From a virus, in IMG/VR virus record IMGVR_UViG_3300047564_005375, positions 1 to 64,000 of that record: a stretch of DNA of 64,000 nt; one strand, 5' to 3'. Below, one piece after another: positions 1 to 64,000 of the stretch. The notes below the pieces were generated by a model that was not told where the DNA came from, made no database searches, and was given only the letters and a program-made list of their open reading frames with translations. Made by a program: the position numbers and the translations under genes. How positions within the stretch are numbered: position 1 is the stretch's first letter; every line of letters begins with the position of its first letter.

Positions 1-2478
1 TGAACCTGAAGTACCAGTAGTTCCTGAGGTTCCTGATGAACCTGAAGTACCATCAACCCCACTAGTTCCTGAAGTACCAGTAGTTCCTGATGAACCTGAG
101 GTACCAGTAGTGCCTGAGGTGCCCGATGAACCTGAAGTACCAGTGGTTCCTGAGGTTCCTGATGAACCTGAAGTGCCAGTAGTTCCTGAGGTGCCCGATG
201 AACCTGAAGTACCAGTAGTGCCTGAGGTGCCCGATGAACCTGAGGTACCAGTAGTGCCTGAGGTGCCCGATGAACCTGAAGTACCAGTAGTTCCTGAGGT
301 TCCTGATGAACCTGAAGTACCAGTAGTTCCCGAAGTGCCTGATGAACCTGAAGTACCAGTAGTTCCTGAGGTTCCTGATGAACCTGAAGTACCAGTAGTT
401 CCCGAAGTGCCTGATGAACCTGAAGTACCACTTGTACCTGAAGTACCGTCGACACCTGAAGTCCCTGACGTACCATCAACACCTGAGGTTCCTGATGTGC
501 CGTCTACACCTGAAGTTCCCGACGAACCATCTATACCACTTGAACCTGATGTACCACTAGTACCTGAAGTTCCTGCGGTACCATCAACGCCACTTAATCC
601 TGAAGAACCACTTGTGCCTGAAGTTCCGGTAGTACCTGACGACCCACTTGTTCCTGAAGTGCCCGAAGTACCATCAATACCACTTGTTCCTGAAGTACCT
701 GATGTACCTGTTGTTCCTGATGTACCCGAGGTGCCCGTTGTACCTGATGTACCTGACGTACCTGATGTTCCGTCAGAACCGGACGTACCACTCGTTCCTG
801 ATGTTCCATCAATTCCAGAAGTCCCGCTAGTTCCTGTCGTACCACTAGTACCACTAGTACCACTTGTTCCCGTTGAACCTGAAGTACCACTTGTTCCTGA
901 TGTACCATCGACACCTGAAGTTCCTGATGTACCATCGACACCTGAAGTTCCTGATGTACCATCGACACCTGAAGTTCCTGACGAACCATCTATACCACTT
1001 GAACCTGATGTACCACTCGTACCTGAAGTTCCTGCGGTACCATCAACGCCACTTAATCCTGAAGAACCACTTGTACCTGAAGTTCCAGTAGTACCAGACG
1101 TCCCACTTGTTCCTGAAGTTCCAGTAGAACCAGACGTCCCACTTGTTCCTGAACTCCCATCAACACCTGAAGTACCTGATGTCCCTGAAGAACCGCTTAA
1201 TCCGCTTGAACCTGAGGTACCAGATGAACCATCTATCCCACTAGTTCCCGATGAACCATCTAACCCACTAGTTCCCGATGAACCATCTAACCCACTAGTT
1301 CCCGATGAACCATCCGTTCCTGAGGTACCACTTGTACCTGTCAATCCACTTGTACCTGATGTTCCTGAAGTCCCATCTAAACCACTTGAACCTGAAGTTC
1401 CATCTATCCCTGAAGTACCCGAACTTCCGTCTAAACCACTTGTACCAGAACTTCCATCTAAACCACTTGTACCTGAACTACCAGATGTACCATCAACACC
1501 ACTACTACCTGAGGTACCACTTGTTCCTGAAGTTGCGGAAGTTCCACTTGAACCTGATGTGCCACTGCTGCCAGAAGTTCCACTTGTACCTGAAGTACCC
1601 GAACTTGTTGCAGTACCGGTTATTGTTACAGTAATATTACCTGAACCATTATTTGTAACCGATGCTCCAACAAAAGTCATTCCTGTTACAGCAGAAACCG
1701 TAGTTACACCGTCTCCAACTTGTAAGTCAGCTCCGCTAAATCCAGCAATTGAAATAGAAGTTCCATCGCTACTATTAAGAGTTAAAGTTTTCGTTCCGGT
1801 ATCAAAGGTTCCACCAGTAACGGGCGCGGTAAATCCTGTTATTGTTATAGTACCTCCTGTACTATTTTCTAACTCAACATAGTTAGAATTTGGCGTAGTT
1901 GCTGAGAAATATGTACCACCTGTAATTTGAACATCTGTGGTATAAACTTTTCTCCATCTTGCGGTAGCCGCCGTAGCTCCAGCAATCCCTTCGATTGTAG
2001 AACCCGTCCAAGCATTAATAAGCAACTGACCCGCTGATGAGCGATTATTTACTGTTGTTGTGTATTCTGTTACTGTAATTGCCGATGCTCCTGTCAATCC
2101 CGTAACGTTACCATATAGAGTATTATAATTGTCTATATGATATTGGTAGACTTGGTCAGTTTCATAAACATAAACCTGCATACCAAGTCTTCTACGACCT
2201 GATGAAATATTATCAGAATTTAATTGAATACTATCGGGCGAAAATAAAGACCCAGCTCCCTTAGTAAAAGCAATAGGAATGGTGTTTCCCGAATTTTGAA
2301 TTAAACTCGGATATGTTGCCGCAGTCAGCACAAGCTCCAAATCTGAAAGGTTGTAAACTTCCATATAACCCCCTGTTTGTAGAACAGAGAAATTAGTACC
2401 GAATGTAGAGGTTCTTGAGACCGATTCGGGTCCTGATTGCTGTGATGAACTTATAGGGTTCTTATAGAGAGAAGACAT
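1..2478 (-). CDS. Collagen-like tail fibre protein (3' end outside window)
   Basis: The minus strand is open from an ATG at 2478 to the window edge, giving at least 826 residues with no stop. Residues 1 to about 285 form a non-repetitive head domain beginning [20 protein letters not shown] and containing beta-type, Gly/Thr-rich stretches such as [13 protein letters not shown] and [16 protein letters not shown]. From about residue 287 to the edge the protein is a strict Gly-X-Y repeat, mostly [12 protein letters not shown] and GLS, about 180 triplets. This is the pattern of collagen-like triple-helix shafts in phage fibres. The gene is the last visible member of the minus-strand tail block, and the adhesive tip would lie beyond the window. 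The leader is A-rich with no Shine-Dalgarno. The Pro-rich reading of the plus strand here is only the complement of the Gly repeat. A fibre role is inferred; the repeat itself is certain. Confidence 0.8.
113..436. repeat. Nine tandem 36-bp units inside the collagen-like gene
   Basis: Nine near-identical 36-bp units follow one another without spacers, each encoding four Gly-X-Y triplets ([12 protein letters not shown]). Units differ by a few silent third-position changes, which suggests expansion by slippage or unequal recombination followed by drift under selection on the protein. Confidence 0.85.
433..1096. repeat. Segmental duplication (about 208 bp) within the collagen-like gene
   Basis: The segment at about 433-640 is repeated at about 889-1096, offset 456 bp, with only scattered base differences. 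Both copies carry the same order of variable triplets, including the landmark stretch ccatctataccacttgaacc. This is a larger duplication than the 36-bp units beside it, so the fibre shaft has grown at two scales. Confidence 0.75.
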
Positions 2479-2504
2479 TAGCGTTTTTGATTTTAATTCA
2501 TTAT

Positions 2505-3503
2505 TTATGTTTTGCTTTCACCTTTGATAAATATTGAAGCACCCAAAGGAAGGTTAGCGATTGCAGGTAAATTAGTAAGTTCAGTCATCCATAAAACTCT
2601 GTAAGTTCCTGCCGGTATGGCACATCCTGAAGGCACCGTAACATTAATTGAGGAATTCACTAAGTCAGGTGTACCACCATTTGTTATGTCAGTTGAGCAA
2701 GGTACCCCATATCCACAATCTAAAGTCATGTTAGACATCGTTCCTCCAACACCAACCAATGGTACCCAAACTGAATAGACATATTGAATATTAGGATTAA
2801 TCTGTGAAGTAGTGATTCTCACTGAACCAAAAGTATATTGAGCTTGTGGACATCCGTAAGTGTCCATACCAGCCCCTGAAGATTGTCTAATACCTCCACT
2901 TAATGATGCCACGTTTGAAATGAAGTTACCAACACCACCAGACCATTCAGGATACTGCACATAAATGTTCAAATCATTCGCATAGTCAGGTCCCGCAGGA
3001 TATGTTCCTGAGTTAGAATATCCCCAATAACTAACCGAACCATTTGTGAATAAGTAATTACCCAAATCTGCTTGTGAAGTTGAGTCTTGTGGTTCAGGGA
3101 AAATGTACGCTGAATATGCAGGACCCGCGCTTGATGAAGGCGTCGGGGTTGGAGTTGGTGTGCCTGTTGGAGTATTACTTGGTGAGGCGTTTGGAGTTGA
3201 CGTAATTGTAGGTGTTATTGATGGCGTTGGGGTAGGTGTCGCGGTTGGTGTCGGTGACGGTGATGCACTTGGTGGTATTCCGAAACAAACTGTAACCCCA
3301 TTTATTAGTTCATTTCTCGAAACGTCTGTATAGACAGGTACTTCTTCTGTAGAACCTGTATAGACATCAAAAGGACCAATAGCGTCTGAATCTACCGGTA
3401 ATCTAACAATAAAACATTGGTATCCACTGACCTCCACCTGTTGTTCAACAGATGTATCACACCCCGTGGCAGTATTAACTACAATTATGGACTCTAACGA
3501 CAT
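2505..3503 (-). CDS. Putative tail fibre/adhesin protein with Pro-Thr linker
   Basis: 332 residues. Residues 1 to about 75 form a small beta-rich domain with three cysteines. About 78-127 is a low-complexity Ser/Pro/Thr linker of the SPTPTPT type. The rest is a beta-rich globular domain rich in Gly, Asn, Tyr and Ser. I do not recognise a named family. The same linker style occurs in the SprB-repeat protein and in the 2397-aa hub-like protein, so these virion proteins appear to share modules. The gene lies 26 bp upstream of the collagen-like fibre gene on the same strand and has a TATTTAT element 12 bp before its start. Virion surface location is inferred from context and composition. Confidence 0.6.
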   Translation of the reverse strand: MSLESIIVVNTATGCDTSVEQQVEVSGYQCFIVRLPVDSDAIGPFDVYTGSTEEVPVYTDVSRNELINGVTVCFGIPPSASPSPTPTATPTPTPSITPTITSTPNASPSNTPTGTPTPTPTPSSSAGPAYSAYIFPEPQDSTSQADLGNYLFTNGSVSYWGYSNSGTYPAGPDYANDLNIYVQYPEWSGGVGNFISNVASLSGGIRQSSGAGMDTYGCPQAQYTFGSVRITTSQINPNIQYVYSVWVPLVGVGGTMSNMTLDCGYGVPCSTDITNGGTPDLVNSSINVTVPSGCAIPAGTYRVLWMTELTNLPAIANLPLGASIFIKGESKT

Positions 3504-3515
3504 GGCATTTTAACA

Positions 3516-3522
3516 ATAAATA
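3516..3522 (-). promoter_or_regulatory. Candidate late promoter element TATTTAT
   Basis: Reads TATTTAT on the minus strand, 12 bp before the ATG at 3503 of the Pro-Thr-linker protein. Confidence 0.4.
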
Positions 3523-3599
3523 CAATGACCTGTACCTTTTTATTTATCGAAAAGCCATTTTAATAAATGGAAAAAAGTCAGTAAAACTTTGAATTATAA

Positions 3600-3926
3600 T
3601 CAAGTCACATCCACACTGAACTCACAAACAGACTCAGTGAGAGTAATATTCACCACACAAGAAACAAGTTGAACAGATATATCGAATCCACATCCGAACG
3701 TACAATCTAATATTTCGAACTTTTCACACCCATTATTGTCCACCAATTTGAGCATAATTGCAGGCGCAGAATCAAACAATGCTGGCGGATAAAATCTCGC
3801 AGCTGGTGGAATAACACCCGTATTCGTTATTGTTCCAATTAGACTCTGATTGTTTCCATAAACATCAGCAACGTATACCAAAATTGGTACCGTTCCTGTC
3901 ACCATCTCTATTCTAACTTGTGTCAT
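3600..3926 (-). CDS. Hypothetical small virion-block protein
   Basis: 108 residues, ATG start at 3926, beta-rich. It has five cysteines in the C-terminal half (CEKFEILDCTFGCGF, then a C near QLVSC and another in SVCEF). No family is recognised. It sits 27 bp after the SprB-repeat protein and before the Pro-Thr-linker protein, so it is probably co-transcribed with tail-fibre genes. Its size and position would suit a fibre connector or chaperone, but nothing in the sequence decides this. Confidence 0.5.
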   Translation of the reverse strand: MTQVRIEMVTGTVPILVYVADVYGNNQSLIGTITNTGVIPPAARFYPPALFDSAPAIMLKLVDNNGCEKFEILDCTFGCGFDISVQLVSCVVNITLTESVCEFSVDVT

Positions 3927-3953
3927 GCCCTATTCAATGTGATTATTTCATTT

Positions 3954-6900
3954 CTATGGAGTTCCTGGACAACAAACACCAGCGCCTCCACAGTCAAATC
4001 CTACTTGTGGATAACCAGCAATAACTTTACCATTACTATCTGTTTCCCAATATTGACAACCATCAGATATCGGTTTGTTTATTAATAGACAATCAGTTGT
4101 TGTGTCAATTATGTACAAATCAACTATTTGCCAATCACCATTATACAAATAACTATATGGATAAGTCGCTCTATATCTGGTTGAAGAACCTAATCCACTT
4201 TGAACTTGGAAACAGTTTGTCGCGGCAGAACCACTGTCGGCTAACATCCTACCATCATAACAATATCCGGATAGAGTATACTCAAAACTATTATTTCTAC
4301 ACGAAGTACAACTAGCAAAATTTGTTCCAATCAAGGTAGAACCAGGGCTTGATGTTGTTGGAGTATTACTTGTCAGAGTAAAACATCTACCCTCACCATC
4401 ATAATACACAGAACCATTTTGTATTGGGAAATTATTTCTTTTTACTAAAAGGTTAGTGAAAGAACCATCAGAACCACAACAATATGTACCATTAGCCAAT
4501 GCAAAATATTCAATGATAGAACTTTGACTTGGAGTTACTGTTGGTGTTGATGTTTGTGTTGGAGTAATCGTTGGTGTAACACTCGGAGTAACTGATTTAG
4601 TTGGAGTAATACTCGGAGTAACTGATTTAGTTGGAGTAATACTCGGAGTGACTGTTGGTGTTGCAGTTATAGTTGGTGTAAGTGTTGGTGTTGCCGTTGG
4701 ACTTGGTGTTGGTGGAACTGTAGATTCACATTCAATGTCATAAACAATCACCAACTCCACTATTATCTGCTGGTCAATTATACCACTTGATGGGTCAGCA
4801 ATAATTTTGATTTGATTGTTAAGTGGGTCAATAATAACATCAACAATACCAACGATACTTTCCAACATGGATTCAATTGTGGTATACCATAGATTGTCAC
4901 TTGGGACATCAATTAAACTATAACCTGTGTAAAACAAATTCGTTAATACGGTTCCTTGAGGTTGGACTTGTACTTTAGCAATAAATTCAGCACTATTGAG
5001 AACACAACCCGAATAACCTTCAGTCAAATCCGCAAATCCATCATTCAAAATTTGTATAATACCACACTTGGTTGGTGAAACAATTGTGAATTCATCCGTA
5101 CCCATGGTGTAGGTTTGGAATGAAACATAATTCTGTGTACACTCGATGGTTGTGAGAGCTCCATAAGAACAACCGTTAGCATCTTCAACAACCAAAGAAT
5201 AAGTTCCCCCCGTTAAACCATTCACAGTTATTTGTTGTGGATTACCCGCAACATTATTTGACCAATTGAATGTAAACGGAGGTGTTCCTGAAGAAATAAG
5301 AGCGGTTATACTTCCTTGGGCTCCCGTTCCGCAAGATGTTGAATACAATGAAAACTCTACGGGTGGTGAGGAGATAATTGTAAAAGGTTGATTGATACTA
5401 CAACCCGATTCATCCGTAACAGTCATTAGATGTTGTCCAACAGAAACGTTGTCGAACACCACTGTTGTTAGATTGGTATCGATAATTGTTTCAATGCCGT
5501 CAATACTGTAAGTTAGAGGTAATTCGTAATCACTCGTTACAGTTACAGTGGCAGTACCATTCAATTGATTACATGTCGCTGCGATTACATCTACAGAAAC
5601 TGCGAACTTATCTTGAGAAACTAATGTAACCTCTGTTGTATAAACGCATCCCAATGTATCTTGTACAAAAACTGAATATGTGCCAGGTCCTAAGTTACTA
5701 AATATGTTTACAGTTTGGTCTCCAACTATCTCTGTCGAATCCCCATCAGGATTTACAAGGGTAATAATATATGGTGTAACTCCCCCTACAATTGTAACGG
5801 TAATCTGACCATCATTTTGACTACAATTCGAGTTTTGACCTGTAACACTTACTGAGGAAATGCCACCCTCACTTTGAAGGGTTGTACCCACGTAAAGTTT
5901 ACAAAGACCCGCGTCAGTTACGGCAAATTCATAAGTACCATTTCCAATATTTGACAACGTGAACTGTCTTGAATACGAAACTATTTGATTACCTGTAGAA
6001 GCCGAATAGTAAAAAGGTTCTGTCCCACCTACAACGGTGAGAGTAAGGGAACCATCATTTTCAAAACAAGTTGGTGGAACGGCAGTAAAGGAACCGAAAG
6101 CTAACGCATTGACTCTTGTTACGGTCCCTTGTTTTGTAGTAGAACACCCACCTGAATCAGTTACTTGAACTGAGTAAACACCCTCGGTCAAACCTGTTAT
6201 AGAACTTGTTGTTCTACCGTTACTCCAAAGATAAGTGTAGGGACCAGTACCTGTTTGTCCTGTAACAAATATTTTTCCGATTGGTGTTCCCGCATCGTCA
6301 CACGAAGCGTTTGGTACAACGTATAAACCAAAATCGAGCGGATTTGAATCTTGAATGATGAAACTCTGACTCGTTCCAAAACCACCACTTGTGTCAGTTG
6401 CGGTAATGTAATAACTGCCTGCGCCCACATTCGAGAAAATGCCATAAGGTTGTAATGCTGTGACAGTATCAATTAAAGTGTCGGCGGAATTGTATAATCT
6501 ATACGTTACAGTAGACGATGAAGATGTGGTTGTTGCAGTTACAGAACCATTATCTAAACCACAAGTCGTTGGGTTGACATTAACAATATCAACACAAATA
6601 CATCCACCGACGGTGACGTTAATGTAAAATTGGGCGTTTACAGGAACCGCTGAGTCATTAGCCCTAACCAAGTAAGTTCCTGCGGGAAGTCCTGTTTTGA
6701 TTGCACCCGTTCCTAAGTTTGGACTATACCAATTGAATGTATAGGGAGCAACTCCGCCAGTCGGAACAATTTCAACTCTTCCAAGTCCCGTTTCACAAGC
6801 TCCCGTAATATTGAGTTCGTAAGAAAAAGTCAACCCGTTACCGAATCCAGAGTTTGTTGGTGTGGGAGTTGGTGTTCTTGTTTGTGAAGGACTCGCCCCT

Positions 6901-7799
6901 GGCGTCGAAGTCAGGGTAGGAGTTGGAGTCAGAGTTCTTGTTACCGTCACTGTCGGTGTGGGTGTGGGAGTATTGGACTTTGTCGGTGTCGGTGAATCAC
7001 AGACCGCACTAGGATTGAACCCTTGACAGTCTCCACAATCAAGATAAGTGCCATTAATAGTATCCGTTCCTGAATTCCAAATATAGGATAGATATGGACC
7101 TGGTAACGAAGCAACACACTCAACACAATCATTGAATGGGATTGATGGAATATCTAAAATATACGAATTTCCCGGACCAGCAAATAAATCAGTACCCGAA
7201 ATGACTTCAATTTGAGTATATGGACTACAACATCCTGAGAAATAATATACATAACCTGGAGTTACAGTTGGTGTTGGTGTGGGAGAATTTGAGGGCTCAA
7301 CACAAGGGAACGCAGAAGTACATGCTCCACATCCGTCGTAACCCGCAATTAAATTTACACCACCTGGACCACCATAAGATTGTAGTGTCCAACATTTGTC
7401 ATTATACCTGAAAGACACAGTACCAGGAGTGTATGTGCTTGGTACTGAACACTGAAGTGTTTCACCGGCATTACAACAGTTCTCAAGAATAGCGTTAGCA
7501 AATGATGTTACAATTGGACATGGGGCTCCGTAATCATAGGCACATTGGTCACAGTCCGCAGTACCATTTGTTATACTTTGAAAATTAGTAATACCATAAT
7601 TATAAACTGTTCCGATTGGAATCGTTGACGCGGAGAAACAAATATTTCCATTAACTGGGTCCAAAGAAACATAAGTTGTTCCCACATTGAAACTCGAGTT
7701 AGGTGTACCATTAATAGTAGGATTACAAACCGAAAAACTTTTTGTCGGGTCATAACAACAAACTAAATAATTACTATTACTACAAGGCATCAGGCACAA
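3954..7799 (-). CDS. Tail adhesin-like protein with SprB-like repeats
   Basis: 1281 residues. The N-terminus (1-260) holds Cys-rich units with CC pairs and CxxC ends (NCC...GYDGCGAC; SGCC...DCVEC). Pro-Thr linkers lie at about 173-181, 268-316 and 1029-1093. Residues about 325-890 contain seven tandem repeats. Each starts with a Cys and a D/N-G pair, then GG-x-x-P-[YF], a Trp-Ser-Asn type core, a G-x-Y-x-V turn and T-D-x-x-G-C. This is the pattern of the SprB repeat of gliding Bacteroidota adhesins. Residues about 935-1024 match the C-terminal domain of the neighbouring 991-aa protein. Another Cys-rich unit ends the protein. It overlaps the upstream gene by 10 bp. A receptor-binding or surface-mimicking role is inferred. 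Confidence 0.75.
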   Translation of the reverse strand: MCLMPCSNSNYLVCCYDPTKSFSVCNPTINGTPNSSFNVGTTYVSLDPVNGNICFSASTIPIGTVYNYGITNFQSITNGTADCDQCAYDYGAPCPIVTSFANAILENCCNAGETLQCSVPSTYTPGTVSFRYNDKCWTLQSYGGPGGVNLIAGYDGCGACTSAFPCVEPSNSPTPTPTVTPGYVYYFSGCCSPYTQIEVISGTDLFAGPGNSYILDIPSIPFNDCVECVASLPGPYLSYIWNSGTDTINGTYLDCGDCQGFNPSAVCDSPTPTKSNTPTPTPTVTVTRTLTPTPTLTSTPGASPSQTRTPTPTPTNSGFGNGLTFSYELNITGACETGLGRVEIVPTGGVAPYTFNWYSPNLGTGAIKTGLPAGTYLVRANDSAVPVNAQFYINVTVGGCICVDIVNVNPTTCGLDNGSVTATTTSSSSTVTYRLYNSADTLIDTVTALQPYGIFSNVGAGSYYITATDTSGGFGTSQSFIIQDSNPLDFGLYVVPNASCDDAGTPIGKIFVTGQTGTGPYTYLWSNGRTTSSITGLTEGVYSVQVTDSGGCSTTKQGTVTRVNALAFGSFTAVPPTCFENDGSLTLTVVGGTEPFYYSASTGNQIVSYSRQFTLSNIGNGTYEFAVTDAGLCKLYVGTTLQSEGGISSVSVTGQNSNCSQNDGQITVTIVGGVTPYIITLVNPDGDSTEIVGDQTVNIFSNLGPGTYSVFVQDTLGCVYTTEVTLVSQDKFAVSVDVIAATCNQLNGTATVTVTSDYELPLTYSIDGIETIIDTNLTTVVFDNVSVGQHLMTVTDESGCSINQPFTIISSPPVEFSLYSTSCGTGAQGSITALISSGTPPFTFNWSNNVAGNPQQITVNGLTGGTYSLVVEDANGCSYGALTTIECTQNYVSFQTYTMGTDEFTIVSPTKCGIIQILNDGFADLTEGYSGCVLNSAEFIAKVQVQPQGTVLTNLFYTGYSLIDVPSDNLWYTTIESMLESIVGIVDVIIDPLNNQIKIIADPSSGIIDQQIIVELVIVYDIECESTVPPTPSPTATPTLTPTITATPTVTPSITPTKSVTPSITPTKSVTPSVTPTITPTQTSTPTVTPSQSSIIEYFALANGTYCCGSDGSFTNLLVKRNNFPIQNGSVYYDGEGRCFTLTSNTPTTSSPGSTLIGTNFASCTSCRNNSFEYTLSGYCYDGRMLADSGSAATNCFQVQSGLGSSTRYRATYPYSYLYNGDWQIVDLYIIDTTTDCLLINKPISDGCQYWETDSNGKVIAGYPQVGFDCGGAGVCCPGTP

Positions 7800-10765
7800 T
7801 CAATACTCAAGTTTATCCCAACACTTAGGGTTACAGATTCAACCACATTATTACTAACGGTTTTCAAGTTGGTTATTGTCAAATTATTACCATTTAATGT
7901 ATAAGTGTAGCCGTATTGGTACAATAGATAAAGATTATCAATTAAAGTTTGTCTCCAAAGTTGTGCACTCGGAGCATCGGCGATTCCAAATCCTGTATAA
8001 AAGAACACACTGAAAATTGTTTGAGAACCAACAGTCAAAACCATATACCATTCTGAACTGATTGTATTCTGAACACATTCGTTGTATGTAAGATTGTTTG
8101 TTGTTAAAAAATTATCGACTCTGTTATTAAGAATTGATGAAAAATTAGTCACAGTTTCATCACCATTCAACCAAGGATAGATGAAGAATGTAGCATACTG
8201 AGTATTACAGTCGTAATCAAATATGTTAGAAATAATATAACAAGGTTGTGCCGGCACTGGAACAATCTGACATCCACGTTGTCTTCTATAAACAAACTTT
8301 TGTTTGTGGAAGATTGAGTTTTCAAGTTTGATACCCCCCATCCAAAGAGTTGTTGCCGGAACCATCTGCTCAATAAGCCTCACCCAATATGGACCCAAGG
8401 CATCTACATATTCAATCAACTTTTGATATGTGTATTTGTTTGTAGGAATACCCACTGTTTGTTCCGACTCTAAGTACTTCCAAAATATAGATTGTAGTGT
8501 TGGATAACCTCCCGTTTTACCATCTGTAATGTACAATCGGTTACGGGTGTTAATCATATTTTGCCAAAAAGTTTGACTAAATTCGAAGAAGGTTTTCTTT
8601 TGTGGTTCAGGGTCGATAAATGTATCATCTATTCCACCAGGAGACGGGTAGTTCGCCGTAAAACCTGACTCAGGAATTGGGTAGTTGTATTGTCTTGACA
8701 TATCCCATACGTCGTAAGCAAAACCTTGTCCAACATTCAAGTGAATGTCCACGTTTTTAACGTTGAGTACAAGTTTCTCAGTAGAGGTATAATAGTAGGC
8801 TTCGTAACCCGCTTGGGTATCAACTCTTAATCTGTCGTCAGTATCCAACCAAGATTTTTTGTTGTCGGGAACTCTTTGAAGTTTGAACCCGTCCATCATG
8901 TATGGGAATTGTTCGTATCGGTTCAAGTAGATTCCACCATAGGTAAACGGCTGAAGTGAAGTTTGTACATCAAAGTTTTGTCCCGTGAAGACATCTCCCG
9001 TAACGGTCACTTGGTCAGGACTTCTGTGGTCAGGTGTTTGTTCATACCAACCAGCACCTTCTTGGAAGAACACTCCATTATCCCCGAGTGGGGTTGGAGA
9101 TTTAGGAAAACCTTGACTATCAACAGGATAATCGTTTCTTTGAACGTTTACATCTGTGAAAGTTGTATTGGTTGTAAACGCAGTGAAGATTTGTCCACGA
9201 ATACTGAATGTATCTCCTGGTTGAAGAGCGGGTACCTCATTGATATAAGTCCCACCTGAAAGAGTGGCGTATTGAATATCAAACTTAGTCATGTCAATTT
9301 TTTGGTCTGCTAAGTAGATGTATTCGTTGTAATCAATCAAGGCATCAGGAGCCCCAATTAATCTCAATAAAAATTCAATAGAACGTCTTGTCCCTTTTGA
9401 CTTGAATAAATACGCCGAGTTTAATATTAAATTTCTGTAGAATTGGTAGTTCAATTCTGTTGGGGTTTGTGAACGAGCAAATCCAGGGAATTCTAAAGAT
9501 GGTGTTGTACCAAAAATACTTCCAAGGAAATCTTCATTTGTAATCGGCGAAAAATTGTTTTCCCATCCTAATGTTTGAGACAGATTGAATAACAATTGAG
9601 ATGGAATATCATTCTGTGGAAAATAATTAACGTTGGTCATGTAAGCCAACGCATCGATAAACTGTTTGATTTGGTCAAAACTTCTTCCATAGATTTGAAG
9701 AACCTTTTCAACCTTATGTCCCAAAGTGTCAAATTCTTTGAGTGAATCTGTCACCAAGAATCTAGAAATAAGATTGGTTTTGAACGAATCTAAATTGGTT
9801 GCCAAATCCGCCAACTTAGCCAAGTAATCGTCAAACTTGGTCGAACGAATATCCAGATTCCAAATACCGTCTTTTGGCCAAGTAGCCTGAACATATCCCG
9901 TATAAAATTGTCCCGCCTCGTTTTGAAGTGGTACTTGGAAATTGGCGGTATATTCAGGTTGAATAAGTCTATTCATTAAGAACTTTTCAACCTCATCCAA
10001 GTCTTCAGAAAAAACTTTATCAACGGTAAGATTGTTTGGACGAACTAAGAAATCAATTTCAGTCGTTGTAAGTCCATCAAATGGGTCACCATCAACAACT
10101 AACTCGATATAACCTGAAGTTAAAGAAACCGATGGTGTAAATCCAACAACAGGGTAATCAATACCCTCATACACCAAAACATAACTTAAATAAGTTTTTG
10201 TTAGGTCTCTGTATTCTGAAGTGACAATCTCACGAACCATCATATTTGTGGTTGCGCTGAGCGAATATTCAATCATAAATGGATTGAAAATATTAGATGT
10301 TTGCACCCTGAAAGTTGTTTCGTTGTCTACGGGGTCATAAGATATGTTGGTGGCGGTATTTCCCGTAGTGAAATCAGGCATGATGTGTCTAACATCCAAT
10401 GCTGCGGGAAAAAAGTTTATAATTCTGTTTACAGAGACACTAAATCTCTTATTAAGAGAACCGTAAAGTGAAAAATTTAAAACTTGTGAAACATCGAAAT
10501 TCGGATAAACACGAAACTGAGTTTGTTGAATTCTTCTACTTTCATTAAGTGAATCCAAATCCAAATCCTCCAAAGAAATTGGATTTGAGAATGTTCCTAT
10601 AGAAAAAGTTCTATTAACTTTTTCAGTGACCGCACTTGTGAAATCAAAAACGGATGTAGTAAGTCCCCCACCATCAACAACTTGTAATCCTACAATATTG
10701 TCGAAAGTACCAAGACCCGTTCCCGGTGCGGGTGGGTAAAAGAACTTATTGCTATTAACCGCCAT
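7790..10765 (-). CDS. Baseplate/tail protein, tail-protein-I-like region
   Basis: 991 residues. The N-terminal 280 residues look like a beta-rich structural domain. Residues about 340-500 are helical and carry a signature like that of P2 gpI-type tail proteins: SQTLGWE, then SAYLFKSKGTRRSIEFLLRL, then an acidic NEY. A short Cys-containing C-terminal domain (about 842-991) is shared with the next protein. The matched stretch there is FYTGFGIADAPSAQLW. Its length and place downstream of gp6 also fit T4 gp7, but I cannot show gp7 homology. It overlaps its neighbours by 1 and 10 bp, so translation is probably coupled. Confidence 0.55.
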   Translation of the reverse strand: MAVNSNKFFYPPAPGTGLGTFDNIVGLQVVDGGGLTTSVFDFTSAVTEKVNRTFSIGTFSNPISLEDLDLDSLNESRRIQQTQFRVYPNFDVSQVLNFSLYGSLNKRFSVSVNRIINFFPAALDVRHIMPDFTTGNTATNISYDPVDNETTFRVQTSNIFNPFMIEYSLSATTNMMVREIVTSEYRDLTKTYLSYVLVYEGIDYPVVGFTPSVSLTSGYIELVVDGDPFDGLTTTEIDFLVRPNNLTVDKVFSEDLDEVEKFLMNRLIQPEYTANFQVPLQNEAGQFYTGYVQATWPKDGIWNLDIRSTKFDDYLAKLADLATNLDSFKTNLISRFLVTDSLKEFDTLGHKVEKVLQIYGRSFDQIKQFIDALAYMTNVNYFPQNDIPSQLLFNLSQTLGWENNFSPITNEDFLGSIFGTTPSLEFPGFARSQTPTELNYQFYRNLILNSAYLFKSKGTRRSIEFLLRLIGAPDALIDYNEYIYLADQKIDMTKFDIQYATLSGGTYINEVPALQPGDTFSIRGQIFTAFTTNTTFTDVNVQRNDYPVDSQGFPKSPTPLGDNGVFFQEGAGWYEQTPDHRSPDQVTVTGDVFTGQNFDVQTSLQPFTYGGIYLNRYEQFPYMMDGFKLQRVPDNKKSWLDTDDRLRVDTQAGYEAYYYTSTEKLVLNVKNVDIHLNVGQGFAYDVWDMSRQYNYPIPESGFTANYPSPGGIDDTFIDPEPQKKTFFEFSQTFWQNMINTRNRLYITDGKTGGYPTLQSIFWKYLESEQTVGIPTNKYTYQKLIEYVDALGPYWVRLIEQMVPATTLWMGGIKLENSIFHKQKFVYRRQRGCQIVPVPAQPCYIISNIFDYDCNTQYATFFIYPWLNGDETVTNFSSILNNRVDNFLTTNNLTYNECVQNTISSEWYMVLTVGSQTIFSVFFYTGFGIADAPSAQLWRQTLIDNLYLLYQYGYTYTLNGNNLTITNLKTVSNNVVESVTLSVGINLSIDCA

Positions 10766-11673
10766 TATCCTGTTATCGTGGTGAAGTTTTTAGTATAATC
10801 AATATTAGCACCTCTATCCTGACGAACCTCGTAAAGGAGTTCGTTAAATTGGTCACGGATTTCGTAAAGATTGTATTGTTTGTAGATATTGTTCTGACTG
10901 TCGTACATTGTGTAAACACCATCTTCAATACTCTTAGTTTGATTTCCGTAAAGGGCTATAGCAAGGGACGATACGTCGTATTCAACCATATCGATTTCAA
11001 TCGTGGTAGGATTGAAGAACGTATTTGAAATTATAATACTTTGTCCAGGTTGACCGATAAATGGAGTCGCATTTGGACGGTTAGTTGGGGACGATGATGG
11101 TGTCAAGGTTAGGAAAATAAGATTCGATGCCCCATCAACATATCGGTATCTAATCGCCTTTTGTGTTGTATTGGTTTGGTTTACAACCACAGGTTCACAA
11201 TAGAATGAAGAAGTTACAATTCTGAAGAAGTTTGGAATTTTCGAACCATCAGCATTCAAGTATTCTACTCTAAATCCAACAAGTCCTTGGGGAACAAATT
11301 TGTTTCTAAATTGGCTAGGTACATTGTTAATATCAATGATAATACCTTTGACGTTTGGAAGAGCACTCAAGACACCACAATCTGTGATTGATGTTCTAAT
11401 TTGTGCAGGACGAATCATAAGTGTGTAAATTCCAACCGCGTTGAACTCGTCTGCAGGTAAGGTTAAGTTGTATAGACCCCCCAATACTTCAATACCAGAA
11501 TTTCCACCTGTTTGACTATTGTTAAAGTAAGGTCTTAAAATTGAAGGAGCGTCTAAAGTTTTCAAAACGAAATCTTCAGTCACATCCCTTGATGGTGTGT
11601 AGTTTAAAATTATTTCTACATCCTCAGGGGATACATCCGCAGGTCTTACTGTTCCATAGGTTCCAATTGCCAT
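10765..11673 (-). CDS. Hypothetical baseplate-block structural protein
   Basis: 302 residues, ATG at 11673. Beta-rich with a short linker (TPSSSPTNRPNATP) near residue 195. No recognised domain. It begins 29 bp after the PKD-domain gene and overlaps the following 991-aa gene by one base, so it is part of a tightly packed baseplate-periphery operon. A TATTTAT element precedes it. Its position would match the small wedge or fibre-connector proteins of T4 (gp8-gp10), but I see no motif supporting any one of them. Confidence 0.5.
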   Translation of the reverse strand: MAIGTYGTVRPADVSPEDVEIILNYTPSRDVTEDFVLKTLDAPSILRPYFNNSQTGGNSGIEVLGGLYNLTLPADEFNAVGIYTLMIRPAQIRTSITDCGVLSALPNVKGIIIDINNVPSQFRNKFVPQGLVGFRVEYLNADGSKIPNFFRIVTSSFYCEPVVVNQTNTTQKAIRYRYVDGASNLIFLTLTPSSSPTNRPNATPFIGQPGQSIIISNTFFNPTTIEIDMVEYDVSSLAIALYGNQTKSIEDGVYTMYDSQNNIYKQYNLYEIRDQFNELLYEVRQDRGANIDYTKNFTTITG

Positions 11674-11693
11674 CTTGAGTGTGTGTTATTTTT

Positions 11694-11700
11694 ATAAATA
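11694..11700 (-). promoter_or_regulatory. Candidate late promoter element TATTTAT
   Basis: Coding-strand context CTATTTATAAAAATA, 20 bp before the ATG at 11673, in the short gap after the PKD-domain gene. Confidence 0.4.
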
Positions 11701-11702
11701 GT

Positions 11703-12797
11703 TTATCCCTTTTTTTCTATGATGAAATATCCATATCCGTAATTAACCATATCAGATAAATTTTCAACCTCACCAAGTCTTCTTATTTGTTCGTATGCGG
11801 TGTTCTTTCCTCTCTCAACGTATATGTCTGTATTGATTTGTGGTTGGTCCACAATTTTCATTAACAATTCATCTTTTGTAATCGGAACCGCAGTAATTGA
11901 ACTATTAGTAAATCCACTACTATTTTGGAAGAAGATTGTCTGTCCGTCTACATAGTCATAATAGTTAACATCCTGAATAGTATATGCTGTGTAAATTGGA
12001 TTCATATCCGTAATTGCACCAAGTAGTTCACCACCTTGGAAAACAGGGACACCTACCATGTATTCTTGAATAGAGTATTGAGCAAGTTCAGTAATCCTTG
12101 AAGGACCTTCACCCGATACAATAAACGGTACTGTTGTATAGTCACTGCTGACCTGTTGTGACACCGTATTTTCTTGGTCCCCAGTGAAAATATAATTGTA
12201 ACTAACAGGAGTGTTTGCCCAACTACCACCAAGTGGGGTAAAATAAGCAGTTCCTTTAGGATTAATAATTACCGCATTTGTATAAGGAACCTCAATCTTT
12301 TTGGTTACAGTATTGATACCAAAATTTGTGGTTTGTTTAAGTGTAATAGTATACGCAGAAATTATGTTAGGATACGTATGACTCAAAGTATCGGTAACCA
12401 TTGTTTCAAACGGAGAACCGTCACCCCAATCAACTTGGTATGCAGAAAACTCCAAGAAACTTTTCGCCCTATCTGATGTATTCAATACTGTGAATACATA
12501 AGGGGTTACCGTATTGGAAGAAAAATAAAAGTTTGTAACCACATCGGCTTGTTCTACAGCCCCATCAAAGGGTGAATAATAACCCATGTCGATGGTGTTT
12601 TCGGTAAGAAGAATCGGAATCGTTAGACCCGTCATCACGGAATTACCATTCGTACCTCCTGACAACACTTGAGTCATAGAAGAATAAACTCCAATTGTAA
12701 CCGCAGTAATTGTTCCACCTTGGTCTATTAAGGCAGTCTGAATACTCAAATCACTTTGAATATTACCAGGTCCAACTACAAATCTATAATCCGTCAT
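11703..12797 (-). CDS. Structural protein with a PKD-like domain
   Basis: 364 residues. At about residues 110-170 it carries the hallmark of a PKD fold: YQVDWGDGSPFE, followed some 12 residues later by LSHTYPN and a Y-x-I-T-L strand. PKD domains are Ig-like modules found in surface proteins and phage fibres, where they act as spacers or carbohydrate contacts. The rest is beta-rich without recognised motifs. The start overlaps the end of the 283-aa gene by 4 bp (ATGA type). Likely a peripheral baseplate or short-fibre attachment protein; the exact role is not visible. Confidence 0.6.
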   Translation of the reverse strand: MTDYRFVVGPGNIQSDLSIQTALIDQGGTITAVTIGVYSSMTQVLSGGTNGNSVMTGLTIPILLTENTIDMGYYSPFDGAVEQADVVTNFYFSSNTVTPYVFTVLNTSDRAKSFLEFSAYQVDWGDGSPFETMVTDTLSHTYPNIISAYTITLKQTTNFGINTVTKKIEVPYTNAVIINPKGTAYFTPLGGSWANTPVSYNYIFTGDQENTVSQQVSSDYTTVPFIVSGEGPSRITELAQYSIQEYMVGVPVFQGGELLGAITDMNPIYTAYTIQDVNYYDYVDGQTIFFQNSSGFTNSSITAVPITKDELLMKIVDQPQINTDIYVERGKNTAYEQIRRLGEVENLSDMVNYGYGYFIIEKKG

Positions 12798-13645
12798 GGG
12801 TCGATGTATTCATACCATTTTATAGGAACACTTGTACCCACTCTATCAAAACTTATTGTATCATAAACCGTGTACGTTTGTGTTGGGTAATCCAATCTTA
12901 CTTGATAGTAAAAATTGAATACTTGGTTGGGTGAATACGTGTTGGTGTTTTGGAGAGCTTGAGGACGATTTATCATTCTGATAAACGTACCTGTTTTAGC
13001 ATCCCAAAACTTACATGACATATAGAAAGTGTCGATGTCCACATAAGTTCTTGTTTTTACCCAATAAATAAAATATCCCTTTTTATCTCCAACCCAATCG
13101 AGTCGGTATCTTGGTTTTTTTATTGTAACATCAAGACCTTGCATAACCACGGGCATCCTTTCACCCTGTGTTGTTGGGAGTATAACCGTAAGGTAGTTAG
13201 TTTGATTACTCTCAACTGGCGAACTGTAAAAATCCAATTTGAAAAAACTATTCCTAAATCCATTAGAAAAATAGTATATTTCATCGGTGTTAAATCCCGC
13301 AGCTCTGTAGTCAGGAATCCAGTTGTTGACACTTGTAGTACCATTCAAAGTACCACCCGAGAAAAAATAAAATTCATAAAGTATGTCAGTGATAAAATCA
13401 GGAGAACCTGGTATCGCAACTGGATTTTCATTTACTGACCTTTCTATTGGTCTTGTATGCCCCGAATGAGAAAATCTATTTGTTTCAAAATCGATAGGTT
13501 GACCCGCAACCTCAGCGGTAATTTGATTTTCAATTTCCGTGATTTCATTTTCAGTGTCCAACAACTCCCAATTGAGCATCACAGGAACTTGAATTACTCG
13601 GTCCTGGTCACGTGGGAGGGTTAGTTGTATTTTATTCACAGTCAT
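12794..13645 (-). CDS. Hypothetical baseplate-block structural protein
   Basis: 283 residues, ATG at 13645, overlapping the preceding gene by 14 bp and the PKD gene by 4 bp. Rich in aromatic residues and predicted beta strands. No family recognised. The tight overlaps on both sides mean stoichiometric, coupled expression with the 565-aa and PKD-domain proteins, which suggests that the three form one baseplate sub-assembly. Confidence 0.5.
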   Translation of the reverse strand: MTVNKIQLTLPRDQDRVIQVPVMLNWELLDTENEITEIENQITAEVAGQPIDFETNRFSHSGHTRPIERSVNENPVAIPGSPDFITDILYEFYFFSGGTLNGTTSVNNWIPDYRAAGFNTDEIYYFSNGFRNSFFKLDFYSSPVESNQTNYLTVILPTTQGERMPVVMQGLDVTIKKPRYRLDWVGDKKGYFIYWVKTRTYVDIDTFYMSCKFWDAKTGTFIRMINRPQALQNTNTYSPNQVFNFYYQVRLDYPTQTYTVYDTISFDRVGTSVPIKWYEYIDP

Positions 13646-15329
13646 CGATTAATGGTTGTATATCGAGGTTTACACCATCAGGTATTGCTTGGTAATTACT
13701 ACCCTCAGGGAATAATTTAAAGGATGTATTTTCAAACGGATAATGAGCCCGATTCAAATAAGGGTAGTTTACACCCCTATCCAAATTATCAAACTCACCA
13801 TATAAATAAGGCTCTCTCCAACGAAACTGTTGGTCTGTTGTTGAAAAAAACGCCCACGAAGGAATATTCTCCACTTGTTGTGCCGGTGCCGTTTCAACGT
13901 AATCGGAATAATACTTTAACGTCATCGGCAAGTGAGGGAAATAATAATAACCTTGGGGGTTTGAATTTGGTTGGTTAACGGTGGCAAAAATGTTTTGATT
14001 AAACTTAATTTTTTGGACGTAAGGTGACACAACTCTTTCGACTTGATAGTAGTCATTAAACTCGCAAAAATCACCGTCAAGCATGTCTCCTTCATTTAGA
14101 ACTCTATTGTAATAAAAGGTGTAAGTTCTGTTGGTCGTTTTACTATAAGAAAGAACACCAATATTCGAATTTGACAAAGTATTATTATCATCCCACCAAC
14201 TACTAACGTCTCTATTGATGTTGAATAACCAACCCTGTTTTAGTCCCACATTATTATTTATAGGTTTATTAAAATAACCACTATAACCCTTATTGACAAT
14301 TGTCAAATATATTTCATTGACTTCTTGTTTAAGATTGTTGGTTAACCCTGAAAGAATTAAATCATTTGATAAAGTAAAATCGTAATTGAATGAACCAGTT
14401 TTTTGAGAAACTCTTGTAACATTGTTGGGTGTAATGGAACTAAATTCTAACTTTTTTTGATTTTGAAACGCATTCAATTCGAATCCAGTTTTAGTAACTT
14501 CAATTTCACTTTGATTCTTAAGAACTCTGTGTTGTCTGATGTAGTATTTTGAACGAGTTTCATTAGGATTATTTGCATCAATAATTCGTCTGAAGGTTCC
14601 TGTTCTTCCGTTAAAAAACGTGTTTCCTGTATATCCAACATTGATGATGTTGAACACATAATCACTACTTCCATAGTTAGTATTACCCAACGAAAAAACA
14701 TCGAACACTTTCTGACCCTCATAGTCAAAAGACAATTCGACAAATTGATTTTCTACAAGACCATGAGGCATTAAACACTGAAATGAAATAACACTCAACC
14801 CACCTTCAACTGAACTTGAAATTATGAAAGGAATACCTTCTTGAGCAACCCAATTAATTGTTCTATTGTCATAGGTCGCTTGAAGTTGTTTCGTATAATC
14901 GTTTTGATAAGGGTATGTTATGTAATATGTCCAGTTGTAGGTATACGCACTTTTCGCTACGTAATTAAGGTGTCCTGTTGGAATATTCGGTCTGAAAAAA
15001 TCAAATTCGTAATATTGTGGAAACCCTTTCCATACACCACTTACTTTCGATTGAGTTGGTTCAACATAATATAACTCATCTCTAAACGGAGCATACTCAG
15101 TAGTTCCTGTATATGTGTTATCGTAAACAAAATCGATTTTGAACGTTGGTCTAAATCTTAGACTTGTCTGTCTTTCGTCTTCATAAAGTTGTTGGAGACT
15201 GATAGTTGTGTTACGAACATATTGTACCATTTCCTCTTGGTTACTCTCCAAGGGAATATTAATTTGTTGGTCGAGCGTTGGAGCCGACTTATACTGTAAA
15301 CTGGAAGGTATTATAGTAAAATCACTCAT
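13632..15329 (-). CDS. Hypothetical large baseplate-block protein
   Basis: 565 residues, very rich in Tyr, Asn and Phe, beta-type throughout, with few cysteines. No motif is recognised. It starts 8 bp inside the end of the 1615-aa gene and overlaps the 283-aa gene by 14 bp. In T4 the genes after gp6 and gp7 encode gp8, gp9 and gp10; this gene holds a comparable place, but no similarity to them can be read by eye. Confidence 0.5.
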   Translation of the reverse strand: MSDFTIIPSSLQYKSAPTLDQQINIPLESNQEEMVQYVRNTTISLQQLYEDERQTSLRFRPTFKIDFVYDNTYTGTTEYAPFRDELYYVEPTQSKVSGVWKGFPQYYEFDFFRPNIPTGHLNYVAKSAYTYNWTYYITYPYQNDYTKQLQATYDNRTINWVAQEGIPFIISSSVEGGLSVISFQCLMPHGLVENQFVELSFDYEGQKVFDVFSLGNTNYGSSDYVFNIINVGYTGNTFFNGRTGTFRRIIDANNPNETRSKYYIRQHRVLKNQSEIEVTKTGFELNAFQNQKKLEFSSITPNNVTRVSQKTGSFNYDFTLSNDLILSGLTNNLKQEVNEIYLTIVNKGYSGYFNKPINNNVGLKQGWLFNINRDVSSWWDDNNTLSNSNIGVLSYSKTTNRTYTFYYNRVLNEGDMLDGDFCEFNDYYQVERVVSPYVQKIKFNQNIFATVNQPNSNPQGYYYFPHLPMTLKYYSDYVETAPAQQVENIPSWAFFSTTDQQFRWREPYLYGEFDNLDRGVNYPYLNRAHYPFENTSFKLFPEGSNYQAIPDGVNLDIQPLIDDCE

Positions 15330-18300
15330 CTGCTAAGTAAAAAGTTTTGAATCTATCCATAGCTGTCGCCCCGTTTATTAAACCAAAATAAAATTGGTTT
15401 GGCGCCCCAACCAGGAAAGTTGTAGGATAATTTCCCGAACTTACACTTACATCCCCATTGTTGTCTACGTTGTAAATATATCCTCTGGCATTGTTGTCAT
15501 TCAACTGACTGTTAGAACCCAAGAAATATGATGGTTGTCCTTGTTTTGTTCTATCTAAACTTTGATAGTATTCTGAGAAAATACCCGTACTAGCGGTTTC
15601 CCAATTATTTTGTTGACTACCGAAGATGTTTGGTAATCCATTGGGTGGTGTAGTTTTCCATCTGTAGAACGGTACCTTTTGTGATTTGATACCATAAACG
15701 TATGTAAACGCGTTTGACGCTGGTGTGGGTCTGAACAAAATCCGTCCTGGCGTTAAGAAATCTTTGTATTGTAAATCCTCGGTTGTAGAGGAAAAAAACA
15801 AACCTAAAACTACCTCACCATTATTAGAACTAAGGTAAATAATTGGGTTATCAGGGTCATTCGGAACATTTCTATAAACTTCCGATGAAAATTTGATAAC
15901 CCCGAACTCGGAGTTGATTGACATAAGTTGAGTCAAATCTCCATCAACTCGTTCTCCTGGTCTCGAAAAAAATGAGTTAATTGCAAGATTTGATAGTAGT
16001 GTCGAACCAATTGGATTAAAGGTATTTAAAAGAGCATTGAAAAATCTTGCCGAAGTAATTCTTGAAATCACAAAAAGTGATATTAAGTCTGATGGGTCAC
16101 CAAAACTTGTTGGTGTTAGTTGGTTAACCACATATCCTGTATCTGAAGGATTCAAAGAAAGTTCTGCAAATATTTGACTCTTTGGACCGAGGTTCATAAC
16201 TGTAGTTGGGAACAACAAATTCCTCACATTCAACGAACCAGTAAATAATTGAGCGGTTCTTCCAATAAATTGACCCGTCGAAATATTATAAGGACTGCTT
16301 CTGTAATAATAGTTATTGGTCTGGTCCTCATAATAGATTAAGTCCTTACAATATAAAACTTCACTAATCGTGTTATTTATCCCATAAATTGCCCTTATTT
16401 GAATTGGGAATGCAAATAGAGACCCATTTATCCAGTTATTGGTAAAGCTCTGAGATAATATACCACGACAAAGGGCATAGAATAATTTATATCTCAAAGA
16501 CCATTCTGAAAACGCCCTTAAGTCTTTCGCAATATTTTCACTAAGGGAACTCTCAGTATCCTCACCAAATCTGTAACATCCATTATCTACATAGTCATTA
16601 TTACAATTTGTTGAAACTCCAAATGTTGTCCCTTCACCACTATAACAATATAAACTAACCATATTGGTACAATTGAAAGTTTCTGCAACATTCAATTGTG
16701 CCGGTAAGTCCTCATCGTCAGGTGTCACTATAGAAGCTCCAGTACCATATTGTTGAGTTGTTAATGCAGGACCACCCGCAATAATCTCATAAAATGGGAA
16801 ACCAAGGTTTTGTTGAAGTAGTGGTACCGTCCCATTCCAATCTCCACCACCAACAAAATCGGAGGTTGGAAGACGGTCGGTTCTCATAACGTTGTTGACT
16901 TTAGAAGAAATGTTTGTTTGGTTAGCTCCAGTAAATTTCGGGAGTAGAGCGATACTAAAGTATTCAATCTCAACATCGTTAGGTCCATTACCCGGTAAAT
17001 CCCTCATATAATAATAACTCACCCCTGATAGGTCATCTGTAGAAGTATACTTTGCAGGTGGTGTGTTTGTCCCTATTCCTGTTCCAACAAACACATTATT
17101 CGCCTGAACACTTGTCATACATTTTACGTTACCGATAGTAGGTCTGTTGAATAGAAACGCAGCACTTGATAGTGGTTGTAGAGGGGCTGACGGAGAATTT
17201 CTCATAAAATAATCCGAAAAATTTACAGTTGAATCCAAAGCACTGTAGTAACCCAAATTAGGTGTTGTAAACGCCGAAAACTTATTACCAGCCTCAAAGA
17301 AATAAGAGGTTTCATAAACTCCACTTTGAGTGTGTCCTTGCACCGAGTTTCCGCCAGATGGTAAATTTTGAATGGGAATATTCAATCTTGTTTCTGCGGT
17401 GAAACTAATTGCATTTTCACTCGAGTAACCAAACAATTTTCCCACACCATATTTGTTATTGTATAATGGAGAATATGGGTCAACTCCCCTTTGTAGTATC
17501 AAAATATATTGGTTATCAAAACCATCAAAAATATTCTCGTAATCATATGTCGCCGAAAAACCGTTTTGGGGGTCTCTCCAATTTACAACCACATCCCTTG
17601 TGGGGTAAAAGACCTCCACATCAGAAAGAAGAATATCAACAAAACTACCCGTTGTTGGTGAATTATTCCATATTTGTCTTGCTTGCGATATTGTTAAACC
17701 CGTCAAAACTTGATAATATTCCAAGTCCATTGGGAAGTCGTAGTTAGTTACACTAGAACCCTCACTCAACGTGTAAGTAACTACAGGTGAAAGTGAGGTT
17801 TGTGTGGAAGCGTATTGAACTTGTATTGGTCCACCATTAGGAAGTTTGGTAGTTCCTGTGATGCCTTGACGTAAGTTATTATTACCGACCGCGCCAGGAT
17901 AAAAATAGTTGGGGTCTCTACTATTCAATGGGTTAACAAATGTCAAAAGAGTACCTGCATCAAAATTAGTTTGAGATAAAATTGTAAGGGTACTATCGAA
18001 GTGATTCACAGTAGTATTCGATGGATTATCAAACGAAACACTTATCTTGTTTAATCCATCAAAAAACTTTTTTCGACCATTAAAAATATTAATCCTTTCA
18101 CCTAACGGTAAATCATACGAATATGCGAAAATTCTAACGGGAGAATTGAAACTTCCGGTAACTTCGGGTAGAACTTGTACGGGTGATTCTGTAAATCTAA
18201 CTTCCCCTAAAACTTGGAAGTTCGTTGTTCTTGTTCCTATGGCTTGGGAAAAAATGGAAGCGACTATATTCTTATTCGCCTCTGAAGGTTGTCCTTGGTC

Positions 18301-20169
18301 ATCGAGGTTATATGGTAATGAAGAATTTAAAAGACCCTGAAAATAATAAGTGAAATTAGAAACAGGTGTAAGTATCGGCTCACCCTCAGAAGTTGAAGTT
18401 GTTTCGACATAAGAATTATTCGCACAAGCACAACCCTCACATTCAGGATATGTTAACATGGGAAGACCGAAACCTCTTAGTTGGTCTCCGTCTCTGAGTG
18501 ACCTACTGAGGACTCTGGCTAGTTGGTATAAAACAATAAAAACAGGAAAAAGTACTTGAAAAATTTGGAATATTATTGAAAACAAAAAATATAATAGGTC
18601 GAAGTTTTTAAATCCTTCGTTAACAGGAAACTTGTTTACGGTTGAAGCGCATTCATTGTTGTCAATTTCTTTAATTCCAATGAATCTTCCACGTCCTGTT
18701 AGAAGATTAAATGCAGGTATGTTCCTTTTATATTGGTCTATTAAGGAAGAAACAGTATAGACCTTATTGTAATCGAACTCATAAAAAGTATCTTCACAAT
18801 TAAAAATCTCGGTTTCCCTTTGGGTCTTTAAAGTTCCCGTATATCCATTGGTGTATCCAGTCCAATCTAAACCAAAATAATAGGAACTCGATAACCGACG
18901 TTGTGTGGTTGTATTTGTTGAATACGCCGGGTCTGTGAATGGGTCAGTCCATCCAAATTCACGAACATTTGGTACCAAATAATATGCTCTTTTGATTTGT
19001 TCAGTGTTAGACGGTGGTTGTTGCCACTTAACTTTAAATCGGTATTTCGCCTTTGTAGGAATACCAATCGATGGGTCATTACTCAATATTCTTGAACCAT
19101 CTTCGGCAGTTGTTACATAATTTAAATTCATTGGAACTTCCGTCAACCACGTACCGTTCTCATCTATGATGTTTCCTGAGTTCTCTAATCGATATTCTTC
19201 CAATACAGGTCTTCCTTGACCATCTTGGAATATTGTTTGTCTTACAGCCAATATTTGACCTGGACCCGCCTCCAACTCACAAAGGTTTCCAAAATTATCT
19301 TTTGGTTTACACCCTGAGCTCAAAATACCAGGTGGAAAATTACTTCGGAACTGAGGCGCGTTGATTTTGTACTTATCTATTGTTGAGAACATAGAACCCA
19401 TGAATATTGAAGACGGAGAAATTTCAATATTTGCCTCGATTCTCAAATCAAAATCAACACGGTTAACCGCGGCTTGACACTGAGATGGGTCACCCCAAAA
19501 TGGACTGACCTCAAATTGTTTTCTTATTGACACAATCTGTGGGAGTGTGTCAATATCAGGTGAAGCCAAAAATCTGTCACCCGCAACCTGAGCCGGTGTG
19601 GCTCTTCCCATTCTAATCAAATCTTGTGGTGTGAGTGAAAATTCACCGATATCACTCAAATCCAAATCCATTAACACGGTTTGAACTCCAACGGGAACAC
19701 CAAAAATCATATAGTCCCCACTTTCATTTGTTTTTACAGTGTACTTATAGTACTTGTCGTAAATCTCGGCGACTAACGGGTCTTTTAATACATCCTCACG
19801 GGTTGGGAAAGTGCCCGTCGCAGCATGGTTAGTATATGATGGGGCATAAGGTAAAACATTAAAACGATATCCGTCAACGTTAGTATCATCAGGATTAACG
19901 TATGGATAAACCGCCACGATTTGTTCGTTGGCAGCATCGGTCTCGAGAATAGGAACAAATATGGTTACCTTAACGTTTGGAACTCCAAGTCCACTGTTAG
20001 CAACCACACGACCAACAACAACCCCATATTGAGCACAGTCTCTGTTGTATACGTCCTCTTGTCCAATTTGAAGGGAAAGAATTTCTAAAAATTCAAAATC
20101 TTGGTCAAGCTCAAACGACAGAGTTTTGTTGATACCAACTTCCGTGTTTATTCTGTATGATTTTCCCAT
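15322..20169 (-). CDS. Giant baseplate-wedge-region protein with carboxypeptidase-regulatory-like domain
   Basis: 1615 residues, ATG at 20169. Residues about 48-170 look like a carboxypeptidase regulatory-like (transthyretin-type) beta domain: GVVVGRVVANSGLGVPNVKV, then SGDYMIFGVPVG. A strongly hydrophobic stretch of about 35 residues at about 522-556 (FLFSIIFQIFQVLFPVFIVL core) is followed by basic residues and then a Cys cluster, ECEGCACANN. A second Cys-rich patch lies near residue 1170. The gene directly follows gp6, the place of gene 7 in T4, and is far larger than T4 gp7 (about 1030 aa). I infer a baseplate wedge or fibre-anchor role. The membrane-like segment is unusual for a tail protein. 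Confidence 0.5.
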   Translation of the reverse strand: MGKSYRINTEVGINKTLSFELDQDFEFLEILSLQIGQEDVYNRDCAQYGVVVGRVVANSGLGVPNVKVTIFVPILETDAANEQIVAVYPYVNPDDTNVDGYRFNVLPYAPSYTNHAATGTFPTREDVLKDPLVAEIYDKYYKYTVKTNESGDYMIFGVPVGVQTVLMDLDLSDIGEFSLTPQDLIRMGRATPAQVAGDRFLASPDIDTLPQIVSIRKQFEVSPFWGDPSQCQAAVNRVDFDLRIEANIEISPSSIFMGSMFSTIDKYKINAPQFRSNFPPGILSSGCKPKDNFGNLCELEAGPGQILAVRQTIFQDGQGRPVLEEYRLENSGNIIDENGTWLTEVPMNLNYVTTAEDGSRILSNDPSIGIPTKAKYRFKVKWQQPPSNTEQIKRAYYLVPNVREFGWTDPFTDPAYSTNTTTQRRLSSSYYFGLDWTGYTNGYTGTLKTQRETEIFNCEDTFYEFDYNKVYTVSSLIDQYKRNIPAFNLLTGRGRFIGIKEIDNNECASTVNKFPVNEGFKNFDLLYFLFSIIFQIFQVLFPVFIVLYQLARVLSRSLRDGDQLRGFGLPMLTYPECEGCACANNSYVETTSTSEGEPILTPVSNFTYYFQGLLNSSLPYNLDDQGQPSEANKNIVASIFSQAIGTRTTNFQVLGEVRFTESPVQVLPEVTGSFNSPVRIFAYSYDLPLGERINIFNGRKKFFDGLNKISVSFDNPSNTTVNHFDSTLTILSQTNFDAGTLLTFVNPLNSRDPNYFYPGAVGNNNLRQGITGTTKLPNGGPIQVQYASTQTSLSPVVTYTLSEGSSVTNYDFPMDLEYYQVLTGLTISQARQIWNNSPTTGSFVDILLSDVEVFYPTRDVVVNWRDPQNGFSATYDYENIFDGFDNQYILILQRGVDPYSPLYNNKYGVGKLFGYSSENAISFTAETRLNIPIQNLPSGGNSVQGHTQSGVYETSYFFEAGNKFSAFTTPNLGYYSALDSTVNFSDYFMRNSPSAPLQPLSSAAFLFNRPTIGNVKCMTSVQANNVFVGTGIGTNTPPAKYTSTDDLSGVSYYYMRDLPGNGPNDVEIEYFSIALLPKFTGANQTNISSKVNNVMRTDRLPTSDFVGGGDWNGTVPLLQQNLGFPFYEIIAGGPALTTQQYGTGASIVTPDDEDLPAQLNVAETFNCTNMVSLYCYSGEGTTFGVSTNCNNDYVDNGCYRFGEDTESSLSENIAKDLRAFSEWSLRYKLFYALCRGILSQSFTNNWINGSLFAFPIQIRAIYGINNTISEVLYCKDLIYYEDQTNNYYYRSSPYNISTGQFIGRTAQLFTGSLNVRNLLFPTTVMNLGPKSQIFAELSLNPSDTGYVVNQLTPTSFGDPSDLISLFVISRITSARFFNALLNTFNPIGSTLLSNLAINSFFSRPGERVDGDLTQLMSINSEFGVIKFSSEVYRNVPNDPDNPIIYLSSNNGEVVLGLFFSSTTEDLQYKDFLTPGRILFRPTPASNAFTYVYGIKSQKVPFYRWKTTPPNGLPNIFGSQQNNWETASTGIFSEYYQSLDRTKQGQPSYFLGSNSQLNDNNARGYIYNVDNNGDVSVSSGNYPTTFLVGAPNQFYFGLINGATAMDRFKTFYLADE

Positions 20170-20183
20170 TCAAACTTTTTAAA

Positions 20184-20190
20184 ATAAATA
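20184..20190 (-). promoter_or_regulatory. Candidate late promoter element TATTTAT
   Basis: Coding-strand context AACTATTTATTTTAAAAAG, 14 bp before the ATG at 20169 of the 1615-aa gene, just downstream of the hairpin at 20197-20220. Confidence 0.4.
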
Positions 20191-20196
20191 GTTATT

Positions 20197-20220
20197 TTGG
20201 GTTTTTCTAAGAAAGCCCAA
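20197..20220 (-). terminator. Hairpin between gp6 and the 1615-aa gene
   Basis: A 24-nt inverted repeat forms a 10-bp stem (two G-T wobbles) with a 4-base loop: TTGGGCTTTC / TTAG / AAAAACCCAA on the minus strand. It lies 44 bp beyond the gp6 stop. The following U-tract is interrupted, so it may be a weak terminator or an mRNA processing or stability element. Confidence 0.4.
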
Positions 20221-20264
20221 TTACATAAAGGAAATATACCTTGAGGGAAAATTAAATAAAGGTG

Positions 20265-22103
20265 TTAAGAAAAAGAAACATTTTGGAAGTTCTTAACCTT
20301 AACTTTGATATCTTTTTGTGGGAATCTGACTTGATACGCTTGGTTTGGTTGTGCAAACAATGTGTCATCCACTGGTTGGATAATTTTTAGTTCAGGGTCG
20401 GCATATCTCATGGAAGTTTGTGCGGATGAATATTGTCCTCCAACTTTATTTTCCACCACCAAATCAGCCACAGTAATTACACCTGTTTGTTGTTGAACAA
20501 TTGTTCTAAGTTCTGACAGATAAACGTTTTGTCCCAGCTCTCTGATTTGTGGATTCATATAAGCCGCCACTCGGTTAACAATTTCGGATATAATTTGTCC
20601 TGAGTTTTGGGTGGCATCCAATACAACAGAAATCTCAAATGCCAAATCAAGAACCTCGGCTGAGGTAACTTGAATGTAGTCATTCATCATTCTGTAATTT
20701 GATAGGTAACTGGCGACGTTTTGTCTCAGGGTATTTGATACAATTGGTGTAAGTTTTCCTGAGGTATCATAAGACAACAAACTAATAATAATCTTGTTGT
20801 TATTTTCTGTAATTGCCACCTTGGCTGGTGCCCCAAATTGTGCTGGCATCAATCTAAGAAGGGAGTCGTAATCATTTACAGTAACCGCCCTCTTCTGAGC
20901 CGCGAAGTTAAAGGTTACATAGTTTCTAACCTCCTCAACACTTGGTGGGTTTGCCCCTCCGATTGCCGCAGTTACGTTATTACATCTTAGGGATTGTATA
21001 ACACTATTATTAATGTTCTGTGATGGACCATTGACGAAGAATGTTACAGTTCCCACCTGATTGATAACATTGGTACCGAGGTTTGTTGCCAATCCCCCAC
21101 CCACTCTGTATTGAACAAAAAGAGTTGTGTTAGGAATTAGTGTGGAACCCAACGAGAAGTTGTTCTGAAGTGATTGTATTGTCACAGGAACCCCAAGATT
21201 GGTAAACGCATTGAGTTGGTCTTGGGCTGATGTGCTACCACCACCAAAGGTAACCTTCATAAATCCTTCAGGGGTAAACTCGGTAATAAATCTATTGTTG
21301 GTTTGGACGTATCGACCTACCTTAATACCCGGTTGGTCTGATACTTTAGTCGGGTCTTCAACGAAGATTCTGTCTTCAGCCAAAGCATCAACTTCATACC
21401 ATCTGTTTTCAACCCCTAAGAACTCCGCTGCGGTTGGTACGTTAGTGTAGTTGGTACCATTCTTAAGAAGAACACTTGTAACTCCCAAAACGTTCTTGTC
21501 AGGAAGGAATAATTCGAAGAATGGTCTAACGTCACTGGCATTAATAACTCTCTTGAAAACTTTGGTAAGTCCATTAACCACCTGTTCTCTTTTGGTTATC
21601 GTGTAGTTGATTAGGTTTCCGTTTCCATCGAAGTTGGGAACCTTAAGTCTGTTAGGGAACCCTTGTGAGTTATATGGTGATGCAAAATCAACATCATATT
21701 GAGTCTCAAACACAATACCCGCACCGAACACCTGAGAACCACGAGTAAGAGTTCCAAGGTATCTTTCGTCTTCTTTGTCACCAAAAGCCGGTACCGTGAT
21801 TGAGAAGTCCACCAAAGATACAGAAGGTCTTTGACCTGGTATCTTTAGACCATAAGTTCTAGCAATGTTGTAAATTGACGACCTTTGTTGAGCGTACTGA
21901 AGTACCGTCTCTTGGATACTTCTGTCAATATGATAGTGGAGGTTGTCGGCTACGGCGGCATTCAAATCCAAGAACACCGAAAATACTGAGGCATCATTAA
22001 AGTCCTGAATAAGTTCGGGATAGTAGGTTCTAACGTAGTTTTGGAGTTCAATCCTAATACTTTCGTAGTCTCTTACTGTATAGGATATTTTGTTGTTTGC
22101 CAT
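20265..22103 (-). CDS. 6: Baseplate wedge protein gp6 (baseplate J-like)
   Basis: 612 residues (T4 gp6 is about 660). The N-terminus carries the family signature: YTVRDYESIRIELQNYVRTY, then FNDASVFSVFLDLNAAVADN, then a helix ending in YGLKIPGQRPS. The C-terminal half has baseplate-J-type features (VEEVRNYVTFNFAAQKRAVT, and DYIQVTSAEV). In T4, gp6 dimers form the inner iris ring of the baseplate and trigger sheath contraction. It lies 6 bp downstream of gp25, as in many contractile injection systems, which supports the call. The gene family is certain; residue-level equivalence to T4 was not aligned. Confidence 0.9.
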   Translation of the reverse strand: MANNKISYTVRDYESIRIELQNYVRTYYPELIQDFNDASVFSVFLDLNAAVADNLHYHIDRSIQETVLQYAQQRSSIYNIARTYGLKIPGQRPSVSLVDFSITVPAFGDKEDERYLGTLTRGSQVFGAGIVFETQYDVDFASPYNSQGFPNRLKVPNFDGNGNLINYTITKREQVVNGLTKVFKRVINASDVRPFFELFLPDKNVLGVTSVLLKNGTNYTNVPTAAEFLGVENRWYEVDALAEDRIFVEDPTKVSDQPGIKVGRYVQTNNRFITEFTPEGFMKVTFGGGSTSAQDQLNAFTNLGVPVTIQSLQNNFSLGSTLIPNTTLFVQYRVGGGLATNLGTNVINQVGTVTFFVNGPSQNINNSVIQSLRCNNVTAAIGGANPPSVEEVRNYVTFNFAAQKRAVTVNDYDSLLRLMPAQFGAPAKVAITENNNKIIISLLSYDTSGKLTPIVSNTLRQNVASYLSNYRMMNDYIQVTSAEVLDLAFEISVVLDATQNSGQIISEIVNRVAAYMNPQIRELGQNVYLSELRTIVQQQTGVITVADLVVENKVGGQYSSAQTSMRYADPELKIIQPVDDTLFAQPNQAYQVRFPQKDIKVKVKNFQNVSFS

Positions 22104-22109
22104 ATAATG

Positions 22110-22583
22110 TTAAATATTGAGGATAACAAAATCACTTTGGGCGAATGCCAAGTTGTCCACCGAAAAATCAATTCTGATTTTTGCTGTGTATTCGGAAGTC
22201 CCTTTACCAGGTACTCTGAACGGGGTATTGGCATCTTGAGCCAACTGACCACCTCTACTTTGAGCGTTGTCCACTTCAACGGAGGGGTCGGCAGGTTCTA
22301 TTGTTATATTATTGATTAGTAAGTTTGGAATGTATTTTGAAACAGAATCTCTAATGTCAGCCTCGATGGCATTGAAAGTAAGTCCGTCAAATGGTTCAAA
22401 CAGGAATTCATATAATCTTGTACCAAAATCAGGTAAAAAATATCTTGAACCCTTTCTCGTTAAAAGAAGGTGTACAAGGTCACTTTTGATTTGAGCATAT
22501 TGGGTTTCCGTCAACAACAAGAAATCCCCTTGGGTAGAATCTTGGAAGGGAAAAGCTAAACCATATGTAATTCCATCTGCCAT
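22110..22583 (-). CDS. 25: Baseplate wedge protein gp25 (GPW/gp25 family)
   Basis: 157 residues. The family's central pattern is present: LVHLLLTRKGSRYFLPDFGT followed by RLYEFLFEPFD. This lysozyme-like-fold protein joins the wedge to the first sheath ring and is conserved in phage tails and type VI secretion. The conserved arginine-rich loop and the E-F pairs of the core are present. The ATG at 22583 is the first gene after a strong terminator, so it starts a new late operon running gp25 then gp6. Confidence 0.92.
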   Translation of the reverse strand: MADGITYGLAFPFQDSTQGDFLLLTETQYAQIKSDLVHLLLTRKGSRYFLPDFGTRLYEFLFEPFDGLTFNAIEADIRDSVSKYIPNLLINNITIEPADPSVEVDNAQSRGGQLAQDANTPFRVPGKGTSEYTAKIRIDFSVDNLAFAQSDFVILNI

Positions 22584-22588
22584 ATCAC

Positions 22589-22595
22589 ATAAATA
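22589..22595 (-). promoter_or_regulatory. Candidate late promoter element TATTTAT
   Basis: Coding-strand context GATATATTTATGTGAT, 5 bp before the gp25 ATG at 22583. It lies between that start and the nrdA terminator, so gp25 needs its own promoter here. Confidence 0.45.
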
Positions 22596-22620
22596 TATCC
22601 GTTAAGTTTTTATAAGGAAT

Positions 22621-22651
22621 AAAAAAACCCGACACATTATGCCGGGTTTTT
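22621..22651 (-). terminator. Rho-independent terminator after nrdA
   Basis: On the minus strand a 9-bp stem AAAAACCCG/CGGGTTTTT with an 11-base loop ends in seven T residues. It lies 27 bp past the nrdA stop and closes the replication/nucleotide operon before gp25. Confidence 0.85.
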
Positions 22652-22677
22652 CATTCATTAAGGTTCAAATTCCCTAA

Positions 22678-24384
22678 TTATGCCTCACAAGCCACGCAGT
22701 GAAGGTCATTTAAGTTTAGTTTCTTTCTTGCGAAAGCCTGAGCCGAGTTCATTGAGTGTTGGTAATAAAGAGTCTTAACCCCTAACTCCCAAGCGTCGAC
22801 CAACAACTTATTGACATCCTTAGTTGGCATGTCAGGTGAAATCATTAGGTTCAAAGATTGTGCTTGGTCAATGTAGTCCTGTCTTACAGCCGCTTGGTTG
22901 ATGATTGAAGACTGATTTACCTCAGCAAAAGTTCTGAATACTTGTTTTTGTTCTTCAGTCAAGAAGTCCAAGTGTTGTACCGAACCATCGTGTTTCTTAA
23001 TACTTTCCCAAGTCGCCTTGTTGTCTTTACCAAGTTCACCCAACAACTTTTTCAACACAGGGTTCTTAATTGTCACCTTAAGTTTAGCCACGTCCTTCAC
23101 ATAACAGTTAGACCAAATTGGTTCAATAGATTGTGAAACCTGTCCCAAAATAAACGCTGAAGAGGTTGTTGGTGCAATAGCGTTCAAGGTTACATTCCTT
23201 CTTCCGTAACCAACCAAGTGTTCGGGCTCTCCAAACAATTCAGCCAATTCTGAGGAAGCTTTGTAAGACTTATCCTTAATCAACTTGAACACCTCAACGT
23301 TCAATCTTGCAGTTTCACGACTATCAAATGGTAAGTTTTTGGATTGTAACAACGAGTGCCAACCAAGTACTCCCAAACCAAGAGCTCTTTGTCTCTTAGC
23401 GAAGTTGTACGCCTTTTCGAGGTAGAAGAACGCTCTTTTTCCTTCGATAGTTCCAGCATCTCTAATCGCTTCAATCTTGGTTAAGAACTCCGATACAACC
23501 GCGTCAAGGAAATAAACCATAACCTCAACAGCGTCTGTGTCTTTCCACTCTTCGTAGTGGAGAAGGTTCATCGAAGACAGAACACAAACAAATGATTCTT
23601 CTTCAGAATTGTGGAGAGCAATCTCAGAACAAAGGTTGGAATTGTAAATCTTCATTCCTTTATCCTGATAAACTTCAGGAGCTTTCTTGTTCATTGTGTC
23701 GGTGAACATGATGTATGGATAACCAATCTCACCTCTTCTTTGAATAACTTTAGCCCAAATAGCTCTCTTAGCTTTGTCACCAGCAATCATCTGTTCCATA
23801 AACTCATCAGTCACGGTAACTGCGTGGGTCAAGTCTTGAATTGGGAAACCTTCAGTTCCAATTTCCAAGAATTCCATAATGTCAGGGTGTTCCACAGGGA
23901 GGTATGGAGAGAATCGACCTCTACGAGTAGAACCCTGAGAAATGTTATCAACCACACTTTGGAACAAGTTCATAAAGTGAACCGCGCCAGGCGCATGTCC
24001 ATTGTCAGTAATCGTAGCTCCTCGTTCACGGATGTTACCAAAATATCCTGAGGTACCACCACCCATTTTACTCATCTCACCAACTTCAGCCTGAGTGTAA
24101 AGAATTGACTCAATATTATCACCTACATTCGAACCGAAACAACTTACAGGTAAACCTCGTTTTTTACCGAAGTTAGCCCAAACTGGTGAAGAAAGTGAAT
24201 ACCATCCTCTACCCATGTAGTCGTAAAATTTTTCAGCAAATCCTTCCATACCCAAAAGTTTTTCGGCATGTTCTGCAATTGTTTTTATACGCTCCAAGGG
24301 TTCTTCACCTTCACTGAGATATCCTCTGCGGAGAAATGTGATTGACTCGTCATTAATCCAGTCAAAAGGTTTTCTATTTTCCAT
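22678..24384 (-). CDS. nrdA: Ribonucleoside-diphosphate reductase alpha subunit (class I), no ATP-cone
   Basis: 568 residues; converts ribonucleotides to deoxyribonucleotides together with NrdB. Catalytic features are visible: the active-site cysteine pair C82 (LPVSCFGSN) and C267 (CVLSSMN), the radical Cys C252 in NSNLCSEI with N250 and E254, the radical-transfer YY in TLYYQ, and the C-terminal redox pair C563/C566 (HCVAC). It is short because the N-terminal ATP-cone usual in NrdA is absent: the protein begins directly with the substrate-specificity-site region. The missing cone is found on NrdB, encoded 21 bp upstream. The pair supplies dNTPs for phage replication and sits at the end of the replication operon. 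Confidence 0.95.
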   Translation of the reverse strand: MENRKPFDWINDESITFLRRGYLSEGEEPLERIKTIAEHAEKLLGMEGFAEKFYDYMGRGWYSLSSPVWANFGKKRGLPVSCFGSNVGDNIESILYTQAEVGEMSKMGGGTSGYFGNIRERGATITDNGHAPGAVHFMNLFQSVVDNISQGSTRRGRFSPYLPVEHPDIMEFLEIGTEGFPIQDLTHAVTVTDEFMEQMIAGDKAKRAIWAKVIQRRGEIGYPYIMFTDTMNKKAPEVYQDKGMKIYNSNLCSEIALHNSEEESFVCVLSSMNLLHYEEWKDTDAVEVMVYFLDAVVSEFLTKIEAIRDAGTIEGKRAFFYLEKAYNFAKRQRALGLGVLGWHSLLQSKNLPFDSRETARLNVEVFKLIKDKSYKASSELAELFGEPEHLVGYGRRNVTLNAIAPTTSSAFILGQVSQSIEPIWSNCYVKDVAKLKVTIKNPVLKKLLGELGKDNKATWESIKKHDGSVQHLDFLTEEQKQVFRTFAEVNQSSIINQAAVRQDYIDQAQSLNLMISPDMPTKDVNKLLVDAWELGVKTLYYQHSMNSAQAFARKKLNLNDLHCVACEA

Positions 24385-24405
24385 ATTATTATCTGTTGTT
24401 TTTAA

Positions 24406-25686
24406 TTAGAATAGGTCGTTAAGTGTAATTGATTTTGATTTTTTACTGTAGTTGATACTTCTTTTATTGAAGAAATCAGTGTGTTTGGTCGTTAGAATTT
24501 CATCATCGAACCATTCTGTAGTCTCCAATAACTTTTCATCAGTTTCAAATACATTGTCAATTCCTATAGAGTTCAAAGATACATTGAAACGATGTTTAAT
24601 AAATTCTATTGTTTGTTCTTTTGTGAGAAAATCTACATCTCCCTTTTCAAAAATCCAATCAACGATTTCTGATTCAGCTTCGAACGCTTCAATGGTTGCT
24701 TGTTTCAAATCTTCAACAAGTTCGTTAGTCCACCAACTTGGGTTTTCTTTCTTGATAAGGTTCACCAAATCAAAACCAAACTCAGCGTGGATATTTTCTT
24801 CTTTTGAAGTCGCCTCAACAGCGTTACTCATACCCTTCAAAACATTTTTGTGTTTGTTAAATGACATGATAACCAAGAATTGAGAGAACAAAGATACGTT
24901 CTCAACAAACATTGAAAACAAAACAACCGATTCAAAGTAGTCTTGGTTTTCCACCGACTTGGACGTCGAAATAGATTTTTCCAAATACTTAATTCTTCTA
25001 CGAATAGCCGGTACCTCCAAAAGATTTTCAAACTCTTTGTTCAATCCAAGAAGTTGAAGGAGGTGTGAATAAGCATCTGCGTGTCTTACTTCAGACTCAG
25101 CAAAAGTTGCCCCAACACTTCCGATTTCGGGTTTTGGTAATCTTTTGTAAATGTCACCCCAAAAGGTCTTTACCGCAATTTCAATTTGGGAAATTGCCAA
25201 CATAGCTCTTTGTACCGCTGATTGTTCTTTTTCATTCAAATGAACTTTGAAATCTTGAATGTCAGAAGTGAAATTGAATTCTGTATGAACCCAATAAGAG
25301 TGTCGGATTGCGTCAACATACTCAACCAAATTAGGATACTCGTAAGGTTTAAGAGCAATCCTCTTGGTGAAGATGTTTGGTTGATGTTTTGAACGGTAAA
25401 TGATGTATTCCTTAGCAACATCATTTAATCCGTTATCCATCAACTTATTCTCCACCATGTCGTGAATTTCATCAACATGTGGGACATAAATTTTGTTGTT
25501 TCTAAAAATACTTTTCTTTGTGATACGAGCGATTTTTTCAGCCATTTCATGGTCAACTTTGCCAACAGACAACATTGCTTTAGCAACAGCGTTTTTAATC
25601 TTCTCTTCCTCGAAAGGTACTTTATCACCACTTCGTTTAATAACGAAACGTGGTTCAACTGAGTTAACTAATTCAGAATTATTCAT
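24406..25686 (-). CDS. nrdB: Ribonucleotide reductase beta subunit with N-terminal ATP-cone
   Basis: 426 residues from the ATG at 25686. A longer reading from 25812 is possible but would overlap the gp41 gene by about 90 bp with unlikely sequence. Residues about 10-100 form an ATP-cone: VIKRSGDKVPFEEEKIKNAV, then HVDEIHDMVENKLM. The radical-subunit fold follows, with metal ligands in FAESEVRHADAYSHLL (E-x-x-H), FVENVSLF and KEENIHAEF. The tyrosine four residues after the first His corresponds to E. coli Y122. The C-terminus ends in TLNDLF, the type of tail that docks into NrdA. The cone on beta is the arrangement described for some Bacteroidota enzymes, where dATP inhibits by oligomerising beta. 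The metal content cannot be told from sequence. Confidence 0.93.
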   Translation of the reverse strand: MNNSELVNSVEPRFVIKRSGDKVPFEEEKIKNAVAKAMLSVGKVDHEMAEKIARITKKSIFRNNKIYVPHVDEIHDMVENKLMDNGLNDVAKEYIIYRSKHQPNIFTKRIALKPYEYPNLVEYVDAIRHSYWVHTEFNFTSDIQDFKVHLNEKEQSAVQRAMLAISQIEIAVKTFWGDIYKRLPKPEIGSVGATFAESEVRHADAYSHLLQLLGLNKEFENLLEVPAIRRRIKYLEKSISTSKSVENQDYFESVVLFSMFVENVSLFSQFLVIMSFNKHKNVLKGMSNAVEATSKEENIHAEFGFDLVNLIKKENPSWWTNELVEDLKQATIEAFEAESEIVDWIFEKGDVDFLTKEQTIEFIKHRFNVSLNSIGIDNVFETDEKLLETTEWFDDEILTTKHTDFFNKRSINYSKKSKSITLNDLF

Positions 25687-25720
25687 AATACTTGAGTTTA
25701 AATAAATTTTTGACAGAGAA

Positions 25721-27097
25721 TTAAATTGGTTGTTGTTCTCTTTGACGGCGTTTTTCCAAAAGCTCCCTAACCCTATCACCTTTCTTCTGTTCTTGTTGTT
25801 CCTCAAATCCAAGGAAGGTTACAGAAGACTCAGTGTCGATTACCAAGAGTTCGTTGTCGAACTTACAGTTCTCAAAGACAATACCATCTTGTCCCAAACG
25901 AGACTTGGTAATTGCGATTGTTGCCAACTTCATTTCTTTTTGTTGGAGTGTTTTGGCTACTGAGATAATAACGTGTCCAACTTGAGCCTTTTTGATGGAA
26001 CCACCCATTTGGTCAGTGGTTACAACTTCTGAAGAAATTGAACTACGGTTACCTTGAGTCGCAGTCCATCCTGCAATTCCAAGTTCGTGACACATCGCCT
26101 CGAAATGTCTCATAACTGAACCTTCAGCTTTCCACTCGTCAGTTTTGAGGTTGTCGGGAACCACACAATCGATGTAGTCCAAAGTAATCATGTCAACCTT
26201 GGTGCCGTCGGCAATCATCTTACGTACCTGATTCTTAATCTGATTCATTGTCATTGTATCTGACGGAAGTTTTTTCAGAATAAGTTTGTTTGGCATCGTG
26301 TTTTTGATTTCCTCGACCTTCTCCATTACCTCTTCTCTTCTTGTCGCCAAGTTATCTGGTTCGATACCAGTCCATATAGTGAAATGCTTTCTTTGAATAA
26401 TCTTCGGGTTGTCCTCGAAGAAAATTTGTAAGACATTATACCCCATGTTGAAAGCGGTGTTGGCAATCTTGGTCATCAATGTGGTTTTACCAACCCCTGT
26501 AGGAGCCAATATTACACCAATTTCCCCTTTAGCCAAACCACCTTTAAGAAGACGGTCAATACCTTCGATACCCATAGGAATGGGATGTCTGAAATCGTCA
26601 TTCAGAACATCGTCCAAACCCGAGAAAATATCGGTGGTACCAGTATCTCTCTCTCCAACTTGGAGTGCTTCTCGTACCATCCCTTCAACCGCATCGTAGG
26701 ATTCAAAGTCTCCTTGGTCGATGATTTTTTGGGCTTTGTTCATCGCCTTTTGAAGCTCTTGTTGTTTACAGAACTTAAGGGCTTTTTCTTGAACGAAAGG
26801 AACTCCTTCAAACGGTGCCTCTTGAACTTGTTTGATTGTGTCAATAACAATCTTTAAGGCTAACTCTTGAGAAATCTCCGTCTTGGCAATTTGTTCCAAG
26901 GTTTCGAAGTTGGGTGAGGACTGGTATTTTCCGTAGTATTCACGGACCATTTGGACAATCAACTTAAAGTATTTGTTGTCAAAATAGGAAGCCTCTAAAA
27001 CATCAATGATGGACTGTGCGAACTCTTTGTCTGTAATAATTTGATTGATTAATTGTAGTTGAAATGTATTGCCGAGATAGTCAAAATTCTTATTCAT
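25721..27097 (-). CDS. 41: Replicative DNA helicase (DnaB/T4 gp41 family)
   Basis: 458 residues. Walker A is at 198-206 (APTGVGKTT), Walker B is MITLDYID, and the arginine/glutamine switch region is TATQGNRSSIS. The later motif SVAKTLQQKEMKLATIAITK is typical of the RecA core of phage DnaB-like helicases. The N-terminal 150 residues are helical as in gp41. The C-terminal tail is basic and Gln-rich. It unwinds DNA 5' to 3' at the fork and pairs with a primase, which is not in this window. It sits between the 150-aa unknown and nrdB in the replication operon. The ATG is at 27097. Confidence 0.92.
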   Translation of the reverse strand: MNKNFDYLGNTFQLQLINQIITDKEFAQSIIDVLEASYFDNKYFKLIVQMVREYYGKYQSSPNFETLEQIAKTEISQELALKIVIDTIKQVQEAPFEGVPFVQEKALKFCKQQELQKAMNKAQKIIDQGDFESYDAVEGMVREALQVGERDTGTTDIFSGLDDVLNDDFRHPIPMGIEGIDRLLKGGLAKGEIGVILAPTGVGKTTLMTKIANTAFNMGYNVLQIFFEDNPKIIQRKHFTIWTGIEPDNLATRREEVMEKVEEIKNTMPNKLILKKLPSDTMTMNQIKNQVRKMIADGTKVDMITLDYIDCVVPDNLKTDEWKAEGSVMRHFEAMCHELGIAGWTATQGNRSSISSEVVTTDQMGGSIKKAQVGHVIISVAKTLQQKEMKLATIAITKSRLGQDGIVFENCKFDNELLVIDTESSVTFLGFEEQQEQKKGDRVRELLEKRRQREQQPI

Positions 27098-27121
27098 AGA
27101 GTCGCGTGTATCAATTAAATA

Positions 27122-27574
27122 TTACCGAGAAAGGTCATATCCAAGCAGGTCGTACGTTAAATTTTCACCTGAAAAAATGTCAGTCAAACCTTTCAAAATG
27201 TTTTTCAAGCTGGGACGTACGTCAACCGTATATCTTACTTTTGGTGGGAACATTTTCCCGTCAAAAATTCTGTGAAAAATTGTTTCGTCTGAAATTTTGA
27301 CATACATGTTGAAGTTCTCAGGACCGTCCGTGTTGGCAGTATTCATCAAATCTGGGTCCAAGAAAATTGCGTCTTGATTGTCCATCATATACATGACCGT
27401 TTTCATTTTAAGGTCATCAACCAAAGTAAGCTCGATGTCTTTCATCAACTCCTGAAGTTGAACCGAGCGACGTGCTTTGGGGTTATAGTTACGGACATTA
27501 TAAAATCTCTGAACAACGATGTTTTCATTCAGAGTCAAAAGGAACTCCATTTTAATTACGGATTCTTCTTTCAT
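27122..27574 (-). CDS. Hypothetical replication-operon protein
   Basis: 150 residues. The ATG overlaps the exonuclease stop (ATGA at 27571-27574), indicating coupled translation; a second possible start is the Met at 27550. It is a mixed alpha/beta protein with acidic patches and no cysteines; a hydrophobic core run (ELTLVDDLKMKTVMYMM) is visible. No family is recognised. Lying between the 5'-3' exonuclease and the replicative helicase suggests a role in replication, for example as a helicase loader or fork accessory. That is an inference from position only. Confidence 0.6.
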   Translation of the reverse strand: MKEESVIKMEFLLTLNENIVVQRFYNVRNYNPKARRSVQLQELMKDIELTLVDDLKMKTVMYMMDNQDAIFLDPDLMNTANTDGPENFNMYVKISDETIFHRIFDGKMFPPKVRYTVDVRPSLKNILKGLTDIFSGENLTYDLLGYDLSR

Positions 27575-28584
27575 AATTGTGTTTGATTTTGTTGATTAAA
27601 TTTTCGTTTTTCTTTACGAGTTAGTTTCATAAAAGGTTTTAAGAAATCTACAAAAGCCTCGTCATCTTTTGGTAGATATTTGAAGAATCCATCTTCGGTC
27701 ATCATAACAATAATGTTTCTGAAACCTCTACCCTCAGGGTCTAAAGTTTCACTATAATACTGTTCAACGATTTGTTTAGCTTCTTCAGAGATAAGTGGGT
27801 TTTTCAAGTCCACAATGGTTTGGTTTGTTACGTAAAATTCTTCACCCAGTTCTCCGTTTTTAGTTACACCTGATAAAATATTCCTTAAGACAACATCTTT
27901 GTTTTCTTTTACCAATTCTTTTGTCTTGGTTAAAATATCATCAACAGAAAGTTTCATATCAAGGACCTCAGGGAAAAATTTTACAAAAGTTTTCTCACCC
28001 AATAATTTAATACCATCAATATTATCGGACTTGTCTCCCATTAAAATTTTGGTGGTCAATACGTTATCGTGTGGGATATAAAAATCCCCCATTTTAACCT
28101 TGTCCCCAAAGTTATACATTTCTCTTTTTATGGGTGAAAAAACTGATGTTGTTCTGTCAACAAGTTGAAGCAAATCTTTATCGGAAGAAAAAACAATTTT
28201 TTCTTCATCAGATGCCCTACTACAATAATAGGCAATAAGGTCATCAGATTCATTCTGACGTACTTCAACCTGTCGGACAAAACATTCCTCCAAGTACTCT
28301 TTAGTTCGTTTCTTTTGGGAATAATATGACTCGAGTTTTGCCTCGTTCATATCATTCCTACGATTCATTTTGTACTGAGGATATAATTCACGACGTTGGA
28401 TTGAGTTTTCGACTCCGTCCCAAAAGACGATGATTTTGTCGTACTCGTTTTGTTCCAATTGCCGTCTAAGGGTGTTGAGAAAGTGGAAAACACCCCCGAT
28501 GTGATTTCCTTCCACGAATAAGTCCTTGACTCCGTGGAATCCAATTTTGAATAGATTGTCTCCATCAACAAGAAGTGTTTTCAC
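27571..28584 (-). CDS. rnh: 5'-3' exonuclease / RNase H (FEN family)
   Basis: 337 residues (T4 RNase H is 305). Acidic metal-binding residues are visible in order: LLVDGDNLFK (two Asp near the N-terminus), VFWDG, NESDDLIAYY, VFSSDKDLL, and the H3TH DNA-binding motif LMGDKSDNIDGI. The R-R and basic residues after VFWDG match the helical arch. It removes RNA primers and 5' flaps on the lagging strand. It lies 11 bp after uvsX and overlaps the next gene, in an operon with gp41. The C-terminal 30 residues are basic and Gln/Asn-rich. Confidence 0.88.
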   Translation of the reverse strand: MKTLLVDGDNLFKIGFHGVKDLFVEGNHIGGVFHFLNTLRRQLEQNEYDKIIVFWDGVENSIQRRELYPQYKMNRRNDMNEAKLESYYSQKKRTKEYLEECFVRQVEVRQNESDDLIAYYCSRASDEEKIVFSSDKDLLQLVDRTTSVFSPIKREMYNFGDKVKMGDFYIPHDNVLTTKILMGDKSDNIDGIKLLGEKTFVKFFPEVLDMKLSVDDILTKTKELVKENKDVVLRNILSGVTKNGELGEEFYVTNQTIVDLKNPLISEEAKQIVEQYYSETLDPEGRGFRNIIVMMTEDGFFKYLPKDDEAFVDFLKPFMKLTRKEKRKFNQQNQTQL

Positions 28585-28595
28585 AAAAAGGAAAA

Positions 28596-29603
28596 TTAGT
28601 TTTCTTCCTTTTCTTCCTTCAACACAAAGTCACCATCCGAACCGATGATTTCCTTCCAATAGTCAGAGTACTCCTTCTTGTAAGCCTCAATTGAAGCTTT
28701 CTCTTCAGCAGCCTCCTTACCGGCTAAGAAACCGTGGGGGGTGACAATAATCTTTCCGTCTTCGTAACCCAATCCATTGATGTGGTTCTTCATAACAGAA
28801 ATTTTGGTACGAGAGGCGAACTTCACAGTACGCTTGTCCTTGGTCGCAGTAATCTTGGTGGTACCCGCACCTTTTTGATTACCAAACAAGAACACCAAAG
28901 AAGAGTTGAGCCACACAGACTCTCCACCCTTGGCTTTGATTTTGGGTTGTCCGAATGGATTGTCGGGAAGTTCAACCCAAGGTTGGTTGACAATGATAAG
29001 AGTATTCTCAAACTTGGAGTCCGCTTTACGTGAACCCGAAATTCGTTGGTTGATACCCATACCAATCTTGTCTGACAACACCGAAGCGTTGTGTTGTTTA
29101 CCACCCTTACCTTCGTAGGTCATCTTACAGGGAACAGAACCCACAGAATCCCACAAGAAACATAAGCTGTAATCCAACTCACCCTTCTCTTGAGCATCCA
29201 ACAAATCGTTGATGTAATCGGTGATTTGTTCAATGTACTCAAAGTTGTTATTGAAGATGAAAAATCCATCCCAATCCAACTCTCCAGTTTCTTGGTCAAC
29301 CACTTCTTCACATTGAAGTCCCATCAGTCGAGCGTGTTCAAAACTCCACTTTTGTTCGGTGATGATAAACACAGGAAGGATTTCTTTCTTTTGAGCATCC
29401 ACCGCAGTTTTAATCATCGCAGTGGTCTTACCCGTGTCAGAGTGACCCAAGAACATATTGATGTGTCCAATAGCAGGACCAGGAAGTCCCACGGCGTCCA
29501 AGAACTCTTGACCACAATCAAAGAATCGTTGTGGTTTGTACTTGGCAGAAGTTGAAAACTTCTTCTTAATTGACCCGAAATCAGTTGCTTTCTTTATTGC
29601 CAT
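28596..29603 (-). CDS. uvsX: UvsX/RecA-like recombinase
   Basis: 335 residues. The ATP-binding P-loop is at 53-61 (GHSDTGKTT) and a second beta-strand motif is SLCFLWDSVGSVPC. The DNA-binding loop region contains GKGGKQHNASVLS and MGINQRISGSRK. The core continues with TLIIVNQPWV. The protein forms presynaptic filaments on ssDNA for recombination-dependent replication and repair. The C-terminus is acidic (LKEEKEEN). Its start lies within the end of the 78-aa gene (23-bp overlap), so the two are probably coupled. Confidence 0.9.
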   Translation of the reverse strand: MAIKKATDFGSIKKKFSTSAKYKPQRFFDCGQEFLDAVGLPGPAIGHINMFLGHSDTGKTTAMIKTAVDAQKKEILPVFIITEQKWSFEHARLMGLQCEEVVDQETGELDWDGFFIFNNNFEYIEQITDYINDLLDAQEKGELDYSLCFLWDSVGSVPCKMTYEGKGGKQHNASVLSDKIGMGINQRISGSRKADSKFENTLIIVNQPWVELPDNPFGQPKIKAKGGESVWLNSSLVFLFGNQKGAGTTKITATKDKRTVKFASRTKISVMKNHINGLGYEDGKIIVTPHGFLAGKEAAEEKASIEAYKKEYSDYWKEIIGSDGDFVLKEEKEEN

Positions 29604-29817
29604 TGTATTTCCAAAATTCAGTTAGTACTTGTAGTTTGTCACTTGCGTTTGCGAGTTTCTCAACCATATTATCCATCTCTTCGAGCATCTGTGGGTGTTC
29701 TCCAATACCCGCAGCGTTTTCAAGATAAATCATCAAAGTCGCCTCGGCTTCTAAGATTTGAGCCTCATACTTTCTTTTGAGACTGTCAATCATTTTTTGT
29801 CTTGTTTCTTTTGTCAT
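29581..29817 (-). CDS. Small helical protein coupled to uvsX
   Basis: 78 residues, mostly charged helix with heptad-like spacing (SLKRKYEAQILEAEATLMIY, then NMVEKLANASDKLQVL). It is likely a coiled-coil or helical hairpin. It overlaps uvsX by 23 bp and follows the gp32 terminator. In T4, small mediator proteins (UvsY, 137 aa) load UvsX onto gp32-coated DNA. This protein occupies a fitting place between gp32 and uvsX, but there is no recognised similarity to UvsY and the role is only a suggestion. Confidence 0.6.
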   Translation of the reverse strand: MTKETRQKMIDSLKRKYEAQILEAEATLMIYLENAAGIGEHPQMLEEMDNMVEKLANASDKLQVLTEFWKYNGNKESN

Positions 29818-29821
29818 GATG

Positions 29822-29858
29822 AAAAAAATAAAGTGGGGCAGACAACGCCTACCCCACT
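29822..29858 (-). terminator. Rho-independent terminator after gp32
   Basis: Minus-strand stem AGTGGGG/CCCCACT, extended by an inner AGGC/GTCT helix, then TTTATTTTTTT. It lies 5 bp past the gp32 stop and should let gp32 be made in excess over the downstream uvsX operon by partial read-through. Confidence 0.85.
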
Positions 29859-29863
29859 ATTAA

Positions 29864-30718
29864 TTAAAATGGTAAGTCTTCGTCAATAGGTGCGTTAGCT
29901 TGAGGGTCAACGTAAGAAGAACTCTTTGAACTTGAACCACCGTAGGTTTCAGTTCCTTCTTCGTCGTTACCATAAACGTAACCACCCTTGTCACTATCCC
30001 AACGTGGTACTTCACCACGAGCAATCGCCTCAAGATACTCAACGGGTTTCTTTGAGTATACATCCAACCAAGTGAGTTCGTCATCAACCCATTCTTTCAT
30101 GAGTTTAGCGTCTTCGTGAGTTGGGGTGGGGTCATCGTACATAATAGTTGATACTGTGGTGTACGCAGCTCCCTTAGGTGTCTTTTGTTTGGTGAGTTCA
30201 ATGATAAGGTCACGACCTTTATCGGGGTCAGTAATGTCACCTTTGTTTCTCCAAATGGGGATAATTTTATCCAAGATACCTTCATTCTTGTAATTGTGTT
30301 TGAAACGCCAGAACTTAACTCCGTCACCTTCAGCATCACGGTCAATCACTTTAACAATGTAAAACTTACGAGACTTGTATTGCTTAGCAAGTTCTTTGTC
30401 GGATTCTTTACCCGTAGCCATAAGTTCTTCATAAACCTCATTCAAAGGAGAACGTTCGTTGTCATTCTTGCCTGGGTCATAAAACTTCTGCCATTTACCA
30501 CCCACTTGGATTTCATGGTACCAAGCCTCCTTGAAGGGTGAACTACCGTCTTTGGTAGGGAGGATACGGACACGGCGAGTACCCGAATTTGATTTGTCAT
30601 CAAGAATGAGAGCGAAGTATTTCTTCATTCTCTCGTCTTGAGACATCTTTCCCTGTCCGCCACCTGTGGCTTGTTGGGATTTTTCATACTGTGCTAAAAC
30701 TGCGTCTAAAGAGCTCAT
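29864..30718 (-). CDS. 32: Single-stranded DNA-binding protein (T4 gp32-like)
   Basis: 284 residues (T4 gp32 is 301). Basic N-terminal region, then the OB-fold core with TRRVRILPTKDGSSPF, WYHEIQVGGKWQKFYDPGKN and VKFWRFKHNYKNEG, and an acidic Gly/Ser-rich C-terminal tail. Two differences from T4 stand out. The protein has no cysteine, so the gp32 zinc site is absent. It also ends in PIDEDLPF, which resembles the acidic Phe-ending tip of bacterial SSB that recruits partner proteins. It coats ssDNA at forks. Its own promoter and terminator flank it, and tandem repeats lie in its leader. Confidence 0.88.
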   Translation of the reverse strand: MSSLDAVLAQYEKSQQATGGGQGKMSQDERMKKYFALILDDKSNSGTRRVRILPTKDGSSPFKEAWYHEIQVGGKWQKFYDPGKNDNERSPLNEVYEELMATGKESDKELAKQYKSRKFYIVKVIDRDAEGDGVKFWRFKHNYKNEGILDKIIPIWRNKGDITDPDKGRDLIIELTKQKTPKGAAYTTVSTIMYDDPTPTHEDAKLMKEWVDDELTWLDVYSKKPVEYLEAIARGEVPRWDSDKGGYVYGNDEEGTETYGGSSSKSSSYVDPQANAPIDEDLPF

Positions 30719-30730
30719 AGGAAATAAAAA

Positions 30731-30754
30731 TTAATGTTAGTTGTTTAATGTTAG
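30731..30754 (-). promoter_or_regulatory. Tandem 10-bp repeats in the gp32 leader
   Basis: The sequence CTAACATTAA occurs twice on the coding strand, at 30731-30740 and 30745-30754, separated by 4 bp, starting 13 bp before the gp32 ATG. The upstream copy overlaps the -10 box. T4 gp32 represses its own mRNA through an unstructured AU-rich leader; these repeats could be the equivalent operator, which is an inference. Confidence 0.45.
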
Positions 30755-30776
30755 TAAAAAAAAGTTACATGGTCAA
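30748..30776 (-). promoter_or_regulatory. Promoter of gp32
   Basis: TTGACC (30771-30776), a 17-bp spacer and TAACAT (30748-30753) on the minus strand, placing transcription start about 20-25 bp before the gp32 ATG. The same TTGACC-17 layout precedes DNA polymerase. Confidence 0.6.
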
Positions 30777-30792
30777 ATTCTATCATGAAAAT

Positions 30793-30818
30793 AAAAAAAG
30801 GTTGTGTTACCACAACCC
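30793..30818 (-). terminator. Rho-independent terminator upstream of gp32
   Basis: Minus-strand stem GGTTGTG-GTAA-CACAACC followed by seven T, 28 bp past the stop of the 211-aa gene. It ends the preceding operon. Confidence 0.85.
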
Positions 30819-30846
30819 TTAATTATAATCATATCTACATTGGAAA

Positions 30847-31482
30847 TCAGTACTTAAATGGATTTTCATATCCATCGTCGAACTTATCAAATGTCTTTTT
30901 GATTTCAGCTGGTGAAATATTTTCAACCTCATCCGAAGTGAGAACATACTCATGCTTACCAGCCTTTTCAAAGTCTTCTTTCTTGTCGTCAAAGAAGTCT
31001 GTCAACTTTTGGTTGAATGGACCTGAGTCCAAACTTCTTAATTCGAGTTTCTCTTGTGGAGTCTTCTCTCTGTATTTCTCAATCTTAGTCTCAATTGAGT
31101 TCAACTTGTTAACCAAGTTGTCCATGTCTGCCAACTTTGTCTCGAGGTTACTTAAATAACCAAATAGTTGTTGGAAGTAATCATCTTGTTTTTTCTCGAT
31201 ACCTTTTTGTGAGTTAACCAAATCGGTGATTTCTAATTCTTCAGTACCACCTTCATTTGATTCTGTAGATTGCCCTTCACTATCAATTTTTTCGACTTCA
31301 GTATCTTGAGCCACGTCAATCTTAACAGGGGGTCCCGCAGGTGCTTCAGGAGTTGCAGCAGTCTCGGGTGCCGTTGCGGGTTCATCCGCAGGTTCTAAAG
31401 CCAAGTCAGCTTGTTCAGTAATATACTTGTTGATTTTGTGGTGTCTCTCAATTTCCCTGAGAATCTTCTTGTCAATTTCCAT
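30847..31482 (-). CDS. Hypothetical acidic coiled-coil protein
   Basis: 211 residues, strongly acidic. An N-terminal helix (KKILREIERHHKINKYI) leads to an Ala/Pro/Glu-rich linker at about 28-60. A long heptad-rich coiled coil then spans about 85-140 (FGYLSNLETKLADMDNLVNK), followed by an acidic, likely disordered tail. No family recognised. It lies 4 bp downstream of the 74-aa gene and is closed by a terminator. It may be a virion assembly or scaffold-type protein, but sequence alone does not say. Confidence 0.6.
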   Translation of the reverse strand: MEIDKKILREIERHHKINKYITEQADLALEPADEPATAPETAATPEAPAGPPVKIDVAQDTEVEKIDSEGQSTESNEGGTEELEITDLVNSQKGIEKKQDDYFQQLFGYLSNLETKLADMDNLVNKLNSIETKIEKYREKTPQEKLELRSLDSGPFNQKLTDFFDDKKEDFEKAGKHEYVLTSDEVENISPAEIKKTFDKFDDGYENPFKY

Positions 31483-31486
31483 TTGA

Positions 31487-31711
31487 TTAACCGTTTAACA
31501 ATGTCTTTATACCGTGCGAAGTTTCAACTTTTACTTTTCTGTTTGCTGTTACAGAATGTCCGGCTCTTTCTATCAACCCATCTCTGTCACGAACAACATA
31601 GCAGTCTCCCGTGTCAAGGTCACACACTTCAGTAGTACCATCACCATTGCTTCTTGAGGAAATTCTGGTGTTCTTTCCAAGGTACTGATTCAATTTTTGA
31701 TTTAAATCCAT
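31487..31711 (-). CDS. Hypothetical small protein
   Basis: 74 residues, ATG at 31711, with an N-terminal helix (MDLNQKLNQYLG) and a small beta region with a CDLDTGDC loop (two Cys) and a repeated acidic/Gly turn pattern (RDRDGLIERAG). No family recognised. Preceded by a TATTTAT element and followed after 4 bp by the acidic coiled-coil gene, so the two form a short late-type operon ending at 30793-30818. Confidence 0.55.
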   Translation of the reverse strand: MDLNQKLNQYLGKNTRISSRSNGDGTTEVCDLDTGDCYVVRDRDGLIERAGHSVTANRKVKVETSHGIKTLLNG

Positions 31712-31727
31712 AATTTAAGATTTTACT

Positions 31728-31734
31728 ATAAATA
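31728..31734 (-). promoter_or_regulatory. Candidate late promoter element TATTTAT
   Basis: Coding-strand context TTGATATTTATAGTAAAATC, 16 bp before the ATG at 31711. Confidence 0.4.
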
Positions 31735-31752
31735 TCAACTAATATACAAACA

Positions 31753-34700
31753 TCAACAATTTGAACCCGTTAAGTCACATGTAGTTCCATATAGAATAAT
31801 GTTAGCCCCATTTGTTCCTGTTGGATAACATTCACAACAAGGGTCTTGTAGTATTGTCTGCATGTCTTGGACTGAAATGATTTCGTCAGCATCAAAACCT
31901 AACGCAGGACATTCTAAAGGAATTACGGAGCGAACAAATGTGAAAATATGTTCTTTTGCCGGAGTAGTAACGGAAACTCTAATAACAACCGAGTAGTTTG
32001 GTTGATTACCCGCTAAACGAGAAAGTACCGTTCTCCATCCGTCAGTTGTGGATGTGTATTGACCTGAAGACACAACCTGATTTGGTGTCAAAGTAAAATC
32101 CGCAATATTAAGACTTCCTACAGTTCCTGTCTGAGCAATGTAAATTCTAGCCGGATATGACTGACTGAGTTGTCCTGTGATTGAGAATATACCCGTCAAG
32201 TTAGCGGTGGGACTTCCATATCTAATGGATAAATTAGAGGTACCCAAAATAGCACTGTTGTTAAGAATCACATCATCACTTGATTGTGGAATGACCGATG
32301 TTGAACTTGGTGTTGGTGTTGGAATTGGGTTACCAGTGTTCGGACCAACTCCGAATTGGAATACGGCATTACTTGGTGTTGGTGTACAGGTCGGAACAAT
32401 TTGGTTTGTTGTGTTCAGATTATTGACAACAGGACTTGGTGCCGGTGTTGGGATTAACGGAATGTTTGATTTGAACGGTGGCGTTTCTTGACCCTGTAAT
32501 TTATCCATAAGGATTTTAGCTTTAGTCAATGCAATTTGAACCTCAGGGTTTCTTGTTTGACTTACTCCTGTCGGATATGGGTAGTTCTGTAGATAGAACG
32601 TCTCCAAAGATTTCTGTCTGATTTGTCCAATCTTATCTCTTAGACGGTCTCTCATGAATTGTAAGAAATCGTTAGTTGTTGCAAACATTGCAACAGGATT
32701 CGAAACTTTAGAATTCTGATTCGTGGTAAAGTTACGACACGAATACGTTCTCAAGAAATATTTTTCAACTAAATCGGAATAGTTGTATTCTAAAGTTATC
32801 TTACCATAGTTGTTGTCGTATCCATTAAATCGATTGTCACTGAAACTTGAAACATAACAAATGGCAAAGATAACAAATTGCAGATTTTGGTCAGGAGTCA
32901 CTAACTTGATTTCATTATACAATTGTTCGGCATTCAACTTAGTATCTGTTCCAGCAACACTTTGGAATCCAAGTACGTCTAAGTATGGATATTCTTTAAC
33001 TTTAGCGGTACAAGAATTCTGTTCAGCCGTCGTTGTGTTTGGATTAGTAGATTTGTTGGCATTTTTCTGTTGAGTAGTGGTTGTAACAGAAACGTCGTCT
33101 TTTCTTTGTTTTACAGCACTTATAACTTTTGAAACTAAGTTCTTGTTTACACTCATTAAATAATTGTCGATAAGTGGTAAATCAAAAACACTTTGTCTGA
33201 TACCAGTAAATTGAGTTTGGAAAGAACCTGGTGTGACGGTGTGGTTTACATCCGTAATCATATACGAACCATTGAACATCGGCACGTGTCTCAAATTAAA
33301 GTACATTGTTGGTTGAATAAGAGCATTACCGAATGAAACGACCTCACAGTTGTAACTCATGTTCTTATAGATGTTGTACAAAGAAACATTCTGAGTCGCA
33401 GTATTTCTACCAGAAGCGAAGTCCGCCATCTGATTGATTTGTTGAATAGACTCTGAGGTCGCTTTCCCCATGTTTTGGTCAACACGGAATGAATAGAATA
33501 TATTTTGGTTTCTTGTTCCTATGTCAACATTAAACCCAACGACTTTATTATTAAACAAGGTGTTGACGTTCTCTTCCTGTCTTACAAGTGGATTGTTGTT
33601 GGCGCGAATATCAAAAGCATCACTTCTGAACAAGAAGTTTTTGTTGCCCTTCATGTCTAAGTAACTTGAGGGTCTTCCACTATAGAAACAAATAAGTTTG
33701 GGTCCTGAATTTCTATAATCAACATTTAAGAATGTACCCCACATGTCATTAGCAAAATCTTGTGGAGTTTGGTCTACATCATTTGCATTGTTACCGGCAA
33801 CATCTTGAGTTTGGTTATAGAAATTAACATACGCCGGAAGAGGCATCACCGAAAAATGGTTTTTCGTGAGAATACCAGCCAAGAATACAAAGACACTCAT
33901 GTTGTAATTTATGGAATCAGAATCCGTAATTCTTTCCAAATCAAAAATGTCGATAAGAATCTTTTGACCAATATCTCTCGATGCCCTATCCAAGAACATG
34001 ATGTCTTCAAACAAAGAACTCTCTTTGAAATTTGAACCCGCAATCCATTTATCATTCAATGCTTTGAACACCTCGTAAAGTTCTACCTTTGGCTGACTTC
34101 CATCATATTGTGATTGGATTCTACCTTCAGGTAATTGACTAATCTCAGGTAACCCTTTTTGAGTTAGTATTATTGTTTGGTTCAAAGATTGGTCGAAAAA
34201 TTCTTGATAAGTTGTAAGGTAACTCTGTAATTGTCCCGCAAAATCTTGAGCAGTAAGATTTGGATTGTCTAATTTTTGCGTGGCGTACAACTTAATCAAT
34301 TGACTAAGTTCTGTGGCATTAAACTCGTTAAACTGAATGTTTGAAGATATGAAGAAATCTGTGATGTAAGATGAATTTCCAACGTAGTTCAGTTCAGGTA
34401 TTGTTGAGAATCCAACACTCAAATCCAATCCTCTCCATGCGTTCTGATTCACTAAACGTGAGGTCAAGAATGTAGTTGTACCCCCACCATCAGGAAGTGA
34501 ACCCTGTACATAAGGACTAAATGGGATTGGGTCCGCAACTGTAAGATTACCTGTAACATATGAAATATAGGAATCAACTATCCTTCTACGATAAACCGTT
34601 GGATTACCCATTCTTAGGGCGACGTCATAACCCATAAGGTTTTGAATTTTGGAAACAAAACTCCCATATTGATTATCAATAATTTTAACAAACAAATCTT

Positions 34701-37700
34701 CCTCGTCCGAGTAAGTCGGTGGTAAAGGCACACTTAATAACTCCCTCATCAAAGATTGGAAGTTTTTGTATTGTACATTGATGTCTTGATTAGATTGACC
34801 AACAGTTCTGTCCGCAGTGTTCACGGTTGGGTCTAAAACTGCCAAGGGGTCGACAACCGTATCGTTCTTATAGTTTGATACAGATTGTGAGAACTTCAAG
34901 AACTCATCCTCCAATTTATCAAGTACGCTTCTTTCAAACACCGAGAACATGTCGTCAATTTTTGAATAGGGTGAAGTGAGAACCTGAGCAGCGTTCTTCA
35001 AGTCGAATGCGGGGACTGTCCCCAAAAGTGGAACAAGGTTCAAGTATTCATCGTAAGCGGGTCTTACGATATCATTCGAGTCAAAATAACCATAGTTAGG
35101 AAGTTTCCAAAATAATCTCACTGAACCATTGAATACCGAACTGTTGTTGTAAAGGTCTTGAGTTTGTACCCCTTGTATTGTAAAACACGATTCTCTGACC
35201 TCATTCAGTTCAGTTCCAAAAGATGGTAGGATGTAGTAGTTTACCTGTGGTGTTGAGGGGGTATCATTACAAACGGATAAATTCGGGTCAGTACTCGGAA
35301 TACCATCGGGTATTATACAACTATAAGTTGTCATGTTGAGAACACTAACTTGACCCGCATTTGTCAGGGCATTAGTTTGAATGTTTGAATTGGCTAAGTT
35401 TTGAATTTTCAAACCATCCCTGATAGATTGATTGATTTCTGAATCAGTGTAGTTTGTGTAAAGGTCATTTCCGTTAAGGAAATAGTTGAAGTCATTTATG
35501 GCTTTGGGGTAGAAACCAACACTTAAGTTTGTATATTGAACCGCTAACTGATTGAATTGACTCTGAAGTTGAATGTTTCCAACACTAAGATTGTATGTCT
35601 TTTGTGTATTGTTTGTTACGGGGTCATAGTTGTTGACGTAATTAAAGTTACTCCACACCGGAGATAGAATATCCGTTTGATTTATTCCACTCTCAATATA
35701 GGTTTTGTATCTATGCCAAATTGAACCATACTTGAGAACCCAAACATAAGGCACTTTGTGGATTGCTCCGAATTTCTTGAATGACGCAAAGATGTAATCC
35801 AAAGAAACTGTCACATTATTTTCATAACTCTTATATTTTTCTCTGAATGTCGATAGAGGAAGTGAGTTAATCAACAAGTAAGACGCCGCAACATATGGGT
35901 TTTCAACTTTGTTTTTCTCATTCTGAACACCAACTAAAATTGAATTCACAAAATATGGTGTGTTCAGCATCGAGGTGGTTTTCTCAAATGGTAAACTCTC
36001 CGTGTTGGTACGGATAAATCCTTCAGTTGGTAACAAATTATCCGCAGTCCTTGAGACGTAGAATGCCGATAAATTGTTAATTGGGTTTGGTGTAGTTGTT
36101 GAAAGGTAATTGAAACTTGTTACCGGTCGGTTGATTGTAATATTATTAACTTCTGTGAAGTTAGCAATTAAATTTTTTGGTTCAAAAATCTTATAAGTTC
36201 TACGAGTGTCGTTGGCACTGGCAACATTACCAACTGTGATATAACCACTTAAGTTGGTTGCATTCCAAACTTCATTTGTAAATGGATAGGTATCAATAAA
36301 CTGAACCTGATTCGTAATTGTTGACGCTAGAAGTTCCTTTACCGTATCTTCACCAGGTAAATTAGTGTCAGGTGCCAACACGAGACTTGATAGTGTATCG
36401 GTAGATAAAATACTAAAGTTGTTCTGTACCTCTCTTCTAAGATATTCTGTGACAAAAATGTCTCGTATAAATTCTTGCCAAAAAGCTCCAGTCCCTTGGT
36501 TTGAAAAACTCTCGAGTGTTGCTCGGTAGTTTGCGGAACTGAGAATCGTATTTTTTAACTTGTTAATTAAATAGGGGTTACTTATACCTAATGAACTAAT
36601 TATGTTCCCAGCTTCAAGAACTCCAATCGTACTAATCAACGAAGTTTTAATTGGACTATTGATTAATCTACCGAAACCAGTGTAGTAGGAATACATAAAT
36701 TGACGTTCAAAAATCTCATAGAAGAAACGTAATTCTTCAGTGTTTCTGTACGCCAAATTCACAAATGGAAATTCAATCGCATTAAGATTTAATCTTGAAG
36801 TAACTTGAGCATCGTTTTGTTGTGGTGGTCTTTGGTTTACACCAGTTAACCTCTGAGCAGTCCCCTTAAGGTATTCCTCAACGAATTCCACTTCGGGCCA
36901 TTTGTCATAAAGGTATCCTTTTGTTAGATTCACAATTGAAGGGTCACCAGGATACGCTAATTCATATTTGTTTTTGTTCGGGTCATCATTCTCCACGAAC
37001 ACTTGAGGCCAAGGGTATACAAATACCTCCGAGTTTTGTACCGCGGCAGCATCCGCATTTGCCGCATATTGAACCCTATCAACACCATCACTGTTAGGAA
37101 CCGATGTATCGTTTCGAAAAATAAAATCTTTTCTAACAGGGTCTGTTTTAACTTGCCAAGCTTTCTCGTGGACATCATCCATAAGACGAATGAATGCCTC
37201 AGTCGAAGCCATAATTACCGCAGTTACATTTCTTACCGTTGGTCTAAAACCAATACCGGTGTCGGTACTCACTATTTTGTTCGAAAGTTCTTCAGTGATT
37301 CTATTTTCTTCTTGGTTTACAATATTATCCAAGTCGCCCTCCATAGCACGAATGATATTATCAAACCTTTGAGGACCAATAAAACTAAAGAATGGTTGTT
37401 TTACTTCTTTAAGTCCATCAGGTGTAATTTCAACAGTAATAAAAAACAATCTCTGATATTGGACTTTTAAAAAGTCCGCGACCTGTTGTGGAGTTGGTCC
37501 AACAATACCTGTTTGAAAAGTTGTTGTTTGTACCCAATCAATCAAAGAAGGGTCTAACTGAATATAAAAAGTATCTTTGTTTATTGAGTTAGTAATTTTG
37601 AAATTCTTTGACGCAGATTTTCCATATGTCGGGTTATCGGCTAAACGAGAATTATAGGTCTGTGTTATTGCCGTTAATTCACTCAGAGCCTGTGTTCTCC

Positions 37701-38946
37701 TTTCAGGACCCAACTCTGTTTTAAATGCATAAACCTCTTGCCCTGTGTTAGATAAAATATAGGGTTTGTCATTGAGGTATTTTGTGAACCAAGAATCAGA
37801 AGCCCCTCTTACTTTATTGTAATATTCTTTTAGGGTTTTCCTATATGTTTCTGCGTCAGTGAGTGGTTGTAAATCCACTTTAGTATAAGACGCAACAATT
37901 TTCTCTTGGAAATTTTTTAATCTATAACCTAATTCAGGCAAAGTGAGTTCAGGAAAATCCAAAGGAATCAAACCTTTGCTTTTATACTCACCATAAACTT
38001 CCCTTATTTTTTGATAACCTCTTTGACTTACAACTGTTTCACTAATACTATATTCCGAGTTATTGGCATCTGCAGAATTCGCCAATTGTGAATTTAATTG
38101 ACTTCTTGTTGTTGTGTCATTCTGTTGGGAGTCAATCGGAGTACGATTAATATTAAAAGTTGAGGTATACATGTTAGGTAACGCCGCAAGGTGTCCCAAT
38201 GTAATCTCATTCAAAATGTTGTACTTGTAACCAAAAAACTGACACGTCACTTGATAGTTCCCACTAAAGGTATTAAAACGAGCATTAAACTTATGTAAGT
38301 TCAATTGATATCTAATCGCCTGTCCGTACCAACCCTTTAGAGTCAAATAAAATTGCGGATAAGGTAGTTGGAAAAACGCGGCATAAGGTGATTGGTCACC
38401 CTGTTCAAATAAAGCCCTACCTTGAACATCTTCAAGCTCGATTGTGACTTCCGGGATAAAGTTTAAACTAGTCCTTACATTTATACTAGTGATACCTAAT
38501 AGACCAGGGTCGATGGTCATTCCCCTTTCGTCAGTTGTTATAGATTGTTTGTAGAAAGTTGTTCCGTCAGCGTTGGAAACTACAGTTTCGTTTCTTTGTA
38601 GTCTTGCCTGACCATTTATTGCACCCAGTCCAGTCAAGTCATCATAATAACCGCTATTGAGAAACTGGTCATTATTCGGTTTTAAAAAATTAATCTTCGC
38701 AATCGAAATGGTACGAATGTTATCTTGAGGTGTACCTCCAATTGCAAGTTTTGTTCTTGGTAATAAGTCAACTTCCAAGTTGGCAAACATTACCAAGTTT
38801 TCATGGTCAACCAAACGTTCTTCAATGATTTTTTGACCGTTCGTTGATGTTCGTGAAGTTTTGTTTGGGTCTACAAGTATGATGTTGTTGTACGCCTCTT
38901 CAACGAATATATTTCCTGAATTATCCGAGAATCCATTACCTGCCAT
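31753..38946 (-). CDS. Giant baseplate hub-like protein
   Basis: 2397 residues. Residues about 160-260 resemble hub proteins of contractile tails: FIPEVTIELEDVQGRALFEQ, then QFYLTLKGWYGQ and NARFNTFSGNYQVTCQFFGY. Residues about 1850-1960 contain MYFNLRHVPMFNGSYMITDV and TPGSFQTQFTGIRQ, also hub-like. Residues about 1982-2152 hold a compact helical domain (FAICYVSSFSDNRFNGYDNN, CRNF, MRDRLRDKI) that looks like a lysozyme or glucosaminidase-type module. Two Pro-Thr linkers then lead to a beta domain and a Cys-rich C-terminus (PCCECYPTG). It overlaps the LysM-like gene by 11 bp. I infer a fused hub, comparable to gp27/gp5 functions in T4. Wall-cleaving activity is not proven. Confidence 0.6.
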   Translation of the reverse strand: MAGNGFSDNSGNIFVEEAYNNIILVDPNKTSRTSTNGQKIIEERLVDHENLVMFANLEVDLLPRTKLAIGGTPQDNIRTISIAKINFLKPNNDQFLNSGYYDDLTGLGAINGQARLQRNETVVSNADGTTFYKQSITTDERGMTIDPGLLGITSINVRTSLNFIPEVTIELEDVQGRALFEQGDQSPYAAFFQLPYPQFYLTLKGWYGQAIRYQLNLHKFNARFNTFSGNYQVTCQFFGYKYNILNEITLGHLAALPNMYTSTFNINRTPIDSQQNDTTTRSQLNSQLANSADANNSEYSISETVVSQRGYQKIREVYGEYKSKGLIPLDFPELTLPELGYRLKNFQEKIVASYTKVDLQPLTDAETYRKTLKEYYNKVRGASDSWFTKYLNDKPYILSNTGQEVYAFKTELGPERRTQALSELTAITQTYNSRLADNPTYGKSASKNFKITNSINKDTFYIQLDPSLIDWVQTTTFQTGIVGPTPQQVADFLKVQYQRLFFITVEITPDGLKEVKQPFFSFIGPQRFDNIIRAMEGDLDNIVNQEENRITEELSNKIVSTDTGIGFRPTVRNVTAVIMASTEAFIRLMDDVHEKAWQVKTDPVRKDFIFRNDTSVPNSDGVDRVQYAANADAAAVQNSEVFVYPWPQVFVENDDPNKNKYELAYPGDPSIVNLTKGYLYDKWPEVEFVEEYLKGTAQRLTGVNQRPPQQNDAQVTSRLNLNAIEFPFVNLAYRNTEELRFFYEIFERQFMYSYYTGFGRLINSPIKTSLISTIGVLEAGNIISSLGISNPYLINKLKNTILSSANYRATLESFSNQGTGAFWQEFIRDIFVTEYLRREVQNNFSILSTDTLSSLVLAPDTNLPGEDTVKELLASTITNQVQFIDTYPFTNEVWNATNLSGYITVGNVASANDTRRTYKIFEPKNLIANFTEVNNITINRPVTSFNYLSTTTPNPINNLSAFYVSRTADNLLPTEGFIRTNTESLPFEKTTSMLNTPYFVNSILVGVQNEKNKVENPYVAASYLLINSLPLSTFREKYKSYENNVTVSLDYIFASFKKFGAIHKVPYVWVLKYGSIWHRYKTYIESGINQTDILSPVWSNFNYVNNYDPVTNNTQKTYNLSVGNIQLQSQFNQLAVQYTNLSVGFYPKAINDFNYFLNGNDLYTNYTDSEINQSIRDGLKIQNLANSNIQTNALTNAGQVSVLNMTTYSCIIPDGIPSTDPNLSVCNDTPSTPQVNYYILPSFGTELNEVRESCFTIQGVQTQDLYNNSSVFNGSVRLFWKLPNYGYFDSNDIVRPAYDEYLNLVPLLGTVPAFDLKNAAQVLTSPYSKIDDMFSVFERSVLDKLEDEFLKFSQSVSNYKNDTVVDPLAVLDPTVNTADRTVGQSNQDINVQYKNFQSLMRELLSVPLPPTYSDEEDLFVKIIDNQYGSFVSKIQNLMGYDVALRMGNPTVYRRRIVDSYISYVTGNLTVADPIPFSPYVQGSLPDGGGTTTFLTSRLVNQNAWRGLDLSVGFSTIPELNYVGNSSYITDFFISSNIQFNEFNATELSQLIKLYATQKLDNPNLTAQDFAGQLQSYLTTYQEFFDQSLNQTIILTQKGLPEISQLPEGRIQSQYDGSQPKVELYEVFKALNDKWIAGSNFKESSLFEDIMFLDRASRDIGQKILIDIFDLERITDSDSINYNMSVFVFLAGILTKNHFSVMPLPAYVNFYNQTQDVAGNNANDVDQTPQDFANDMWGTFLNVDYRNSGPKLICFYSGRPSSYLDMKGNKNFLFRSDAFDIRANNNPLVRQEENVNTLFNNKVVGFNVDIGTRNQNIFYSFRVDQNMGKATSESIQQINQMADFASGRNTATQNVSLYNIYKNMSYNCEVVSFGNALIQPTMYFNLRHVPMFNGSYMITDVNHTVTPGSFQTQFTGIRQSVFDLPLIDNYLMSVNKNLVSKVISAVKQRKDDVSVTTTTQQKNANKSTNPNTTTAEQNSCTAKVKEYPYLDVLGFQSVAGTDTKLNAEQLYNEIKLVTPDQNLQFVIFAICYVSSFSDNRFNGYDNNYGKITLEYNYSDLVEKYFLRTYSCRNFTTNQNSKVSNPVAMFATTNDFLQFMRDRLRDKIGQIRQKSLETFYLQNYPYPTGVSQTRNPEVQIALTKAKILMDKLQGQETPPFKSNIPLIPTPAPSPVVNNLNTTNQIVPTCTPTPSNAVFQFGVGPNTGNPIPTPTPSSTSVIPQSSDDVILNNSAILGTSNLSIRYGSPTANLTGIFSITGQLSQSYPARIYIAQTGTVGSLNIADFTLTPNQVVSSGQYTSTTDGWRTVLSRLAGNQPNYSVVIRVSVTTPAKEHIFTFVRSVIPLECPALGFDADEIISVQDMQTILQDPCCECYPTGTNGANIILYGTTCDLTGSNC

Positions 38947-39259
38947 AATAATAGAAGTAGTTTTCTATTGACGCTTTATAATCTTGTAGAGAAGCCACCA
39001 AAGGAAACGGAACTGTCAAAATTGCTCCGTCATAAATGTTATTTTCAAGTCCACCGAATTGTGGATTGGCTTGTAGAATTAACCACCCGAAAAATGGAGA
39101 ACCATAATATTCTTGTGATATTCTATCGAGTCTACTTCTTCCTACTTTGTAAACAAAAACTTTATCCGTTGGTTTTGGGTCAATGTTTACAAATGGAACA
39201 ACGGTTTGTTGTCCATTAACCAAGAATTGATTGTATCTGTTGTAATACTGAAACGGCAT
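38936..39259 (-). CDS. LysM-like baseplate protein (gp53 / tail protein X type)
   Basis: 107 residues. The core VYKVGRSRLDRISQEYYGSP, then FFGWLILQANPQFGG and a final GAILTVPFP strand, is the LysM-like pattern of short baseplate proteins (T4 gp53 and the P2 gpX class). In contractile tails such proteins bind hub and tube at the baseplate centre. It lies 1 bp after the OmpA-domain gene and overlaps the hub-like gene by 11 bp, in the right neighbourhood. Whether it binds peptidoglycan or is purely structural is not visible. Confidence 0.75.
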   Translation of the reverse strand: MPFQYYNRYNQFLVNGQQTVVPFVNIDPKPTDKVFVYKVGRSRLDRISQEYYGSPFFGWLILQANPQFGGLENNIYDGAILTVPFPLVASLQDYKASIENYFYYYGR

Positions 39260-39260
39260 C

Positions 39261-42200
39261 TTATAACAATTGAACCTTTGGTGTTATGACGTTAGCGGAT
39301 TCTGAAGCCCAAGTCGTTACGTCCGTATTGGTATTGTTCTTGAGTCCCAAGTTTTTGATAAGGATTTTCCTTATATTAGAAGGTGAAGCATCTTTCTCAT
39401 AAGTAAACACTCTCTTCTTCTCACTTGAGAATGGAGTGTACACCAAGAAGGTTTTAAGTTTTTCTTGACTTATTCCGTTGATGAATGCGTTTGTGACCTC
39501 GTTTTCTTTGTTGAATATCGGTCTTGCAATCTGTGTCCAATAAGCGTCAAACGGTCCCGACAAATCAGTATTACCTTCTTTGATGTCTTTAATGTTTCCA
39601 ATAATCGCGGTTTTGAAAGTTTCAAAAGTTGGTTGGTCTGTAGCTTCCTTGGATAGAATAAAGTATTGTCTCTTGTTTGCAACGTTATTCCAGAAAGAGA
39701 TATTATTTCTGAATTGGTCACCATCATTTGGTCTTGTAAATGTAATATTTTCTGAGGTAAATGGGGTAAAAACATTCGCAATAAAAGTATTCACGTTAGT
39801 TGTTGGTTCTTGAACCAACAAACCTGAATAACTTAGACCATTTTGTGTGAAGGTAAAATTAGTTGTTACAGCCTCGTCAAATACGTTTAAGTCTGTGGCA
39901 ATTTTTACAATATCATCATTCAGTTCCAAAAGAGTGTTGGCGGCAGTTGAGGATGGGTGAACATCTGTTGTACCCGCAACATTAAAGATTATGATGTTTC
40001 CGTTAGCCTGTTGGAATCCGTCAGTACCTGTATTAGGTACTGAACCCAAAAATGGTACTGTATTAGCCCTTGTGAGTTGTTGAATCAAACCTTCTTGTGA
40101 CGTAGTGAGTCCTTGTAAAATTGTGGTAATTGAGTTTGCAAATGAACCCTTTTTACTTTGGACATAGTCTTCCATGTTTTTCTTTATCAATCTCATTACT
40201 TTCGGACTATAGTTTTGTCCACTCATAAAGGTAATGAATCCATCACTACCACTCTGAATATCATTTAGGTAGTTTGAGAAGATTTGATTTACCGTAAATT
40301 CAATTTGTGAAGGTTTACCAAAAATACGTGATATCTGATTAGAATTGGCTAATACCGGACCATTTATGTAATTTCTACTCAGTGAGAATATCTGTCTAAC
40401 CGCGTTGTTGTACTGACGAGTCAAATCAGTGTTCTTACTTACCACATTAGTAAAGTAACCCTGAGTAGTCGTTTTGAATTGATTCATAAATGTTTTATAC
40501 TCAGTGGTTCCTGTCTGACTTGTAGATGTTGTTTCAGTTGTTAGAATGTTTCCAATGGTGTCAAAATTCGATGAACTTTGAGTTGTTTGAACTTCTTGAA
40601 CTGTTGGTGGTGGAATAGTAATATCCAAGTCATCCAAGAATTGTTTGTCAATAACTTGATAACTAGTGTCTGTGGCATCTGCTCTGTCGTCATAAACTTC
40701 GGTATTAGCGTAGAAGTTGAACGATAGTGCGTTTTGAAGTTTATCGACAGCATTTTGAAGTCCTTGACCTCCAACAAAATTGAAGGATAAGGTTACGTTG
40801 GCAACCATTGGTTGAACCCCGATTCCCTCAGGATTTAAATCCAAACCTTCGTAGTTAATAGTTAAGTTTGTCGGGATGATTTTGGAGTGATAGAAATCAC
40901 CAACACGAAGTACCAACACTGGAGGTGCCCCAAACGAAGTATTAACCGCATTGTTGTACTCCAAAGTACTAACCCCTTGTTTATCTACTTTTGTTGTTGG
41001 TATGGTGTCACCAGGTCTCATACATTGCTGAAGGAATGTTAAACGAGAGTTCAGTCCCTCAGGAGTAATTGAGTGAAACGCAGGGTGAAAAAATTTGAGT
41101 TTCTCCTTAAGGTTATCATAAACCATAGGAGTTTCTTCTTTAATAACTTCGAAGTAATCACATTCTGACAACAAACCTCTAAGTACTCTTTTGGTAATAT
41201 TGTCTCTGAACACAGTTTCTTGAGTTACCACCTGTTGAGTTATAGTTCTCGAGTCAACAACAGAAGTAAGCTCTTCTTTGTATCTTGCCGAAGATGGAAC
41301 AATGGTTGGCGGCAATTTTGGTGGTGGTGGAATCTTAACCGTTATATTTTCTATCGCGGTTCTTCTGCACGCCATTGCATTCACAGAATAAACGGCTACG
41401 GGTCGTGAACTACTATCGGCTGAAGTTGAACAGAATTGTCTGTCGTAAGTCGCCCCATCACCATCAGGGTCGACAAAAGCAACTTCCCCCGGAGCTGTTG
41501 ATACTATTGTCAATTTCTTTTCATCAATAAATCTTCCCAAGTTTCCGATAGTTCTGATAAATTGTACGGCAGCATCCACACGTCTTTGTCCCAAACTTCG
41601 GTTGTAATCTGCCGAAGCCGGACTCGAAGCGGTCCCTCTCAACACCAATTCGGCTGTGGCTTGTGGGTTTTGTGTTAATCTATCATTTAACAATAAAAGT
41701 TTTTGTTCGATTTTGACCTTGTTAGCCTCTACGATATTTGTAAAAAACACCGAAACTTTTTGAGGTTCCAAACTCGTATCTGCGTAAATTTGCTTACTTT
41801 GAGAACCAACATAAGTGGTATAATAGTTCTCGTAGTTTTGAACCGCTTGATTCGGTAAAGGGATGTCATTGTCAAAATACAAACCTAAATTAATCAACTC
41901 CTCAAAATTATCTTGGTTACCTGTTTGTGAGGTATCTGGAGAAGTATTTGTATTTCCCCCACCTGTAGTTCCACCATTCGATGTAGACGCATCGCCCACT
42001 TGGATTGTGTTCTTGATGTAACGAATTTCTTCGGTTGTAATATCTTGGTTTTGAATTCTTTGTTGGATTTCAAATAAATCTTCAGGATTGATTGTGTAGT
42101 ATCTTGCCGCCAATTCATAAATGTCATACTTACGACAACCAGCGAAGAACGATTCAATAATTGAGTCAATTCTACTCTTGTTGTTTTCGTTGGATAAAAC

Positions 42201-44351
42201 CCTATTAACAATCATATTCATGATTGAAGGGTGGTCTACAACGATGCTCCAATTCAAACTTCCTGAACGGTTCGAGTTCTTGTATGTAAATACTGGCTCA
42301 GGTCTTCCAATAAAATCTGTTTGTTGGAACGAAGCACTGGTACTTTCGTTGAATTTTAAGTTATACGGTGGGAACCACATAATTCTTCCACCATTCGGTC
42401 CTCTCTCACAAACCGCTAAATCTCCATAAGATAAACCCGGTCTGTTGGATGTTCTCCACGCCAAGTTTTCAAGTGAGAACATATACTTTTTGGCGTAACC
42501 ATTAATATCCCCCCCTGCAGGTGGAACACCGTTAATAATGTTTGTTGAATCTTGTCCACCTTCTCTTTTGTTTGGGTAGATGTTAAGATTGTAGGTACTA
42601 TCCAAAACAGAGTATGAAAATCTTCTGTTTTGAGTTGTCATACCATCTTGTTTCTGTAGGTCGTTGTACTGAAGGTATGGAGTATCTTTAGTAAAAATTC
42701 TACAGTATTCAGCCCCCACTTCAGCGCCAGGTTGTCCAATGTAACGAATTACTTTGGAACCTTTTGTAATCTCTTTGTATCCGTCATTGAATACTTTTGA
42801 AACTTGGTCAATGGCATTTCCCGCGTGTTGTTGTCTTCTACCACCACTTCTTGGTTGAGAATCAATTATACGTTGGGTTTCATCTAGTATTGAACCCTGA
42901 CGGAAGTCGTAGTTTGTTGATTCAGTTGGTCCATAACCTGAAGGGGCAAAATCGGGGTCATCAGCAATAACATTACCCCCAGGTCCCACATACTTACCAG
43001 CATTTCCTTTGAACTTAGGTGAGACCCAAGTAAATCCACCTTCAATACCACCACCACTACTATAGGTTGGTCCGTTAGCACCCAATCTAAGAGCTCTACC
43101 AGGTCCTTCGTATAGTTGGGCTAACTCGGATGGACCATAAACCGGTGATTGAATTTCTCTACCGAATCGGTCAACAGGTAAATCACCTACAGGAGAAAAA
43201 ATCTGACTTGGCTCAGACTTAACAGAACCAACATAATAATCACTGTTATTAGAAAAGGTTCCAACTAAAGCCCCTGCAACCCTGTCTAAGATTCCTCTAT
43301 CGTAACCAGGTTTGAATACGTTATAATCAAGGTTGTTAAAAAGTGCCGACTTTTGTCCGGCACCTGTGTTGGCTAAAAATAATTGTGAACCCGTTCTTGG
43401 TTGTCCCCCAATACCCGCAAAGAATCTTCCGATTCCCGCAAACAAGTTTTGAACCCCAAATGCCGCGGCTAATTGTTGGGTGGTTGTTGGAGTTCTACTA
43501 TTGATTGAAGGGTCAAAGTATGAACCAGGAATTGTTGAGAATGGTGCGTAGGTTCCTGACAATCTGTTAAGAGCCGATGCCGCAGCACCTACAATTGTCG
43601 AGGGGGTTGTAATACTGTAGTTTGGTTCCAACAACGGAACTCTTCCCGTTATAAGATTAAAGATATCTTCCCCACCATTTACATTAAGGAAGTTGGCTCT
43701 ACCACGAGTCTCTTGGGTTATCTGACGAGCAACGTTATATTCGAAAGATTTTCTGTAAAATGTCGCACCAAGTTTGGCTAAGTAAGAATCCGAGGACAAA
43801 GGTCCATTGGAACCTGTTGGGTCAGGATTTAATACCAAACTTACCGCACGATAGGTGGATGGGTTGAAATTGGGATATGGTTGGGCATCTGTACCTCTTC
43901 CGTTGTTGGTACGTAGTATTTCTAATTGTCCAATAAATTCACCTGCGTCATATAGTTGTGTTGTGTTGGCATAAGCATTCAAAGGTTTCCATGCCGGTGA
44001 CAATGTCCCTATTCCCTGTAATGCTGCAACTGCCGCCTCGTCCAATATATTTGCGTCTTGGTACCCATACTCCCCCTCGTTGGAGTTCGTGTTCTGTAGT
44101 GTCCCTGGGTCTCTTACTTGAACATATCCTCCGTCAGCCCCGTATTGGTTGAGGGGATATAGCTTGTTGGCAAAAATTGGGTTGTCAATTAAGGTATCAT
44201 CACTATCGGTTGGTGATAAATCTCTCTGAATTGTTTCGTAGTTAATTGGCGGACTGATTGAGCTCGGTGACTTTTTATAAGGCACCAAGTTCCTAACAAT
44301 AAGTTTTTTTCTAAAAACTTCTGAACTAGGAAAATCTAATGGACTCGGCAT
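39261..44351 (-). CDS. Large baseplate protein with an OmpA-like domain
   Basis: 1696 residues, ATG at 44351. Residues 1-560 are Gly/Asn/Tyr-rich and low in recognisable motifs. About 620-715 carries a baseplate-type stretch (YMFSLENLAWRTS, RIMWFPPYNLKFNES, SGSLNWSIVVDHPS). About 821-1005 looks like an OmpA C-terminal peptidoglycan-binding domain: INLGLYFDNDIP at its start, then LRGTASSPASADYNRSLGQR with RRVDAAVQFI, the N-x-x-L-x-x-R-R helix that contacts diaminopimelate in this family. The last 600 residues are mixed helical and beta. It is encoded between the tape measure and the LysM-like protein, so it belongs to the central baseplate or tube-baseplate junction (place of gp48/gp54). Cell-wall anchoring during injection is inferred. 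Confidence 0.6.
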   Translation of the reverse strand: MPSPLDFPSSEVFRKKLIVRNLVPYKKSPSSISPPINYETIQRDLSPTDSDDTLIDNPIFANKLYPLNQYGADGGYVQVRDPGTLQNTNSNEGEYGYQDANILDEAAVAALQGIGTLSPAWKPLNAYANTTQLYDAGEFIGQLEILRTNNGRGTDAQPYPNFNPSTYRAVSLVLNPDPTGSNGPLSSDSYLAKLGATFYRKSFEYNVARQITQETRGRANFLNVNGGEDIFNLITGRVPLLEPNYSITTPSTIVGAAASALNRLSGTYAPFSTIPGSYFDPSINSRTPTTTQQLAAAFGVQNLFAGIGRFFAGIGGQPRTGSQLFLANTGAGQKSALFNNLDYNVFKPGYDRGILDRVAGALVGTFSNNSDYYVGSVKSEPSQIFSPVGDLPVDRFGREIQSPVYGPSELAQLYEGPGRALRLGANGPTYSSGGGIEGGFTWVSPKFKGNAGKYVGPGGNVIADDPDFAPSGYGPTESTNYDFRQGSILDETQRIIDSQPRSGGRRQQHAGNAIDQVSKVFNDGYKEITKGSKVIRYIGQPGAEVGAEYCRIFTKDTPYLQYNDLQKQDGMTTQNRRFSYSVLDSTYNLNIYPNKREGGQDSTNIINGVPPAGGDINGYAKKYMFSLENLAWRTSNRPGLSYGDLAVCERGPNGGRIMWFPPYNLKFNESTSASFQQTDFIGRPEPVFTYKNSNRSGSLNWSIVVDHPSIMNMIVNRVLSNENNKSRIDSIIESFFAGCRKYDIYELAARYYTINPEDLFEIQQRIQNQDITTEEIRYIKNTIQVGDASTSNGGTTGGGNTNTSPDTSQTGNQDNFEELINLGLYFDNDIPLPNQAVQNYENYYTTYVGSQSKQIYADTSLEPQKVSVFFTNIVEANKVKIEQKLLLLNDRLTQNPQATAELVLRGTASSPASADYNRSLGQRRVDAAVQFIRTIGNLGRFIDEKKLTIVSTAPGEVAFVDPDGDGATYDRQFCSTSADSSSRPVAVYSVNAMACRRTAIENITVKIPPPPKLPPTIVPSSARYKEELTSVVDSRTITQQVVTQETVFRDNITKRVLRGLLSECDYFEVIKEETPMVYDNLKEKLKFFHPAFHSITPEGLNSRLTFLQQCMRPGDTIPTTKVDKQGVSTLEYNNAVNTSFGAPPVLVLRVGDFYHSKIIPTNLTINYEGLDLNPEGIGVQPMVANVTLSFNFVGGQGLQNAVDKLQNALSFNFYANTEVYDDRADATDTSYQVIDKQFLDDLDITIPPPTVQEVQTTQSSSNFDTIGNILTTETTSTSQTGTTEYKTFMNQFKTTTQGYFTNVVSKNTDLTRQYNNAVRQIFSLSRNYINGPVLANSNQISRIFGKPSQIEFTVNQIFSNYLNDIQSGSDGFITFMSGQNYSPKVMRLIKKNMEDYVQSKKGSFANSITTILQGLTTSQEGLIQQLTRANTVPFLGSVPNTGTDGFQQANGNIIIFNVAGTTDVHPSSTAANTLLELNDDIVKIATDLNVFDEAVTTNFTFTQNGLSYSGLLVQEPTTNVNTFIANVFTPFTSENITFTRPNDGDQFRNNISFWNNVANKRQYFILSKEATDQPTFETFKTAIIGNIKDIKEGNTDLSGPFDAYWTQIARPIFNKENEVTNAFINGISQEKLKTFLVYTPFSSEKKRVFTYEKDASPSNIRKILIKNLGLKNNTNTDVTTWASESANVITPKVQLL

Positions 44352-44367
44352 TCAGTATACTTTTCTA

Positions 44368-44374
44368 ATAAATA
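44368..44374 (-). promoter_or_regulatory. Candidate late promoter element TATTTAT
   Basis: 16 bp before the ATG at 44351. The surrounding 15-mer CTATTTATTAGAAAA is identical to that before the tape-measure gene at 46100-46114. Confidence 0.5.
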
Positions 44375-44378
44375 GGAA

Positions 44379-46091
44379 TTACTCCCCTTTTTTGGGGAGA
44401 GGAACAATGGCTTTATCCATCTGTTCCTTCATCATGTTATAAAATCCTTCCTTGAACTCAGGTGTATTAATATAACGTGTGAGTTCACGGGCATCCACAC
44501 CAGGTGGAACATTAATGTTTATATCAATTTCTCCATCAAAGTTTACATTTGTAGTACTTGTCTTGTCCACACCCCCTTTTTCAGTGGTTTTTAGACTATC
44601 GATACTTGAGGTATCTATTTTGTTAACCAATGACATTGCGGCTTTATAGATAGGATTGGATTCCAACTGTTCCTGATTCTTGAAATTATTCAAAGCTTCC
44701 AAGGCAGTATTCAACGAACTATCTTTTATCAAATCGGCGTTGGTGGTCAACATATCTAAAAGATTTTGTCTGTTGGCTTCGGTGTTATCTGACATGATTT
44801 TACCAACAGCATCCTTGAATTCATCCCCCAAACCTTCAACGCTTCTTCTGAGTTCTTCTCCCGATGGAGCCGCCCTAAAAATACTATCAGCTCCAGCCCC
44901 TGCAACATCTCTCACCGATTCGAGACCTCTCGCCAATCCAGTCTGACCGGCAATAGCATAACCAATCTGATATGGTAGGGCTTGAATATCCAACCTCATG
45001 AGTTCAAAAGTGCCCTTTTGACTTCTGAGAATGTCTTCCATAGTCTTTGGAGTATCCTCATATTGTTTTCTGAGCATCCCCATTTGTTCCTCAGTGATGT
45101 TCGCCAAGTCAACTTTACCCACATCCTCTATCTCAACAAAGTAACGACCACCTTCACCCATCTTAGCCATATTGGCAATTAAAAGTTTGTCCTCTTCAGG
45201 GGCGTCAATGTTGAAACTTATTTGTGATAATCTTCTATCTAAATCGGCACTTGACAAGGCAACCTGACTGAACTCCTTGTAAGTCATACCCGCAGCTTCA
45301 GCGAGGTCATACATCAACCTGACTCCGCCAGGATTAATTTCAAACCTTCCTGTCTCTTCATTGAATTGGGTAAACTGACGTGACATTTCAACCAAACTAT
45401 CTTGTAAACCTTCAGGGTCGTTGATTGATGCGTCCATCAAAGCAAATGGGTCAATTAAAGTACCAGCAGCAACCCCCAATCTTTGGAACGCCTGAGCGGT
45501 TTCCAAAGCCCCTTGTGGATTCATAACCTTGTCAGCAAAAGCCGCCGTCTTACCCATATCCAAACGAACCATAGATGCCTGAGCTGCCATACGAGTAAAT
45601 CCTTGTACCCCTCCATCAAAATTGAATCTGTTAAGTAAGTCGGTTTGTTCTACCACAGTACCCATAATGGTCTTGGCGTTGAGTCCAACACTTTGAACAT
45701 ATTGAACACTCTCAAGAATAGTATCCCCAATTGTGGTCATTTCAATTCCCGCTGCGGCGAAACTATCGACAATTCCTGATGTTTCCTTACCTAAGAATTG
45801 AGATACCGCAAAAAGGTCGGTAACAACATCAGTTGTAGCAACTACGTTTCTTCGAGCCCCTTGAGCGATTTCTGTAACCGTAGTTGCAACATCAGTAATG
45901 TTACCCCCAAGTCTTTTGATTTCACCCGCGCTATCGGCTAATACATTGTTGAATTCAAGGAATCGTTGTCTACTCTCTCCGAAACCGGAGTTGATGGCAA
46001 CAATACCATCTTGAATTCTACCAATATTACCAAGAAGATTGACGGATTCTTTCAAACCATCGTTCAGACTTTTCTTATCATCTTCTTCCAT
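44379..46091 (-). CDS. Tail tape-measure protein
   Basis: 570 residues, close to T4 gp29 (590). It is almost wholly helical with alternating Ala/Gly-rich and charged stretches and few aromatics, as expected of a rod inside the tube. Examples are NNVLADSAGEIKRLGGNI, TEIAQGARRNVVATTDVV and LETAQAFQRLGVAAGTLI. A short beta stretch with INVPPGV lies near the C-terminus (about 520-540). It sets tail length and is ejected before DNA. The call is supported by length and by the two chaperone-like genes immediately upstream, a hallmark arrangement of tape measures. Confidence 0.7.
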   Translation of the reverse strand: MEEDDKKSLNDGLKESVNLLGNIGRIQDGIVAINSGFGESRQRFLEFNNVLADSAGEIKRLGGNITDVATTVTEIAQGARRNVVATTDVVTDLFAVSQFLGKETSGIVDSFAAAGIEMTTIGDTILESVQYVQSVGLNAKTIMGTVVEQTDLLNRFNFDGGVQGFTRMAAQASMVRLDMGKTAAFADKVMNPQGALETAQAFQRLGVAAGTLIDPFALMDASINDPEGLQDSLVEMSRQFTQFNEETGRFEINPGGVRLMYDLAEAAGMTYKEFSQVALSSADLDRRLSQISFNIDAPEEDKLLIANMAKMGEGGRYFVEIEDVGKVDLANITEEQMGMLRKQYEDTPKTMEDILRSQKGTFELMRLDIQALPYQIGYAIAGQTGLARGLESVRDVAGAGADSIFRAAPSGEELRRSVEGLGDEFKDAVGKIMSDNTEANRQNLLDMLTTNADLIKDSSLNTALEALNNFKNQEQLESNPIYKAAMSLVNKIDTSSIDSLKTTEKGGVDKTSTTNVNFDGEIDININVPPGVDARELTRYINTPEFKEGFYNMMKEQMDKAIVPLPKKGE

Positions 46092-46106
46092 AGGGAGCGT
46101 TTTCTA

Positions 46107-46113
46107 ATAAATA
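46107..46113 (-). promoter_or_regulatory. Candidate late promoter element TATTTAT
   Basis: 15 bp before the tape-measure ATG at 46091; lies within the 15-mer CTATTTATTAGAAAA shared with the 44351 gene. Confidence 0.5.
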
Positions 46114-46131
46114 GATTTTGTGAGATTTTTT

Positions 46132-54021: not shown

Positions 54022-54764
54022 TGGGAATAGACCTCACCATAGAATCCAAAGCCATTTCAATTCTTGAAACATACGAGGGGGCAAACAATTATATTTTGGG
54101 TTTAAAAGATAAACTTCAGAATAATAAAAAGTTTTATCCCACCCGTAGTCAAGCTGAGTATATTGTCACCAACAAAGACAATACCCCCAAGGTTGCCAAG
54201 AAGTGGGTTATGTTGGATGCATACTTCTCCAACAAAATTGCTAACGACAAATTCTTAATCAATGTCCCCGAGAAAATTTGGATTGAAAAGTTGTTGGCGG
54301 AGAAAGATAAGGCGTACCACATTTGGGGAAAATTCTTCGAGGGTGATGCTTTGTCTGACATTTGGGTTCCTAAGGTATCACTTATTAAAGACAACAAAGT
54401 CGAGATTGGAGAAATCAACTACGAGAAATACGGTCACCGTCCTCCACTTGAACACCAAAAGACCGCAATTGAGAAACTCCTCGAAAATAAAAAATACATC
54501 TTGGCTGACGATATGGGATTGGGGAAAACAACTTCAACCATCATTGCTTCTTTGGAAACAGGAGCCAAGAAAATTCTTATCATATGTCCCGCAACCCTGA
54601 AGATAAACTGGCAAAGGGAATATGAATTGTATTCAAAAAAGTCGTCTTATGTTTGTGAGGGTAAAAACTATTCTCCCGAAGCTGAGATTGTGATAATGAA
54701 TTACGACATTATCAAAAACTTTCACGATACCAAAAAGAAAAGATTCAATCATTCTACAATCTAA
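54021..54764 (+). CDS. SNF2-family helicase, N-terminal part (before frame break)
   Basis: 247 residues from the ATG at 54021. Residues about 1-150 form a helical N-terminal region, followed by the motif I P-loop DDMGLGKTTSTIIAS and motif Ia ILIICPATLKINWQREYE. The reading ends at TAA 54762 after a run of A's (acc aaaaa g aaaa g). It continues in the +1 frame with the DEAH box and the rest of the helicase. Only the first part of the RecA1 domain is in this product, so on its own it should be inactive. DNA translocase or remodelling activity is expected of the full fused protein. It overlaps the SET gene stop. Confidence 0.8.
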   Translation: MGIDLTIESKAISILETYEGANNYILGLKDKLQNNKKFYPTRSQAEYIVTNKDNTPKVAKKWVMLDAYFSNKIANDKFLINVPEKIWIEKLLAEKDKAYHIWGKFFEGDALSDIWVPKVSLIKDNKVEIGEINYEKYGHRPPLEHQKTAIEKLLENKKYILADDMGLGKTTSTIIASLETGAKKILIICPATLKINWQREYELYSKKSSYVCEGKNYSPEAEIVIMNYDIIKNFHDTKKKRFNHSTI

Positions 54765-54771
54765 ATTTGAT

Positions 54772-55773
54772 TTGGTAATTATCGACGAGGCACACTACAT
54801 CCAAAATGTACAAGCCCAAAGAACCAAACTAATCAACGATTTGGTTAAAGATGTGGAAAGATTGTGGTTGTTGACCGGTACCCCCATGACATCACGTCCC
54901 ATAAATTATTTTAATCTTTTGAGTTTGGTGGATTCACCTGTGGCGAAAAATTGGATGGCTTATGTGATTAGATATTGTTCAGGTTACCAGTTCAAAGTGG
55001 GGATAAGAAAAGTTTGGAATGTCATGGGGGCATCCAACTTGGAGGAACTTCGTGACCGAACCTCTTCCACAGTTTTACGTAGACTGAAAGAAGATGTGTT
55101 AGACCTACCCGAAAAAATTATTACCCCTGTATATTTGAGACTTAGGTCAAAAATGTACGAAGAAGTGATGGGGGATTACTACAATTGGTACGACAAAAAT
55201 CCTGATGAAAGTAAGAACCTATCTATTCAATTTACTAAACTCACGGAAGTTCGACAGGTAATTGCGAATGAAAAAACTCAACACACCATTGAACTTGCGG
55301 AAAACATTATAGAACAAGGAAAAAAAGTTATAATCTTTTGTAACTTTACGAAATCTTTGGAATCCATTTGTGAACACTTTGGAAAATCTGCTGTGAGACT
55401 TGATGGTTCTATGTCTAAAAATCAAAGACAAGAATCTGTAGACAGGTTTCAAGAAGACGAAAAAGTAAAAGTGTTTGTTGGAAATATCAAAGCCGCTGGT
55501 GTGGGTATTACCCTAACCGCAGCCGAAGCCGTTATTATGAATGACCTTTCGTTTCTTCCATCTGACCATAGTCAAAGTGAAGACCGAGCCTACCGATATG
55601 GACAAAAAAACAATGTTTTGGTTTATTACCCTATCTTCGATAACACCATCGAGGGAATCATTTACGACATTCTCAACGCAAAAAAGAGAATCATCGGAAC
55701 TGTCATGGGTGACATTCAAGACGAAACAAATGTTGTAGAAGAAATCTTAAAGAGCATCAACCAAAGGAGATAA
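54772..55773 (+). CDS. SNF2-family helicase, C-terminal part (after frame break)
   Basis: About 333 residues. The frame is open from within the A-run near 54732-54742, and the first usable start is the TTG at 54772. Motif II is IIDEAHYIQN, motif III is LTGTPMTSRPINY, and the C-terminal RecA2 domain has VIIFCNFTKSLE, LDGSMSKNQRQESVDRFQ, VFVGNIKAAGVGITLTAAE and motif VI SEDRAYRYGQKNNV. These match SNF2-type ATPases. The reading continues upstream as DSIILQSKFDLVIIDEAH in the +1 frame, which joins perfectly to the N-terminal half if one A is removed from the run. A homopolymer error, a real mutation, or programmed frameshifting could each explain the break. Confidence 0.8.
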   Translation: MVIIDEAHYIQNVQAQRTKLINDLVKDVERLWLLTGTPMTSRPINYFNLLSLVDSPVAKNWMAYVIRYCSGYQFKVGIRKVWNVMGASNLEELRDRTSSTVLRRLKEDVLDLPEKIITPVYLRLRSKMYEEVMGDYYNWYDKNPDESKNLSIQFTKLTEVRQVIANEKTQHTIELAENIIEQGKKVIIFCNFTKSLESICEHFGKSAVRLDGSMSKNQRQESVDRFQEDEKVKVFVGNIKAAGVGITLTAAEAVIMNDLSFLPSDHSQSEDRAYRYGQKNNVLVYYPIFDNTIEGIIYDILNAKKRIIGTVMGDIQDETNVVEEILKSINQRR

Positions 55774-55788
55774 ACTCAAGTTTCCTGT

Positions 55789-55795
55789 TATTTAT
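55789..55795 (+). promoter_or_regulatory. Candidate late promoter element TATTTAT
   Basis: Context TGTTATTTATAGAAAAATC, 16 bp before the ATG at 55812 of the SOD fusion gene. Confidence 0.4.
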
Positions 55796-55811
55796 AGAAA
55801 AATCTTCTAAC

Positions 55812-57335
55812 ATGGAACATCTACAAGAATCCGTGGAAAAACTCGAAAAGAGAATTATCCACGAACAGAAAAAAGAAGAGGTAAAAGTTCTTATCAAAGA
55901 AATGAAAAAAATCGGGATAGAAAAACTCCCGTATGCCTATTCAGCCTTGAAACGATTCATTGACCCAGAGACAATGAACGTTCACTACAATAAACATTAC
56001 AAAGGTTACGTTGATAAACTCAACGGACTTTTATCAAAAAGAAAAGGAAGCGATGACTTGGAAAAAATTATCAAAAGTATTTCCAAGTATCCTAAAGCCG
56101 TAAGAGACAACGCAGGTGGTGCTTTCAATCACGCACTTTTTTGGAACATGTTATCCCCAACCCCGAAAAGAGTCGGAAAGGAAATGAATAGAAAAATCAG
56201 AAAAGATTTTGGTAACTTCATTAAGTTCAAACAAGAATTTGAGAAGATTGCTAAGGAAAGATTCGGTTCAGGTTGGGTGTGGTTGGTTCTTACCAACAAA
56301 GACACATTAAAGATTATGTCTACCCCAAACCAAGATAATCCACTAATGAATGTAATAGAAGGCGGCGGATATCCACTTTTAGGCTTAGATTTGTGGGAAC
56401 ATGCGTATTACCTCAAATACAAAAACAAAAGAGACGAGTACATTAAAAACTTTTGGACTGTCGTCAATTGGGATTTTGTTGAAGGGTTATACAAAATGAA
56501 AACTGAAACACAACTATTAGAAACCAAACAAATGGGACAGTTACTCATGGAAGGTAAATCCAACCCGTGTACTCGTGAACAGGTAGAATTCTACCGTATG
56601 TTGTTCAACGTCAACAAGACGGCAAGAAACAACTACAAGAATACCATTATCAAAGTTCACCAAAAAGAATTTGCCGACAAGTATTACCACCAACGAGACA
56701 ACGGAGAAATCCCCGGTGTCTACAATTTGGAAAAAGAGGGTCGTTCAATTATCAACTACATGAATACTAACTACTCGGTATTCTGTATTATGGTTCGTGA
56801 CCTTAACATGGTTTTGGGAAATATGGGAGAACCTTTGATTGATTTCAACGACAAGACACCTTCCGAACAAATTACTGAAATGAAACGCATGTGTCGTTTC
56901 ATCGAAAAATACTCAGGTCGTATTTTTGACCCAAAGAGTTCAACATTCAAAAATATTATGTCAACTTTGGCTGAAAAAGATAAAATTGGAACTCGTAGGG
57001 AATCTACCGCTAAGGAAAAGATTATTAAGAACCTACCTGGCGTTGCAGTTATCGGAACCGCAGGAGCTGGTAAAGAAATCGATGCCGTTCAAAAAATTGA
57101 CTTAAAAATTCACTTCCAAGGGCAAAACCTCACCGCTCAAGTAAAAGGGTTTGATGAACTCAAAGAGGAAGGTGACAAAATTGTGGTAACCAAACCTGGT
57201 GAAATCGACATTTACAAGGTCGATTGGATGGTTTTTGTAAAAGGTGGTCGGGTTGTTATATTCAAAAACAATCCTGAAATTGTTCTTGGTGAATATGTTT
57301 TTGACAAAAATGACCTTCTGTACAACTTAAGATAG
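55812..57335 (+). CDS. Fe/Mn superoxide dismutase fused to a nuclease-like C-terminal domain
   Basis: 507 residues. Residues 1-35 are a charged helix. Residues about 37-230 form a full Fe/Mn SOD. The opening is LPYAYSALKRFIDPETMNVH with ligand H58; H107 lies in AGGAFNHALFW; FGSGWVWLV follows; and D193/H197 lie in LLGLDLWEHAYY. All four metal ligands are present, so dismutation of superoxide is plausible. Residues about 240-390 are helical and unrecognised. Residues about 393-507 contain GTAGAGKEIDAVQKIDLKIH followed by LTAQVKGF. E422, D430, Q443 and K445 are spaced like a D-x(n)-[EQ]-x-K nuclease site of the Mrr/PD-(D/E)XK type. Fusing these activities is unusual. It lies 38 bp after the helicase. 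The nuclease call is inference. Confidence 0.8.
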   Translation: MEHLQESVEKLEKRIIHEQKKEEVKVLIKEMKKIGIEKLPYAYSALKRFIDPETMNVHYNKHYKGYVDKLNGLLSKRKGSDDLEKIIKSISKYPKAVRDNAGGAFNHALFWNMLSPTPKRVGKEMNRKIRKDFGNFIKFKQEFEKIAKERFGSGWVWLVLTNKDTLKIMSTPNQDNPLMNVIEGGGYPLLGLDLWEHAYYLKYKNKRDEYIKNFWTVVNWDFVEGLYKMKTETQLLETKQMGQLLMEGKSNPCTREQVEFYRMLFNVNKTARNNYKNTIIKVHQKEFADKYYHQRDNGEIPGVYNLEKEGRSIINYMNTNYSVFCIMVRDLNMVLGNMGEPLIDFNDKTPSEQITEMKRMCRFIEKYSGRIFDPKSSTFKNIMSTLAEKDKIGTRRESTAKEKIIKNLPGVAVIGTAGAGKEIDAVQKIDLKIHFQGQNLTAQVKGFDELKEEGDKIVVTKPGEIDIYKVDWMVFVKGGRVVIFKNNPEIVLGEYVFDKNDLLYNLR

Positions 57336-57342
57336 TACCGAC

Positions 57343-57349
57343 TATTTAT
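57343..57349 (+). promoter_or_regulatory. Candidate late promoter element TATTTAT
   Basis: Context GACTATTTATATGTATG, 4 bp before the ATG at 57354 of the gp13-like gene, in the 18-bp gap after the SOD fusion. Confidence 0.4.
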
Positions 57350-57353
57350 ATGT

Positions 57354-58472
57354 ATGGCAGTAATTCCAGAACCCGAAAGAAGTAGAATTTATACTCGTCT
57401 TAAGCACCAACTTGGTGCCCCTTTACGTAGCGTTGAATTAGAGGATGAAATGTTGGATTCCTTGATGGAACTTTCCATCGAAGATTACGAACAATACGTT
57501 CTCGATTGGTTAATTGAATCACAATGGACAAACCTTGTGAACCTCAACATGAGTGAAAAATCAGTTGCAAATGCCCTGATTACAAGAACACTCAATTTTG
57601 AAGACCAATTCACCTATGCATATTCAAAGATTGTTGGTCTACAAACTGTAGGACCGTGGGTATTGAAACAAGATTATTTCGTTTTAAGTGCCGGTACTCA
57701 ATCTTATGAAATTCCGGCGGGTAGAGAAGTTAACGAACTTCTTTGGTTCTCAAACCAACCTTTTCAAAACTTGGCATTGTGGGGAACCACAGACTATGGT
57801 TTTGGTGGTGTTGGATTGGGAGCTAACCAAGCAGGGTACGCACAAATTGGAACTGCCGGTTCTTACTTTATGTTGAGTGGATTCGATTATCTTTTAAGAT
57901 ATCAAGAAGCGAACATCCTTAACAGAATCTTAGGAGGTGAGTTAACCTACAAAATCACAGGTCTCCCTGATGGTAAAAGGTTGATTACCCTCTACAATGC
58001 CCCAGGTAGTAACTTCTCATGGAGTAACTACTCTGAATATACAGGAAAGGCTGTATGGTATTTCTACTACGAAGTCGATGGAGACAGTAGAGCACAATGT
58101 CTAAAAGACAATCCTGACATTATTAAGTTACCTTCAGATGTTCCACTTGAACAACTTTCTTGGGAAGATTTGAATGTTCCTGGTCAACAATGGGTTAGAC
58201 GCTGGTTCACGGCTTACGCCAAAGAAACTTTAGCTCGTGTTCGTGGAAAATACAGTGGAAACTTGAAAACACCTGACAGTGAAATTATCATGGATTATCA
58301 GGTACTTCAAACTGAGGCAAAAGATGAAAAGAGTAAGTTAGAAGAAGAACTAAAATTACGTCTTGAAAGACTCCGTCCTGAAAATCAAATGAAGAAGGAA
58401 GCGGAAATTGCTGAAAACCTCAACAAACAAATGAAGTACAGAGCAATGCCAAGACAGATTTACGTAATATAA
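57354..58472 (+). CDS. Neck/head completion protein, gp13-like
   Basis: 372 residues. The N-terminus has the neck-protein pattern: YTRLKHQLGAPLRSVELEDE, then SIEDYEQYVLDWLIESQWTN. The middle is beta-rich (YEIPAGREVNELLWF, GLPDGKRLITLYNAPG). The C-terminal helices WVRRWFTAYAKETLARVRGK and a long charged helix (about 320-360) match the closing part of gp13-type proteins. In T4, gp13 and gp14 form the neck that binds the tail terminator gp15. Here gp13 is on the plus strand, about 3.8 kb from the gp14-like gene on the minus strand, with the SET/helicase/SOD cargo between them. Confidence 0.65.
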   Translation: MAVIPEPERSRIYTRLKHQLGAPLRSVELEDEMLDSLMELSIEDYEQYVLDWLIESQWTNLVNLNMSEKSVANALITRTLNFEDQFTYAYSKIVGLQTVGPWVLKQDYFVLSAGTQSYEIPAGREVNELLWFSNQPFQNLALWGTTDYGFGGVGLGANQAGYAQIGTAGSYFMLSGFDYLLRYQEANILNRILGGELTYKITGLPDGKRLITLYNAPGSNFSWSNYSEYTGKAVWYFYYEVDGDSRAQCLKDNPDIIKLPSDVPLEQLSWEDLNVPGQQWVRRWFTAYAKETLARVRGKYSGNLKTPDSEIIMDYQVLQTEAKDEKSKLEEELKLRLERLRPENQMKKEAEIAENLNKQMKYRAMPRQIYVI

Positions 58473-58476
58473 TTTT

Positions 58477-58812
58477 ATGGCTGTTATTAAGAGTGTCCCC
58501 TCTCAAAGAATTTTCAACAACAAAGTAATTCACACTTCAGAAGTTGCTGTTGTATCGGAACCATTTTATGAAACACATGGAGAAGCCTGTGTTGTAATCA
58601 GAGGAATTGATAGTTCCAAAGTTAGATTGGACAGTATTTCCACTGACCACACTGTAATCAAAGCCATGACGAAAGTTTTGATTATTCCCGATGTGGGAAA
58701 AATCGATGAAGAGTATGACGAAATTGTAATCGACAAAGGTGCGTGTGTAGAATTCCGGTTCTGTGCCGGAACTTGGTACATCATCTCCTCTGACGGACTT
58801 AAGCAGTCCTAA
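58477..58812 (+). CDS. Hypothetical small protein after the gp13-like gene
   Basis: 111 residues, ATG at 58477, 4 bp after the gp13-like stop, so co-transcribed. Beta-rich with two cysteines near FRFCAGTWYI and one in GEACVVIRG. The sequence has the look of a small virion beta-sandwich protein, but no family is recognised. Its end overlaps the end of the minus-strand TRD-like gene by 14 bp. Confidence 0.55.
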   Translation: MAVIKSVPSQRIFNNKVIHTSEVAVVSEPFYETHGEACVVIRGIDSSKVRLDSISTDHTVIKAMTKVLIIPDVGKIDEEYDEIVIDKGACVEFRFCAGTWYIISSDGLKQS

Positions 58813-59086
58813 GAGGAATATTCTTCAGCTCCTTAACACTGATACTTTGTAAGTTTGTGGTACCACGTGCCATGGAAACAAACACCCCTTGGTTTGCCAA
58901 GTGCTCGAATACGTAAAACAAATAATCTGGTACTACCAAATCAGGACGAGTAATCGTCACTCCAATATGTTCAGGTGAAAACTCACGAGTTGGTCGTCCA
59001 ACTTTGTTGGCACTTCCTTTACGAATTAACCAAAAATTGGCTTCAGGGTCATTGACTTTGAGGTCAACTATGTGTTTCAGTTTCAT
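58799..59086 (-). CDS. Small HsdS target-recognition-like protein
   Basis: 95 residues, ATG at 59086. The second half, HIGVTITRPDLVVPDYLFYV followed by LANQGVFVSMARGTTNLQSI and SVKELKNIPL, resembles the C-terminal part of a type I restriction specificity (HsdS) target-recognition domain: the P-x-Y-L-F/Y-Y helix, the G-T-T-x-x-x-I loop and the final I-P-L strand. Only about half of one TRD is present, with no methylase or nuclease partner nearby. It overlaps the DNA polymerase stop by 23 bp, so it is translated with the polymerase. It could be a decoy or inhibitor of host restriction, or a DNA-binding accessory. Confidence 0.55.
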   Translation of the reverse strand: MKLKHIVDLKVNDPEANFWLIRKGSANKVGRPTREFSPEHIGVTITRPDLVVPDYLFYVFEHLANQGVFVSMARGTTNLQSISVKELKNIPLRTA

Positions 59087-61865
59087 ATTGGTAAATATAC
59101 TGCTCCCATCCCTCTTCTGCCAAATCGTACATATAATTTGATGAAAGACCTCTTTTTTCCCAATATTTTACTTCACCCTCAGACATTGTCATTACTTCAT
59201 CCAACTCATCTTGGTCACCAGGTCCCATAGGGTATCCGTTAATTAACTCACACTGAGTGGCGGTAAAGATACCCATGTCTTCAGGATTATTGACTAACAT
59301 ACCATTTCTGACATCGTCTTTGAAACAAACCATTAGTGGTTCAATACGTTTGTTGAAAGTAGTAACTGCCCGTGCAACATTGTAATCACCCGTCATGTCA
59401 GGATTTGCCTCCAACTCATCAGGTTCCAAAATGTAACAATTCAACTTAATGTATGAGTCAACATCTTGAAGAACCTCACCCGTCTTATCAAAGTGTCTCT
59501 TCTTTTGTAATTCGGAGTACTTCTTAGCAGGAACTTTTTGTACATCACCGTGAGACGCTTTCTCACCGTTGTTGACGTACATAATTACGTCCCCCAAGTT
59601 CAAGTTCATCTTATGGTGAATCGCAAGTTCCATATGAGCTTGACGAGACATCAAGGAACCCGCTTTGGTGGTCTGTGTACAACGTTTCTTGTAATCATCA
59701 ATGGTTTGCTTAACTTTTGCTTTTTGAGCAATCTGAGCAAGTGGAATTTGATGGTTGTAAATCTTTTCTAAGTACTCGTAGTAGTAATCAACAAATTCTT
59801 TACCCTTACCCTCGAGTAACATCTTAATTCCTTTATCCAAGAATTTCTCAATGTAACCTGGTAGTTTTTTTGATTTAATGGAGTTACCTGTAAGTTTAAT
59901 CTTCCCTTTGTAATCCATAACCGCATAGTTCTTACGAGCAAGGTTGATACAGGACGGCCAAACCCCATCGGTGTCCAAAGCCATCTCACCCCTCATGAAT
60001 ATATCGTTGTATTCAGCAACATCTGCCTCGGCACCTTCATAAACTTTATCTTTCTTAACTTTCCAATTCAATCCTCGTCCTACGTACTTCCTTTCGGTTG
60101 CACCTTCAGGAAGTGAGAAGTTCACACCATCCGTGTCCATCACAAGAGGAGTGTATCCACGTGCCATAAAGAACTTAATCATCTGACGAAGATATTGACG
60201 ACCTGTACAGGTAATCTGTTCACCCATATACATGTCCCCCCAAGCATAAACCTGTGGTGCAGACAAGGCACCGAACATCGAGTTGATGAAGATTTTAATC
60301 GGAAGTTGTTTGTTGTTATAGGACGCCGCTCGTTTGGGGTCACTCTCGTAATATTTTTCTGCAAGTTCTTTGTACAAAATACGAGTATCACGGAAGTACT
60401 TCAACATTCCCTTCATTGCACCTGTCACGTCACATTGGGGGAACACGTCATGTACCAATTGAATTGAAGGGTACAGGGACGAGAAGTCAAGTTTGAGTAC
60501 ATCTTTGGAATAACCCACCTTAAGTAGTCGAGACAATCCACCCACAAAGTCAGTTTTACTTTGTTTGGCGGGTATTGCTAAATTGTGTTTGTAACTCCAA
60601 GCAAGCATCAACATCTTCCAAAGAGTTGCGGTTCCCATGGTTGATACTCTTTCGTAGGTGGTTGGAATCATTGATGCAAGGAGAAATGAACCTTGGTTGA
60701 ATTCTTTATCTACTTTGAGGGTTTCATCCAAGTCATCTTGTAGGTATCGCTCAACAATATCGGCTCCGTCTGTTAAGAGATAGGTATCAGGAAACTTTTT
60801 GTCCAAATCAACAAAGTCCCCCTTTTTACGATATTCACCATTTTTGAGGTTCAACCAATACTTTTGTTTCTCGGTATACATTTTACCGATACTATCGTGG
60901 CTGATGTAAACTCGGTCAGGTTGTTTGGCGTTGATAAACTCAGAAATGTACTTAAGACCTGCCGACTTGATTGAGGAGTTAATTGCTTGGGCACGACGAA
61001 CAGCGTGAATAATATCAATTACGTTGTATCCCCAAATCGAAGTCTGCATGAAATCCTCAACTTCGTTTGCCAACTTCAAAAGGTTCTTCTTTTGTGAAAT
61101 TGAATGTTCGGGGTGAAGGGAACGAACAATCTTTCTAATATCCATTCCAAGGATTCTACAACGTTCAAAAATCCAATACCAGTCGAAGTTTGCGGAGTTG
61201 TACCCACCGATGATACTTGGTTTGATTTCATTAATGACCTTGAAGAATTCTAAGATACCTTCCTTTTCTTGACTCTCATCAATACACTCGATGATTCGGT
61301 TGTAACCCTTATTGGTTCTCATACCAATCATGAAGATACGACCGTCCTTGGGTTCAAGAGAGGTCGTCTCCAAGTCAAATACCAACCGAGTTACATCGTC
61401 ATAATCTTCATATCCTTTGAACAATCTTTTTTCTTTTGATATAAAGTACTGCTCAACGGGGGGGAGAATCAAAATCTTATCACGGGACTTCTCACCCCAC
61501 GGGTCACAACCGCCCTCACGGAAAAACTGAATCAGACTTCTATAACCTTTGAGTGACTTTACCATAAAGGTAAGTCCTTGTTCCATACGTTCATCACCAT
61601 GAGTATCCAATTTGGTGATAACGATTCCATGTTTGGTCATCGCCTCCTTTTGAGCTCCCTTGGAATTGTTGTAGAAATTAAGACCACGAAGGTCTCCTAC
61701 CCAACAAAAAGGGGTGAACGTATCCTTACGGATTTCCTTTCCCTTACCAGGAATTTCTTTGATTTTATAAATTGAATCTGATACATAGTCGAATTCACAC
61801 GACACTATAAATTCTTCAGGGTCGTTACCCTCCAAGAATGCTTTGATATCCTCAGGTGTTGTCAT
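59064..61865 (-). CDS. 43: Family B DNA polymerase (gp43-like)
   Basis: 933 residues from the ATG at 61865; a GTG at 61901 would add 12 residues. 3'-5' exonuclease motifs: Exo I VFDLETTS (about 163-169), Exo II GGYNSANFDWYW (about 220-231), Exo III around ERYLQDDLDETL. Polymerase motifs: A LKLDFSSLYPSI (about 457-468), B KIFINSMFGALSAPQVYAWG, and C VMDTDGVNFS with the catalytic D-T-D at about 577-579. The length compares with T4 gp43 (898). The C-terminus has no obvious clamp-binding peptide of the T4 type. A strong promoter lies about 70 bp upstream. It is coupled to the TRD-like gene downstream. Confidence 0.95.
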   Translation of the reverse strand: MTTPEDIKAFLEGNDPEEFIVSCEFDYVSDSIYKIKEIPGKGKEIRKDTFTPFCWVGDLRGLNFYNNSKGAQKEAMTKHGIVITKLDTHGDERMEQGLTFMVKSLKGYRSLIQFFREGGCDPWGEKSRDKILILPPVEQYFISKEKRLFKGYEDYDDVTRLVFDLETTSLEPKDGRIFMIGMRTNKGYNRIIECIDESQEKEGILEFFKVINEIKPSIIGGYNSANFDWYWIFERCRILGMDIRKIVRSLHPEHSISQKKNLLKLANEVEDFMQTSIWGYNVIDIIHAVRRAQAINSSIKSAGLKYISEFINAKQPDRVYISHDSIGKMYTEKQKYWLNLKNGEYRKKGDFVDLDKKFPDTYLLTDGADIVERYLQDDLDETLKVDKEFNQGSFLLASMIPTTYERVSTMGTATLWKMLMLAWSYKHNLAIPAKQSKTDFVGGLSRLLKVGYSKDVLKLDFSSLYPSIQLVHDVFPQCDVTGAMKGMLKYFRDTRILYKELAEKYYESDPKRAASYNNKQLPIKIFINSMFGALSAPQVYAWGDMYMGEQITCTGRQYLRQMIKFFMARGYTPLVMDTDGVNFSLPEGATERKYVGRGLNWKVKKDKVYEGAEADVAEYNDIFMRGEMALDTDGVWPSCINLARKNYAVMDYKGKIKLTGNSIKSKKLPGYIEKFLDKGIKMLLEGKGKEFVDYYYEYLEKIYNHQIPLAQIAQKAKVKQTIDDYKKRCTQTTKAGSLMSRQAHMELAIHHKMNLNLGDVIMYVNNGEKASHGDVQKVPAKKYSELQKKRHFDKTGEVLQDVDSYIKLNCYILEPDELEANPDMTGDYNVARAVTTFNKRIEPLMVCFKDDVRNGMLVNNPEDMGIFTATQCELINGYPMGPGDQDELDEVMTMSEGEVKYWEKRGLSSNYMYDLAEEGWEQYIYQYETETHS

Positions 61866-61935
61866 AATACAGTTTTTTCCGAGTGACACATTCTCTTCCA
61901 CACCATGTGGAGTTTGTCTTACTCATTCAACTGTA

Positions 61936-61964
61936 AATATAGAAAAGAATTGTTCTTTGGTCAA
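61936..61964 (-). promoter_or_regulatory. Promoter of DNA polymerase
   Basis: TTGACC (61959-61964), a 17-bp spacer and TATATT (61936-61941) on the minus strand. It also fits the Flavobacterium-type consensus TTG-N20-TATATTTA. It begins immediately after the stop of the BppU-like gene. Confidence 0.65.
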
Positions 61965-62342
61965 TTAACAACACGCAGTCTCAGAAATGAAACTGTCCTC
62001 GATATTAATATAAAGGTCCTCTCTGATAGGCATAATTAAGTTACCATCGTTGTTCTTAACCAAGAATTGACCTGTATATCTTCCCGGTGTGTTTGTATCT
62101 CTTGAGGTGAACCTGTAGTAGATGTAATACTCTGTTGGAGCACCATCTGCCAATATTAAACTAACAATATAACAAGGCGCGGAAACAATTTTCGGAATAC
62201 CTGTCGCGGTGTTTATCATAGAAAAATAAATGGTGGCACTCTCTAACGACTCCATTATTTCTAAGTAACCCGTTCTACCATCTTGAACAACCTGCATTTT
62301 CAAAACAGGTAATGTTGCGTTTTTTCTGATAAAAAATTCCAT
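61965..62342 (-). CDS. BppU-like baseplate/fibre domain protein
   Basis: 125 residues, ATG at 62342. The pattern FFIRKNATLPVLKMQVVQDG, SATIYFSMINTATG, YYIYYRFTSRDTNTPGRYTG and FLVKNNDGNLIMPI strongly resembles the N-terminal domain of BppU-type baseplate upper proteins: an I-x-K-N-x-T strand, an F-x-M strand, D-T-x-x-x-G-x-Y, and a final P strand. In lactococcal phages this domain anchors receptor-binding proteins. It ends in ETACC. A TATTTAT element lies 6 bp before the start. It is 18 bp after the glycosyltransferase-like gene, which suggests a surface or fibre-modification unit. Confidence 0.6.
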   Translation of the reverse strand: MEFFIRKNATLPVLKMQVVQDGRTGYLEIMESLESATIYFSMINTATGIPKIVSAPCYIVSLILADGAPTEYYIYYRFTSRDTNTPGRYTGQFLVKNNDGNLIMPIREDLYINIEDSFISETACC

Positions 62343-62348
62343 ACAAAG

Positions 62349-62355
62349 ATAAATA
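62349..62355 (-). promoter_or_regulatory. Candidate late promoter element TATTTAT
   Basis: Coding-strand context AAAGTATTTATCTTTGT, 6 bp before the ATG at 62342 of the BppU-like gene; the element sits in a short palindrome (ACAAAG/CTTTGT). Confidence 0.4.
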
Positions 62356-62360
62356 CTTTG

Positions 62361-64000
62361 TTAGGACTCTTTTCTTAACCCCGCATCATAAAACTCAAAT
62401 CTGTCATGTTCCGTGGGGGTAATCATCATTAAACCTGGTTTGATGTTACCCGCCTTAGTTTCTTGGAAGATGTAACTCATCCAAGTTTGTTCGAAAGGTC
62501 TTTCCCATTTGGTTGTTAGGAACATTTTTTCATTACCATACTTAGAAACCACTTGGGGCCAATTACAATAATAAACTTCACCAATTGAGAACGGGATTCC
62601 CTTATAGGAAAACATTTGATTAAACTTAGTTCTCGGAGCATTTGGGTCTAAACCTTGTACGGGTAACGTTGGCTTTTCAGGCCAGTACTCCTCTCTTTTG
62701 TGTTGAGGTACGTTATACCATGACCATTGAACTCCATTATCACCATAAAATTCGGAGTAATTCAATTTGATAAAGTCCAAAGAATTATTTTTGGTAATCT
62801 CAAGAGATTTGTTATAAATGTCGGTCACGTGTCTGTTGAAACCGTTTCTACAAACTTGGTCTTGCCCTTTGTAAAAAAACATATCATCTTCAAAGAACCA
62901 ATAGAAATCGAAATCATTTTCTTGAGCATGTTCAGCAATCCATTGTCTACCCCCACAAATACCTAAGTTATCTTTTTTGATATGTTCAAAATTATATTGA
63001 TTACAAAGTTCTAAGTATTTTTCTGTGGTAGACAAATCAGAGGAATTGTCCAACAAGAATTTTTTTGGTTTGTCAAGAAAATTTCGGTCGTAAATTTCCA
63101 TCGACTTCATTAGTGTCTCAAATTGATTCGGACTGTTGAAGGTAATGACATAAAGTGCTGTGTTCTCAATATTCAATTTATTGTAATTCGAAACACCATT
63201 AACATTTTTTAAAACGTGTTTGTCGTTTTTTAAATCTTCACAAAACTTTCCAATTAGACCATTATCCTCAATCTCGTAGTAATCAAACATATCAGAGTGT
63301 CTGTACAACATAATACTAAAAAGAGATTCTTCAGTGCCCATGTATCCTTCATTGAGTGTGGATTGTAACACGTTGTAGTAAATCCCATTTACATCACCGA
63401 TAACACTTTTACTACCACCAAACAAACCTCCTCTACAAACTAACTTTACATCGGAACCTGCGTATTGATTAATCTTAGGATATGTGAATCCATGAATCTC
63501 GGTTTCCGCTTTATAAGGAAATGCAATAAACCCAAACTTAGAAAATAATTTATCAAATTTGTTTTGTATTTTATCATGAGTGAAGTAACCCCAATGTACA
63601 GTGTTTGTAATTCCGGCATCAATCCAATACATGTATTGGGAATTGAATTGGTCCATTATACGAGCATCATTTAACAAAAACATTTTTGACATCACAAGTG
63701 GATTGTACATTTCCAACTTAGCTTGTGTTGATTCCGGTAACCAACCAGACTGATTGTACCAAGAGGGATTCGTTCTTATTTTTTGAATTTTGTCGTATAT
63801 GTCATTTTTGAACCAATCCTGAGACCGAGGTATAAATTGAGTGTTTTCTCTACTTCTTCTTTCGAAAACAAAACTTTCCAACTCGGGGTCTCCAAAAATA
63901 ATCATGTTATTTTCCACTTTAAGAAGTTGGTCAAACTTTTCTAAGTAGTGTTCAAAACTCCTTGACCAACCTTCTGTCAAAGAATCTCTTTTGATATTCC
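62361..64000 (-). CDS. Two-domain glycosyltransferase-like protein (5' end outside window)
   Basis: At least 546 residues. The frame is open to the window edge beyond the TTG at 63980, so the true start lies outside. The first domain (about 1-260) resembles the HtrL/YibB family: SRSFEHYLEKFDQLLKVENN, NPLVMSKMFLLNDARI, QYMYWIDAGITN and FGGSKSVIGDVN. The second domain (about 280-545) looks like a GT-A glycosyltransferase: ALYVITFNSPNQFETLMKSM, NLGICGGRQWIAEHA and the acidic metal-site motif FYWFFEDDMFF. It may transfer sugars to virion proteins or host surface glycans, or modify phage DNA. No signal peptide or membrane segment is seen in the visible part. Confidence 0.65.
   Translation of the reverse strand, partial: NIKRDSLTEGWSRSFEHYLEKFDQLLKVENNMIIFGDPELESFVFERRSRENTQFIPRSQDWFKNDIYDKIQKIRTNPSWYNQSGWLPESTQAKLEMYNPLVMSKMFLLNDARIMDQFNSQYMYWIDAGITNTVHWGYFTHDKIQNKFDKLFSKFGFIAFPYKAETEIHGFTYPKINQYAGSDVKLVCRGGLFGGSKSVIGDVNGIYYNVLQSTLNEGYMGTEESLFSIMLYRHSDMFDYYEIEDNGLIGKFCEDLKNDKHVLKNVNGVSNYNKLNIENTALYVITFNSPNQFETLMKSMEIYDRNFLDKPKKFLLDNSSDLSTTEKYLELCNQYNFEHIKKDNLGICGGRQWIAEHAQENDFDFYWFFEDDMFFYKGQDQVCRNGFNRHVTDIYNKSLEITKNNSLDFIKLNYSEFYGDNGVQWSWYNVPQHKREEYWPEKPTLPVQGLDPNAPRTKFNQMFSYKGIPFSIGEVYYCNWPQVVSKYGNEKMFLTTKWERPFEQTWMSYIFQETKAGNIKPGLMMITPTEHDRFEFYDAGLRKES

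Follow-up and report, generated by a model that had tools for sequence, protein, structure and literature searches.

A superoxide dismutase joined to a PD-(D/E)XK nuclease-like domain in T4-like phages: a putative capsid-targeted polyprotein

Prohead proteases of the T4 type cut their substrates behind a glutamate residue. In case of T4 itself, Alt is cleaved at ITE-6 and LTE-619 (PMC5694885), and EcoRI or staphylococcal nuclease fused to a T4 internal protein or leader was packaged and delivered (PMC9026906). The particle of the chlorovirus PBCV-1 carries a superoxide dismutase (SOD), restriction endonucleases, and a SET protein (PMC7019647), and SODs of freshwater phages have been interpreted as stress relief (PMC6802176). 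The phage gene described here resembles IPI-III and Alt of T4 in the T4-like head with a gp21-type protease, in its predicted late expression, and in a leader ending in [LI]-x-E. In contrast to these proteins, its product joins two enzymes, an SOD and a nuclease, with likely cut sites between them, and its packaging is a prediction. PBCV-1 (a245r, vSET) provides the parallel of a late SOD and nucleases that are delivered together, along with a SET protein (PMC7019647), but its SOD is of the Cu/Zn type, the proteins are separate, and the virus is eukaryotic; no homology is claimed.

The window analysed comprises 64,000 nt of a viral record that represents a 66.8-kb fragment of a T4-like phage, from which gp21 and gp23 are absent. 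Tail sheath, baseplate, DNA polymerase, ribonucleotide reductase, and recombination genes surround the SOD-nuclease gene, which is situated between an SNF2-type helicase gene and a head-tail adaptor-like gene. The features of the locus are as follows.

53557..54021, + strand: SET-domain gene, present in some relatives only (PF00856, E 1.5e-13)
53985..55773, + strand: SNF2-type helicase, constant upstream neighbour, two ORFs in this record only
55789..55795, + strand: TATTTAT late-promoter-like element, 23 nt 5' of the SOD-nuclease start codon
55812..57335, + strand: SOD-linker-nuclease gene, 507 aa (58 kDa), a real ORF
55812..55901, + strand: N-terminal leader, residues 1-30, ending at the conserved [LI]-x-E30; putative capsid-targeting propeptide
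55917..56483, + strand: Mn-type SOD domain, residues 36-224 (Pfam and solved-structure matches)
56496..56567, + strand: linker, residues 229-252, with low model confidence at 235-248
56514..56525, + strand: putative prohead-protease site 1, L235-x-E237-[ST]238 (motif conservation)
56544..56555, + strand: putative prohead-protease site 2, [LI]245-x-E247-[GSTA]248 (motif conservation)
56556..57332, + strand: helical module and PD-(D/E)XK nuclease, residues 249-507 (model and fold comparison)
57000..57146, + strand: nuclease active-site stretch (E397 at 57000, D424 at 57081, D430 at 57099, Q443 at 57138, K445 at 57144)
57343..57349, + strand: TATTTAT element ahead of the downstream virion gene
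57354..58472, + strand: head-tail adaptor-like gene, constant downstream neighbour (phrog_211, E 1.3e-10; synteny)

The SNF2 gene adjoins the SOD-nuclease gene in nearly all loci and is a single ORF in 116 of the 117 loci that have both halves; its split at 54740-54775 of the window is probably a frameshift. The co-occurrence with SNF2 and SET genes that had been proposed for checking was thus found for SNF2, but for SET in only part of the loci. A SET gene near the fusion parallels PBCV-1, but it likewise accompanies only part of the relatives. At locus L303 (4102-6492), an intein-like sequence (ALKIDTLIFTPTGTKRFGDLKVGDKV) seems to open the SNF2 ORF directly after MGVGK, in the expected place of the SNF2 ATP-binding motif. 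Further downstream in the window (62361-63980), an HtrL_YibB-like protein is encoded that weakly matches TET-associated glycosyltransferases, and for which DNA or surface glycosylation is possible.

Residues 36-224 match Sod_Fe_N (PF00081, E 5.9e-21) and Sod_Fe_C (PF02777, E 2.4e-39), and the nearest solved structures are MnSODs (E 3e-57). The metal ligands H58, H107, D193, and H197, on which a sequence-only reading of this gene had based its call of a complete Fe/Mn SOD, do not vary among 98 distinct homologues, and neither do the second-shell residues H62, Y66, W157, Q174, E196, and Y200. Among the latter, we take H62, Y66, Q174, E196, and Y200 to be His30, Tyr34, Gln146, Glu170, and Tyr174 of E. 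coli MnSOD; Q174 provides the MnSOD signature. The full metal site, the second shell, and Gln174 are shared with the Fe/Mn SODs of PDB entries 8avn, 1jr9, and 6gsc, to which the phage protein adds an N-terminal leader and a C-terminal cargo. The domain is a complete, Mn-type member of the family and a predicted dismutase. Mean pairwise identity amounts to 77% in the SOD, the best-conserved part of the protein, and to 46-49% in the C-terminal modules. This level of conservation, together with an active site that is invariant throughout, disfavours the reuse of the SOD as a mere metal-binding scaffold that had been considered.

No Pfam or PHROG family was matched by the C-terminal approximately 270 residues, sequence searches against solved structures gave nothing usable and matched no solved nuclease, and a scan of bacterial genomes returned no relatives of the nuclease module. 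A match to an S-CAM9 baseplate protein (E 0.7) was dismissed as chance. An AlphaFold model of residues 249-507, built from 58 aligned sequences, reached a pLDDT of 91 and a pTM of 0.83. In a Foldseek comparison to solved structures, the homing endonuclease I-Ssp6803I ranked first (probability 1.00, with a modest E of 1.2e-3) and the resolvase Hjc fourth (probability 0.90), RecU matched weakly, and viral models annotated as PD(D/E)XK matched likewise. The core fold is shared with I-Ssp6803I (PDB 2ost, a PD-(D/E)XK homing endonuclease) and the Hjc resolvases, to which the phage protein adds a helical module of about 140 residues. E397, D424, D430, Q443, and K445 are invariant in the 98 distinct proteins and form the nuclease pattern of a helix Glu (E397), Asp (D424 and D430), and an [E/Q]-x-K motif (Q443-x-K445) on adjacent strands. 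Neither of the two outcomes named as refuting the sequence-based proposal, a C-terminal model lacking the PD-(D/E)XK core or variable residues at 430-445, was observed. The nuclease-like character of the C-terminus and the place of D430, Q443, and K445 in its core were thereby borne out, except for E422, which is not conserved and gives way to E397 and D424 as the invariant acidic residues, and for the label "Mrr-like", in place of which I-Ssp6803I and Hjc are the nearest solved folds. The assignment as a PD-(D/E)XK nuclease is well supported at the level of fold and motif, and the domain is a putative DNA-cleaving enzyme.

A standalone homologue of 290 aa without SOD is encoded by the 735-kb phage LR756501 (L136); it shares the nuclease module (hhalign probability 98.9) and retains E, D, D, and Q-x-K. 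As a query, this protein retrieved no viral contigs. Its gene (L136, 7275-8615) adjoins a SET-domain gene, and the fusion in the window likewise has a SET gene nearby.

Scanning of viral contigs revealed 346 relatives on the first pass and at least 569 with a profile; among the 80 relatives listed, nearly all are full-length, with 48-96% identity. The fusion is not a chance event, because it is present on hundreds of viral contigs, and both active sites are invariant in the 98 distinct proteins. It occurs in uncultured T4-like phages from aquatic habitats, which form a large family. Among annotated phage records, the closest capsid proteins belong to a 484-kb uncultured phage, a Microcystis phage, and Flavobacterium phages, and Flavobacterium-like hosts are possible from this similarity. 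The earlier statement that no known family joins the two domains has to be qualified, since the search for the same fusion succeeded in these contigs and in A0A6J5L953 (UniProt, uncultured Caudovirales phage; 500 aa, 45% identity), which belongs to the same family over its full length. The annotation of A0A6J5L953, "superoxide dismutase", covers the SOD half only. No described SOD-nuclease fusion was found in the literature searched, where few subscription journals were covered.

Residues 235-248 of the flexible, disordered linker have a pLDDT below 50. This segment contains the only two [LI]-x-E-[AGST] tetrads that are kept in at least half of the sequences over the whole 507 aa, at residues 235-238 (89 of 98 sequences) and 245-248 (93 of 98). 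Two or more linker tetrads occur in 84 of the 98 sequences, compared to an average of 1.1 in within-linker shuffles, which ignore the kinship of these interrelated sequences. A looser [LI]xE directly precedes the SOD at residues 28-30 (92 of 98), where P1' is mostly Met, in contrast to the other sites; a fourth conserved [LI]xE, at 194-196, is the active-site motif of the SOD itself. Though short, the linker motifs match that of T4-type prohead proteases and are considered putative cut sites. An S77 prohead protease is encoded in 6 of 16 related records, most of which are fragments, and the gp23 capsid proteins of the relatives read YLINE/AS or FLINE/AS (slash, cut position) where T4 gp23 is cut.

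A TATTTA[TA] element is located 11-41 nt upstream of the SOD-nuclease gene in 97 of the 98 homologues. In the window, TATTTAT occurs 11-43 nt ahead of about 12 genes, including those of sheath, baseplate, SOD-nuclease, and adaptor; these are virion and unassigned genes, with no identified replication gene among them. In a 171-kb relative, the element marks the portal, scaffold, protease, and sheath genes. Since TATTTAT is common to virion genes, it points to late expression of the SOD-nuclease gene together with them. T4-type TATAAATA promoters were discarded as the relevant element, as only 7 matches were found and as many occurred in 5 of 100 shuffles. TATTTAT is often situated just 11-12 nt from the start codon (window gene starts and loci L282-L306), which leaves almost no 5' leader, and some late mRNAs may be leaderless. 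In G001, differing late proteins at 105382 and 125705 (L165 and L166) have common leaders, e.g., MKKI[IV][RK]LTE[ST]DL...[LI]xE; such shared leaders look like capsid-targeting sequences, by which a group of injected proteins could be recognised.

With the downstream adaptor gene as query, 78 further loci were obtained, of which 44 contain the full SOD-nuclease fusion. Other architectures at the same place are the following.

L286, L289, L299: SOD alone
L274, L276, L278, L302: SOD and nuclease as adjacent separate genes
L271: leader and nuclease, without SOD
L282, L306: zincin-like HExxH module and SOD
L291, L296, L300, L305: zincin, SOD, and diverged nuclease
L298, L295: zincin, SOD, diverged nuclease, and one or two copies of a further module
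L277: further module present, nuclease absent
L290, L303: unrelated proteins

Nearly all architectures at the locus retain the late element, including the unrelated replacements; the exceptions are L271, L250, and, in the split pairs, the second gene. The diverged nuclease aligns with the first one (hhalign probability 74, E 2.8e-5) at E, D, D, and QVK. At least one [LI]xE in the 45 residues that follow the SOD was present in every one of the 141 distinct SODs with cargo that were scored; 124 of them have two or more, and P1' is mostly S, G, T, or A. No [LI]xE was found in 11 of 12 cargo-less SODs, although their tails are short (4-36 aa) and the absence is partly trivial. The leader of the SOD-only proteins of L286, L289, and L299 ends in FFINE/A, at the same place as in the fusion. 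In case of the separate nuclease genes, the product opens with MKNSFVLNE/EKVTKC or MKKLFVINE/EKVTKC, i.e., with a short leader ending in [LI]NE, and in L271 a leader ending in LVLSE/S is attached directly to the nuclease. For the leaders exchanged at L271, L274, L286, and L302, capsid targeting is the putative role.

The N-terminal HExxH module that precedes the SOD in L291, L293, L295, and L298 is zincin-like, with a weak SprT-like match (L293, E 0.047). A third nuclease in L293 (FEALIAGLL...PYDVV...SCKV) appeared by eye to be of the PD-(D/E)XK type, but the profile comparison with the first nuclease was unsupportive, and the assignment stands as a lead. In L250 (6876-8993) and L261 (8433-8957), a lone SOD and the adaptor gene have a separate gene between them, whose product in L261 carries threonine/proline-rich repeats at its end.

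We consider it fairly probable that the gene encodes a late, capsid-targeted polyprotein that is cut in the prohead and whose SOD and nuclease are ejected into the next host. The leader of about 30 residues, or the SOD itself, would take the polyprotein into the prohead core, where a T4-type prohead protease would cut after E30, E237, and E247 during head maturation. The capsid would thus contain the Mn superoxide dismutase and the PD-(D/E)XK nuclease as free enzymes, and both would leave it with the DNA. In the next host, the SOD would remove superoxide during the takeover, while the nuclease would cut DNA, with unprotected host or competing DNA as the likeliest target.

The main rival, which we regard as unlikely, assigns the C-terminal domain to DNA debranching late in infection, as a stand-in for T4 endonuclease VII that acts with the SNF2 helicase before or during packaging, and it is similarly unlikely that the SOD guards the replicating DNA or serves as a dimerising carrier in such an enzyme. 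The Hjc match and the weak RecU match agree with a debranching role, as do the SNF2 gene next door, the late promoter (late timing also suits a DNA-packaging nuclease), and the fact that the endonuclease VII family was unmatched in 8 related records, one of 171 kb. The C-terminus itself did not match this family (PF02945) either. Against the rival, HNH nucleases are present elsewhere in the 171-kb relative. Debranching leaves the protease-like sites at each joint unexplained, and likewise the leader-nuclease join of L271 and the leader of the split nuclease. Moreover, SOD-only, zincin-SOD, and unrelated replacements are unexpected at the locus of an essential resolvase, so that the exchange of cargo argues against such a role.

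Two other explanations appear improbable to us, to the same degree. One is a single bifunctional enzyme for defence or counter-defence whose DNA cleavage is governed by the activity or metal state of its SOD, close to the coupling of superoxide removal or redox sensing to cleavage that had been suggested from the sequence. The intact active sites and the wide distribution of the fusion fit this. C253, which is invariant, offers a lead towards redox control, but it sits where the nuclease module begins and is retained by nucleases encoded without SOD (L271, L274). Redox coupling is disfavoured because the linker looks cleavable and the relatives have the parts separate or alone; given the cleavable-looking joints, the late element, and the exchange of cargo, a cut polyprotein fits better than a coupled single enzyme. 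The other is an auxiliary metabolic SOD that eases late oxidative stress, into whose gene the nuclease was recruited as a homing or selfish element. The reading of freshwater phage SODs mentioned at the outset, the resemblance of the nuclease to a homing endonuclease fold, and the nature of the locus as a replacement hotspot speak in its favour. Homing nucleases usually reside in introns, inteins, or free-standing genes, whereas hundreds of copies show the present nuclease fixed as a fusion, behind a conserved linker, and its catalytic residues are kept over large distances.

Considering the locus as a whole, chances are about even that one late locus of T4-like aquatic phages strings together a zincin-like HExxH module, an MnSOD, a 90-residue module, and at least two kinds of nuclease with prohead-protease sites at the joints, whereby one gene would load separate effectors into the capsid in a fixed ratio for injection. 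With this family, a nuclease is assigned to hundreds of proteins that are otherwise labelled SOD or hypothetical. The conserved leader and joint sites provide a sequence criterion by which further injected proteins may be picked out of the unnamed late genes. If the SOD is head cargo, its action falls at the onset of infection, similarly to the situation in chloroviruses, and not among the auxiliary metabolic functions. If the capsid-targeted polyprotein holds true, its cleavage would allow tailed phages to load several effectors by means of a single gene.
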